Notes under the pieces: model-generated | What the model was told of the DNA's origin: nothing | Database searches by the model: none | Seen by the model: the letters and a program-made list of their open reading frames with translations, nothing else | Source of the DNA: Austropuccinia psidii | Lineage: Eukaryota > Basidiomycota > Pucciniomycetes > Pucciniales > Sphaerophragmiaceae | Length of the DNA: 64,000 nucleotides | Direction of reading: 5' to 3' | Assembly (NCBI GenBank): GCA_023105745.1 | Contig: JALGQZ010000001.1 | Coordinates: 47,367,662 to 47,431,661 of the forward strand | Shown: positions 1-64,000 of the stretch, piece by piece | Layout of the letters: each line of letters begins with the position of its first letter | Position numbering within the stretch: the first letter of the stretch is position 1 | Made by a program: the position numbers and the translations under genes

Positions 1-966
1 GATGAAACCTTTCTCTAAATTCTATGAAATGTAGGCCCGCAGTTTTTCTGACTCATTCTTTGATAAAGAGTAGATAACACCAACTGGAGGTAGAAGACCC
101 TCCAGTTCAATATGATGATCACAGGAATGGTGTGGAGAAAGTTTCTCAGCTTTCACATTGGAGAATAAATCCAAATATTTGTGATAAGCAGGAAGGAGTA
201 CCTTCAGCACAGTTTCAATCTCTTCTGGCTCTTCCTCCTCATCCCACTGATCCTCCAGGGAGGCATGAAAAGATAAAGGAGGAAGGTCCATATCCCCTTG
301 AAAGAGATGAAGTGAAGATATAGCAACATCTTCTCCAACATCTTTTATCTCTTTGAAGACTTCATCTCTTAATGGAATGAATGACTGAGAGTGAATGATG
401 GAAGGGATATGGCCAGAAGGAGAAAGGGAAGGTGTCTTACGTTCACCAACCAGAGAAACACTGTTGACAGAAGTGGTAAAGTCATTACTAGTAGAAGAAA
501 TAATACCACTAGAATCATAGGTGATCAATCCATTTTTCCAATCAATAATGGGATTAAAATGGTAAAGAAAATCATAGACCAGTATTAGGTCTTCTCCCTT
601 GAGTGAATCTATGATAAAGAAATCCCATCCAAAGCTTGGGAATGAAGGCAAGTCAACAACCCACTTGGTATAATGTGTGATGAACAGGGAAGTGGATTCA
701 TTGGAATCCAAAATGAAAAGAGGAATCTTTTCAGGGAGGTCTGACATGGTCAATGAGTACTTGAGAACAAAATTCTTTGCAATAAAAGAGTTTGTAGCAC
801 CAGAATCAATGAGAATAATATAAAAAATATTGGAGAGAGAAGATAAAATAAGAAATTTTAAAGATTTCGTGTCACTAGTATTCAGAGTGCACAATTGTGC
901 TCTTGAAGGAAATACGTTAGAACCATTGAACACATCATGATTCCCACTCAGGATTTTCCCTACTTG
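1..966 (-). pseudogene. pol: Element A Pol start: retropepsin and beginning of reverse transcriptase
   Basis: The frame opens at 966 after a TAG at 969-967 and reads left. It holds an aspartic protease core LIDSGATNSFI near the start (DSG catalytic triad), then a linker, and near position 70 the sequence ELEGLLPPVGVIYSLS, which is the usual lead-in to Ty3/gypsy reverse transcriptase. At about 22-24 an in-frame TAG interrupts the next RT segment, whose continuation (NLEKGFI) is readable beyond the stop. The rest of RT, RNase H and integrase would lie to the left of the window. The frame is -1 relative to gag, so Pol would be made as a frameshift fusion. Broken by at least one stop. Confidence 0.8.
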
Positions 967-2306
967 CTAGGGAAGCCTTTTGATGACCCTTGCCTATTCC
1001 CAGGCCTCTTGAAGCATTTTTCAAATGGGTGCTTTCCACCACAATAATTGCACAAGCCTTCTTTAATACTCCTCTACTTTTCAGAACCAATTGATTTGTT
1101 GTCCTTATTGATGAGAGCAGCATGAGTCTTGTCTTTGGACACTTGGAAATTCTTCCCCTTCTTATTCTTCCTGTGATAAGGCTTCTTTGATGATGAACTT
1201 TCAGGGGGCTTGGAGGAGTTGGATCCACTGATTGCAGGCTTCTTCTCTTGATGACTACCCTTTTGCTTCTGCCTCTCATGGTATCTGGTATTTAATTCCA
1301 AAGTGATGTCAATGAGGTCTTGAAGGCTATCAAAGCTTCCACGGTGAGAAGCCAATTGGTCCAACAATCTTGACGCCAAGCCTCTTCTATACACATGAGT
1401 ATAGGCCCTTTCCCCCCAGTCTCCAATTCTTGACATTAGGCTTCTGAAATCTGCTATGTACAAGGTAACCTGACCACTTTCTTTCATACTGAGATTGTCT
1501 AACTCTTGTTCAGCTTTCCTAACTTCATTGGGATCACCAAACAGAGTGAATAACTGATTTTCAAATAACTTCCAGTTATTGAGGAGATAAGAAGGGTCTT
1601 CATTGGAGATATTTGAGAGGTAAGGTTCAATCCATTTGCCAGCTCTACCAGTAAAAAAAGAAGTTGAGTACAAGAACTTCTTCCTGTCAGAGAAGAATTT
1701 TGCTGGGTCATTATCAAAAATTAATTGACAAGATTGAATAAATCCTCTCAATTTGAAAGCTTTAGTACCATCAAAAGAATCAGGTGCCTTCATTGATGGA
1801 GTCTTGAATGCAGGGGCTTTTGAAGTGTCCCTTGGGGCAGCTGCTTGAGTGAGTTGACCCATGAATTGAGTCATCTGCTCCATCATTTTGAGAAAATTTG
1901 GTTCAGCTTGAGAGACAAGAGGTTTATTAGAAACGGCTAGATTTGGAGCTTCAGAAGCCTCAGGGGCACCTGCCAAGGCAGCGGCTACTTCAGTTTCTTC
2001 AGAATACTCCTCTTCCACAGACTCCTCCCCCTCTTTGTCTTCAGCTTCCCCTAATCTGCTTCTAGGCCCTTGAGGAATTCTTGGATAGCCACCCAACAAG
2101 CCAGAGAATGATCTTGATCTTCTTGACTTCACACCTCCTCTTCTGGAGGGTGCTGCTCCTTCCATTGGTTGTACTCTGTCCAAGTTTGCACTCAGTTGAT
2201 GAACTGATGGTGTGAAGTCAAGAGGAGCCCTTGCTGTAGGGGTGAGAACAGCTTGATGTCTTTGAGATCTTGTATTCTTGGCTGGGGGGCTATGCTGAAC
2301 TGGAAT
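948..2306 (-). pseudogene. gag: Element A Gag with CCHC zinc knuckle, interrupted by stops
   Basis: The long open part runs 2402-1074 and contains a retrotransposon Gag domain (roughly GFIQSCQLIF to LELNTRYHE, about 1730-1290) followed by a basic KKPYHRKNKKGK tail. A TAG at 1076-1074 ends it, but the same frame continues into a zinc knuckle CNYCGGKHPFEKC (C-x2-C-x3-H-x4-C) at about 1045-1005, a second TAG at 962-960 and a natural-looking TGA at 950-948. The likely start codon has become ATT at 2306-2304, just before a PVQHSPPAKNTRSQ segment that resembles the N-terminus I recall for rust-fungus homologues. The open frame further upstream looks like leader. Gag packages the genomic RNA in cytoplasmic particles. 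This copy could not be translated whole. Confidence 0.8.
954..960 (-). promoter_or_regulatory. GGGAAAA slippery heptamer at the gag/pol junction of element A
   Basis: On the minus strand the gag frame reads G GGA AAA TCC TGA, and the pol frame reads GGG AAA ATC CTG, exactly one base back. GGGAAAA fits the X XXY YYZ rule for -1 ribosomal slippage, and it lies inside the short overlap (966-948) where both frames are open apart from the TAG at 962-960. I did not identify a downstream pseudoknot by eye. Confidence 0.6.
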
Positions 2307-3107
2307 TATTGAAGAAAGAAAATAAAACTTGATGATACTTGAGAATAAACAAGGCTTGACCAAAACAATCAAATGAGAATCTTGATGAACTTGAGAAGTC
2401 AATCAATAGTCTTGAAGTGAATCAATATGAATGAATCTTGAAGAGTGAAGATGACAAAGTCAAATTCTTATGAATAATCAATTTCAATCAATAAGTCAAA
2501 TCAAGTCAATCAATAAATCAAATCAAATAAATCAAGTCAATTCAAAATCAAAAGAATTGTGTCTTGAGGAATTCAATCAATATCTTCAAAAGTCAATTCA
2601 ATTTTCTTGAGGAATCAAATTCAAATCAATCAATTAAATCAAATCTTGAGGATAAATAAGCTATCTTGAGTAATCAAATCAGATCAATCAATTAAATCAA
2701 ATCAGAGTCTTGATGTAAAGTCAATTTCTTGAATAATCAGATCAATCAATCACTAATTCTTGAGAATTTCAAATCAACAATGATAACCCCAATTAAATAA
2801 CCTCCTGAAACAATGAATCAATTCATGCCAAATTCCAATCAATTAAACCTGATAAAAGAACCTGAATTCAGACAGAAAATGAAAATGAAATTTGATTGAG
2901 AATTAAGAGAAAAGGAAATGGTCAGCAAAATTTTGAAATGAGAAAGAGAATCAACTTTCATTTGAATGAAATGAATAAGATGAGAATTGATGAGAGATAA
3001 TTAAGTCATAAAAGTCATAAAATCATGAAAAAATCACAATTGAGAATGAGAGAAATGAATAAGAATGAATGAAAGAAAAGAAGCAACTATGAGTTAATTA
3101 AAATAAT
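2307..3107 (-). other. AT-rich leader of element A, low-complexity AATCAA/TCAAGT repeats
   Basis: There is no coding signal. From about 2400 to 2770 the strand is a degenerate array of tcaatcaa, aaatcaa and tcaagtcaa words with scattered cttga, and to 3100 it is A/G-rich (gaatgagagaaatgaat and similar). It lies between the gag start and the candidate primer-binding site, so it is best read as the untranslated leader. I see no long stem or ORF. Confidence 0.5.
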
Positions 3108-3125
3108 GTCACAGGTGCTCTTCCA
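3108..3125 (-). promoter_or_regulatory. Candidate primer-binding site of element A
   Basis: Minus-strand TGGAAGAGCACCTGTGAC follows the LTR end TTCA by two bases (TT). The same layout, LTR end then TT then TGG, is found at the primer-binding sites of families C, D and E in this window. A diverged copy of this junction is present at about 34570-34590. The tRNA was not identified. Confidence 0.45.
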
Positions 3126-3127
3126 AA

Positions 3128-3832
3128 TGAAGCGGGCCTGGCAGTCAGTGAACAGACTTACTTATGGAGGGCTCAGAATAAAATACTCAATTGATAAGAG
3201 TAATGAAATAAGAGGATAAATTCCTAGTCATAAAATAATAAGCATTAAAAGATATGAGAGAAAAACAAAAGCAATAATAAATAGCCAACCAAAAAAATCC
3301 TGTACCACTGTTTCAACCTGTTCAGAAAAGAGAAAAGGATTCATAAAGGATATGGCCACCAGGACTCTACTGAACAGGTGAGGGAAGGCAAAGACCAACT
3401 TAATAATTAATAAAATAATATTTCTTAATGATAAATAAAATAATATTAAATAATAAATGCAATATTTTAATTAACTGGGGGAAAACCCCCCAGGTGGGTG
3501 AAAGGGGGCTGGTATATGTGAAAAAGTGCCAGCCTGGTGTTAGAGTGTTGAGAAACCATGATTTTATGATTGAGGAACCTGTATTTGAGATGTGAAACTG
3601 TATTGGTGTATCCAATACAGTTATTTGAATCAATACAGGTATTTGTGCCTGAATTGGGGACAGGCCTGTATTTGGTGAATCCTGTATTTGGGTTTTGCCT
3701 GTATTGAGCTGTATTTAGGTTTGAAACTGTATTTGGTGAATCTTCCATGAAACCCCTTGCTGATTAGGTGTCGGAAGAATTTCCATTAGTAATGAGTGGT
3801 AATGCCCTTCCTGTCTCCATGGCTGTGACAGT
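3128..3832 (-). repeat. 5' LTR of element A
   Basis: About 705 bp; on the minus strand it starts TGTCACAGCC and ends GCTTCA. Its right boundary coincides with the resumption of element B gag. The part at 3301-3535 matches 34797-34878 plus 44818-44985. The section 3578-3745 is a run of CTGTATTT/AATACAG words in direct and inverted order that makes a minisatellite-like patch. The left boundary depends on the primer-site assignment and is less certain than the right. Confidence 0.55.
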
Positions 3833-4955
3833 ATTATGGCATAAGACAAACAAATGGCAAAAACACCTGGTCTTGGTGGAAACAAGAAATAATCACCAAG
3901 TGGGCTAATGATGCCTGGAGGTACAAGATAGAGAATGCATTTGAAAATTCTTTCTTTGACCCAGACAAAGACCAACCTTTAACTTGGTTCTTAAAAAAAG
4001 TTGAAAGACTAAATGAAATGTACCCAGAAATGTCACAAAAGATGGTACACATGAAAATAATTAAGCAATGTGCAGGAGAGCTAGAACATTCCCTGAGAAG
4101 CAGGTGTATAGAACCATGCTCCACAGAGGAGTATATCAATGCACTAGAAGACATAGTGACAAGAACAGAAATTGGCAGAACTTGGAAGAAATTGGACATT
4201 AAAAGTCCAATTAAGCCATTTATTAGAAAAGATAAATCAAGAGAAGCTTTTGAGCCCAATATATCCAACAATAATGAGAAAAGAAAATGCCATAAATGTG
4301 GAGGTATTGGACACTTAGCCAATAACTGCCTCAAAAAGGCAAAAATTAATGAAATTGTGGAAACAGAAAACCACAATGCCAAAGAGGAGGAATCTGACTC
4401 TGAAAAAGAGACAGAAGAGTCAGAAACTTCTGAAAGTGATGAAATCGATATAATTAATGCACAAATTATCAATATTGATATAATTTATGAAGTACTAGAT
4501 GTTAACTCGAACTTACCACAAGTCGGAACATCTGACACAAACCTGACAAATGTACAATATGCCAAAATGTATAGAACCAAACCTGCAAAAGGAATGGGAT
4601 ATACAGCTGGAAAATCAAGTATAAGTATTGTTATGGTTGATAACCAAGAGGCAAAAGTGAACTTGGATACAGGAGCATATTGTACCTGTGTTGGCAAAAG
4701 TTATTTAAAAACAATTGTTCCAGGTTGGCAAGAAGGCCTTATGCCAATACAAGGTGTCAAATTTTGTAGTTCAAGTGAGAGCATGAAGCCCCTAGGAATA
4801 ATTGTTTAACACTCATTTTTCCTCACCCCTCAAAATGTGTCAGAATTAAAGTAGAGTTTGTAGTAATGGAAAACTGTACTAGTAATCACTTCATACTTGA
4901 AAATGACTACTTGTTAATCTATGGTATAGACATCTCTAACCAAAAAGATAGATAT
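3833..4955 (+). pseudogene. gag-pol: Element B Gag C-terminal part and retropepsin
   Basis: From 3833 the frame gives the capsid-like motif [21 protein letters not shown], then TWFLKK..RL..MYPEMS, then a CCHC knuckle CHKCGGIGHLANNC starting at 4288, an acidic stretch (EEESDSEKETEESETSESDE), and a retropepsin core NLDTGAYCTCVGKSYL near 4660 with an intact DTG triad. The frame stops at 4809 (TAA). Homology to the other families then continues in a different frame (VMENCT, ILENDYL, IYGIDI) up to the insertion point at 4955. So gag and protease formed one continuous frame before decay. The upstream part was displaced by element A. Confidence 0.85.
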
Positions 4956-7554
4956 TGTAAGGTTTGGCTATGAAACTCTTGATAATAGTAACAAAATCAA
5001 GAGTACTATGACTGTCCTCAGTAGAAATATATAATATAACAAAATATTATAACCACAAATTTAAATATAATTATTAAAAATAATTATATAAAAAAATAAA
5101 TTTAATTATTATTATAGAAATATAATAATAAATAATAATAATAATTATAATAAATTATAATTATTCTATTATTGTTATAGTCACTGACAGTTATAACAAT
5201 AAGAAGTGTAAAGCTCTTAATAAGACGATTACACGTGGAAATATGAATATTAACCACTTATAAAGAATATAAATATGGTTTATAAAAGAATTATAACACA
5301 CACTGTGCAGAAATAATTCTTATAGAATAAAAATCCTATATAAACAAACTAATACTAGATAAAAAAGATATAGAACTTTAGAGAAAACTTACTTATAATA
5401 TTTATTTAATACAAAAAGTCAAACAACAACAGTTATTATATTAAATAATGATTATAAGTTAAACACACGCCTAAAATCAATAATTTTAAAGATAAAACAA
5501 CTTTTTATAATAGAATTTAAGATTAAAGAGTTTTTAAGAGGAATTTGTGGATTTTAAAAGATATTTAAGATGATAATTTTATAATATAAAATATATTATT
5601 GATGATTACAACAATAATCTGAATTCTATGATTTCAATTCTTTAATTTACAATTAATAAAGAATAAAATAACTTAAGAATTACTTTAATAATAAGATTTT
5701 ATAAAAACACACACTGCGCAGAAATCATTCTTATAGAATAAAAATTCTATATAAAAAAACTAATACTAGATAAAAAAGATATAGAACTTTAGAGAAAACT
5801 TACTTATAATATTTATTTAATACAACAAGTCCAACAAAAACAGTTATCATATTAAATAATGATTATAAGTTAAAAACACGCCTAAAATCAATAATTTTAA
5901 AGATAAAACAACTTCTTATAATAAAATTTAAGATTAAAGAGTTTTTAAGAGGAATTTGTGGATCTTAAAAGATATTTAAGATGATAATTTTATAATATAA
6001 AATATATTATTGATGATTACAACAATAATCTGAATTCTATGATTTCAATTCTTTAATTTACAATTAATGAAGAATAAAATAACTTAAGAATTACTTTGAT
6101 AATAAGATTTTATAAATAATAAAACTTTACCTGTTTAAGTATCTAATATGATTGGATTGATGATGAATGGTGGACAAAAACAGTGATGAAAAGACTCTTT
6201 TTATGTCTTCAGAGCAGCTCTCATGATTCATAATGAATATAGAGGGCGTGCTCAGGTCAAAACTGAAAAACCATACTTAAAAACAAAGTTCTTAACTTAA
6301 GGCAACTTGTTTTTAATTCCAATTTAAAGCTACCAGTGTTATTCTTAACTCCATGTAACTTTAATCCTCATTTGAACTAATTATTTTTAAGTTTTCAATA
6401 TAAATAAACTTATTTATATCAAAGTTAATCACATGAAAAACTTAAAAATAGGTTTTCAAGCAGAAATCTCTTAAACTCAATTTTTGATTAATTTTTAAAG
6501 AAATCATAATTTTCTTTGAGCTTAATTGAAAGAGTAAATTACCAGGCTAATTACCCAGGAAATTTATTTATAAAAGATACTTAAAATTTAATTTACATGT
6601 AGATAATATTAAATTGTAAGCTGTGTGAAAATTTCAACCAAATCCATTAAGATTTGGATTTTTAATGAATTTTTGAAGTTATTGCTATTTTTCCACGTAA
6701 AATAGCAATACACACCAAACCTTAGCTTTTGATAACGTTTTGATACTTGTAACTTTAAAGTTTTAAGCTTATTTAAGGTTTTTAAGCTTGATTAAGCTTT
6801 GAAAGTTCTTAAAAACTTGATTTCAAGCCTGCATATTGGGATTTACCCTTTGGCAGCTTGAAAGTCCTGTCCAAATTGGGATAAAACCAGTTTAAACCTT
6901 AAGGTTGGATAAAAGTCTAATCTTAAGGTTTAAATAAGGTTGAAAATCCTCCAATACAGGTGGACAACCTTAATTGAATCATTGCAGATCCAAAAAGTTG
7001 GGTACCCCAGCTCTATTTGGTCTTTTTCCTTTGTCCCACCTTTTTGTGTGGATTTTGCCCTTTTATTTATTTAAAGCCATACCATGGCTTTAAACCCTTT
7101 TAAATTGAGCTCACACAGGATTTACATTCTTTATGGCAAATCCTTAGCCGATTCAGTAAATATACACCACACCTCAATTTTAACTAAAATTTTGGTAAGT
7201 TTGCATTAACCTTATGCAACTTTAAATTTAAGCTTATTTAAGCTTAAATTTAACAATTTTAGAAAAATGTTAAAAAAGTTACATTAGTACTGTGAGATTC
7301 TTAAATCTTCTAATAACACAAGAAATAAGTGTTTTTGGGTATAACACCTTATGGATGTACCCTAGGTCATTTTTGGTGTAGAATCCAAAAATGACATAAT
7401 ATTTATAACTTTGTTTTTCCAAAAAAAAGTTATACTTATTTTTTGTTATTTTTTATTTTAATTTCAAGTAAAAAGTCTTTTTAAGACAAAATTAGCTGTT
7501 TATAAAATCATTTGTGGCCTTATGGGTATGTTATACATACGTCACAGGCTCACA
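4956..7554 (-). repeat. 3' LTR of element C with an internal 411-bp duplication
   Basis: It matches the other LTR of the element (14158-16329) along its length but is 427 bp longer, mainly because a unit is repeated in tandem. A candidate splice donor AAACAG|GTAAAG (minus strand, about 6138-6127) and a TATA-like CATAAAAAG lie upstream of the duplicated block in transcription order. The LTR is AT-rich and encodes nothing. Confidence 0.92.
5297..6118. repeat. Two tandem copies of a 411-bp unit inside the LTR
   Basis: The word CACACACTGTGCAG at 5297 recurs as CACACACTGCGCAG at 5708, and the following 400 bases align with few changes. The other LTR of this element has a single copy, so the duplication happened after or during insertion of this copy. 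Confidence 0.9.
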
Positions 7555-7647
7555 TTCCCTACCACCAAAAAAAATTGTACCACAATTTTTCTTTTGTAGT
7601 TTACCCCCAAGTTATTTGGGGGGGGTATAATCCACTGTCCAACCTCT
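7555..7647 (-). promoter_or_regulatory. Polypurine tract and conserved pre-PPT motif of element C
   Basis: The minus strand reads GGTGGTAGGGAA (7566-7555) directly against the LTR start TGTGAGCC, which fits the plus-strand primer of reverse transcription. Further upstream, AGAGGTTGGACAGTGGA (7647-7631) is shared almost unchanged with elements B and E in the same position between the pol stop and the polypurine tract. Confidence 0.8.
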
Positions 7648-7690
7648 CTACTTATACTTTTAACTATGTAAAGCACACAATTCAAACTTT

Positions 7691-9046
7691 TTATTGAGCA
7701 ATTGGTCTTCTCTCATGTATGAATATTCTGAGAAACGTTTGGGAATCAGGTATTTTGCTTTCTACAATCCATTCATCTTCATGTTGTGGATTTTTATACC
7801 TGACTAAGTATTCTCTTTCATTTTTTCCCCTAAGTCTTCTTTCTTTCAAGACTTTTAGTACCTTTTTCTCCTCATTTAGATCTAGTGGGGGTACTTCTAA
7901 GGGTGTTTCATTTCTTAAAGTAAATAATTCCTTATCACTTGAAGTGTAATGCTTTACTAGACTGACAGGGAATGTTGGATGTTTATTTTCCAGTTCTCCT
8001 GACAGTTCTACTTGTACTGCATTTGTCCCATGAAGGGACTTAATAATAAATGGTCCTGAAAAGGAATCTTTCAATTTCTTTGGACCTTTAATATTATTAA
8101 AGTTCAAGGTTGAAACTAGTATTAAGTCCCTTACTTTGAATTCTGGGGTTTTATGACTTTTATCCCATTTCTGCTTAGCATATTCAAAGGAATCATTCAT
8201 GCTTTGATTTGCATGATGTCTCACTTTATCAAGCAATAGCTTAAAGCTTGAAGCAGTTGGATGAATGTCAACCTGATCTTTCTTCAAAGTATCAATTGGA
8301 AGTTTGGGGTTCCATCCTTTTTCCAACATTGCAGGGGTCTTGCCTGTTGAAGCATGGATGGAGGTCTTGTAGGCTAATTCCAATGCTGGTATAAGAGTAA
8401 ATCAATCATGGGTAAAGCCATCAGAATCTTTAAACTCCAGGCCATAAGCACAAAATCATCTGATCATGTCCTCAAGGGTTTGAATCATTCGTTCTGCCAA
8501 CCCATCTGTTTGTGGATGGTATGCTGTTGAGAATGATAATTTTGTACCCAAAATCTTATGTAAATTAGTCCATAAGGCTGATGTAAATTTTGGGTCTCTG
8601 TCACTAACGATGTTTTTAAAGAGACCAGTATGGGATGTTACTCTATTCCAGATCAAAAGAGCTGTATCCATAGCTGTGTCATCTTTGTGACATGGTAAAA
8701 AGATTGGTGTTTTGCTATATCTGTCTACAATAACAAGACATGCATTGTAGCTTTTATCACCTCCAGGTGGTAATGCAGTTACCCAATCCATGTGAACCAC
8801 TTCCCATGGGGTACTTGGTTCTTGGATATGGATCATCAGACCAAATCTTTTACCAGTAGCTTTCTTGGCTTTCTGGCATCTATCACAACTATGACAGTAC
8901 TCAATGAAATCTTTTCTCCAAGATGGCCACCAGGCACATGTCTTAATTCTTTCCATTGTTCTGTCTTCAGACAGATGTCCAGAATAAAATTTATCATGGC
9001 ATTCTAGTAGTATTGTGTTAATCAACATTCTACTACATAGGACCAT
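7691..9046 (-). pseudogene. pol: Element C integrase and chromodomain
   Basis: From 9046 leftward: HHCC zinc domain (ECHDKFYSGHL, then CHSCDRCQ), catalytic core with VHMDWV, VSDRDPKF and TDGLAERM (D, D, E), GPF module ([19 protein letters not shown]), and a C-terminal chromodomain (REYLVRYKNPQHEDEW) ending at 7691. Two in-frame TGA codons interrupt it, one at 8458-8456 where relatives have arginine and one near 8404 where relatives have tryptophan. The chromodomain would direct integration to marked chromatin. Not functional as written. Confidence 0.88.
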
Positions 9047-10010
9047 GACACATCTGTGTTTAGATCTATGATATAGTATACCTCAAACAAATGGAATATT
9101 CCATTATCATAAGATGTTTTCCAAATATCATCCAGAGAATTAGCCAATGCTGCATCTTTGCAATCTTTGTCAAGTAGAGCAGTAAGTATATGCCAATTTT
9201 TATCTTGCTTATAGCTTTCTCTAACTTCCTCAAAGAATTCTGTTCCCACATCTGTGATGTTAATTCCTTCAATTGGGATTTGAGGTTCTGCACTTGTAGG
9301 AACATAGGCAGAATTTTCAGGTGTATTGGGTAATGCCCATATACTTAAGCCATCAGCATTATTGTGAATATTTCCAGCTTTATGTACTATGGTCATATTG
9401 CCTCTATACTCCTGTATAGCAATCTGCCATCTTAACATGTGTCTGTTTGGAGTTTTCATGTTAAGAAGTGATTTTACTGCATTAAAATCAGTAATTACTT
9501 CAAACACACTACCATCAAGATAGTAATGAAGTTTCTCCAGAGCCCAAACAAGGCAAAGGCACTCCATTTGGCTAGCTCCATATCTGGCCGCAGTAGGTTT
9601 AATTTTTCTTGAAATAAAACAAATTGGACCTTCATAAGGCTTGTCATTGAAAATTTTAACTTGATGAGGAGCAGCTCCTAAGCCTTCACCATATGCATCA
9701 ATATACAGCTTGAAAGGAAGTTTCCAGTCTGGCATCAGTAATAATGGTGCATTGGTCAAGGCATACTTGATTTTATCATATGCTTGAATTCTCTCCTGAG
9801 TCATTTAAAAAACAGTTTGTTGATCACAAATTCTGTATAATGATCTGGCATGGATTGCAAAATCTTTAAGGTGTTTCCTGTAATAACTGGCAAACCCTAA
9901 GAAAGACATCATTTATTTTTTGTTCTGGGGCATTTGTTTCAGTAATACTGCAGCCACTTTGTTCTTATCAACACCAAGTCTTAGTCCTGAGACTACATGT
10001 CCTAGAGCTT
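9022..10010 (-). pseudogene. pol: Element C RNase H and RT C-terminal part
   Basis: The open part 9804-9022 gives the RT-linked RNase [70 protein letters not shown]. The stretch 10010-9805 carries the RT thumb/connection in other frames ([41 protein letters not shown]) with a stop near 9920 and another near 9808. It is frameshifted relative to both neighbours. Confidence 0.85.
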
Positions 10011-10985
10011 TTAACTCATGAAACCCAAAATTACATTTTCAAGAGAAATTTTCATGTTGACTTGTAGAATTTTCTTAAGTACTAATGAAAGTCTCTCTAA
10101 ATGTAATTTCCAGGTCTCTGAACAAATGATAATGTCATCAATATAAATGATTAACCATCCCTCTGATGATTCATGTGGGAAGATAGTATTCATCATTCTT
10201 TGGTAATGAGAGGGTGCATTTTTAATTCCAAAAGGCATCCTCAAATATTCATAAATACCACAATAAGAAATTATTCTCAATAATTTCCTAGCATGAGGTG
10301 TCAAAACATTCTGGTGAAAGCCTTTTAGAGCATACATGGAAGTAATGAATCTTGCTATGGATAATTGAGTCAAAGTCTCATGAATTCTAGGGATTGGATA
10401 CCTGTCTGGGATAGTATAGGTATTCAGTGCTCTAAAATCACCAACCATCCTTGAATTATCATTATTCCAAGTAATGATTACTGGAGTTGTGACTTCTACC
10501 TCCTCATTGTGTCCAGCTTTTCTAAGACCTCCCAGTTTCATTAGTTCATTAATATGATTTTCTAATGCTTCTATAGCCCTAGGGCTAGCTGGGTAAGCTG
10601 GTCTTCTTAATAGTGGCGGATAAGGCCTTTCCACATTAAGCATAATGTCCACCTCATGGCCTTTTATAGCCCCAAGTAGTTCATTATCTGAAGCAAAGGC
10701 TTCCCTGTATTGAAATAAAATTTCAATAAGCTCTTCCTTCATTTCCAGAGTTAATTCAGGACTAATTTGTGCTTCAATTAATTGACTTGACACAAATTTT
10801 TCCTTATGAAATTTTTTTACTTGTTTAATGACAGTAATTTCTCTTTTTTCTAGAGGAAAAGCAAATTTTTGTCTTTTATTTTCCCCTATAGTGAAATACC
10901 TGTCTTTATGATTATTAATATCAATACCATAAATATTGAGATAATCATTCCCAAGTATAAAGTGTTGTGAAGTACAATTATTCAT
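10011..10985 (-). pseudogene. pol: Element C protease C-terminus and reverse transcriptase palm
   Basis: A 324-codon open frame. It starts with the post-protease region ([29 protein letters not shown]), then RT fingers and palm: [54 protein letters not shown] and the catalytic box [11 protein letters not shown]. In motif A the family has [10 protein letters not shown] or [10 protein letters not shown], but this copy reads TSMYALKGFH, so the metal-binding Asp is Tyr and the enzyme would be inactive. The frame ends in a shift at SLENVILGF, where relatives read SLKKCHFGF. Confidence 0.9.
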
Positions 10986-10994
10986 AAAAACAAT

Positions 10995-11405
10995 TTAAAC
11001 TTTCAGTCTTATACTCTCTGCAAGATGAGGAAATATGATTGCTGCTTCAGATATACCCAAGGGGTGCATATTTTGGCTAGCACTTCTGAATGTTATACCT
11101 TCAATTGGCATTAAGTTGTCTTGCCAATTGGTATAAATTTTGTCAAGATAATCTTTTCCAACACAAGTGCAAAAAGCACCTGAGTCAAGATGTATCTTGA
11201 CTTCTGTGTTATTTATTCCAATATTAGTGATACAAGATGACCCAGCTGTATAACCTTTACCTCTGGCAGGTTTGGTTTTTTGCATTTTGGCATCTTGCAC
11301 ATGTATGAGATACATACATTCATCACTGTACTGTGGTAAGTGAGTATGTATGTCAGTGACTTCAAAAGAAACATTAATATTTTCTATACCAAGTTCTTCT
11401 GATAC
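10995..11405 (-). pseudogene. pol: Element C retropepsin segment
   Basis: The open frame 11315-10995 holds [17 protein letters not shown] and the protease core IHLDSGAFCTCVGKDYL (DSG triad intact), then IEGITFRSASQNMHPLGI and an early stop at LKV*. In element D the same region is continuous with gag upstream and RT downstream, so the breaks at 11406 and 10995 are best read as decay of one gag-pol frame. Confidence 0.85.
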
Positions 11406-13457
11406 TTATTCTTCTTCTGATGGCTCAGAATCACTTTCATGTAAAGATACATCAGTTTCTTTTGTGTCTTCCACTTTTTCAACATTTATCTCATTGACTC
11501 TTGTCTTTTTTGGACAAGTGTTTGCCAAATGAGATGTGCTTCCACATTTATGACATTTCAAAGGAGGTCTGTCATGTGGTTTATTTGGTTTTGAAATTGG
11601 TTTCCCAATAGTCTTGTTGTCTATTGGGGTTTTGGACCAATTTCTTCCAATTTTTGTTTTAGTAGTGATGTCCTCCATAGCATTGATATAATCTTCTGTA
11701 GAGAAAGGCTCAATAAATCTGCTCCTTATAGCATGCTCAAGGTCACCACCACATTTTCTTAATATCCTTTTATGTACCATTGTTTCAGACATATCAGGAT
11801 GAAGGGAAGTTAACCTGTCCTTCTGTTTAAGAAACCAAGTCATGGGCCTGTCCCTTTCAATATTAAAAATGGCTTCTTCAATAGAATTTTCCATTCTAAA
11901 TCTCCAGGAATCATTTGCCCTTTTGGAAATAATTTGTTCTTTCCACCAAGGCCAAGAATGTTTACCATGGTCTTGTCTCATTTTATAATACCATTTCTTT
12001 TCTGATTTGGTAAATAATGAGTGTAATCTGGCACTTATGTATTCATCTGGTATGTTAAAGTCTTCTTTGAACATATCAATTGTTTTCATAAATTCCATAT
12101 GATTATATTCTACTTCACCACTGAAGTATGGCCATTCCTCTAATCTTGGAATGTCCTTAAAATTGCAAGCAGTTTCCACATCATGACTTGAAATTGTATG
12201 ATGTAATTCATTATTCAAGTTAAGAACATTTCTGTCAAGAATTGGTGTGGATTGCCTTGGAAATCCATTTTTTAGTGATATATTATTAATACTTGATTGA
12301 ATGTCTTCTTTCAATTCAAGTCTTGCTTTATTACTTTTTTCCAATTGTTCTTGAAAAAGAGCTGCATTGTGACCAGTAGAATTTTCCAAGTTTTGAACTT
12401 GTATTTTCAATTCTCTTAACTGTCCAGTTATAAAAGAAATTGAGTTCTCATCTGCTTGATTGAGTAAGGTAACTTTAGACTCAAGTCTTTCACAAATTTG
12501 GGTCAAAGACACAATATTGTCTTTATTAACATTGTCAAGGCCAATAATGGTCTTTTGTTGTTCTTTCACTTTCAATATCTCATTACCCAACTTCTGTTGG
12601 ACATAATAAAATGTTTTAAATTTTTCTATAATTTCTTTATTACAAGATTCAAAGTGAGTTACAAGTTTTACAAGATCGATTTCTTTGGGAAAGATTGGTT
12701 CAATCTTGCCTCCTCCTTGTTTTTGAATTCCATCAAGGTTCTTGCCATATTGAACACATTGTCCATGGCTGTCTTTTCCTTCTTTGGGATTCTGTAATTC
12801 TGAGGGTAAGGCTTGTTCCACTTGGGCTTTGCCTTTCCCTTTGCCTTTTGCTTGCCCTTCTGGTTGGTTTTTGGGGTTTGCTTGGGCTTGTTTGACACTT
12901 GTTGAGGCGGATTTTTGCTGGTGGATGCTTGGGGAGCTTCCACTGGGCTGGTTTCCTTGCCTTGGGCCAACTTCTTCTTCTGATCCTCTGATAACATGCT
13001 TTGGTTTTTCAACCAAGCTTTTATCTGTTGGACTTGTCCTTTGACAGACATGGGTGTACAACCCATCAGAAGGTCTTCTGTCTTTTCTGGTCCCATGAAC
13101 TTCTTCACTTGAAGATAAGAGTTCATGGTGCCTATCCAAAGACTTGGGAGAAGTTCCCACTCTTGTTGTTTTGATGCCAAGAACCAGTTCTTCCATTGAG
13201 ATTGATAAATTTCCACAGCTGCCTGTTGGAAATGGTTCAGGTCTAACAGGAATAGCAGTTATGTCAGCTTCTGGACTCTCAATAAGAGGTTCAAAGGTGC
13301 TGGCTAACCTTTGGGAACTGGTGAAAGTTCTGGCATCCTCCATTTGTGCCTCTCCTCTGGGAAGACATTCTTGCCTTTTGGATTTGTGGCTGGAATGTCC
13401 TGGTCCAGATCCATTTGATTGGATGGAGTAGTTACTTCCACTTCTAGTAAGAGTCAT
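11406..13457 (-). CDS. gag: Element C Gag, 683 codons, open
   Basis: It starts MTLTRSGSNYSIQ, matching the M-x-x-T-R-(S/N)-G start of the D and E copies. Residues 1 to about 260 are low-complexity and polar and overlap ORFX in another frame. A predicted coiled-coil-like region follows (about 270-400, rich in L/I/K/E), then the capsid-like block EEWPYFSGEVEYNHMEFMKT, WYYKMRQDHGKHSWPWWK, TWFLKQKDRLTSLHPDMSE, then a CCHC knuckle CHKCGSTSHLANTC near residue 635 and an acidic tail. The frame ends at TAA 11408-11406; in element D the equivalent frame runs on into protease, so this may be a truncated Gag-Pol. The start ATG lies within the ORFX intron. Confidence 0.85.
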   Translation of the reverse strand: MTLTRSGSNYSIQSNGSGPGHSSHKSKRQECLPRGEAQMEDARTFTSSQRLASTFEPLIESPEADITAIPVRPEPFPTGSCGNLSISMEELVLGIKTTRVGTSPKSLDRHHELLSSSEEVHGTRKDRRPSDGLYTHVCQRTSPTDKSLVEKPKHVIRGSEEEVGPRQGNQPSGSSPSIHQQKSASTSVKQAQANPKNQPEGQAKGKGKGKAQVEQALPSELQNPKEGKDSHGQCVQYGKNLDGIQKQGGGKIEPIFPKEIDLVKLVTHFESCNKEIIEKFKTFYYVQQKLGNEILKVKEQQKTIIGLDNVNKDNIVSLTQICERLESKVTLLNQADENSISFITGQLRELKIQVQNLENSTGHNAALFQEQLEKSNKARLELKEDIQSSINNISLKNGFPRQSTPILDRNVLNLNNELHHTISSHDVETACNFKDIPRLEEWPYFSGEVEYNHMEFMKTIDMFKEDFNIPDEYISARLHSLFTKSEKKWYYKMRQDHGKHSWPWWKEQIISKRANDSWRFRMENSIEEAIFNIERDRPMTWFLKQKDRLTSLHPDMSETMVHKRILRKCGGDLEHAIRSRFIEPFSTEDYINAMEDITTKTKIGRNWSKTPIDNKTIGKPISKPNKPHDRPPLKCHKCGSTSHLANTCPKKTRVNEINVEKVEDTKETDVSLHESDSEPSEEE

Positions 13458-13622
13458 TTCACGTCAATTTTAATAAAAAATAGAATAAAATTGAATTGAA
13501 TTCACCTGCAGGACCTTTAAAGGGCTCTTTGGTTATCAAACCCCTTGGTGGTGGGCTGGTTTGAATTTCAATACTGGACTCTGAGGTTTCAGAGTCTGAA
13601 GAATTTTCTCTGATGGAAGACA
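12668..13622 (-). CDS. ORFX of element C: spliced overlapping gene (predicted)
   Basis: Predicted exons on the minus strand are 13622-13506, 13443-13309 and 13242-12668. Exon 1 follows CTCTAG and begins TGTCTTCC. Intron 1 (62 bp, CCTGCAG|GTGAAT to CTTACTAG) contains the gag ATG 14 nt before its end. Intron 2 (66 bp, CCCAAAG|GTTAGC to CCTGTTAG) removes an in-frame TAG. The frame then stays open to 12668, and the exons plus one upstream base total 828 nt, about 275 codons. Notable segments are ERHKWRMPELSPVPK, DLNHFQQAAVEIYQSQWKNW, LLPSLWIGTMNSYLQVKKFM, a Lys/Pro/Gln-rich basic stretch, and KPYPQNYRIPK..AMDNVFNMARTLMEF. I recognise no known family. Its basic C-terminal half suggests nucleic-acid binding, as inference only. 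Confidence 0.6.
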
Positions 13623-14157
13623 CTAGAGAAAATTCAAAATATAAGTTATTTTATCAAATAATAAAAATAACTTATAAACTAAACTTATTAGATAAAGTTG
13701 TTTTAATGTAATTTTATGGCAAATTACATCAAAAATAAAGAAAAATGTCTAAGATAAAAGAAAAAAATGTTTTTAGTAAAGATTTTTTATTTGATTTATT
13801 ATTTTCTTTAAAGAAATAATAATTATGCAATTAACAAGTTAATTAATAAAAATTGTATTATTATTCACTTTATACTAGAATAACTCAAAGAATAAATTTC
13901 AAGTATGTGATGTGAAAAAGCCACTAGTTAGACAAAAGAGATTTATTCCAAGTCACTCAATTGTATATTGTTTCAAACAATATTCTTAAGAAAAAATAAC
14001 TTTATTAATATTATAAAGCTTATTTATAAGGGATAAGTCCATAAAAAGCCAATATTAAGACAAATATGGCAATTTTACGTCAAAAAATAGTAAAATAAGG
14101 TCTAGAATATGACTTATGTCCCAAAGATTGGTTTAAAATCACAGCCAGGCCCCCAAA
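13623..14157 (-). other. Leader of element C with primer-binding site
   Basis: AT-rich untranslated leader between the 5' LTR and ORFX exon 1. The minus strand at 14155-14140 reads TGGGGGCCTGGCTGTG two bases after the LTR end CCTTACA. This is the candidate primer-binding site, nearly identical in D and E. The leader ends in the 3' splice site TTTTCTCTAG at 13623. No ORF. Confidence 0.7.
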
Positions 14158-16329
14158 TGTAAGGTTTGTCTATGAAACCCTTGATAATAGTAACAAAATC
14201 AAGAGTACTATGACTGTCCTCAGTAGAAATATATAATATAACAAAATATTATAGCCACAAATTTAAATATAATTATTAAAAATAATTATATAAAAAAATA
14301 AATTCAATTATTGTTATAAAAATATAATAATAAAAAATAATAATAATTATTCTATTATTGTTATAGTCACTGACAGTTATAACAATAAGAAGTGTAAATC
14401 TCTTAATGAGACAATTACACGTGGAAATATGAATATTAACCACTTATAAATAATATAAATATTATTTATAAAAGAATTATAACACACACTGTGCAGAAAT
14501 AATTCTTATAGAATAAAAATACTATATAAAAAAACTAATACTAGATAAAAAAGATATAGAACTTTAGAGAAAACTTACTTATAATATTTATTTAATACAA
14601 CAAGTCAAACAACAACAGTTATTATATTAAATAATGATTATAAGCTAAACACATGCCTAAAATCAATAATTTTAAAGATAAAACAGCTTTTTATATTAAA
14701 ATTTGAGATTGAAGAGTTTTTATGAGGAATTTGTGGATTTTAAAAGATATTTAAGATGATAATTTTATAATATACAATATATTATTGATGATTACAACAA
14801 TAATCTGAATTCTATGATTTCAATTCTTTAATATAAAACTAATAAAGAATAAAATAACTTACAAATTACTTCAATAATAAGATTTTATAAATAATAAAAC
14901 TTTAACTGTTTAAATTTCTAATATGATTGGATTGATGATGAATGATGGACAAAAACAGTGATGAAAAGACTCTTTTTATGTCTTCAGAGCAGCTCTTATG
15001 ATTCATAATTAATATAGAAGGCGTTCTCAGGACAAAAATGAAAAACCATACTTAAAAACAAAGTTCCCAACTTAAGGAAACTTGTTTTTAATTCCAATTT
15101 AAAGTTAACAGTGTTATTCTTAACTCCATGTACCTTTAATCCTCATTTAAACTGATTATTTTTAAGTTTTTAATTTATATAAACTTATTTATATCAAAAT
15201 TCATCACATGAACAGCTTAAAAATAGAGTTTCAAGCAGAAATCTCTCCAACTCAATTTTTAATTAATTTTTAAAGAAATCATAATTTTCTTTGAGCTTAA
15301 TTAAAAGAGTAAATTTCCAGGCTAATTACCCAGGAAATGTATTTATAAAAGATACTTAAAATTTAATTTATATGTAGATAATATTAAATTGTAAGCTGTG
15401 TGAAAATCTCAAGCAAATCCATTAAGATTTGGATTTTTAATGAAATTTTGATGTTATTGCTATTTTTCCACGTAAAATAGCAATACACACCAAACCTTAG
15501 CTTTTGATAACATTTTGATGCTTGTAACTTTAAAGCTTTGAGCTTATTTAAGGTTTTTAAGCTTGATTAAGCTTTGACAGTTCTTAAAACCTTGATTTCA
15601 AGCCTTCATTTTTGGATTTACCCTTTGGCAGCTTGAAATTCCTGTCCAAATTGGGATAAAACCAGTTTAAACCTTAAGGTTGGATCAAAGTCTAATCTTA
15701 AAGTTTAAATAAGGTTGAAAATCCTCCAATAAAGGTGGACAACCTTAATTGAATCATTGCAGATCCAAAAAGTTGAGTACCCCAGCTCTATTTGGTCCTT
15801 TTCCTTTGTCCCACCTTTTTGCGTGGATTTTGCCCTTTTATTTATTTAAAGCCATACCATGGCTTTAAACACTTTTAAATTGAGCTCATGCAGGATTTAC
15901 ATTCTGTATGGCAAATCCTTAGCCAATTCAGTAAATATACACCACACCTCAATTTTAACTAAAATTTTGGTAAGTTTGCATTAACCTTATGTAAATTTAA
16001 ATTTAAGCTTATTTAAGCTTAAATTTAACAATTTTAGAAAAATGTTAAAAAAGTTTTATTAGTACTGTGAGATTCTTAAATCTTCTAATAACACAATAAA
16101 TAAGTGTTTTTGGGTATAACACCTTATGGATGTACCCTAGGTCATTTTTGGTAAAGAATCCAAACATGACATAATATTGATAACTTTGTTTATCCAAAAA
16201 AAAGTTATACTTATTTTTTGTTATTTTTTATTTTAATTTCAACTAAAAAGTCTTTTGAAGACAAAATTAGCTGTTTATAAAATCATTTGTGGCCTTATGG
16301 GTATGTTATACATACCTCACAGGCTCACA
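14158..16329 (-). repeat. 5' LTR of element C
   Basis: 2172 bp, starting TGTGAGGTATG-like on the minus strand at 16329 (TGTGAGCCTGTGAGG) and ending ACCTTACA at 14158. It differs from the 3' LTR by scattered substitutions and lacks the 411-bp duplication, so this element is older than the D copies. The splice-donor region reads AAACAGTTAAAG here against AAACAGGTAAAG in the 3' LTR. Confidence 0.92.
14972..14980 (-). promoter_or_regulatory. Candidate TATA box of element C LTR
   Basis: Minus-strand CATAAAAAG within GAAGACATAAAAAGAGTC, followed by a pyrimidine-rich stretch and CATCACTG. The E LTR has GACTTAAAAGAGG in the equivalent place. Not tested. Confidence 0.4.
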
Positions 16330-16334
16330 GATAT

Positions 16335-19300
16335 TGTACCATAGGAGACAACAAAAGACAAAAGTTTGGCTTCCCCAAATAACAAAAAACAAATCACAGT
16401 TATTAAGAATGAAGAGAAAAGTCCAGAAAAGGAACTTTGCATATCTGAACAACTCAAAGAGGTAGAATTTAATCAAGAATTAAGAGACAAAATGAAAGAA
16501 AAAAGGATTGACCTCTTATTTGAGTAAAAAAATGCCTTTGCCACTGACAAAGAGCCACTAGGTGCCATAATTGGGCATGGGGTGGATATAATTGTTAATG
16601 TGGAAAAGCCTTACCCACCTTTACTGAGGAGACCTGCTTACCCAGCTAGTCCAAGGGCTAGAGAAGCCTCGGAGGTACACATTAAAGAATTAATGGACCT
16701 TGGAGTATTAAGAAACGTAGGACATAATGAACAGGTAGAGGTCACTACACCTGTCATTATAGCTTGGCATAATTGAAAATCAAGAATGGTAGGAGACTTC
16801 AGAGCCCTGAACACCTATACCATTCCAGACAGATATCCAATACCCAGAATCCATGAGACATTAACAAAATTGTCACAAGCTAAGCTCATTACATCCATGG
16901 ATGCTTTAAAGGGTTTTCATTAAAATGACTTAACAGAAAATGCCAAGAAACTACTAAGGATAATAGTCCACTGTGGGATTTTTGAATACTTAAGGATGCC
17001 ATTTGGTCTAAAGAATGCACCTTTCCATTATCAAAGGATGATGAATACCATATTTCCTGAAGAATTATCAGAAGGATGGTTAATCATCTATATTGATGAT
17101 ATCATAGTTTGCTCAGAAACTTGGGAAAATCACCTTAAAAGACTAGAAAGGGTACTACAAAAAATAGTGCAAGTGAATATGAAAGTTTCATTGAAAAAGT
17201 GTCATTTTGCATATAGTGAACTAAAAGCACTAGGACATGTTGTATCTGGACTTAGTCTAGGAATAGACAAGAATAAAGTAGCAGCAGTACTACTGAAGCC
17301 AATGCCTCAAACCAAAAAAGAAATGCAATCATTTCTAGGATTTGCTGGATACTATAGACAGCATATAAAGGACTTTGCAAAAATTTATAAATCCTTGTAG
17401 AAGCTATGTGACCAACAAACAGTCTATGAAATGACAGAAGAAAGAGTCAAGGCATATGAAGAATTGAAAAATACCTTGACAAATGCCCCATTTCTTCTAA
17501 GGCCAGATTGGAAACTAACCTTCAAACCGTACATTGATGCTTGTGGAGAAGGACTAGGTGCTGCACTACACCAGACACAAATTATCAATGATGAACCAGT
17601 GGAAGGACCAATTTGTTTTATTTCAAGACAGATAAAGCCAACAGAGGAAATATATGCAACAAGCCAAATGGAATGCCTCTGCTTAGTGTGGGATTTAGAA
17701 AAATTAAATTATTACTTGGATGGAACAGTATTTGATGTGATTACAGACTGTAATGCTGTAAAATCTCTATTAAATATGAAAAATCCAAATAGACATATGC
17801 TAAGATGGCAAATTGCTATCCAAGAATATAAAGGAAATATGACTATTGTTCATAAATCTGGTAATGTTCATAAAAATGCAGATGGTATTAGCAGATGGGC
17901 TCTAGAAAATACAGCTGACAATCCAGCATGGGTACCACAGGAGGAGCACCATATAGAAGGAATATGTGTTTCAGACAGTGGCACAGAATTCTTGAACCAA
18001 GTTAAAGAAAGCTATAAGATAGACAAGAATTTCCATATCTTAAGCCATCTTCTAATGAAAAACTGCAAAGACCCATCACTTTTATCAAAATTAGATGAAA
18101 CATGGAAAAAGGCATATGATGAAGGAAGATTCCACCTCCTTGATGGAATCCTTCACCATAGAGCAAAACACAAATGTGTTATGGTCTTGACAGATAGAAC
18201 GCTGATAAACACTATTTTACATGAGTGTCATGATAGTGTTGCAGCTGGACATCCCTCAGAAGAAAGAACACTAGAGAGGGTGAAAACCTGCTCTTGGTGG
18301 CCAAATTGGAAAAAAGATGTTGCAGAATACTACCAAACCTGTGACAGATGTCAAAACGCCAACAGAGCCACATGAAAGAAATTTGGAATGATGATCCAAA
18401 TCTAAGAACCAAAATCCCCTTGGGAAATAGTTCATATGGATTGGGTAACAGCATTACCTCCAGGAGGAGACAGAAGTTATAATGCATGCCTAGTGTTAGT
18501 TGACAGGTATAGCAAAATTCCCATGTTCCTACCATGTCACAAAGATGACACAGCTATGGACACAGCGATAATGATATGGAACAAAGTCATTAGCCACACA
18601 GGCTTATTCCAAAATATCATAAGTGACAGAGACCCAAAATTCACTTCAGCATTATGGACAAATCTCAATAAATTGTTTGGGACAAAGCTATCATTCTCAA
18701 CAGCTTACCATCCTCAAACTGATGGTCTGGCAGAAAGGATGATACAAACCTTGGAAGAAATAATCAGAAGATTCTGTGCTTATGGACTAGAATTCAAAGA
18801 TTCTGATGGTTTTACCCATGATTGGTGTACAGTAATACCAGCCCTTGAACTGGCATATAAAACATCAATCCACTCTTCTACTGGCAAAACACCAGCAATG
18901 CTAGAAAAAGGTTGGAATCCAAGACTTCCTTATGATGCCCTCAAAAAGGACTTAGTGGATATACATCCAACAGAAAGCAGTTTTAAGATAATGCTTGACA
19001 AAGCAAGACAACATGCAAACAGATGTATGCAAGATTCTTTCAAATATGCAAAAGAAAGATGGTATAAACGTCAAAAACCACCTGACTTCAAAATAGGAGA
19101 CTTGGTCCTAGTATCAACCCTTAATTTTAATAACATAAAAGGCTCAAAGAAATTAAAAGATTCCTTTGCAGGACCATTTATGATAAAAGCACTTCATGGA
19201 CCCAATGCTGTGAAATTAGAACTCACAGGTGAGTTAATGAACAAACACACAAATTTCCCTGTAAGTCTGATAAAACCTTACATCTCAAGTGATAAGGAAC

Positions 19301-19530
19301 TATTTCCAATAAGATATAAACCCTGACTTAAAAATTGCCCCTTGGAAGAAGAAGAGGAAAAGAAAATTTTGAAAGTCCTTAAAGAAAGAAGGACAAGAAA
19401 CAGAAAAGAAAGAGAATACCTTGTAAGGTATAGAAATTCAACTCAAGAAGATTAATGGCTCTTTGAGAAAGATATAACAAATGCTGATAAGCTACTAAGC
19501 AGGTTCAGACATGAAAGAAAACCTAAATAA
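16335..19530 (+). pseudogene. pol: Element B Pol: RT, RNase H, integrase, chromodomain, broken
   Basis: After the C insertion the frame continues ([10 protein letters not shown]). Readable in order: [72 protein letters not shown] (about 17080-17110), RNase H ([32 protein letters not shown]), the HHCC domain ([16 protein letters not shown]), [43 protein letters not shown] and a chromodomain ([14 protein letters not shown]) ending at 19530. In-frame stops occur at about 16526, 16774, 16921, 17398, 18373, 18403, 19324 and 19455, mostly one base from the sense codon in relatives. Catalytic residues are conserved despite the stops. Confidence 0.9.
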
Positions 19531-19575
19531 TAAAAAAATCAAGCATTATTGAGCTTCAAGACTAAAGTCTATTGA

Positions 19576-19591
19576 AGAGGTAGGACAGTGG
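19576..19591 (+). promoter_or_regulatory. Conserved pre-PPT motif in element B
   Basis: AGAGGTAGGACAGTGG lies 46 bases after the pol stop and 33 bases before the 3' LTR. It matches AGAGGTTGGACAGTGG in elements C and E in the same context. No clean polypurine tract remains at the LTR junction in this decayed copy. Confidence 0.5.
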
Positions 19592-19624
19592 CTGATACCC
19601 TAATTACACATACCAGATTGTGAA

Positions 19625-19711
19625 TGTGAACCTTTGAGATATGACCACATACCCAAAAATGTCACAAGAAATATTTAAAATAATTATACCTTTAAAAATG
19701 ATCACCTTAAA
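19625..19711 (+). repeat. 3' LTR of element B, first 87 bp
   Basis: It starts TGTGAACCTTTGAG, followed by ACCACATACCCAAAAATGTCACAA, paralleling the LTR starts of C, D and E. It is cut by element D1 with the duplication TTAAA (19707-19711 and 29795-29799). Confidence 0.8.
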
Positions 19712-21536
19712 TGTGAGCCTTAGAGGTAATTTCATATACCCAAAAGACCACAAATATAAAAAAAAACATATTAATATAAATAAAATAAATTTATTTATAT
19801 TATTAAAGTAAAAATAAAAAATATAAATATAAAATTATATTAAAAATAAAAAATTAATTATAATTTAAAAATAAAATTACTTTAAATTTTGTAAATATAA
19901 AATTACATTTATACTTGAAAAATTTAAGTAAAAATGAAATTTTAACAAAATTGTGAAAAAATAAATAAATTTGGAAAAAAGTTAAATAAAATTTATTATA
20001 ACTTTTTATCCAATAAATAAACATATAAATTTTATTTCACCATTGGATTCCTCATAAAAAATCAGGTGGGGTCACCTCTGAGTGAAATTTTTGTAACTCA
20101 ACTCTAAATAAGCTTAAATTAAGTTTTTAGTATTTTCAATACAAAAGTTGAAAATCCTCAAAACCTTAATTTAATTCACACCACATGTGGTGTTAACCAT
20201 CAATTTTTGTGTTAAAATTGAGGTGTTGTGTTTAGTTTAGAAGTTATGAGGAATTAAAGTATTTTCAATTGAATTCAATTGAAATGTCAAAATGTGCGCG
20301 TGTATTACATAAGTGAGCTTTGATTTACATATGAGGTGTCAATTATTACTGTATTGTACTGTACAATTGAATTGAATTACATGTGTAAATTATAAGTATA
20401 ATACATGATGAGGAATTAAAGGAAAAATAAATTGGAAAGATTAAATTTGGGGGGGAAAAGGAACTCCAGCTCTAAGGGGGAGCTAGACCCCCAAAATCCT
20501 TGCTGACAGGCGTGGGATGTCAAAATTCACGCAAAAGTTCATCACTTTTGGCCTGGAATTGAGTTACAGGGTCTGTGGACTCAATTGATGATGAGGTTTT
20601 GATACCAACTGGGGTAGTTTTAGCTGTTGCCAAGAAGGTAAAACTACCCTTAAGATAAAACAATCATAATAAAAACAGTTTTAACTGGTTTCTACGCCTC
20701 TGACACACATTCTGACGTGTTTTGAAGGCTCTAGGCCTGGTATTGCTATAGTAATGGCTGATTTAAGGGTCTAAAATGGCTAAAAATGGCTTAAACCAGC
20801 CCTTTTTGGTCTAAACCAGGGTTCAATGATGCCATAATTGGCTTTTCTGTTGTCAGACTGTTTTTCACGACTGACAAGAGTAAATTTTACTTTTGGAGTA
20901 AGAGAATTGATGGCTTTAAAAGAATGTCTTCTTTGCCCCACTTTTCTCTTCATGTTAGAATCTTTTCCTTTTATTAATTAGTTTAAAACTGTTAAACCAA
21001 TCAATCAAAGATTCCAACCACCACTTTTAAATCATTTTAATCCTTTTAACCACGTGAAAAAATCATTATAATCATTGTTTTTAACTCTTATAATCATTTT
21101 TACCCCTGAACCACCCCAAAAGTGAATTAAAGCATCTTTCATCACTGTTAACTTTGTCACTTTGTTTCCAAATTCACTCTGGTCACTTTTGGGCGTGTTT
21201 TCTCTTTAATATTCTTTTTAAAGACTTTGTTCTTTAATTAATTGCTTGCAGTTCTTTGCTCAATTAATTCCAATTGAAATTGCTCTTGAAGAAATTTCTT
21301 TTGTAGCCTTAAAATATCTCTTGTAGAGTATTTTTTGGATAAATCTTTATTGTTGGTAAAACAATAAATTTTTATATTATTGTTTTATACTAATAAAGTT
21401 ATAAACAATAAAATTGGCGTGTTTTCTCTTAAAAATAATATTTCATACTATTTTTAACTGAATTTTACCTTATACAAATTTTGAGGACAGGAAAAGTACT
21501 TGATTTTTAATCAAAGTTTCATATCCACACCTTACA
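19712..21536 (+). repeat. 5' LTR of element D1
   Basis: TGTGAGCCTTAGAGG...ATATCCACACCTTACA. It contains an AT-rich first third, a TGTGCGCGTG segment, a stem-like AGCTCTAAGGGGGAGCT, two copies of ATGGCTAAAA, and conserved CACGTG, GGCGTG and GACGTG words. The TATA box is altered in this copy (see 20914). Confidence 0.95.
20914..20921 (+). promoter_or_regulatory. TATA-box position of D LTR, mutated in this copy
   Basis: All other D LTRs in the window read GGCTATAAAAGAATG here (for example 36092). This 5' LTR reads GGCTTTAAAAGAATG. If this is the promoter, transcription of D1 may be reduced. A second, weaker candidate is further downstream near CATCTTTCATCACTG, which resembles the C start region. 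Confidence 0.45.
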
Positions 21537-21762
21537 TTTGGGGGCCCAGCCGTGATATTTTACCTGTGACATATTTTTTTTTACTCTTTTTAAATATTTT
21601 TTCTTATATTGAAAAATTTAAAAACATATAAAAAATACTTATAATTCAAAAAACCCATAAAAAATAATTTTTTTCATATTATAAGTGAGGCTTAAATTTT
21701 TATTTCTTTTTTTGAAATATCCTTTTTTTTACTTAATTAATTGGCTTTTTCATTTATTTTAG
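21537..21762 (+). other. Leader of D1: primer-binding site and 3' splice site
   Basis: TT then TGGGGGCCCAGCCGTG (21539-21554) directly follows the LTR and is the candidate primer-binding site. A T/A-rich stretch follows, ending in TTTATTTTAG at 21762, a strong 3' splice site shared by D2 and paralleled in C and E. No ORF starts here. Confidence 0.7.
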
Positions 21763-22674
21763 TGTCTGAAAACGTGGTAAGACAAGAAAACATTGAAACA
21801 GCCTCAACAGTAACCAGCATTATCCCTGCCAGTACTGTCAATTCTGATCATAATAGCACTGTTATTGTGACTCAAAATAACCAGCCTGAACCAATATCTT
21901 CTGAATTAATTAACTTGGACATAAGTAATACTCTTCAGAAGGCTAAGAATTTGGCCAACAGTAAGTTTTTGACGTAAAAATACTATTTTAAGCCTTTTTT
22001 AACCATAATTATGCCTTCAACCAGGTCAGGAGCCAGCTACAACCCCTCAAGCAGCTCCCAAAAAGGTAATAGACGTGATTATGGCAGAGGCCAACCAGGT
22101 ACAGAAGGAAAAGGGTCAGTTGATGACTTCCAAACAACTAAAATGGGTCATTCTGAAGCTGATAATACCATTTTACCTTCAAAAAGAGCTGACACCGCCA
22201 CAACAAGCCTCTGTGGACATATGCAAAGCCAGCCACAGTGCATACAACAATGCACTCCAATTCAAGGAGTACCAGATCCTTGCAGACCTGTGGAAGAATT
22301 GCATGAATTCTTACCTGACAGTAAGAAAATTCTTGGGCCATCCCAACACTTGCAAATTGCTCAATGGATGGCATCCATTGATGGAGAAGAAAAACATGAT
22401 GCTTTTGACACTAGAATGGAGGAAAAACAACCCTCCACCAGCCAAACCAGTGCCAAAAACAGCCCCAGTGGCCAGCAGCAGCAATTCCAACGTGAAAAAG
22501 CAGCCACAAACTCCAAACAAGGGCAAAGGGAAGGCACCAGCCCCAAAACCTTACAGCCAGGGCTACAGAATCCCAAAGATTCAGCAGGATGCCATGGAAA
22601 ATGTATTTCAGATGGCCAGAACCATGATGGAATTACAGAAGAAGGAGGAAGCCAGATTAAGGTTCCAGAAATGA
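21763..22674 (+). CDS. ORFX of element D1: spliced overlapping gene (predicted)
   Basis: Predicted exons are 21763-21960 and 22025-22674, joined by a 64-bp intron (CCAACA|GTAAGT to CAACCAG|GTC). The frame closes: 848 nt plus one base from an upstream exon gives 283 codons including the stop, about 282 residues. The first exon encodes a Ser/Thr/Asn-rich segment (VSENVVRQENIETAS...); the second gives EPATTPQAAPKKVIDVIMAE, ALQFKEYQILADLWKNCMNSY, RKFLG..N..KLLNGWHPL, a Lys/Pro-rich stretch (PQTPNKGKGKAPAPKPYSQG) and AMENVFQMARTMMELQKKEE. It overlaps gag in the +1 frame, and both frames are open for about 650 nt. The product may start at an ATG formed across the upstream splice junction (A|TG). 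No known family recognised. Confidence 0.65.
21961..22024 (+). other. Retained/removed intron carrying the gag start codon (D1)
   Basis: GTAAGTTTTTGACG at the 5' end, a TTAAC branch-site candidate, and TTCAACCAG at the 3' end. The gag ATG (22011-22013) is 14 nt before the acceptor, so splicing removes it and joins ORFX exons, while retention leaves gag readable. If retained, the ORFX exon frame ends at TAA 21975-21977, 33 nt before the gag ATG. Confidence 0.6.
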
Positions 22675-25600
22675 TTTCTGACATATTTGATTCCATCCCA
22701 GAGTTGTATAATGCTATAAATGACGTGAAAAAACATCTTTCTGATACAAATGACACCATTTGTAACAACATTAAAACAAACAACCTGAGTCTGTGCCAAA
22801 TTAATGAAACACTTATGTGTTTTGAAAAAAGTTTTGAGAACAATTAAAAATTCCAATAATGATAATTCTTCTAACAATAAAATAAATGAACAATCTGCCA
22901 TTATTAAAGAATTAACAGATAAATATTCTAAATTCAATATTGATGACATAATTGAAACAAGAATTAAACAAGCCATAAATATTATCAAGACAGATAACAA
23001 GAAAGTCCTTGATGACATTTCAAATTCATTTACTGAAGTAAAGACATATACCATTGCCTTGAAAAAGTGTTTTGATGCTTCACAAGAAGAAGTATCAAAA
23101 TTATCAATGAAATTGAATCAAGTCACTGCTGATAATACAAGACAGACAGAGTTATGGCAAGAACTTACACATAAAGAAGACAAATATAAAATTGAAGTAA
23201 TAAATTTAATACAAAGCTTCCAACATGAATACAGAAATTCCCAAAGGTGTAGCAACAGTAAAATGAATGACATTGAACAATTACTGAACACCTTACCAAG
23301 AATGTCTACACCTCTAAATCAAAATGAGGGCACAAGAATTTCAAATCCACAAGTATTGGATCCTGATAATTCACAATTAAAAAATGAATTATCCACTTCT
23401 TTTCATAACTTGGAACCATCAATGGGCCAAGCACTCTTGAAAGAAGTTCCAAAACTTAAAGAATGGCCTCACTTCAGTGGTGAAGGAGAGTATGACCATA
23501 TGGAATTCATTAGAGGTATTGACATGATCAAAGAGGATTTTGAATTACCAGACAGATTGGTAACAGCCAGGTTTAACACCTTGTTTACCAGATCAGCTCA
23601 CAGATGGTACATCAAAATAAGACAAGCACATGGACACCAGAGTTGGACTTGGTGGAAAACCCAAATCATCAACAAATGGGCAAATGATGCTTGGAGGTTT
23701 AAAGTTGAAACAGCCTTTGAATCTGCCAAATTTAATGCTGATAAAGACAAAGCTTTACCATGGTTTTGCCAACAAAAGGACAGATTAACAGCATTATATC
23801 CTGACATGTCAGAATTTATGATCCATAGAAAAATTCTGAGACAATGTGGAGGTGACTTAGAGCATGCTGTCAAAAGCAGGACTACTGAACAATCTTCAGC
23901 AGAGGATATTATCAATATACTAGAAGAAGTAACCACCAGAACCAAAATTGGTTCTAGTAGGGTGAATCTTAAAACAAGGTTTAATACACCTTGGAAAGAT
24001 TCTGTGGACAAAAACCCCAAAGAGAATTCTAGTAATATTAAATATAAATCTGCAGATACAGTCAGAAAATGCCATATTTGCCAAAGCACCACCCATTTAG
24101 CCAATACATGTCCAAAAAGGGGGAAAATCAATGAAATTGACATTGAAAAGGAACCAGATGTTGAAAAAGAAGACATAATTGAAGACAATTCAGATGATAA
24201 GTCATCCATATTTTCTGAATCTTCAAAAGATATAGAAAATATCAATGCCAATTTTGACATCATGGAATCTTATTCCCACTTACCACAATTGAGCAATGGT
24301 CAAGTTGATTTATCAAAAGTTCAAGATGCACAACTTATGAAGACAAAACCAAACAGAGGAAAAGGTTATACAGCTGGTAACTCCTGTATAAAAGAAGTGG
24401 TGATTGACAACAAACCCACCAAACTTTTGCTTGACCCAGGAGCCTTCTGCTCTTGTGTTGGAAAATCTTTTCTTAAGACTTGTGTACCAAATTTTGAAGA
24501 CCAATTGTTACCAATTGATGGTATAAAATTCAACAGTGCAAGTAACCCAATGAAAGCATTAGGAATCTTTGAGACCAATGTCATATTCCCACACATAAAT
24601 GGGAATTTAAGGATCACAGTTGAATTTGTTGTTATGGAAAATTGCTCTAGTACCCATTTTATATTGGGAAATGACTATTTAATCATGTATGGGATAGATT
24701 TACATAATAACAAAGACAGATACTTTACAATTGGAGACAATAAGCGCCAGAAATTTGCCTTTTTACCCTTTAAAAGACAAATTACAGTAAACAAAGTATC
24801 ACCAGTCAACTTAGAGTTAGAGAAATTCAAGTCTGAACAGTTAAATGAGGCTGAAATAAGCCTTCATCTGACTGATAAGCAAGAAAATGAACTTTCTTCC
24901 CTTTTGTATGACCACAGAGGAGCATTTGCTACAGACAAAGAACCTCTGGGAGCAATTATTGGTCATGAAGTTGACATCATTCTTAACATTGAGAGACCTT
25001 ATCCACCACTCTTAAGAAGACCTGCTTATCCAGCAAGTCCAAAATCAAGAGAAGCTCTAGAAATTCATATCAAAGAACTTCTAGACCTTGGTGTAATAAG
25101 AAAAGTAGGCCACAATGAGGAAGTAGAAATAACTACACCAGTCATAGTGGCGTGGCATAATGGAAAATCCAGAATGGTTGGGGACTTTAGAGCTCTGAAC
25201 ACTTACACTGTTCCAGACAGATACCCAATACCAAAAATCCAAATTGCCCTTACTCAAATATCTCAAGCAGTGTATATAACCACTATGGATGCCCTTAAAG
25301 GATTCCATCAAAATGTGGTAACACCAAGAGCAAGAAAATACTTGAGAATTATTGTTCATTGTGGAGTGTATGAATACTTAAGGATGCCCTTTGGTATCAA
25401 AAATGCACCTTCACACTTCCAAAGAATGATGAATGAAATCTTCCCTGAAGAACTCTCAGAGGGATGGTTAATCATTTACATTGATGACATTATTATCTGT
25501 TCAAAGACTTGGGAGGAGCACATGTACAGATTATCAAGAGTTTTGACAAAAATCCAATCAGTAAACATGAAAATCTCCTTGAAGAAATGTCATTTTGGAT

Positions 25601-27936
25601 TTAAAGAACTTAAGGCACTAGGACATGTTGTATCTGGTTTGTCCCTTGGAATTGATAAAAACAAAGTTGCAGCAGTATTGTTAAAACCCATGCCTCAGAA
25701 TAAGAAGGAAATTCAGTCATTCTTAGGTTTTGCAGGATATTACAGGCAACACATTAAAGACTTTGCATCCATAGCAAGACCACTTTATAAGTTGTGTGAC
25801 AAAGACACAGTATTTGAGATGACTGTTGACAGAGTCAAAGCTTTTGAGTCTCTAAGAGAAGCATTGACCACTGCTCCACTCTTACTGATGCCAGACTTTA
25901 AATTGCCTTTCAAACTGTATATTGATGCATCAGGGGATGGACTAGGTGCTGCACTTCACCAAGTTCAGATCATAAATGACAAACCTGTAGAAGGACCAAT
26001 ATGTTTCATATCCAGGCAAATCAAACCAACTGAAGCCAGATATGGAGCAAGTCAAATGGAATGTCTATGCCTTGTCTGGGCCTTAGAGAAATTGAACTAT
26101 TTCTTAGAGGGATGTGTTTTTGAAGTAATAACAGATTGTACAGCTGTGAAATCACTTTTGAACATGAAAACACCTAACAGACACATGCTCAGATGGCAAA
26201 TAGCCATACAAGAATACAGAGGCAATATGACTATTGTTCATAAGGATGGGAATATTCATAAGAATGCAGATGGACTAAGCAGATGGCCATTACCAAATAA
26301 CATTGATAATCCTGCTTATGTTCCAGAAGAAGCTTCACCACAAATTCCAATAGAAGGAATAAGTGTTACAGACTTGAACACCACCTTCTTTGAAGAAGTC
26401 AGAAATAGTTACACTCAAGATAAGAATTGTAGCATATTATGCCAATTACTTAACAAAGACTGTAAAGACAACTCTCTAATACATGCCTTGGATGAAGTAT
26501 GGAGAAAATCTTATAATGAAGGGAGATTTCACCTACTGGATGGTATAATTTACCACAGAACCAAGCACACATGTGTCATGACAGTTGTAGACAGGTCATC
26601 AATCAATCTTGTACTGAAAGAATGCCATGATAGTCCCTTTTCAGGACATCTTTCTGAGGACAGAACAAGAGAGAAAGTAAAGACCTGCATATGGTGGCCA
26701 ATGTGGCAAAAAGATGTTGCAGAATATTGCAAAACCTGTGACAGATGCCAAAAGGCAAAGAAATCCACTGGCAAAAGACTTGGAAATATGATGAAAATCC
26801 AAGAACCAAACAGACCTTGGGAAATTGTCCATATGGATTGGGTAACTGGCCTACCACCAGGAGGTGACAGGAGCTATAATGCTTGCCTAGTAATTGTGGA
26901 CAGATTCAGTAAAACTCCAATCTTTTTACCATGTCACAAAGATGATACAGCCATGGATACAGCTCTTCTGATATGGAATAGAGTAGTGTCATGGACTGGG
27001 ATATTTCCAAATATCATCAGTGATAGAGATCCCAAATTCACTTCAGCTCTATGGACAAATCTTCACCAATTATTTGGCACAAAACTGTCTTTCTCTACAG
27101 CCTACCACCCACAAACTGATGGTCTGGCTGAAAGAATGATCCAAACCTTAGAGGACATGGTGAGAAGATTTTGTGCATATGGCCTTGAATTCAAAGATTG
27201 TGATAGATTTACCCATGATTGGTGTACTCTGTTACCAGCACTGGAATTAGCATATAAAACATCAATCCATTCCAGTACCAATCAGACTCCTGCTATTCTA
27301 GAAAAAGGATGGAACCCCAAGTTACCCCAAGATTCCTTGAGGAAAGACTTAATTGAAATACATCCCACAGCTGCTAGCTTCAAAGGAATGCTAGACAAAG
27401 CTAGAAAGCATGCAGTGAGATGCATGGAGGACTCTTTTGCATATGCTAAAGACAAATGGGATAAATCTCATGCAACTCCAGATTTCAAAGTGGGGGACCT
27501 AGTTCTTGTATCCACCACTAACTTCAATAACATCAAAGGATGTAAAAAGTTAAAAGACTCCTTTGCAGGACCTTTTGTGATTAAGGCCCTCCATGGAGAA
27601 AATGCTGTTGAAGTAGAGTTATCTGAAGAACTTAGCAATAAGCACCCTACATTTCCAGTAAGCTTGATAAAGCCATACAAATCTAGTGATGCTGAGAAAT
27701 TTCCCTTGAGGAATAAGATTCCCCAAGTTATACCTCCTATTGAGACATCTGGTACTAAGAAAATAACCAAAGTTCTTAAAGAAAGGAAATTAAGAACCAA
27801 GAAAGTAAGGGAATACCTTGTTAGGTACAGTGACCCAACTTGTGAAGATGAATGGTTAGAAGAGAAAGATATACCAGAAGCCACCAAACTCCTGAGGAGA
27901 TTCAGACACACTAGAAACACCAATATTACAAAGTAA
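22011..27936 (+). pseudogene. gag-pol: Element D1 Gag-Pol polyprotein, one frameshift from intact
   Basis: Begins MPSTRSGASYN. The frame 22011-22847 shifts to that of 22804-27936 because an A run at 22825-22830 has six A where D2 has five. Without it the polyprotein would be about 1974 residues in one frame, so Gag and Pol are not separated by a recoding site. In the long frame (numbered from 22804) I see a capsid-like block with [17 protein letters not shown], knuckle [14 protein letters not shown] at 423, protease [11 protein letters not shown] (Asp 544), RT YIDD 892-895, RNase H Asp 1041, integrase H1275, H1282, C1312, C1315, catalytic D1345, D1407, E1443 (D-D35-E), GPF module and a chromodomain over about 1650-1700. 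The protease triad reads DPG rather than DSG/DTG. Confidence 0.93.
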
Positions 27937-27947
27937 TATTCTTTTTT

Positions 27948-27959
27948 AGGGGGAGGGAA
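27948..27959 (+). promoter_or_regulatory. Polypurine tract of D1
   Basis: AGGGGGAGGGAA abuts the 3' LTR start TGTGAGCC and is preceded by CTTTTTT. It is the expected primer for plus-strand synthesis. Confidence 0.9.
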
Positions 27960-29794
27960 TGTGAGCCTTAGAGGTGATTTCATATACCCAAAAGACCACA
28001 AATATAAAAAACAACATATTAATATAAATAAAATAAATTTATTTATATTATTAAAATAAAAATAAAAAATATAAATATAAAATTATATTAAAAATAAAAA
28101 ATTAATTATAATTTAAAAATAAAATTACTTTAAATTTTGTAAATATAAAATTACATTTATACTTGAAAAATTTAAGTAAAAATGAAATTTTAACAAAATT
28201 GTGAAAAAATAAATAAATTTGGAAAAAAGTTAAATAAAATTTATTATAACTTTTTATCCAATAAATAAACATATAAATTTTATTTCACCATTGGATTCCT
28301 CATAAAAAATCAGGTGGGGTCACCTCTGAGTGAAATTTTTGTAACTCAACTCTAAATAAGCTTAAATTAAGTTTTTAGTATTTTCAATACAAAAGTTGAA
28401 AATCCTCAAAACCTTAATTTAATTCACACCACATGTGGTGTTAACCATCAATTTTTGTGTTAAAATTGAGGTGTTGTGTTTAGTTTAGAAGTTATGAGGA
28501 ATTAAAGTATTTTCAATTGAATTCAATTGAAATGTCAAAATGTGCGCGTGTATTACATAAGTGAACTTTGATTTACATATGAGGTGTCAATTATTACTGT
28601 ATTGTACTGTACAATTGAATTGAATTACATGTGTAAATTATAAGTATAATACATGATGAGGAATTAAAGGAAAAATAAATTGGAAAGATTAAATTTGGGG
28701 GGGAAAAGGAACTCCAGCTCTAAGGGGGAGCTAGACCCCCAAAATCCTTGCTGACAGGCGTGGGATGTCAAGATTCACGCAAAAGCTCATCACTTTTGGC
28801 CTGGAATTGAGTTACAGGGTCTGTGGACTCAATTGATGATGAGGTTTTGATACCAACTGGGGTAGTTTTAGCTGTTGCCAAGAAGGTAAAACTACCCTTA
28901 AGATAAAACAATCATAATAAAAACAGTTTTAACTGGTTTCTACGCCTCTGACACACATTCTGACGTGTTTTGAAGGCTCTAGGCCTGGTATTGCTATAGT
29001 AATGGCTGATTTAAGGGTCTAAAATGGCTAAAAATGGCTAAAAATGGCTTAAACCAGCCCTTTTTGGTCTAAACCAGGGTTCAATGATGCCATAATTGGC
29101 TTTTCTGTTGTCAGACTGTTTTTCACGACTGACAAGAGTAAATTTTACTTTTGGAGTAAGAGAATTGATGGCTATAAAAGAATGTCTTCTTTGCCCCACT
29201 TTTCTCTTCATGTTAGAATCTTTTCCTTTTATTAATTAGTTTAAAACTGTTAAACCAATCAATCAAAGATTCCAACCACCACTTTCAAATCATTTTAATC
29301 CTTTTAACCACGTGAAAAAATCATTATAATCATTGTTTGTAACTCTTATGATCATTTTTACCCCTGAACCACCCCAAAAGTGAATTAAAGCATCTTTCAT
29401 CACTGTTAACTTTGTCACTTTGTTTCCAAATTCACTCTGGTCACTTTTGGGCGTGTTTTCTCTTTAATATTCTTTTTAAAGACTTTGTTCTTTAATTAAT
29501 TGCTTGCAGTTCTTTGCTCAATTAATTCCAATTGAAATTGCTCTTGAAGAAATTTCTTTTGTAGCCTTAAAATATCTCTTGTAGAGTATTTTTTGGATAA
29601 ATCTTTATTGTTGGTAAAACAATAAATTTTTATATTATTGTTTTATACTAATAAAGTTATAAACAATAAAATTGGCGTGTTTTCTCTTAAAAATAATATT
29701 TCATACTATATTTAACTGAATTTTACCTTATACAAATTTTGAGGACAGGAAAAGTACTTGATTTTTAATCAAAGTTTCATATCCACACCTTACA
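27960..29794 (+). repeat. 3' LTR of element D1
   Basis: 1835 bp, near-identical to the 5' LTR, with intact CTATAAAAG and three ATGGCTAAAA units. It ends ACCTTACA, followed by the duplicated TTAAA. Confidence 0.95.
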
Positions 29795-29799
29795 TTAAA

Positions 29800-31684
29800 A
29801 CTACAAAACTGCCATAAATAGGCATAAAACTTGGTTTAACTTAAATGCCAATGAATAAAAATGTGAAATAAATTACACCATTGGATTCCTCATTGTAAAA
29901 TACACATTTACCATTTTTATGGCATATATATAAAGTCAATATTTAATGAGTTATAAGTAATAACAACTTATAAAAAACATGAATCCTTAATTATTTCAAA
30001 TACCAATGAAGCAACATGTGAAAGAGACTGTACCATTGGCTTCCCCATGAATGTTTACACATAAAACAATTAAGAAGGTAATCCCCAAAATCAATACTTA
30101 AGGAGTAAAGCTGAATATATGCACTTTTTTGGTCAATGCATATATTCAAGGATTTTGGCTAATATCTTTTGAAATATACATGATAGAGTGATAAACCAAA
30201 AAAAGTCACCATGTAATTACGGTAGGAACGCATAAATGAACTTTATTTCACAAGTTATAAACAACGTTAATACCTGTGATGGATTATTTATTAAAATCAA
30301 TAGAGCTGTTGACCACTTTGTTGTGAAAGTGGTCCAAACTTAAAAAAAGTAGAAAGTCAGATTCTACTAGTTCATATGTGAAGAATGACGTATTTTTTAT
30401 TACAATATTCAAGGTATAACCCCTTGAAATCATGGTTTGAAGTTCAAGATATTATATTTCAACAGAAAAGATGAGTTACAAGAAAAATCATCAAAATTAG
30501 AGTTGTGATGATGTAATGAAATGCTCTTGGAAGTGTAATAGGGACATGTCAAGATATCAGAAAGAACTCTCAGAATAGCTGTAGCGTGTATAAATTCAAA
30601 GTTATTAATGATCAACGTTTAAGCTTAAATTTGATCATTTAAGATCACTCACTGTAATCTTATTTTAAGTTTAATAGTCATATAAGTGATAAAACTGGTG
30701 AATACTATTAGAATATGATTAATAATAATAAAATACACAAAGTTTAGCCTTCTTCAAAGCCTATGATGTCATCAAACCTAGAGTTATAGTGATAGTTCTA
30801 AATAATGGCGTAATTATGAGGTAAGCTGGTTTGATCATGATTTAATCATTGCCAAACCTTAAAATATTGATCAATTCTAGTATAAAGCATATTTACACTT
30901 CTACTAGAAGCCTGCTGGACTCTAGGAGGGAGGTATTTACTATAAATAGAGCTCTTTTTAGTCTGTTTTCCCCTCAGACGCTTACAAAACACTAAAAAAT
31001 TTAAATCAAAAGGTAATTTACTTATTCTTTATATATAAAACTCTTATGTTATTGAAGACCCAAGATACTCTTATTATAATCATCATATTTGACATGATTA
31101 TTATATTTATTTGACTGTTTTGTTTAAAATTCTCTCAAAAACCTCAATTCCACGTAAAATTAAGAATATTTGTGATTTCTCTTAAACTTTATTGTAAATA
31201 CAATTTCAAAAGGTTGTATTTACATTTTTAGGAGTAAATGTATTCAAAATTATTATATTAAGTATTAAAAGTAGGTTATTTCTTCTTATTATAATAATTT
31301 TCTCTCTATTATTACTTTCAATAATTCTATAATTAATATAAATAGTATTTATATTAATTCATAACTTTAATATTAGTAATATTATTGTTATTAATTGTTT
31401 TTTATTAATAAAAAACAATTTTTTTATGCCTTTATTATTTGTTGGTAAAAATAATAAAGTGATTTTAAATATTTTAATATATTTATTTATTATATTATTC
31501 TTTCATAATATAAATTACATTATTATATTTATTCAATAATATAATTATTTTTACGCCATAATTATAATAATTCTTTATTATTATAATTGTTTTTATCTTA
31601 TTTATTTAATTTATAAGGACATTCATAGTACAATAAGTAAAATATTAGTAATTTTTACTTATTGTTTCATAGTCAAACCATACA
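29800..31684 (+). repeat. 3' LTR of element B, remainder
   Basis: It resumes after D1 and its TTAAA duplicate. It contains CACCATTGGATTCCTCAT (about 29876-29893), shared with D LTRs, a TATA box at 30941, AT-rich repeats from 31200 on, and an end (CATTCATAGTAC...CATAGTCAAACCATACA) that parallels the ends of E and C LTRs. The two parts give an LTR of about 1970 bp. Bases 31685-31700 separate it from the E array. Confidence 0.75.
30941..30948 (+). promoter_or_regulatory. TATA box of element B LTR
   Basis: TATAAATA in TTTACTATAAATAGAGCTC, followed about 80 bases later by a donor-like AATCAAAAG|GTAATTTAC. This mirrors the TATA-to-donor spacing of the E and C LTRs. Confidence 0.5.
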
Positions 31685-31700
31685 GTCCTCACTAAGTCTT

Positions 31701-33589
31701 TGTGAGACTTGAGGTATATTTTACATACCCAAATAGGCCACAATTATTTTAAATATAAATTTTGAATTATGCATAACCCATAAGTCATGCATATATTCAA
31801 AATTCATCTTTGTTGACTTGAGAAAAGATGAATAATGTTTTAGTGAGGAATAAAATTCATGGATTTAAGGCCAGATTTGGATTCTACACAAAATTTCACC
31901 TAGGGTAGCTCCATAGAGTGAATAATCTCAAATCAACTCTTTGAGGTGGTAATATGGAAAATACTTCAATACAACATAAAAGATCCATGAAAAGTTTTGT
32001 TTTTCTCAATTTCACGCCAAAATAATGGGAAAGTGAGAAATCCCATGTTACATATACACTAAGAATAGTGTGATGCATGTTTTGAGCACTTAATATTATG
32101 GTATTCTTACATGCACTTTTGGTACACCCATGATGGATTTCTCACTTTAAGAATTAATTTCTATTTTTGACATGAAAAATAGTCAAGGGGGGCAAAAGAC
32201 ATCAAAGAGAGCCAGGGTACCCAAATTCTGAGGCCTCTGAGGCATGGGCAGCTCTAAAGTTTGGATCCATGCCTGATCATGGCCAAATTAGTAAACTAAA
32301 ACCCTTTGGGAACTTGGTTACCATGTCACAACTTCAGTAAAACATAAGATAATTGCAAAGAAGCTGTTATTTTGACATTCCAAGGAGGTAAAAAGAAACT
32401 TAGACTCCTTTAGCCATGTCAATTCTTATTTACTTCCCATGAATAAAACCCTTTTTGGACTAGTATCAATTGATTTACCTCATAGCAACCAGCCATATAC
32501 TGCTATTTGCAATTCTACATAGAAATGAGGTAAAAACGTCAAAAATTTATTAAAAATACAATTATTAATGAATATTTCTGAAACTTCCGGGACCAATTAG
32601 GAACTGTATAATTTATATAAAGACTAAAAATAATTATACTACTATAAGTAAAATTCAAAATTTTACTTAAAGTCCATTTTTGATGATTCCATGTGAAACA
32701 CAGAATCTTTAAAAATTTACAGAAAATACATTCTGTGATGAAAATTCCAATAACATTGATAAATTTGAGAAATGAATGATTATTTTGTAATAAAATTAGA
32801 TTTACAGTTTTTACTCCTGTTATTCGTAACCATAAATGGGTTGGTAGTCACATAAAAGCCTCAATTAAGTAACTATGATAATCTTAAATGAGAACAGGTG
32901 ATGCAATCACTAATCCAAAAAAGGTTTAGTGTTTTCTAACCCAATGGTTTTTTTTTTTCTCCTTGGAACGCCTCTGTGAGCTGTCTTAGACTTAAAATAG
33001 GCCTCCTCTTGCTGTTTTTTCCAAATCATCACATTATTTGATTATACCTTGATTACCAACAAGTAAGTATTAGCTAAATCTTTTCTTAAGTGTTTTATTC
33101 TTTCAGAATAAATCAGAAAGACGTGAAATCATAGAAATAAACTATATATTGTTATAATACTGCTATATATCCATTTTTGATGCTTTAAATCCACAATTAT
33201 CAATCAAATTTCTCTACTTTTATCTTTGATAAGGTCTTTGGAGTATTAGTGAGTGATGTATCTTAATTCTTAAAGGTTTTTCTCTAGTAATTGTTTTCTC
33301 CAAGAATTATCTTTATAATTATTCTTAAATAAGATAATTATATATTAAAATAATTTTATTATTTTAATAAAGGAGTTTTATTACTAAATACTTCTTGTAA
33401 TTGATTCTAGTAAACAATCACTGCTGACTGTTATAATCACTATTAGTGTATAAAAAGTCAAAGAAATAATTAATTATTTAATTATTTAATTGTGTTTATA
33501 TTATTCTTATCACTGTATTTCATAAAAACAATCATGGTACTTTTCATTAATAGTAATATTATCAACAGGTTTAATAGACACATCTTACA
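31701..33589 (+). repeat. Family E LTR, first copy
   Basis: 1889 bp, TGTGAGACTTGAGG...ACACATCTTACA. It aligns with the LTRs at 50724 and 59076, including the donor ACCAACAA|GTAAGTATTAG at 33063. AT-rich and non-coding. Confidence 0.9.
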
Positions 33590-33954
33590 TTTGGGGGCCT
33601 GGCCATGTTTTTTGAACCTTGTACCCTTAATTAATATATTTTCAAGGCCTAAAATATATTAATTTAATAATTTTTTTCTTTCAATTTGATTTTAAAATAA
33701 TTTTTATTTTTCAATTTTTTTTAAAATCTTTTTCATTGAGAAATTGTGTTTAATTTTATATTGTTTTACACGTGGCTTTTTCACATCCAAAAACTTGTCA
33801 AAATTATCCTTTGAGTTACTCTGAATTAATTTTGAATCAAAATCTTGAATTTTAGATTTTTTCATTGAAAAGAATTATTTTTTTTAATATTAAAAAATAA
33901 TAAAACTTATAAAAAGCATAAAAATAATTTCCTCTTTTATAAATTCTTTTCTAG
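33590..33954 (+). other. Leader of first E unit with primer-binding site
   Basis: TGGGGGCCTGGCCATG at 33592-33607 follows the LTR after TT. The leader is T-rich and ends in TTCTTTTCTAG at 33954, the 3' splice site for the ORFX exon. Confidence 0.65.
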
Positions 33955-34569
33955 TGTCTTTAATAAAATACAGTGCAGCTGGTAATAAGCTCAGTAAGAG
34001 ATATATTACTAGCCCAGAATCTGAATAAAGAATTGAAGTGCAAATTGCTAAAAGAGGAACTTTATTCAGAACAGAACAAGCTAAATTACCACCAAAAGGT
34101 GTGTGGTTCTGTCCTTTTATTTCATTTTTTTCTTGAATTGACGTGAAAATGGTGCATACCAGAAATGGAAGCAACTATTCAGTCCAACCAGATAGATGTG
34201 GAAAAGGAAGAGGAAAGAAAAATTCCAGAAGTGTCAAATCTTCCTCAAGAGAGACACATATGGAGGATGCCAGTGTTTCCCTCATTCCCCATGGTCTGTA
34301 CCCACAAACTTTGATGAGAAATCTGAATCTGGACTAATTCATGATATTATTTCAAGGGCTGAACCACTTTCAAGTGGAAGCAATAGAAATTAATCAATTC
34401 CAATACAAAAATTGGTGCAGAGCAGCCAAAGAAGAGGAGTGGGACATATGCCCAAGCCTTTGGCAGGGGGCCATGAACTCATACTTATACATCAAGAGCT
34501 TTCTGGGTCAGGAGAAGACCATAGAACTCTTAGGAGGTTGGAGCCCATTGTCTTTGAAAGACAAAGTCA
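33955..34569 (+). pseudogene. ORFX fragment of first E unit
   Basis: Predicted exons are 33955-34098, 34163-34293 and 34357 onward. The first exon has a TAA at about 34025 (SPESE*), so this copy is broken. Introns keep the family pattern: intron 1 (34099-34162, 64 bp) holds the gag ATG 14 nt before AG, and intron 2 (34294-34356, 63 bp) has GTCTGT...TTTCAAG. Exon 3 gives LNHFQVEAIEINQFQYKNW, CPSLWQGAMNSYLYIKSFLG and IELLGGWSPLS, then homology ends abruptly at 34569. Confidence 0.55.
34149..34569 (+). pseudogene. gag: Gag N-terminal fragment of first E unit
   Basis: ATG at 34149 opens MVHTRNGSNYSVQPDRCG, matching E3 and E4. Identity to E3 gag ends at about 34569, where an A-type primer-site/LTR segment begins. 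The capsid part is missing from this unit. Confidence 0.65.
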
Positions 34570-34878
34570 ATTTCACAGGGGCTCTTATGGAAGCAAGAGG
34601 GGCCTTGCACTCAGGAATGAAGAACACACTTGGAGGGCTCCAAAAGATATAAGGAATAATAAAGATTCAATTTCTTTAAAGAAGAATAAGGGGAAGGACA
34701 AGTATGCCAAAGATAAAAGAAAAGATAAGAAGCCAAAGGCCAAAGATAATAAGAGAAGCCAAAGGCCAAGAAGCCAACCAAGTGAATCCTCAACTCACTG
34801 TTTCAACCTGCCAGAAAAGGGAATGGAATTAGCAAAGGATATGACCACCAATATCCACTGAAAGGCGAGGAAGAAAAG
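34570..34878 (-). repeat. A-type element fragment: primer-site junction and start of LTR segment
   Basis: TCACAGGGGCTCTT...GGAGGGCTC aligns with the element A junction TCACAGGTGCTCTT...GGAGGGCTC (3110-3175), and CACTGTTTCAACCTG (34797) aligns with 3305. So this is a diverged A-type LTR on the minus strand. It is split by D2 (duplication AAAAG at 34874-34878) and continues at 44818. Confidence 0.5.
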
Positions 34879-36716
34879 TGTGAGCCTTAGAGGTAATTTC
34901 ATATACCCAAAAGACCACAAATATAAAAAATAACATATTAATATAAATAAAATAAATTTATTTATATTATTAAAATAAAAATCAAAATATAAATATAAAA
35001 TTATATTAAAAATAAAAAATTAATTATAATTTAAAAATAAAAAATACATTAAATTTTGTAAATATAAAATTACATTTATACTTGAAAAAATTAAGTAAAA
35101 ATGAAACTTTAACAAAATTGTGAAAAAATAAATAAATTTGGAAAAAAGTTAAATAAAATTTATTATAACTTTTTATCCAATAAATAAACATATAAAATTT
35201 CTTTCACCATTGGATTCCTCATAAAAAATCAGGTGGGGTCACCTCTGAGTGAAATTCTTGTAACTCAACTCTAAATAAGCTTAAATTAAGTTTTTAGTAT
35301 TTTCAATACAAAAGTTGAAAATCCTCAAAACCTTAATTTAATTCACACCACATGTGGTGTTAACCATCAATTTTTGTGTTAAAATTGAGGTGTTGTGTTT
35401 AGTTTAGAAGTTATGAGGAATTGAAGTATTTTCAATTGAATTCAATTGAAATGTCAAAATGTGCGCGTGTATTACATAAGTGAACTTTGATTTACATATG
35501 AGGTGTCAATTATTACTGTATTGTACTGTACAATTGAATTGAATTACATATGTAAATTATAAGTATAATACATGATGAGGAATTAAAGGAAAAATAAATT
35601 GGAAAGATTAAATTTGGGGGGGAAAAGGAACTCCAGCTCTAAGGGGGAGCTAGACCCCCAAAATCCTTGCTGACAGGTGTGGGATGTCAAAATTCACGCA
35701 AAAGTTCATCACTTTTGGCCTGGAATTGAGTTACAGGGTCTGTGGACTCAATTGATGATGAGGTTTTGATACCAACTGGGGTAGTTTTAGCTGTTGCCAA
35801 GAGGGTAAAACTACCCTTAAGATAAAACAATCATAATAAAAACAGTTTTAACTGGTTTCTACGCCTCTGACACATATTCTGACGTGTTTTGAAGGCTCTA
35901 GGCCTGGTATTGCTATAGTAATGGCTGATTTAAGGGTCTAAAATGGCTAAAAATGGCTAAAAATGGCTTAAACCAGCCCTTTTTGGTCTAAACCAGGGTT
36001 CAATGATTCCATAATTGGCTTTTCTGTTGTCAGACTGTTTTTCACGACTGACAAGAGTAAATTTTACTTTTGGAGTAAGAGAATTGATGGCTATAAAAGA
36101 ATGTCTTCTTTGCCCCACTTTTCTCTTCATGTTAGAATCTTTTCCTTTTATTAATTAGTTTAAAACTGTTAAACCAATCAATCAAAGATTCCAACCACCA
36201 CTTTTAAATCATTTTAATCCTTTTAACCACGTGAAAAAATCATTATAATCATTGTTTGTAACTCTTATAATCATTTTTACCCCTGAACCACCCCAAAAGT
36301 GAATTAAAGCATCTTTCATCACTGTAAACTTTGTCACTTTGTTTCCAAATTCACTCTGGTCACTTTTGGGCCTGTTTTCTCTTTAATACTCTTTTTAAAG
36401 ACTTTGTTCTTTAATTAATTGCTTGCAGTTCTTTGCTCAATTAATTCCAATTGAAATTGCTCTTGAAGAAATTTCTTTTGTAGCCTTAAAATATCTCTTG
36501 TAGAGTATTTTTTGGATCAACTTTTATTGTTGGTAAAACAATAAATTTTTATAATATTATTGTTTTATACTAATAAAGTTATAAACAATAAAATTGGGGT
36601 GTTTTCTCTTAAAAATAATATTTCATACTATTTTTAATTGATTTTTACCTTATACAAATTTTGAGGACAGGAAAAGTACTTGATTTTTAATCAAAGTTTC
36701 ATATCCACACCTTACA
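34879..36716 (+). repeat. 5' LTR of element D2
   Basis: 1838 bp, TGTGAGCCTTAGAGG...ACCTTACA, with an intact CTATAAAAG at 36091-36099. It carries small differences from D1 LTRs (AATCAAAATATAAAT, GAAATTCTTG) shared with the solo D LTRs, marking a subfamily. Confidence 0.95.
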
Positions 36717-36940
36717 TTTGGGGGCCCAGCCGTGATATTTTACCTGTGACATATTTTTTTTACTCTTTTTAAATCTTTTTTCTTATATTGAAAAATTTAA
36801 AAACATATAAAAAATACTTATAATTCAAAAAATCCATAAAAAATAACTTTTTTTCATATTATAAGTGAGGCTTATATTTTTATTTCTTTTTGAAATAACC
36901 TCTTTTTTACTTAATTAATTGGCTTTTTCATTTATTTTAG
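36717..36940 (+). other. Leader of D2 with primer-binding site
   Basis: TGGGGGCCCAGCCGTG at 36719-36734; 3' splice site TTTATTTTAG ending at 36940. Otherwise A/T-rich and non-coding, nearly identical to D1. Confidence 0.7.
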
Positions 36941-37852
36941 TGTCTGACAACGTGGTAAGACAAGAAAACATTGAAACAGCCTCAACAGTAACCAGCATTA
37001 TCCCTGCCAGTACTGTTAATTCTGATCATAATAGTACTGTTATTGTGACTCAAAATAACCAGCCTGAACCAATATCTTCTGAATTGATTAACTTGGACAT
37101 AAGTAATACCCTTCAGAAAGCTAAAAATTTGGCCAATAGTAAGTTTTTTGATGTAAAAATACTATTTTAAGCCTTTTTAACCATAATTATGCCTTCAACC
37201 AGGTCAGGAGCCAGCTACAACCCCTCAAGCAGCTCCCAAAAAGGTAATAGACGTGATTATGGCAGAGGCCAACCAGGTACAGAAGGAAAAGGGTCAGTTG
37301 ATGACTTCCAAACAACTAAAATGGGTCATTCTGAAGCTGATAATACCATTTTACCTTCAAAAAGAGCTGACACCGCCACAACAAGCCTCTGTGGACATAT
37401 ACAAAGCCAGCCACAGTGCATACAACAATGCACTTCAATTCAAGGAGTACCAGATCCTTGCAGACCTGTGGAAGAATTGCATGAATTCTTACCTGACAGT
37501 AAGAAAATTCTTGGGCCATCCCAACACTTGCAAATTGCTCAATGGATGGCATCCATTGATGGAGAAGAAAAACATGATGCTTTTGACACTAGAATGGAGG
37601 AAAAACAACCCTCCACCACCCAAACCAGTGCCAAAAACAGCCCCAGTGGCCAGCAGCAGCAATTCCAACGTGAAAAAGCAGCCACAAACTCCAAACAAGG
37701 GCAAAGGGAAGGCACCAGCCCCAAAACCTTACAGCCAGGGCTACAGAATCCCAAAGATTCAGCAGGATGCCATGGAAAATGTATTTCAGATGGCCAGAAC
37801 CCTGATGGAATTACAGAAGAAGGAGGAAGCCAGATTAAGGTTCCAGAAATGA
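36941..37852 (+). CDS. ORFX of element D2: spliced overlapping gene, open
   Basis: Exons 36941-37138 and 37203-37852 with a 64-bp intron (CCAATA|GTAAGT to CAACCAG|GTC), the same sizes as in D1. The gag ATG is at 37189, 14 nt before the acceptor. The frame is open throughout, giving about 282 residues with only a few changes from D1, even though gag-pol in this copy is broken. Segments and unknown function are as described for D1. Confidence 0.65.
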
Positions 37853-40800
37853 TTTCTGACATATTTGATTCCATCCCAGAGTTGTATAATGCTATAAATG
37901 ACGTGAGAAAACATCTTTCTGATAAAAATGACACCATTTGTAACAACATTAAAACAAACAACCTGAGTGTGTGCCAAATTAATGAAACACTTATGTGTTT
38001 TGAAAAAGTTTTAAGAACAATTAAAAATTCTAATAATGACAATTCTTCTAACATTAAAATAAATGAACAATCTGCCATTATTAAAGAATTAACAGATAAA
38101 TATTCTAAATTCAATATTGATGACATAATTGAAACAAGAATTAAACAAGCCATAAATATTATCAAGACAGATAACAAGAAAGTCCTTGATGACATTTCAA
38201 ATTCATTCACTGAAGTAAAGACATATACCATTGCCTTGAAAAAGTGTTTTGATACTTCACAAGAAGAAGTATCAAAATTATCAATGAAATTGAATCAAGT
38301 CACTGCTGATAATACAAGACAGACAGAGTTATGGCAAGAACTGACACATAAGGAAGACATGTATAAAATTGAAGTAATAAATTTAATACAAAGCTTCCAA
38401 CATGAATACAGAAATTCCCAAAGGTGTAGCAACAGTAAAATGAATGACATTGAACAAATACTGAACACCTTACCAAGAATGTCTACACCTCTAAATCAAA
38501 ATGAGGGCACAAGAATTCCAAATCCACAAGTATTGGATCCTGATAATTCACAATTAAAAAATGAATTATCCACTTCTTTTCATAACTTGGAACCATCAAT
38601 GGGCCAAGCACTCTTGAAAGAAGTTCCAAAACTTAAAGAATGGCCTCACTTCAGTGGTGAAGGAGAGTATGACCATATGGAATTCATTAGAGGTATTGAC
38701 ATGATCAAAGAGGATTTTGAATTACCAGACAGATTAATAACAGCCAGGTTTAACACCTTGTTTACCAGATCAGCTCACAGATGGTACATCAAAATAAGAC
38801 AAGCACATGGACACCAGAGTTGGACTTGGTGGAAAACCCAAATCATCAACAAATGGGCAAATGATGCTTGGAGGTTTAAAGTTGAAACAGCCATTGAATC
38901 TGCCAAATTTAATAGCATTATATCCTGACATGTCAGAGTTTATGATCCATAGAAAAATTCTGAGACAATGTGGAGGTGACTTAGAGCATGCTGTCAAAAG
39001 CAGGACTACTGAACAATCTTCAGCAGAAAATATTATCAATATACTAGAAGAAGTAACCACCAGAACCAAAATTGGTTCTAGTAGGGTGAATCTCAAAACA
39101 AGGTTTAATACACCTTGGAAAGATTCTGTGGACAAAAACCCCAAAGAAAATTCTGGTAATATTAAATATAAATCTGCAGATACAGTCAGAAAATGCCATA
39201 TTTGCCAAAGCACCACCCATTTAGCCAATACATGTCCAAAGAGGGGGAAAATCAATGAAATTGACATTGAAAAGGAACCAGATGTTGAAAAAGAAGACAT
39301 AATTGAAGACAATTCAGATGATAAGTCATCCATATTTTCTGAATCCTCAAAAGATATAGAAAATATCAATGCCACTTTTGACATCATGGAATCTTATTCC
39401 CACTTACCACAATTGAGCAATGGTCAAGTTGATTTATCAAAAGTTCAAGATGCACAACTTATGAAGACAAAACCAAACAGAGGAAAAGGTTATACAGCTG
39501 GTAACTCCTGTATAACAGAAGTGGTAATTGACAACAAGCCCACCAAACTTTTGCTTGACCCAGGAGCCTTCTGCTCTTGTGTTGGAAAATCCTTTCTTAA
39601 AACTTGTGTGCCAAATTTTGAAGACCAATTGTTACCAATTGATGGTATAAAATTCAACAGTGCAAGTAACCCAATGAAAGCATTGGGAATCTTTGCGACC
39701 AATGTCATATTCCCACACATAAATGGGAATTTAAGGATCACAGTTGAATTTTTTGTTATGGAAAATTGCTCTAGTACCCATTTTATATTGGGAAATGACT
39801 ATTTGATCATGTATGGGATAGATTTACATAATAACAAAGACAGATACTTTACAATTGGGGACAATAAGCGCCAGAAATTTGCCCTTTTACCATTTAAAAG
39901 ACAAATTACAGTAAACAAAGTATCACCAGTCAACTTAGAGTTAGAAAAATTCAAGTCTGAACAGTTAAATGAGGCTGAGATAAGCCTTCATCTGACTGAT
40001 AAACAAGAAAATGAACTTTCTTCCCTTTTGTATGACCACAAAGGAGCATTTGCTACAGAAAAAGAACCTCTGGGAGCAATTATTGGTCATGAAGTTGACA
40101 TCATTCTTAACATTGAGAGACCTTATCCACCACTCTTGAGAAGACCTGCTTATCCAGCAAGTCCAAAATCAAGAGAAGCTCTAGAAATTCATATCAAAGA
40201 ACTTCTAGACCTTGGTGTAATAAGAAAAGTAGGCCACAATGAGGAAGTAGAAATAACTACACCAGTCATAGTGGCGTGGCATAATGGAAAATCCAGAATG
40301 GTTGGGGACTTTAGAGCTCTGAACACTTACACTGCTCCAGACAGATACCCAATACCAAAAATCCAAATTGCCCTTACTCAAATATCTCAAGCAGTGTATA
40401 TAACCACTATGGATGCCCTTAAAGGATTCCATCAAAATGTGGTAACACCAAGAACAAGAAAATACTTGAGAATTATTGTTCATTGTGGAGTGTATGAATA
40501 CTTAAGGATGCCATTTGGTATCAAAAATGCACCTTCACACTTCCAAAGAATGATGAATGAAATCTTCCCGGAAGAACTCTCAGAGGGATGGTTAATCATT
40601 TACATTGATGACATTATTATCTGTTCAAAGACTTGGGAGGAGCACATGTACAGATTATCAAGAGTTTTGACAAAAATCCAATCAGTAAACATGAAAATCT
40701 CCTTGAAGAAATGTCATTTTGGATTTAAAGAACTTAAGGCACTAGGACATGTTGTATCTGGTTTGTCCCTTGGAATTGATAAAAATAAAGTTGCAGCAGT

Positions 40801-43060
40801 ATTGTTAAAACCCATGCCTCAGAATAAGAAGGAAATTCAGTCATTCTTGGGTTTTGCAGGATATTACAGGCAACACATTAAAGACTTTGCATCCATAGCA
40901 AGACCACTTTATAAGTTGTGTGACAAAGACACAGTATTTGAGATGACTGTTGACAGAGTCAAAGCTTTTGAATCTCTAAGAGAAGCATTGACCACTGCTC
41001 CACTCTTACTGATGCCAGACCTTAAATTACCTTTCAAACTGTATATTGATGCATCAGGGGATGGACTAGGTGCTGCACTTCACCAAGTTCAGATCATAAA
41101 TGACAAACCTGTAGAAGGACCAATATGTTTCATATCCAGGCAAATCAAACCAACTGAAGCCAGATATGGACCAAGTCAAATGGAATGTCTATGCCTTGTC
41201 TGGGCCTTGGAGAAATTGAACTATTTCTTAGAGGGATGTGTTTTTGAAGTAATAACAGATTGTACAGCTGTGAAATCACTTTTGAACATGAAAACACCTA
41301 ACAGACACATGCTCAGATGGCAAATAGCCATACAAGAATACAGAGGCAATATGACTATTGTTCATAAGGATGGGAATATTCATAAGAATGCAGATGGACT
41401 AAGCAGATGACCATTACAAAATAGCATTGATAATCCTGCTTATGTTCCAGAAGAAGCTTCACCACAAATTCCAATAGAAGGAATAAGTGTTACAGACTTG
41501 AACACCACCTTCTTTGAAGAAGTCCGAAATAGTTACACTCAAGATAAGAATTGTAGCATCTTATGCCAATTACTTAACAAAGACTGTAAATACAACTCTC
41601 TAATACATGCCTTGGATGAAGTATGGAGAAAATCTTATAATGAAGGAAGATTTCACCTACTGGATGGTATAATTTACCACAGAACCAAGCACACATGTGT
41701 CATGACAGTTGTAGACAGGTCATTAATCAATCTTGTACTGAAAGAATGCCATGATAGTCCCTTTTCAGGACATCTTTCTGAAGACAGAACAAGAGAGAAA
41801 GTGAAGACCTGCATATGGTGGCCAATGTGGCAAAAAGATGTTGCAGAATATTGCAAAACCTGTGACAGATGCCAAAAGGCAAATAAATCCACTGGCAAAA
41901 GACTTGGAAATATGATGAAAATCCAAGAACCAAACAGACCTTGGGAAATTGTCCATATGGATTGGGTAACTGGCCTACCACCAGGAGGTGACAGGAGCTA
42001 TAATGCTTGCCTAGTAATTGTGGACAGATTCAGTAAAACTCCAATCTTTTTACCATGTCACAAAGATGATACAGCCATGGATACAGCTCTTCTGATATGG
42101 AATAGAGTAGTGTCATGGACTGGGATATTTACAAATATCATCAGTGATAGAGATCCCAAATTCACTTCAGCACTATGGACAAATCTTCACCAATTATTTG
42201 GCACTAAACTGTCTTTCTCTACAGCCTACCACCCACAAACTGATGGCCTGGCTGAAAGAATGATCCAAACCTTAGAGGACATGGTGAGAAGATTTTGTGC
42301 ATATGGCATTGAATTCAAACATTGTGATGGATTTACCCATGATTGGTGTACTCTGTTACCAGCACTGGAATTAGCATATAAAACATCAATCCATGCTAGT
42401 ACCAATCAGACTCCTGCTGTTCTAGAAAAAGGATGGAACCCCAAGTTACCCCAAGACTCCTTGAGGAAAGACTTAATTGAAATACATCCCACAGCTGCTA
42501 GCTTCAAAGGAATGCTAGACAAAGCTAGAAAGCATGCAGTAAGGTGCATGGAGGACTCTTTTGCATATGCTAAAGACAAATGGGATAAATCTCATGCAAC
42601 TCCAGATTTCAAAGTGGGGGACCTAGTTCTTGTATCCACCACTAACTTCAATAACATCAAAGGATGTAAAAAGTTGAAAGACTCCTTTGCAGGACCTTTT
42701 GTGATTAAGGCCCTCCATGGAAAAAATGCTGTTGAAGTAGAGTTATCTGAAGAACTTAGCAATAAGCACCCTACATTTCCAGTGAGCTTGATAAAACCAT
42801 ATAAATCTAGTGATGCTGAGAACTTTCCCTTGAGGAATAAGGTTCCCCAAGTTATACCTCCTATTGAGACATCTGGTACTAAGAAAATAACCAAAGTTCT
42901 TAAAGAAAGGAAATTAAGAACCAAGAAAGTAAGGGAATACCTTGTTAGGTACAGTGACCCAACTTGTGAAGATGAATGGTTAGAAGAAAAAGATATACCA
43001 GAAGCTACCAAACTCCTGAGGAGATTCAGACACACTAGAAACACCAATATTACAAAGTAA
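37189..43060 (+). pseudogene. gag-pol: Element D2 Gag-Pol, broken by deletion and nonsense codon
   Basis: The first frame (37189-38928) reads MPSTRSG to KFNSIIS*, ending at a junction near 38912 where 53 bp present in D1 are missing, which shifts the frame. The second frame then runs with knuckle [14 protein letters not shown], protease [11 protein letters not shown] (again DPG), RT with [11 protein letters not shown] and RNase H to a TGA at 41408-41410 (tryptophan TGG in D1). It resumes in the same frame through the integrase (HHCC, DDE) and chromodomain to 43060. The 5-A run at 38003-38007 keeps gag in frame here, confirming the extra A as a lesion in D1. Confidence 0.93.
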
Positions 43061-43070
43061 TATTCTTTTT

Positions 43071-43082
43071 AGGGGGAGGGAA
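43071..43082 (+). promoter_or_regulatory. Polypurine tract of D2
   Basis: AGGGGGAGGGAA directly before TGTGAGCC, identical to D1. Confidence 0.9.
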
Positions 43083-44812
43083 TGTGAGCCTTAGAGGTAA
43101 TTTCATATACCCAAAAGACCACAAATATAAAAAATAACATATTAATATAAATAAAATAAATTTATTTATATTATTAAAATAAAAATCAAAATATAAATAT
43201 AAAATTATATTAAAAATAAAAAATTAATTATAATTTAAAAATAAAAAATACATTAAATTTTGTAAATATAAAATTACATTTATACTTGAAAAAATTAAGT
43301 AAAAATGAAACTTTAACAAAATTGTGAAAAAATAAATAAATTTGGAAAAAAGTTAAATAAAATTTATTATAACTTTTTATCCAATAAATAAACATATAAA
43401 ATTTATTTCACCATTGGATTCCTCATAAAAAATCAGGTGGGGTCACCTCTGAGTGAAATTCTTGTAACTCAACTCTAAATAAGCTTAAATTAAGTTTTTA
43501 GTATTTTCAATACAAAAGTTGAAAATCTTCAAAACCTTAATTTAATTCACACCACATGTGGTGTTAACCATCAATTTTTGTGTTAAAATTGAGGTGTTAT
43601 GTTTAGTTTAGAAGTTATGAGGAATTGAAGTATTTTCAATTGAATTCAATTGAAATGTCAAAATGTGCGCGTGTATTACATAAGTGAACTTTGATTTACA
43701 TATGAGGTGTCAATTATTACTGTATTGTACTGTACAATTGAATTGAATTATATATGTAAATTATAAGTATAATACATGATGAGGAATTAAAGGAAAAATA
43801 AATTGGAAAGATTAAATTTGGGGGGGAAAAGGAACTCCAGCTCTAAGGGGGAGCTAGACCCCCAAAATCCTTGCTGACAGGCGTGGGATGTCTAAATTCA
43901 CGCAAAAGTTCATCACTTTTGGCCTGGAATTGAGTTACAGGGTCTGTGGACTCAATTGATGATGAGGTTTTGATACCAACTGGGGTAGTTTTAGCTGTTG
44001 CCAAGAGGGTAAAACTACCCTTAAGATAAAACAATCATAATAAAAACAGTTTTAACTGGTTTCTACGCCTCTGACACACATTCTGACGTGTTTTGAAGGC
44101 TCTAGGCCTGGTATTGCTATAGTAATGGCTGATTTAAGGGTCTAAAATGGCTAAAAATGGCTAAAAATGGCTTAAACCAGCCCTTTTTGGTCTAAACCAG
44201 GGTTCAATGATGCCATAATTGGCTTTTCTGTTGTCAGACTGTTTTTCACGACTGACAAGAGTAAATTTTACTTTTGGAGCAAGAGAATTGATGGCTATAA
44301 AAGAATGTCTTCTTTGCCCCACTTTTCTCTTCATGTTAGAATCTTTTCCTTTTATTAATTACCACCCCAAAAGTGAATTAAAGCATCTTTCATCACTGTA
44401 AACTTTGTCACTTTGTTTCCAAATTCACTCTGGTCACTTTTGGGCGTGTTTTCTCTTTAATACTCTTTTTAAAGACTTTGTTCTTTAATTAATTGCTTGC
44501 AGTTCTTTGCTCAATTAATTCCAATTGAAATTGCTCTTGAAGAAATTTCTTTTGTAGCCTTAAAATATCTCTTGTAGAGTATTTTTTGGATAAATTTTTA
44601 TTGTTGGTAAAACAATGAATTTTTATAGGTAAAACAATGAATTTTTATAATATTATTGTTTTATACTAATAAAGTTATAAAAAATAAAATTGGCGTGTTT
44701 TCTCTTAAAAATAATATTTCATACTATTTTTAATTGATTTTTACCTTATACAAATTTTGAGGACAGGAAAAGTACTTGATTTTTAATCAAAGTTTCATAT
44801 CCACACCTTACA
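43083..44812 (+). repeat. 3' LTR of element D2, with internal deletion
   Basis: 1730 bp. At 44360 the sequence jumps from TTATTAATTA to CCACCCCAAAAG, skipping about 130 bp found in other copies (including CCACGTG). Near 44611-44650 a 22-bp unit GGTAAAACAATGAATTTTTATA is doubled. The CTATAAAAG box is intact. Confidence 0.93.
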
Positions 44813-45535
44813 AAAAGAGAAAGGGTTCTGAATGACTGACTTAAGATTATCAGTATTAACTTTAATAAAGTAAAATAAAATAAAGATAAAAATAAATTCA
44901 ATATATTAATTAACTGGGGAAAAAGTCCCCAGGTGCTGAAAGGTGGCCAGTATATGTGAAAAGTTGAAAGACTGATCCTGGAAGGTGAGTCATTGGCTGT
45001 ATTTTCTAAATTGGGTTGATACAGATCTGGCCATCTTAAAATTTGAACTGTGTGATTGCATTCCCACATTGAAATATGAATTGGCCCAATTGGGCCAAGT
45101 ACATACAGGTTGATTGATTGACGCCTGTATGCACCAATTGAGTTTTCCAAGGAGTATTGAAATACTTGATGCCTTGACAACTTATTTGAAACAATGTATA
45201 ACCTCTTAGAATGGCCCTTGGAATAATCCTGAATGAAATTGCCAACCCAACTCCTGCAGGGCCAGGTGGTTGGGACCTTTGAATGGTCTTCTGATTGCTG
45301 CCATGGATTGCCAAACTGATGAGTTAAGAAGTCCTCCTTCAAAAATGGGTGTTGGATTTTGAGACCTTAATTTGGAAAGATGGAATTGAGTCCTGAAAAC
45401 ATCACCAAGTATTTCTGAGCAAAATGGTTCATAATACCATACATGCACCACTCCTGCAACCTTGAGTACAGGGTGCATGGAGGAATGGAAGAAGTCGCCC
45501 TAAGGTGAGGGGAAAGCTTGAGCTGAGCTGATCTG

Positions 45536-45563
45536 ATGGCCTCTGGTGGTTACCAGAGGCCAT
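45536..45563. repeat. Perfect 12-bp inverted repeat (hairpin)
   Basis: ATGGCCTCTGGT, loop GGTT, then ACCAGAGGCCAT. It sits at the left margin of the GC-rich block. Confidence 0.85.
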
Positions 45564-46080
45564 GGTGGTTCTTGGCCAAAAATGGGTGCCGAGGGCCTTT
45601 ATGGCCATTTTGGGGCCAATATTGGCTCAGGTGGGCCCAATTGTTGTTTGGGACCCACCTGGCCTTGGGGGCTAATGCGCTGCCCCCTTTGGCCCATGAA
45701 CCGTAGAAGCTGTAGGGGGCCTAAATGGCCGAAAAAAGGCCATTTAGGCCCTAGACCCCCTAATGAAAAGGGGTGGCCCAGGAACAATGATGAGGGTTAG
45801 GGGGCACAGAACTCCTTAGAAGACAAAAGGACAGCCCCAGGCCCAAATACAAGGATAAAGACCTGGGGGTTGGGGATATGGAAGAATTGGCCAGGGAGGC
45901 CAAGGATGGCAGGATATGGCCTGAGGCCATAAAAGGCCAGGGAAGAGTGATATGGCCAAAATTCCATACAGCACCAGAAGGGGCCAAATTAGCCATAAAG
46001 ATATAGTGTGGCCAATTGGCCCCAACTTGGTCCCAGGTTGGAATGGCCGCAACACCAATGGAGGAGGGTCATACTTTGTG
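45540..46080. other. GC-rich, GGCC-studded block in AT-rich surroundings
   Basis: Dense GGCC words and runs of G and C contrast with the flanking AT-rich LTR sequence. Short ORFs on both strands have low-complexity translations (PWPFMASGHILP and similar) and look like by-products of composition. It may be a variable insert of the A-type LTR or a separate small repeat. Confidence 0.6.
45717..45751. repeat. Perfect 14-bp inverted repeat with 7-nt loop
   Basis: GGGCCTAAATGGCC, loop GAAAAAA, GGCCATTTAGGCCC. The outer flanks (TAGGGG and CCCCCTA) extend the pairing imperfectly. It could form a strong RNA or DNA hairpin. Confidence 0.85.
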
Positions 46081-46207
46081 GTTGTGACAGTATCCCCTTC
46101 CTTGAATGGTGAGCTCCTGAGCACCAAGATAAGGTAGAAGCCTGTTGAGGCTGTTGAGACAGATTGGACATAGGGATTCCAGAGGTATTTGAATATTGAA
46201 AAGAAAA

Positions 46208-46695
46208 GGATTCTACACCAAAAATAACCTAGGGTACACCCATAGGGTGTTATACCTAAAAAGGCTTATTTTTTATGTTATTGAAAGATTTAATAATCTC
46301 ACAGTACTAATCTAACATTTTTAACATTTTTTTAAAATTGTTGAATTTAAGCTTAAATAAGCTTAAATTTCAAGTTGCATAAGGTTTATGCAAAATTACC
46401 CCAATTTTAGTTAAAATTGAGGTGTTGTGTATATTTACTGAATTGGATAAGTATTTTCCATACAGAATGTAAACCCCGCGTGAGCTCAATTTAAGAGTGT
46501 TCAAGGCCATAGTATGGCTTTAAATAAATAAAAGGGCCAAATCCATGCAAAAAGGTGGGACAAAGGAAAAAGACCAAACAGAGCTGGGGTACCCAGCTTT
46601 TTGGATCTGCAAGGATTCAATTAAGGTTGTCCACCTGTATTGGAGGATTTTCACCCTTATTTAAACTCTAAGCTTAGACTTTGATCCAACCTTAA
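46208..46695 (+). repeat. C-type LTR, 5'-truncated, first part
   Basis: From GATTCTACACCAAAAATAACCTAGGG it matches the reverse complement of the element C LTR (for example 7385-7365), but lacks the first 180 or so bases including TGTGAGCC. It is interrupted by a solo D LTR and continues at 48538. Confidence 0.8.
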
Positions 46696-48532
46696 TGTGG
46701 GCCTTAGAGGTAATTTCATATACCCAAAAGACCACAAATACAAAAATAACATATTAATATAAATAAAATAAATTTATTTATATTATTAAAATAAAAATCA
46801 AACTATAAATATAAAATTATATTAAAAATGAAAAAAAATTAATTACAATTTAAAAATAAAAATACATTAAATTTTGTAAGTGTAAAATTACATTTATACT
46901 TGAAAAAATTAAGTAAAAATGAAATTTTAACAAAATTGTGAAATAATAAATAAATTTGGAAAAAAGTTAAATAAAAATTATTATAACTTTTTATCCAATA
47001 AATAAACATATAAAAATTATTTCACCATTGGATTCCTCATAAAAAATCAGGTGGGGTCACCTCTGAGTGAAATTCTTGTAACTCAACTCTGAATAAGCTT
47101 AAATTAAGTTTTTAGTATTTTCAATACAAAGGTTGAAAATCCTCAAAACTTTAATTTAATTCACACCACATGTGGTGTTAACCATCAATTTTTGTGTTAA
47201 AATTGAGGTGTTGTGTTTAATTTAGAAGTTATGAGGAATTGAAGTATTTTCAATTGAATTCAATTGAAATGTCAAAATGTGCGCGTGTATTACATAAGTG
47301 AACTTTGATTTACATATGAGGTGTCAATTATTACTGTATTTTACTGTACAATTGAATTGAATTACATATGTAAATTATAAGTATAATACATGATGAGGAA
47401 TTAAAGGAAAAATAAATTGGAAAGATTAAATTTGGGAGGGAAAAGGAACTCCAGCTCTAAGGGGGAGCTAGACCCCCAAAATCCTTGCTGACAGGTGTGG
47501 GATGTCAAAATTCACGCAAAAGTTCATCACTTTTGGCCTGGAATTGAGTTACAGGGTCTGTGGACTCAATTGATGATGAGGTTTTGATACCAACTGGGGT
47601 AGTTTTAGCTGTTGCCAAGAGGGTAAAACTACCCTTAAGATAAAACAATCATAGTAAAAACAGTTTTAACTGGTTTCTACGCCTCTGACACACATTCTGA
47701 CGTGTTTTGAAGGCTCTAGGCCTGGTATTGCTATAGTAATGGCTGATTTAAGGGTCTAAAATGGCTAAAAATCGCTAAAAATGGCTTAAACCAGCCCTTT
47801 TTGGTCTAAACCAGGGTTCAATGATGCCATAGTTGGCTTTTCTGTTGTCAGACTGTTTTTCACGACTGACAAGAGTAAATTTTACTTTTGGTGTAAGAGA
47901 ATTGATGGCTATAAAAGAATGTCTTCTTTGCCCCACTTTTCTCTTCATGTTAGAATCTTTTCTTTTATAATTAGTTTAAACATTGTTATACCAATCAATA
48001 AAAGATTCCAACCACCTTTATTAAATCATTTTAAACCTTTTAACCACGTGAAAAAATCATTATAATCATTGTTTGTAACTCTTATAATCATTTTTACCCC
48101 TGAACCACACCAAAAGTGAATTAAAGCATCTTTCATCAATGTAAACTTTGTCACTTTGTTTCCAAATTCACTCTGGTCACTTTTGGGCATGTTTTCTCTT
48201 TAATATTCTTTTTAAAGACTCTGTTCTTTGATTAATTTCTTGCAGTTCTTTGCTCAATTCATTCCAATTGAAATTGCTCTTGAAGAAATTTCTTTTGTAG
48301 CCTTAAAATATCTCTTGTAGAGTATTTTTTGGACAAATTTTTATTGTTGGTAAAACAATAAATTTTTATAATATTATTGTTTTATACTAATAAAGTTATA
48401 AACAATAAAATTGGCGTGTTTTCCTTACAAATAATATTTCATACCATTTTTAACTGAATTTTACCTTATACAAATTTTGAGGACAGGAAAAGTACTTGAT
48501 TTTTAATCAAAGTTTCATATCCACACCTTACA
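46696..48532 (+). repeat. Solo LTR of family D in a C-type LTR
   Basis: 1837 bp, TGTGGGCCTTAGAGG...ACCTTACA, flanked by CTTAA duplications (46691-46695, 48533-48537). No internal sequence remains, so it is the product of LTR-LTR recombination. It keeps GGCTATAAAAG. Confidence 0.93.
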
Positions 48533-48537
48533 CTTAA

Positions 48538-50050
48538 GGTTTAAACTGGTTTTATCCCAATTTGGACAGGAATTTCAAGCTGCCAAAGGGTAAATCCCAA
48601 TATGCAGGCTTGAAATTAAAGTTTGGAGACCTGTAAAAGCTTAAATAAGCTTAAAGATTTAAAGTTTCAAGCATCAAAGCCTTATCAAAAGTTAAGGTTT
48701 AGTGTGTATTTCTATTTTACATGGAAAAATAGCAATAACTTCAAAATTAATTAAAATTCCAATTCTTAATGAATTTTCTTGAAAACTTCACACAGCTTAC
48801 AATTTAATATTATCTATATATAAATTCAATTTTAAGTATCTCTTCTAAACAGTCTTTCAGGGTAATTAGTCTGGAAATTTACTCTTTTGATTATACTTAA
48901 ATAAAATTAACATTTCTTTAAAAATTGATTGAAAATTGAGTTTAAGAGATTTTGGTTTAAAGCTCTATTTTTAAGTTGTTCATGTAAAGAACTTGAATAT
49001 AAGTAAGCTTATTTTATATTAAAACTTAAAATAATTAACTTAAATGAGGATTAAAGCCATTTGGAGCTAAGAATAACACTGGTAACTTTAAATTGGGATT
49101 AAAAAAAAGTTACCTTTAGTTAAGAACCTTATTTTTAAGAATGGTTTTTCATTTTTGCCCTGGGAACGCCCTCTCTATCAAGTATTAATCATGAGAGCTG
49201 CTCTCTAGACATAAAAAGTGTCTTTTCATCACTGTTTTTGTCCATCCTCAATTATCAATCCAATCATATTAGACATTTAAATAGGTAAAGTTTTGTTATA
49301 TATAAAATTTTATTATTAAATTATTTCTTAAGTATTTTATTCTTTATAAATCTTAAGTTAATTAATTGAAAGGATATAAATTAGATTATTGTTGTAATAA
49401 CCTGTAATATATTTTATTTTATAAAATTATTGTCTTTAAAATATCTTTTAAAATCCACAAATTCTTCTCAAAAACTCTTTAATAATATTTTTTGATTATA
49501 AAAAGTTGTTTTATCATTTAAAATATTAATTTTTGGCGTATTTTTAACGTATAATTATTATTTAATATAATCACTGTTGTTTTTTGACTTGTTTTATTTA
49601 ATAGATATTGTAAGTAAGTTTTCTCTAAAATTCTATATCTTTTTTATCTATTATTAGTTTTTTTATATAGAGTTTTTATATAAGAATTCTTTCTGCACAG
49701 TGTGTGTTTTAATTATTTTATAAATAATATCTATATATTATTTTTGAGTGGTTAAATGTTTATATTTTCCACGTGTAATTGTCTCATTAAGAGCTTTACA
49801 CTTCTTATTGTTTTAATTGTCAGTGACTATAAAATTAATAGAATAATTATAATTTATTATAATTATTATATCTTTTTATTATTACTTTATATAATAATAA
49901 TTAAATTTAAGCTTTTTATATAATTATTTTCATAATTATATTGAAATTTGTGGTTAGAATATTTTATTATATTATATTTTTCTACTGAGGACAGTCATTG
50001 TACTCTTGATATTGTTACTATTATCAAGATTTTCACAGACAAACCTTACA
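48538..50050 (+). repeat. C-type LTR, second part
   Basis: Continues as GTTTAAACTGGTTTTATCCC and ends CACAGACAAACCTTACA at 50050, the C LTR end in plus orientation. It includes AAATAG|GTAAAG near 49282 at the donor position. No primer-binding site or gag follows, so it is an old solo LTR or remnant; E pol sequence begins next. Confidence 0.8.
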
Positions 50051-50580
50051 GAAACACTGAGGAAAGACTTGATTGACATTCATCCTACAGCTTCCAGATT
50101 CAAGATAATGCATGAAAAAGTGAAACATCATGCAAAAAAGAGTATGAATGATGCTTTTTACTATGCAAAGAAGAAGTGGGACAAGAGTCACAAAGTACCA
50201 GACTTCAAAGTAGGTAACTTAGTTCTAGTTGCAACCTTGAATTTTAATGAAATGCAGTTCAAGTGGAATTGAGTGGTGAATTGGAAAATAAACACCCTAT
50301 TTTTCCAGTCATCTTGATAAAACCTTATCACCCAGCTGATAAAGAATTGTTTCCTTTAAGGAACCCAACTCCTTTAACTGTACCACCCATGGGACAGAAT
50401 GAATACAAAAATATAAAGAAAGTCGTTAAAGAAAGGAGACTTAGGGGAAAAAATCAAAGAAAATAGCTTGTCAGATATAGAAATCCAGCACATGAAGATA
50501 AATGGCTGGCAGAATCAGAAATACCTGAATCAGATAAACTGTTAAGAAGATTTAGACATGAAAGAAGGCCACAAGCCTGA
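50051..50580 (+). pseudogene. pol: Family E integrase C-terminus and chromodomain, fragment
   Basis: Begins within integrase ([20 protein letters not shown], aligned to E3 at about 58335), runs through KKKWDKSHKVPDFKVGNLVLV, then loses about 80 bp at 50250 (GPF module absent) and continues [16 protein letters not shown] to the chromodomain (RRLRGKNQ, stop TAG at 50464-50466, then VRYRNPAHEDKWLAESE). TGA at 50578-50580. It is the 3' remnant of the first E unit. Confidence 0.85.
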
Positions 50581-50627
50581 ATATGTCTATAAATGTGCTT
50601 TAAATTACTTTATCTGAGTAATTTCAG

Positions 50628-50723
50628 CAGGTTGGACAGTGGACATTAACCCCCTTTGGGGCCTTTTTCTTCTTTATAGCATTGATAAAATCGAGTACAA
50701 TTTTATTTTTTAGTGGAAGGTAA
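50628..50723 (+). promoter_or_regulatory. Pre-PPT motif and polypurine tract of first E unit
   Basis: CAGGTTGGACAGTGGA (50628-50643) and the degraded tract AGTGGAAGGTAA (50712-50723) precede the LTR. Confidence 0.65.
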
Positions 50724-52628
50724 TGTGAGCCTTGAGGTATATTTTACATACCCAAATAGGGCACAATTATGTCAAAATTAAATGGTGAATTGTGAATAAC
50801 CCATAAGTCATACATATATTCAAAATTCATCTTTTTTGCTTTCAGAAAAGATGAATAATGTTTTATTGAGTAAGTGAATCAATGGATTTAAGGCCAGCTT
50901 TGGATTCTACAGAAAATTTTACCTAGGGTAGCTCAATAGAGTGAATAAGCTCAAATCAACTCTTTGAGGTGGTAATATGGAAAATACTTCAATACCACAT
51001 AATCAATACCACAAAAAGATCCGTGAAAATTTTTGTTTTTCTTAATTTCACGCCAAAATAATGGGAATGTGAGAAATCCCATGTTACATATACACTAAGA
51101 ATAGTGTTATTCATGTTTTGAGCATTTAATATCATTGTATTCTTAGATGGACTTTTGGTACACCCATAGTGGATATCTCACTTTAAGCTTAAATTTCTAT
51201 TTTGACGTAAAAAAAGGGGGACAAAAGACATCAAAGAAAGCCAGGGTACCCAACTTCTGAGGCCTCAGAGGCATGGGCAGCTCCAAAGCTTGGATCCATG
51301 GCTGAACTTGGCCTAATTGTTAAACTAAAACCTTTTGGGAACTTGGTTAACATGTTACAACTACTGTAAATCTTGACAAAATAGCAAATAACCTGCGATT
51401 TTGACGTGCCAAGGAGGTAAAGAGCTACTTAGACTCCTGTAACCATGTCAATTCTTAATTATTCTTCATGGATAGACCCCAAAAGAGTAATTAAAACCAT
51501 TTTTTGACTTGTATCCATTGATTTACCTCATAGCAACCAGTGAAACACTGATATTTGCAATTCTACGTAGAAATGAGGTAAAAACTTCAAAAATTCATTA
51601 AAAATACAATTCTTCATGGATCTTCCTGAAACCTTCAGGACCAATGGAGAGCTGTATCCTCTATGGTAAAATCAAAAAAAATTAAAGTTTTACTAGTAAT
51701 ATTCAAAGTTTTACTTACAGTCCATTTTTGACTATTCTACGTGAAACACTGAATCTTCAAAAATTTACAGTACTTACAACCTGTGATGAAATTGCAAATA
51801 ACATTGATAACTTTGAGAAATTAAGGATTATTTTGGAATAAAAGAAGATTTACAGATGTTACTACTTTTATTCTTAACCATATTGGGGTTGGTAGTCACG
51901 TAAAAGCCTCAATTAAGTAATTATGATAATCTTACGTGACAACAGATGATGCAATCAATGATACAAAAAGGTTTATTGTTTTCTCACTCACTGTCTCTTT
52001 ACTTTGCTCCATGGCATGCTTCTGTGAGCTTTTGTTGACTTAAAAGAGGTCTCTTCTTGCTGTTTTTTCCACATCATCATCATCTTATTATCATTTTAAC
52101 CATTATTACCAACAAGTAAGTATTAGTTATAGCTATTCTTAAGTGTTTTAAGTCTTTCAAAATCAATCAGAAAGACGTGAAATCAGAGAATCCAGCTATA
52201 TATTGTTGTAATACTGTTATGAATTCATTTTGATCCTTAAAATCTACAATTCTACATCAAATCTCTCTATCTTATCTTTCAATAAGCTCTTTGGAATATT
52301 AGTGAGTGATTTATCTTTAATTCTTAAAGTTTTTCTCTTAAATCAGTTTTCTTCAAGAATTATCATTATAATTATTCTTGCAAAAGATAATTATATATTA
52401 AAATAATTTTATTATTTTAATAAAAGAAGTTTTATTATTAAAGTCTTCTTGTAGACAACTACTTTCTCACTTTTAAAATCACTATTAGTGTTTAACATGT
52501 GAAAGAAGTAATTCTTTAATTATATAATTGTGGCTATAATAACATTTTGTTATTATATTTCATAAGAACAGTCATAGTACTGTTGATTAATAGTAATATT
52601 ATCATCAGCTTCATAGACAAATCTTACA
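50724..52628 (+). repeat. Family E LTR, second copy (shared by two units)
   Basis: 1905 bp, TGTGAGCCTTGAGG...ACAAATCTTACA. It has pol end on its left and a primer-binding site on its right, so it acts as 3' LTR and 5' LTR at once. Confidence 0.93.
52040..52121 (+). promoter_or_regulatory. Candidate promoter and splice donor in E LTR
   Basis: TTGACTTAAAAGAGG (TATA-like, 52040-52046) is followed by a pyrimidine-rich start region and, at 52116, the textbook donor ACCAACAA|GTAAGTATT. The exon would end in A. Joined to the acceptor at 53015, it would create ATG from A plus TG and drop a 900-nt intron containing the primer-binding site. All three E LTRs keep the donor. Confidence 0.5.
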
Positions 52629-53015
52629 TTTGGGGGCCTGGGCGTGTTTTTTGAACCTTGTACCCTTAATTGATATATTTTTAAGTTCTAAAATATATTA
52701 ACTTAATAATTTTTTCTTTCATCTTAAAGTTAAAATAATTCTTACTTTTGAAATCGTTTTGGAAATATGTTCATTGAGGAATTTGGTTTAATTTTATACT
52801 GTCTTTACACGTGGCGTTTTCACATCCAAAAACTTATAAAATTATTCTTTGAGTTACTCTGAAATAATTTTCATTCAAAATATTAAATCTTAATTTTTTT
52901 TCTTTAAAAAGAATAATTTTTTTAATATTAAAAAATATAAAACTTAGAAAAAAATTTTAAAAAAATTTTAAAAAGTATAAAAAATAATTTTTTTCTCTTT
53001 TATAATTATTTCTAG
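52629..53015 (+). other. Leader of E3 with primer-binding site
   Basis: TGGGGGCCTGGGCGTG at 52631-52646. T/A-rich to the acceptor TTATTTCTAG at 53015. No ORF. Confidence 0.7.
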
Positions 53016-54003
53016 TGTCTCCAATCAAATACTGTGCAGCTGGAAACAGACTCAGTAAAAGATATATCACTAGTTCAGAATCTTCAGAAGCAGAATCTGA
53101 AGACAGTATTGAGGTGCAAATTGCTAAAAGATGCACCTTATTTAATTCAGAAAAGACTAAATTACCACCAAAAGGTGTGTATTTTATCTTATATTTTCAC
53201 CTTTTATCTTTAAATTGACGTGAAAATGGTGCATACCAGAAATGGAAGCAACTATTCAGTCCAACCAGATGGATGTGGACAAGGAAGAGGCAACACCAAA
53301 TCCAGAAGTGCCAAGTCTTCCACACGAAAGACACATTTGGAGGATGCCAGAGCTGCCCCCCATTCCCCAAGATCTTTACCAACATATTTTGACGTGAATT
53401 CTGAGCCTGAACTAATTCATGATATTATTTCCAGGGCTGAACCATTTTCAAGTGGCAGCAATAGAAATATATCAATGCAAGTACAAAAACTGGTTCAGAG
53501 CAGCCAAAGAAGAGGAGTAGGAAATATGCCCAAGCCTTTGGCAGGGGACCATGAACTCCTACTTACACATAAAGAGCTTTCTGGGTCAGGAGAAGACCAT
53601 AGACCTCTTAGGAGGATGGAGCTCCCTGTCTTGCAAAGACAAGGTCAAAAAGATAAAGAATTGGTTGAAGAACCAAAGTCTCTTATCCATAGACCAGAAG
53701 AAGGAACTGGAAATGACTCCAGCTTTAGAGACAGAAGCCCCAGTGGCATCTACCAGCTCCAAACCAGCTCCAGAAGTGTCCAAAGACAAGCCCAAAGGAC
53801 CTCAGAAGAAGCAGAGAGGCCCCAAGAACCATCAAGGCAAGGGCAAAGGAAAAGCCAATTGGCACAGACCTTACCCACAAGGGTACAGGATCCCCAAATT
53901 GGAGCCTTCAGCCGTGGACAGTGTGTTCAACATGGCCAAAACTTTCCTGGAATTCACAGCCAAGGAGCAGGAAAGGATGAACAGGACTTTTCCATGCAAA
54001 TAG
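53016..54003 (+). pseudogene. ORFX of element E3, broken
   Basis: Exons 53016-53174, 53240-53371 and 53435-54003 total 860 nt; plus one upstream base this is 287 codons including the stop, so the frame closes as in C and D. Segments: VSPIKYCAAGNRLSKRYITS, a Ser/Glu patch, EMEATIQSNQMDVDKEEATP, ERHIWRMPELPPIPQ, LNHFQVAAIEIYQCKYKNWF, then MNSYLHIKSFLGQ..TIDLLGGW, a Lys/Pro/Gln-rich basic region (KGPQKKQRGPKNHQGKGKGK) and AVDSVFNMAKTFLEF. Two lesions are visible: the intron 2 donor is AT instead of GT (53372), and a TAG at about 53518 replaces the TGG of the E1 and E4 copies. Function unknown. Confidence 0.6.
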
Positions 54004-55319
54004 ATCATGTACAAAGAGCTATTAATGTAGAAATTGGTAAACTTGATTCAAAGTTAACTAAAATAACATTGGATATTAAAGATTTGAAAGAACATTACAA
54101 GAAATATACTGAATGGTATGAATTAACAAATGCCAAATTTGATTCAATTATCAATGCTTGTAGCAGAGTTTAGAGTACATGTCAGATTGAGAAGGATGAG
54201 ATAGAAGATATTTCTATTTTTAAAATGAATGATCAATTTAAGACTCTACAGGACCATGTCTTAAAGATAGTTGAGAATACCAATCAATTTGTTACACATT
54301 TGGCAAAAAGTGACAGTGAAAGGCAGAAGTTAAAGAATGAAATCATTGCACATGTAGAACAAATTCATAAGAATTATGAACCACATATGCCAAGACATTC
54401 TACACCTTTGACCGAAGAAAAACGTTCTGCTAAAGGGAGTTTTACCCCACTTTAAGGTGAAAATGTTGTCTCTGTTAAAGATATTCCCAAATTAGAAGAA
54501 TGGCCAACATTCTCTGGTGAAGGAGAATATAACCATATTGAGTTCATAAGTACTATTGATATGTGACAGGAAGACTTTAATATTCCTGATGAAATCATAG
54601 TGGGGAAATTACACTCTCTGTTTACCAGAACTGCAAAGAAATGGTATTACAAAATGAGAATGGATCATGGAAAACATGATTGGTCTTGGTGGAAATCTGA
54701 AGTGATTACCAAATGGGCCAACAATTCTTGGAGGTTTAAAATGGAAAATGCTTTTTAAAGTGCCATTTTTAACTCAGAGAAAGATAAACCACTTACTTGG
54801 TTCTCCAAGCAAAAGGACAGATTATCTGCCTTACACCCAGATATGTCTGACACTATGATTGATATGAAGATATTAAGAAAGTGTGGAGGAGAACTGGAAC
54901 ATGCCATCAAAAGCAGATGTGTAGAACCCTGTTCAACAGAGGACTACATTAATGCAATGGAAGATATCATTACCAGAACAAGAATTGGTAAAACTTGGAC
55001 TAGAATCCCCATGGAATCCAAGATGGTCCCAAAGATTTCCAGAGAGGATAAAAGCCCAGAAAGACCTGTCTTGAAGTGTAATAAATGTGGAAGTGCTTCA
55101 CATTTAGCAAACACTTGCACCAAGAAGACAAAAATCAATGAAGCTCAAGTCATTGAGGAAATTCAGTGTACTGAGGAGAAAGAGGAATCTGATCAAGATT
55201 CTGCAGTCTCTGAGGATACACCAGTGGAGTACTATCCCATTCAAACATTACAGCTTTCTTTGAGGTCACAGAAGTCCATACCCGCTTGCCACAGTACAGT
55301 GAGGATTTCTGAAACCTGA
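53226..55319 (+). pseudogene. gag: Element E3 Gag, several stops
   Basis: ATG 53226 opens MVHTRNGSNYSVQPDGCG. The same frame meets TAG at 54171, TAA at 54453, TGA near 54563 and TAA near 54755, yet continues to show the family blocks: a Lys/Leu-rich coiled-coil-like region, KDIPKLEEWPTFSGEGEYN, KKWYYKMRMDHGKHDWSWWK, SALHPDMSDTMIDMKIL, and knuckle CNKCGSASHLANTC near 55078. A shift occurs between about 55220 and 55330, after which protease homology is in another frame. The N-terminal third overlaps ORFX. Confidence 0.85.
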
Positions 55320-55944
55320 TCAATATCCAAGATGCCAGAATGTGTAAAACAAAACCTGCTAGAGGAAAGGGTTACACTTCTGAAGCATCCTGTATCACAT
55401 CAGTTTTGATGATTGATATTGAAGCCAAAGGAAGTTTGGATACAGCGGCATTTTGCACTTGTGTAGGCAAAGATTATCTCCAAATTATACTTCCTGAATG
55501 GAAAAACCATCTATTACCAATAAAAGGTGTGCAATTTAGTAGTGCCAGTAACAATATGTACCCCTTGGGTATATTAGACACTAATCTTGTATTTCCACAC
55601 CCAGCAGGAAGTGTAAGAATGAAAAATGGCTTGTTGTAATGGATAATTGCACATCTCAGCACATCATTCTTGGAAATGATTACTTGAATATCTATGGTGT
55701 TGACATAAATAACCATAAAGACAGATATTTTACAATTGGAGATAACAAAAGACAAAAATTTGCTTTTTCCAATATGCCAAAACAAATATCTGTAGTATCT
55801 TCTGTCAAGGATACTTACAAAGATGGATTTGCATCTAATCAAGTTGTTGAAGCACAAATTAATCCATCATTATCACCAAAAATGAGTAATGAACTTATTA
55901 ATGTGTTATACACATACAGTAAGGCATTTTCCTCTGATAATTAA
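55320..55944 (+). pseudogene. pol: Element E3 retropepsin region
   Basis: 55340-55639 reads MCKTKPARGKGYTSEASCI and GSLDTAAFCTCVGKDYL. The protease triad is DTA rather than DTG, which would disable it. A shift near 55630 leads to [12 protein letters not shown] homology (HIILGNDYLNIYGVDINN) to a TAA at 55942-55944. Confidence 0.85.
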
Positions 55945-58944
55945 CCATTAGGTGCTATAAGGGGACATGAAGTTGATATTACTCTTAATATTGACAGACC
56001 ATATCCTCCAGTACTTAGAAGACCAGCTTATCCAGCCAGTCCCAGAGCTAGAGAAGCCTTGGAGACACATATCAAAGAGTTAATTCAACTTGGTGTACTA
56101 AGGAAAGTAGGCCATAATGAGGAAGTTGAAGTAAAAACACCTCTTATTATTGCCTGGCATAATGATAAGTCAAGAATGGTTGGAGATTTCAGAGCATTGA
56201 ATACCTACACAGTTCCAGATAGGTATCCAATCCTTAATATTAAAGAAACCTTGACTCAATTGTCTAAAGCCAAGTATATAATATCAATGGATGAATTGAA
56301 AGGCTTTCATAAAAATGTTTTGACGCCTAAAGCTAAGAACTTACTTAGAATTATCACTCACTGTGGTATTTATGAGTATCTTAGAATGCCATTTGGCATT
56401 AAAAATGCTCCATCTCATTATCAAAGAATGATGAATACCATCTTTCCCACAGAATTTTCTGAAGGATGGCTCATCATTTATATTGATGATATTATCATAT
56501 GTTCTGATTCTTGGTCCTTATACCTTGAAAGACTTGCAAGAGTACTTCAAAAGGTTGCAGAAGTGAACATGAAAGTTTCACTTAAGAAATGCAATTTTGG
56601 TTTTGAAGAACTCAAAGCATTAGGACATATTGTTTCTGGTTTAAGACTGGTTATTGACAAAAACAAAGTAGAAGCAGTGTTACTTAAGCCAACACCCCAG
56701 AATAAAAAAGAAATGATGTCTTTTCTTGGGTTTGCCAGTTATTATAGGAAACACTTAAAAGACTTTGCAATTCTAGCTAAGTCACTTTATAGAATCTGTG
56801 ATCAACAGACTGTATTTGAGATGACACAGGAGAGAATTAAAGCTTATGAGAAGATAAGGAGAGCTCTTACAGAAACACCTTTACTCCTCATGCCTAGCTG
56901 GAATATTCCTTTTAACTTGTACATTAATGCATGTGGAAATGGATTAGGGGCTGCCCTAAATCAAGTACAAATTATTGATGACAAACCTATAGAAGGACCA
57001 GTTTGTTTTATCTCAAGACAAATCAAACCAACAGAGGCCAGATATGGTGCAAGCAAAATGGAGTGCTTATGCTTGGTATGGGAACTTGAGAAATTACACT
57101 CTTATCTTTATGGCAGTTTTTTTGAAGTGATAACTGACTGTAATGCAGTAAAATCACTTCTTAACATGAAAATTCCCAACAGACATATGTTGAGATGGCA
57201 AATAGCCATTCAGGAATATAGAGGAAACATGACTATAGTCCACAAAGCAGAAAACATTCACAAGAATGCTGATGGACTTAGCAGGTGGGCATTAGCCAAC
57301 ACTCCTGATAACCCAGCTTATGTACCTTTGGAAGCTGAACTGCAGATTCCAATTGAAGTGATTAACATAACTGATATTGGGACAGAATTCTTTGAAGAGG
57401 TCAGAGAATCTTATAAACAGGACAGGAATTTCCATATCTTGACATCTTTATTAGATAAAGACTGCAAAGATACATCTTTGGTCAATGCACTAGATGAAGT
57501 TTGGAAAGATTCCTATTCTGAAGGAAGATTTCATTTGTTTGATGGGATTATTTACCACAGAACCAAACATTCTTGTGTAATGACATTATGTAGCAGATTC
57601 CTTATTAATACCATTCTTTATGAAGGCCATGATAGCATCTACTCTGGACACCTGTCAGAAGACAGAACACTTGAGAATGTAAAGAACTGTGCATGGTGGC
57701 CATCTTGGAGAAAAGAAACCATTGAATATTGCCATACCTGTGACAGATGTCAAAAAGCAAACAGGAGTATAGGCAAGAAATTTGGACTTATGATCCATAT
57801 TCAAGAACCAAAATCCCCTTGGGAAGTTGTTCACATGGATTGGGTCACAGCACTTCCTCCAAGTGGTGACAGAAGTTATAAAGCTTCTTTAGTCATTGTA
57901 GAAAGATATAGCAAAACTCCCATATTCTTACCATTTAATAAAGATGACACTGCTATGGATACAGCTCTTCTTCTGTGGAGTAGAGTTATTTCTCATACAG
58001 GATTATTTAAGAATATCATAAGTGACAGAGATCCCAAGTTCATGTCTGCACTTTGGACCAATCTTCATAGATTGTTTGGGACTAAGTTATCATTCTCTAC
58101 AGCATGTCACCCTCAAACAGATGGGCTAGCAGAGAGGATGATTCAAACATTAGAAGACATGATCAGAAGGTTTTGTGCTTATGGGTTAGAATTCAAAGAC
58201 TCAGATGGCTTTACCCATGACTGGTGCACTCTGATACCTGCACTAGAATTGGCATACAAGACATCAGTCCATTCTTCCACAGGACAAACTCCTGCTATGT
58301 TAGAAAAAGGATGGAATCCAAGACTCCCAGCAGACACACTGAGGAAAGACTTGATTGACATTCATCCTACAGCTTCCAGCTTCAAAATAATGCTTGATAA
58401 AGTAAAACATCATGCAAAACAAAGTATGAATGATGCTTTTGATTATGCAAAACAGAAGTGGGACAAGAGTCGTAAAGTACCAGAATTCAAAGTAGGGGAC
58501 TTAGTTCTAGTTTCAACCCTGAATTTTAATAATATCAAAGGCCCAACAAAACTCAAAGATTCTTATGTAGGACCTTCTTTTATTGTTGCCTTACATGGAA
58601 CCAATGCAGTTCAAGTGGAATTGAGTGGTGAATTGGAAAATAAATACCGCACCTTTCTAGTCAGCTTGATAAAACCTTATCAACCAGCTGATAAAGAATT
58701 GTTTCCTTTAATGAACCCAACTCCTTTAACTGTTCCACCAGTGGAACAGAATGAGGACAAAAAGATAAAGAGAGTCATTAAAGAAAGGAGACTTAGGGGT
58801 AAAAATAAAAGAGAATATCTTGTCAGATATAGAAATCCAGTACATGAAGATGAATGGCTGGCAGAATCAGATATACCTGACTCAGATAAACTCTTAAGAA
58901 GATTTAGACATGAAAGAAGGCCACAAGCCCGAATATGTCTATAA
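55945..58944 (+). CDS. pol: Element E3 Pol: RT, RNase H, integrase, chromodomain, open
   Basis: Open from 55945 to TAA 58942-58944, about 1000 codons; the first internal ATG is 56059. In order: [52 protein letters not shown] at 56479, RNase H ([15 protein letters not shown], with Asn where relatives have the catalytic-region Asp), integrase zinc site ([19 protein letters not shown]), [44 protein letters not shown] (GPS for GPF) and a chromodomain ([16 protein letters not shown]). Being cut off from gag by stops, it would need help in trans. Substitutions in RNase H and the GPF box suggest it is decaying although still open. Confidence 0.9.
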
Positions 58945-58978
58945 ATGTGCTTTAAATTACTTGTTCTGAGTGATGTAA

Positions 58979-59075
58979 AGAGGTTGGACAGTGGAAATTA
59001 ACCCCCCTTTTGGGGCCTTTTACTCTTTATACCATTGATATAATTGTAGTACAATTTTTTTTTGGTGGGAGGGAA
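58979..59075 (+). promoter_or_regulatory. Pre-PPT motif and polypurine tract of E3
   Basis: AGAGGTTGGACAGTGGA (58979-58995), then a C-run (AACCCCCC), and GGTGGGAGGGAA (59064-59075) against the LTR start. Confidence 0.8.
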
Positions 59076-60995
59076 TGTGAGCCTTGAGGTATATTTTACA
59101 TACCCAAATAGGCCACAATTATCTTGAAGAGAAATTTTGAATTATGCATAACTCATAAGTCATCCATATATAAAAAATTCATCATTTTTGATTTCAGAAA
59201 AGATGAATAACGTTTTATTGAGTAAGTAAATCCATGTATTTAAGGCCAGATTTGGATTCTACACAAAAATTCACCTAGGGTAGCACCACAGAGTGAATAA
59301 GCTCAAATTAACTCTTTGAGGTGGTAAAATGGAAAATACTTCAATACCACATCATCAATACCACAAAAAGATCTGTGAAAATTTTTGTTTTTCTTAATTT
59401 CACGCCAAAATAATGGGAAAGTGAGAAATCCCATGTTACATATACACTAAGAATAGTGTTATGCATGTTTTGAGCACTTAATATCATGGTATTCCTCCAT
59501 GGACCTTTGGTACACCCATAGTGGATATCCCACTTGAAGCTTAAATTTCTATTTTGACATAAAAAATAAGCAAGGGAGACGAAAGACATCAAAGAGAGCC
59601 AGGGTACCCAACTTCTGAGGCCTCAGAGGCATGGACAGCTCCAAAGCTTGGATTCATGGCTGATCTTGGCCTAATTGGCAAACTAAAACCTTTTGGGAAC
59701 TTGGTTGCCATGTTACAACTACTGTAAATCTTAAGAAAATAGCAAATAACCTGCTATTTTGAGGTGCCAAGGAGGTAAAGAGCTACTTAGACTCCTGTAA
59801 CCATGTCAATTCTTAATGATTTTCCATGGATAAACCTCAAAAGAGTAAGTAAAACCCTTTTTGGACTTGTATCCATTGATTTACCTCATAGCAACCAGTG
59901 AAACACTGATATTTGCAATTCTATGTAGAAATGAGGTAAAAACTTCAAAAATTCATTAAAAATACAATTCTTAATGAATCTTTCTGAGAGATTCTGGACC
60001 AATGGAGAGCTGTATTATCTATGGTACAACTAAAAAGAATTACAGTTTTCCTAGTAAAATTAAACGTTTTACTCACTGTCCATTTTTGACTATTCTATGT
60101 GAAACACTGAATCTTCAAAAATTTACAGTACTTACAACCTGTGATGAAATTGCAAATAACATTGATAACTTTGAGAAATTAAGGATTATTTTGGAATAAA
60201 AGAAGATTTACAGATGTTACTACTTTTATTCTTAACCATATTGGGGTTGGTAGTCATGTAAAAGCATCAATTAAGTAATTATGATAATCTTACGTGACAA
60301 CAGATGATGCAATCATTAATCCAAAAGGGTTTATTGTTTTCTCACTCACTGGTTTTTCAGTTTGCTCCATGGCACGCCTCTGTGAGCTTTTGTTGACTTA
60401 AAAGAGGCCTTCTCTTGCTGTTTTTTCCATATCATCATCTTATTATCATTTTATATCATTGTTACCAACAAGTAAGTATTAGTTAAACTATTCTTAAGTG
60501 TTTTAAATCTTTCAGAATCAATCAGAAAGACGCGAAATCATAGAATCCAACTACATATTGTTGTAATCCTGCTATAAATCATTTTGATCTCTTAAATCCA
60601 CAATTCTGCGTCAAATTTCTCTACTTTTATCTATCAATAAGTTCTTTGGAGTATTAGTGAGTCATTTATCTTTAATTCTTAAATGTTTTCGCTAGTAATA
60701 GTTTTCTTCAAGGATTAGCTTAATAATTATTCTTGCAAAAGATAATTATATATTAAAATAATTTATTATTTTAATAAAAGAAGTTTTTATTATTAAATTC
60801 TTCTTGTAATTGATTCTTGTAGACAATTACTTGCTCACTGTTAAAATCACTAGTAGTGCTTAACACGTGAAAGAAATAATTTTTAATTATTTAATTGTGG
60901 TTATAATAATATTTTATTATTATATTTCATAAGAACAGACATAGTACTGTTGATTAATAGTAATATTATCATCAGTTTCATAGTCACATCTTACA
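59076..60995 (+). repeat. Family E LTR, third copy (shared by two units)
   Basis: 1920 bp, TGTGAGCCTTGAGG...TCACATCTTACA, donor ACCAACAA|GTAAGTATT at 60472. Close to the copy at 50724. Confidence 0.93.
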
Positions 60996-61381
60996 TTTGG
61001 GGGCCTGGCCGTGTTTTTTGAACCTTGTACTCTTAATTGATATATTTTTAAGTTCTAAAATATATTAATTTAATATTTTTTTTCTTCAATTTAAGGAAAA
61101 ATTATTTTTATTTTTGAAATTGTCTTAAAATCTTATTTCATTGAGGAATTTGGTTTAATTTTGTACTGTTTTTACACGTGGCTTTTTCACATCCAAAAAC
61201 TTATAAAATTATTCTTTGAGTTACTCTGACTTAATTTTTTATTCAAATTCTTAAATTTTAAATACTTTTTCTTTGAAAAGAATATTTTTTTTAATATCAA
61301 AAAATAATAAAACTTATAAAAAATCTTTTAAAATATCTTACATCATAAAAATAATTTCTTTCATAATATTCTCTCTTTAAG
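60996..61381 (+). other. Leader of E4 with primer-binding site
   Basis: TGGGGGCCTGGCCGTG at 60998-61013; T/A-rich; ends at the acceptor CTCTCTTTAAG (61381). No ORF. Confidence 0.65.
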
Positions 61382-64000
61382 TGTCTTTAATCAAATACTG
61401 TGCAGCTGGCAACAGACTCAGTAAAAGATACATCAATAGTCCTGAATCTTCAGAAGCAGAATCTGAAGAAAGTATTGAGGTGCAAATTGCTAAAAGAGGC
61501 ACCTTATTTAACTCAGAAAAAGCTAAATTACCACCAAAAGGTGTGTATTTTATCTTATATTTTCACTTTTATCTTTAAATTGACAACAAAATGGTGCATA
61601 CCAGAAATGGAAGCAACTATTCAGTCCAACCAGATGGATGTGGACAAGGAAGAGTGTGAGCCTTAGAGGTAATTTCATATACCCAAAAGACCACAAATAT
61701 AAAAAATAACATATTAATATAAATAAAATAAATTTATTTATATTATTAAAATAAAAATAAAAATATAAATATAAAATTATATTAAAAATAAAAAATTAAT
61801 TATAATTTAAAAATAAAAAAAATACATTAAATTTTGTAAATGTAAAATTACATTTATACTTGAAAAAATTAAGTAAAAATGAAACTTTAACAAAATTGTG
61901 AGAAAATAAATAAATTTGGAAAAAAGTTAAATAAAATTTATTATAACTTTTTATCCAATAAATAAACATATAAAATTTATTTCACCATTGGATTCCTCAT
62001 AAAAAATCAGGTGGGGTCACCTCTGAGTGAAATTCTTGTAATTCAACTCTAAATAAGCTTAAATTAAGTTTTTAGTATTTTCAATACAAAAGTTGAAAAT
62101 CCTCAAAACTTTAATTTAATTCACACCACATGTGGTGTTAACCATCAATTTTTGTGTTAAAATTGAGGTGTTGTGTTTAGTTTAGAAGTTATGAGGAATT
62201 GAAGTATTTTCAATTGAATTCAATTGAAATGTCAAAATGTGCGCGTGTATTACATAAGTGAACTTTGATTTACATATGAGGTGTCAATTATTACTGTATT
62301 GTACTGTACAATTGAATTGAATTACATATGTAAATTATAAGTATAATACATGATGAGGAATTAAAGGAAAAATAAATTGGAAAGATTAAATTTGGGGGGG
62401 AAAAGGAACTCCAGCTCTAAGGGGGAGCTAGACCCCCAAAATCCTTGCTGACAGGCGTGGGATGTCAAAATTCACGCGAAAGTTCATCACTTTTGGCCTG
62501 GAATTGAGTTACAGGGTCTGTGGACTCAATTGATGATGAGGTTTTGATACCAACTGGGGTAGTTTTAGCTGTTGCCAAGAGGGTAAAACTACCCTTAAGA
62601 TAAAACAATCATAATAAAAACAGTTTTAACTGGTTTCTACGCCTCTGACACACATTCTGACGTGTTTTGAAGGCTCTAGGCCTGGTATTGCTATAGTAAT
62701 GGCTGATTTAAGGGTCTAAAATGGCTAAAAATGGCTAAAAATGGCTTAAACCAGCCCTTTTTGGTCTAAACCAGGGTTCAATGATGCCATAATTGGCTTT
62801 TCTGTTGTCAGACTGTTTTTCACGACTGACAAGAGTAAATTTTACTTTTGGAGCAAGAGAATTGATGGCTATAAAAGAATGTCTTCTTTGCCCCACTTTT
62901 CTCTTCATGTTAGAATCTTTTCCTTTTATTAATTAGTTTAAAACTGTTGAACCAATCAATCAAAGATTCCAACCACCACTTTTAAATCATTTTAATCCTT
63001 TTAACCACGTGAAAAAATCATTATAATCATTGTTTGTAACTCTTATAATCATTTTTACCCCTGAACCACCCCAAAAGTGAATTAAAGCATCTTTCATCAC
63101 TGTAAACTTTGTCACTTTGTTTCCAAATTCACTCTGGTCACTTTTGGGCGTGTTTTCTCTTTAATATTCTTTTTAAAGACTTTGTTCTTTAATTAATTGC
63201 TTGCAGTTCTTTGCTCAATTAATTCCAATTGAAATTGCTCTTGAAGAAATTTCTTTTGTAGCCTTAAAATATCTCTTGTAGAGTATTTTTTGGATAAATT
63301 TTTATTGTTGGTAAAACAATAAATTTTTATAATCTTATTGTTTTATACTAATAAAGTTATAAACAATAAAATTGGCGTGTTTTCTCTTAAAAATAATATT
63401 TCATACTATTTTTAATTGATTTTTACCTTATACAAATTTTCAGGACAGGAAAAGTACTTGATTTTTAATCAAAGTTTCATATCCACACCTTACAAAGAGG
63501 CAACACCGAATCCAGAAATGCCAAGTCTTCCACAAGAAAGACACATTTGGAGGATGCCAGAGTTGCCCCCCATTCCCCAAGGTCTGTACCAACAGATTTT
63601 GACGTGAATTCTGAGCCTGAAATAATTCATGATATTATTTCCAGGGCTGAACCATTTTCAAGTGGCAGGAATAGAAATATATCAATGCCAGTACAAAAAT
63701 TGGTTCAGAGCAGCCAAGGAAGAGGAATGGGAAATACGCCCAAGCCTTTGGCAGGGGGCCATGAACTCCTACTTACACATCAAGAGCTTTCTGGGTCAGG
63801 AGAAGACCATAGAACTCTTAGGAGGATGGAGCCCCCTGTCTTGCAAAGACAAGGTCAAAAAGATAAAGAATTGGTTGAAGAACCAAAGTCTTTTATCCAT
63901 AGACCAGAAGAAAGAGTTGGAAATGACTCCAGCTTTGGAGACAGAGGCACCAGTAGCGTCTACCGGCTCCAAACCAGCTCGAGAAGTGTCCAAGGACAAG
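61382..64000 (+). CDS. ORFX of element E4, interrupted by a solo D LTR
   Basis: Exons 61382-61540, 61605-61654 plus 63500-63581 (the D LTR and one target copy lie between), and 63645 to beyond the window. Intron 1 is 64 bp (AAAAG|GTGTGT to CATACCAG). Intron 2 is 63 bp with an intact GT (CCCAAG|GTCTGT to TTTCCAG), and the TGG lost in E3 is intact (EEEWEIRPSLWQGAMNSYL). Apart from the LTR insertion no lesion is visible, so this is the best E-family guide to the spliced frame. Product unrecognised; see the D1 entry for features. Confidence 0.55.
61591..64000 (+). pseudogene. gag: Element E4 Gag N-terminus, interrupted by a solo D LTR
   Basis: ATG 61591 gives MVHTRNGSNYSVQPDGCG up to the insertion, resuming after 63499 with SRNAKSSTRKTHLEDARVAP and open to the window end. 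The gag ATG again lies 14 nt before the ORFX acceptor. Capsid and Pol would be to the right of the window. Confidence 0.75.
61655..63494 (+). repeat. Solo LTR of family D in E4 gag
   Basis: 1840 bp, TGTGAGCCTTAGAGG...ACCTTACA, flanked by AAGAG duplications (61650-61654, 63495-63499). CTATAAAAG is intact. Three ATGGCTAAAA-type units. Confidence 0.95.

What the first reader, a model, noticed from the sequence alone, without database searches (positions are those of the whole stretch)
21763..22674. A conserved second gene (ORFX) overlaps gag in another frame and is openable only by splicing
In families C, D and E a frame of 275, 282 and 286 codons overlaps the first third of gag. It has no start codon of its own at its 5' end, but joins cleanly to an upstream exon through a short intron with consensus sites. 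In all three families the exon lengths plus one base sum to a multiple of three (828, 849, 861). The protein keeps shared motifs although the families differ, so both frames appear selected. I know of no described spliced accessory gene of this kind in fungal Ty3 elements, but that was not checked by search.
Basis: partly seen in the sequence, partly recalled or inferred. Interest (0 to 1): 0.9.

Follow-up and report, generated by a model that had tools for sequence, protein, structure and literature searches.

The report
Hidden spliced gene overlapping retrotransposon gag
Several related jumping genes in this genome appear to carry a second, hidden gene written in another reading frame over the start of their capsid gene and readable only after RNA splicing, so splicing would decide which of the two proteins is made.

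Summary
In families C, D and E of Ty3/gypsy elements, an ORF (ORFX) overlaps gag in another frame and has no start codon of its own. Joined exons plus one leader base give 828, 849 and 861 nt; C and E need two internal introns, D one. The leader acceptor is followed by TGTCT in 6 of 6 copies, so a leader exon ending in A would make a split start codon A|TG. The only A|GT shared by five aligned leaders is A|GTACT near the LTR end. Gag's ATG lies inside the next intron in all three families: a retained intron gives Gag, a spliced one ORFX. C-E substitutions favour ORFX third positions in its exons, lose this bias in intron 2, and turn gag-like after the ORFX stop. In exon 1, D1/D2 differ at 8 sites, all third positions. 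In 4 of 4 last exons tested the gag frame has no stop where 6-16 are expected given ORFX; gag residues there are loosely conserved. ORFX models as a helical domain plus basic linker; no relative was found in the collections searched. Closest analogue: Cer1 CERV, a spliced regulator of unspliced-RNA export. There is no RNA evidence; ORFX's function is inference.

The parts
21487..21500 (+). Candidate leader splice donor of D1 near the LTR end: last exon base A at 21495, intron from 21496 (GTACT)
   Evidence: Only AGT column shared by 5 of 5 aligned leaders D1, D2, E1, E2, C (E3 not included); the motif ACAG....AGTACT occurs at 10 places, which are LTR ends (the search was for the motif itself). 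GTACT is not a strong consensus donor; inferred.
21496..21762 (+). Inferred leader intron of D1 (would remove the LTR end and the leader behind it)
   Evidence: Ends in a pyrimidine-rich TTTATTTTAG
21763..21960 (+). ORFX exon 1 in D1 (start codon A|TG split across the leader intron)
   Evidence: D1-D2 8 of 8 substitutions at ORFX codon position 3, no gaps
21961..22024 (+). Internal intron of D1, GTAAGT...CAACCAG, 64 nt, containing the gag ATG
22011..22013 (+). gag start codon, inside the intron, starting 14 nt before its end; acceptor AG lies in the gag codons for T-R of the opening M..TR motif
   Evidence: sequence
22025..22674 (+). ORFX last exon in D1, +1 frame relative to gag, TGA at 22672-22674
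   Evidence: AF2 helical domain
22011..22847 (+). D1 gag 5' ORF overlapping ORFX; the D1 copy loses the frame near 22.8 kb and the gag-pol ORF continues at 22789-27936 in another frame
36941..37138 (+). ORFX exon 1, D2
37139..37202 (+). Internal intron, D2 (gag ATG at 37189)
37203..37852 (+). ORFX last exon, D2
13506..13622 (-). ORFX exon 1, C (candidate leader donor after 14209)
13444..13505 (-). Internal intron 1, C, 62 nt, holding the gag ATG (13457-13455)
13309..13443 (-). ORFX exon 2, C
   Evidence: phase signature 17/14/8
13243..13308 (-). Internal intron 2, C, 66 nt; gag frame open through it
   Evidence: no phase bias 7/9/7
12668..13242 (-). ORFX exon 3, C
   Evidence: phase signature; AF2 model
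11406..13457 (-). gag of C, open throughout
53016..53174 (+). ORFX exon 1, E1
53175..53239 (+). Internal intron 1, E1, 65 nt, holding the gag ATG at 53226
53240..53371 (+). ORFX exon 2, E1
53372..53434 (+). Internal intron 2, E1 (donor not canonical in this copy)
53435..54003 (+). ORFX exon 3, E1 (in-frame stop in this copy)
61382..61540 (+). ORFX exon 1, E2 (element split by a D-type solo LTR further on; exons resume about 63.5 kb and run off the window)
33955..34098 (+). ORFX exon 1 of the degraded fragment E3 (has a stop)

Best explanation
ORFX is a genuine second protein-coding gene of these Ty3/gypsy elements, dual-coded with the 5' part of gag and expressed from a spliced RNA. A leader exon from the LTR ending in A is joined to TGTCT..., creating the start codon (inferred). 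Removal of one (D) or two (C, E) short introns takes out gag's ATG and brings the ORFX exons into frame (inferred from sequence). Unspliced RNA keeps the gag ATG and makes Gag-Pol (inferred). Splicing is thus an either/or switch between Gag and ORFX. I think ORFX is most likely a regulatory protein acting on the element's own unspliced RNA, in the manner of CERV or Rev (about 0.35), because an element whose genome must stay unspliced while carrying used introns needs a way to protect or export it. The confidence below is for the gene and its splicing, not for this role.
For: Exon arithmetic in three families. Acceptor followed by TGTCT in 6 of 6 copies. The only shared A|GT in 5 of 5 aligned leaders is near the LTR end. 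Gag ATG starts 14 nt before the intron end in C, D1, D2, E1. Overlap C-E, nucleotide alignment: gag positions 1/2/3 differ at 108/242, 72/241, 52/241, i.e. most at ORFX position 3, against 48, 36, 66 of 146 each in non-overlapping gag (chi-square p 4e-5). By segment the bias is in exon 2 (17/14/8) and exon 3 (43/27/17 and 44/26/22), absent in intron 2 (7/9/7), gag-like after the ORFX stop (39/35/46). Exon 1, outside gag, by ORFX position 1/2/3: D1-D2 0/0/8, 7 of 8 codons synonymous; E2-E3 4/3/14; these two pairs pooled, 22 of 29 at position 3, binomial p 3e-6. Exon 3 within family E: E1-E2 6/3/14, E1-E3 6/5/12, E2-E3 4/5/11. D1-D2 indels: none in exon 1 or the last exon, 4 gap columns in the leader, 2 in the intron. 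Gag frame in the last exon: 0 stops in 4 of 4 copies tested (C, D1, D2, E1), expected 6-16 given ORFX. Helical core predicted from two starting sequences.
Against: No transcript or protein evidence. The leader donor GTACT is weak and sits in a conserved LTR-end block that may be kept for other reasons. ORFX openness given gag is only mildly unlikely in D (P 0.03-0.12) and modest in E1 (one stop observed; P 0.005-0.05). C-D1 phase contrast with its control is borderline (p 0.054). E1-E2 exon 1 has 6 nonsynonymous and 4 synonymous codons (4/2/6); the D1-D2 last exon has too few changes to show any bias (2/1/1). Gag residue conservation at ORFX-synonymous sites is weak (P 0.007-0.11). The degraded fragment E3 has a stop in each frame. 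Only three families from one window; copies of one family are not independent. Nothing tests the regulatory role.
Confidence: 0.82

Rival explanations
1. ORFX was a real gene or a former part of Gag but is now relic sequence; the open frame persists by descent and by gag constraint.
For: E1 and E3 copies carry stops; ORFX openness given gag is only mildly unlikely in D.
Against: Exon 1 is outside gag, yet D1 and D2 differ there only at ORFX third positions (8 of 8); C-E substitutions follow ORFX codons, not gag codons, across the overlap.
Confidence: 0.08
2. The gene is real but is started otherwise: leaky scanning past the gag ATG to an in-frame ATG in the overlap, or another leader donor, with only the internal intron(s) spliced.
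For: In-frame ATGs exist in the overlap (D: the M of MAEANQ); the candidate donor is weak; other AGT sites exist in single leaders.
Against: Exon 1, which contains no other in-frame ATG in C, D1 or E1, carries the ORFX codon signature; C and E need intron 2 removed; TGTCT follows the acceptor in 6 of 6 copies.
Confidence: 0.12
3. ORFX is real and spliced but is structural or an assembly modulator (for example a Gag partner) rather than an RNA regulator; an MIT-like helical bundle would fit a protein-protein adaptor.
Confidence: 0.3
4. The overlapping gag N-terminus is the innovation: ORFX is the older gene and Gag was later extended upstream over it.
For: ORFX is the more constrained frame and its core looks folded; the gag overlap has disorder-like composition.
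Against: No outgroup element without ORFX could be fetched; direction of overprinting not tested. Compatible with the main reading.
Confidence: 0.4

Closest known systems
CERV of Cer1 (Ty3/gypsy element of C. elegans; PMC10309623, abstract and passages seen)
   Same: Accessory protein of a Ty3/gypsy element from a multi-exon spliced RNA; one exon in a frame different from gag; acceptor-like sequences precede the initiator ATG in related species; no obvious homology outside nematodes; unspliced RNA serves as genome and Gag-Pol mRNA.
   Different: [quoted passage not shown] ORFX lies upstream of and over gag, in a frame never shared with gag. CERV function is shown; ORFX function is not.
Spliced regulatory genes of complex retroviruses (Rev/Tat type; recalled, plus the start of the abstract of PMC7776567 in the listing)
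   Same: Spliced exons read in frames overlapping other viral genes; unspliced RNA is the genome.
   Different: No homology found or tested by sequence; position over gag; host and element class differ.
brtn of Boty/BcGypsy1 in Botrytis cinerea (PMC8365987, one methods passage and a reference title; PMC7264820, a reference title)
   Same: Additional gene in a fungal gypsy element.
   Different: brtn is called antisense; ORFX is sense, spliced and dual-coded with gag.
Spliced shGAG of Ty1/Copia EVADE (PMC8892269, passages seen)
   Same: Splicing versus intron retention decides the product of an LTR element's RNA.
   Different: There splicing yields a Gag-only mRNA; here it would remove the gag start and yield another protein.

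Membership tests
Ty3/gypsy LTR retrotransposon (host element D1) | pol order RT - RNase H - integrase | tested here: met
   Pfam RVT_1 288-444, RT_RNaseH 533-640, Integrase_H2C2 764-822, rve 838-938 in window:24298-27933
Ty3/gypsy LTR retrotransposon (host element D1) | Direct LTRs | tested here: met
   D1 LTR copies ending at 21536 and 29794
Ty3/gypsy LTR retrotransposon (host element D1) | Gag with CCHC zinc knuckle | tested here: inconclusive
   CX2C..H..C motif visible in translations; Pfam zf-CCHC in C gag only E 0.043, below cut-off
CERV-type spliced accessory gene | Encoded by a spliced element mRNA | not testable with these tools
   Splice sites and frames fit; no RNA data held
CERV-type spliced accessory gene | First exons in the gag frame | tested here: not met
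   ORFX exon 1 lies upstream of gag's ATG and later exons are in the +1 frame relative to gag
CERV-type spliced accessory gene | C-terminal part from an ORF between pol and 3' LTR | tested here: not met
   D1 pol ORF ends at 27936 and the LTR repeat is already matched from 27958
CERV-type spliced accessory gene | Required for export of unspliced RNA | not testable with these tools
   None
brtn of Boty elements | Antisense to gag-pol | tested here: not met
   ORFX is on the same strand as gag-pol
MIT domain | Three-helix MIT fold | tested here: inconclusive
   [not shown]

The most novel reading that the evidence does not exclude
A fungal Ty3/gypsy lineage has its own complex-retrovirus-like gene programme: a spliced, dual-coded early regulator whose intron carries the gag start codon, so that splicing and Gag synthesis exclude each other on one RNA and the regulator tunes how much genome stays unspliced.
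Probability: 0.3. Interest if true: 0.85.

Novelty: new variant of a known kind. Interest (0 to 1): 0.68.

Why it matters
LTR retrotransposons of fungi are usually thought to need only gag and pol (general knowledge). A conserved spliced gene encoded over gag would mean that the gene-compression and splicing tricks of complex retroviruses arose in fungal elements too, that Gag annotations in such genomes miss a second product, and that a repeatedly dispersed system exists for studying how two proteins evolve on the same bases. It is directly testable with RNA data from the host.

Tried and rejected
Homologues: viral contigs with ORFX, with the ORFX alignment A2 and with the D1 capsid region: 5, 37 and 4 stretches matched a pattern and none was a relative; genome contigs with A2: 27 stretches, none a relative. 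Those collections hold viruses, bacteria and archaea, so the absence says little. Pfam: nothing significant for 3 ORFX pieces. PDB by sequence: one hit at E 0.77. Foldseek, C model only, PDB and BFVD: none at E 0.001 or better. VIA-align, both models: three-helix bundles, MIT often among them, judged a common arrangement.

Considered and dropped: restart of translation at the ORFX stop (an ATG overlaps the stop in D, but C has no gag-frame Met near it; read from the translations). LTR-end RNA hairpin as the whole reason for AGTACT conservation: only C folds clearly better than shuffles (z -2.67; D1 -0.68, E1 -1.25), so it neither explains nor excludes the donor. The host is not identified; 'rust fungus' and even 'fungus' are recalled from the look of the capsid sequence and from the finding, and come from no call.

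Scripts corrected: a first overlap script had the C start off by one base and was replaced. In one search the exon boundaries of D2 and E2 were set wrongly; corrected. In one search the E2-E3 count for exon 3 was labelled with the wrong codon position; one search corrects it (4/5/11 for positions 1/2/3, not 11/4/5).

Full report
What is there. The window is a nest of Ty3/gypsy elements with LTRs. Element D1 has LTR copies ending at 21536 and 29794 and a pol with RT, RNase H and integrase in gypsy order. D2, C (minus strand) and E1 are further copies; E2 and E3 are damaged copies of family E. Over the 5' part of gag runs a second open frame, ORFX, +1 relative to gag.

Anatomy. In D1 the frame is 21763-21960 joined to 22025-22674; with one base A from an upstream exon it gives 849 nt and 282 aa. 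C gives 828 nt and 275 aa from three exons; E1 gives 861 nt and 286 codons from three exons, one of the codons being a stop in this copy. Of six internal introns listed, 5 begin with GT and all 6 end with AG; the exception is the second donor of E1, while E2 and E3 have GT there. Upstream of exon 1 each copy has AG followed by TGTCT (6 of 6: C, D1, D2, E1, E2, E3). A leader ending in A would make ATG TCT. Among five aligned leaders (D1, D2, E1, E2, C; E3 was not included) the only AGT column common to all is A|GTACT near the LTR end; AT-rich leaders align poorly, so this is a guide. The same motif, searched for as such, stands at 10 LTR ends. The donor is inferred and weak in consensus.

The gag start lies in the intron. 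The gag ATG starts 14 nt before the intron's end in D1, D2, C and E1, and the acceptor AG is part of the gag codons for the T-R pair of the opening M..TR motif (read). So retention would yield Gag, splicing ORFX.

Is ORFX selected? In the C-E nucleotide alignment of the overlap, differences fall on gag codon positions 1/2/3 at 108/242, 72/241, 52/241; gag position 1 is ORFX position 3. Non-overlapping gag gives 48, 36, 66 of 146 each, chi-square p 4e-5. D1-E gives 109/186, 87/187, 80/187 against 66, 36, 77 of 148 (p 0.003); C-D1 97/179, 69/180, 75/181 against 177, 133, 208 of 402 (p 0.054). Along the gene (C-E) the bias is seen in exon 2 and both halves of exon 3, is absent in intron 2 (small counts, 7/9/7) and becomes gag-like after the ORFX stop, as the exon model predicts. 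Exon 1 is outside gag; by ORFX codon position 1/2/3: D1-D2 differ 0/0/8 with 7 of 8 codons synonymous; E2-E3 4/3/14; E1-E3 8/3/15; E1-E2 4/2/6. Pooling the two pairs that share no sequence, D1-D2 and E2-E3, 22 of 29 fall on position 3, binomial p 3e-6; these pairs were chosen after seeing the data. Exon 3 within family E gives E1-E2 6/3/14, E1-E3 6/5/12, E2-E3 4/5/11. Flanks of D1-D2 show no such pattern: leader 2/1/2 with 4 gap columns, intron 2/1/0 with 2; nor does the E1-E3 leader (15/12/13). Results that do not help: E1-E2 exon 1 has more nonsynonymous (6) than synonymous (4) codons, and the D1-D2 last exon has too few changes to tell (2/1/1).

Is gag selected there too? Keeping the ORFX protein of the last exon and drawing synonymous codons, 6-16 stops are expected in the gag frame; 0 are seen in 4 of 4 copies tested (C, D1, D2, E1; P at most 4e-4 in 5000 draws). 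The degraded fragment E3, not in that test, has a gag-frame stop. The reverse, ORFX open given gag, is weaker (expected 1.5-6.6 stops; P 0.0004 to 0.12; E1 has one stop). Given that a synonymous ORFX change occurred, gag residues are only slightly more alike than chance (P 0.007-0.11) and gag stops somewhat rarer (0 seen, 1.7-3.5 expected; P 0.005-0.11). D1 and D2 differ at 4 of 650 sites in the last exon, 8 of 199 in exon 1 (p 0.002) and 17 of 1025 in gag after it (p 0.07). So gag is kept open through the overlap while its residues drift; ORFX carries most of the residue-level constraint. The gag overlap has a disorder-like composition; the ORFX core lies on the folded side of the charge-hydropathy boundary.

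Compared with the known. CERV of Cer1 is a spliced accessory gene of a gypsy element with one exon out of frame with gag and a shown role in export of unspliced RNA (PMC10309623, abstract and passages). [quoted passage not shown] brtn of Botrytis gypsy elements is called antisense (PMC8365987, a methods passage and reference title; PMC7264820, reference title). EVADE uses splicing to make Gag rather than to remove it (PMC8892269, passages). Eight paper searches listed, by title and start of abstract, no spliced gag-overlapping gene in a fungal element; the lists were capped (7-20 of 7-282 papers), only four papers were opened, and subscription journals are mostly not covered.

Verdict. Observation confirmed, interpretation supported with refinements; the step that matters most, RNA evidence for the joins, could not be taken here.

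Noticed in passing
21487-21536, 52568-52628, 14158-14217 (-): LTR ends share a block with ACAG....AGTACT followed by a short stem-loop; the outer stem is GUC/GAC in C and E1 and GG/CC-like in D1. Possibly a packaging or reverse-transcription structure; only C folds clearly better than shuffles.
   Followed up: partly
22789-22847: D1 loses the gag frame here relative to D2, so D1 gag and the long gag-pol ORF are in different frames; D2 in turn breaks near 38.9 kb.
   Followed up: no
61650-63494: A D-type solo LTR sits inside the E2 element, splitting its ORFX exon 2.
   Followed up: partly
53372-53434 and 13243-13308 (-): Intron 2 of families C and E is open in the gag frame and has no counterpart in D, where ORFX reads through the region: a gain or loss of an intron inside dual-coding sequence.
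   Followed up: no
22671-22674: In D the ORFX stop overlaps a gag-frame ATG (ATGA), a stop-restart-like arrangement; C has none.
   Followed up: partly
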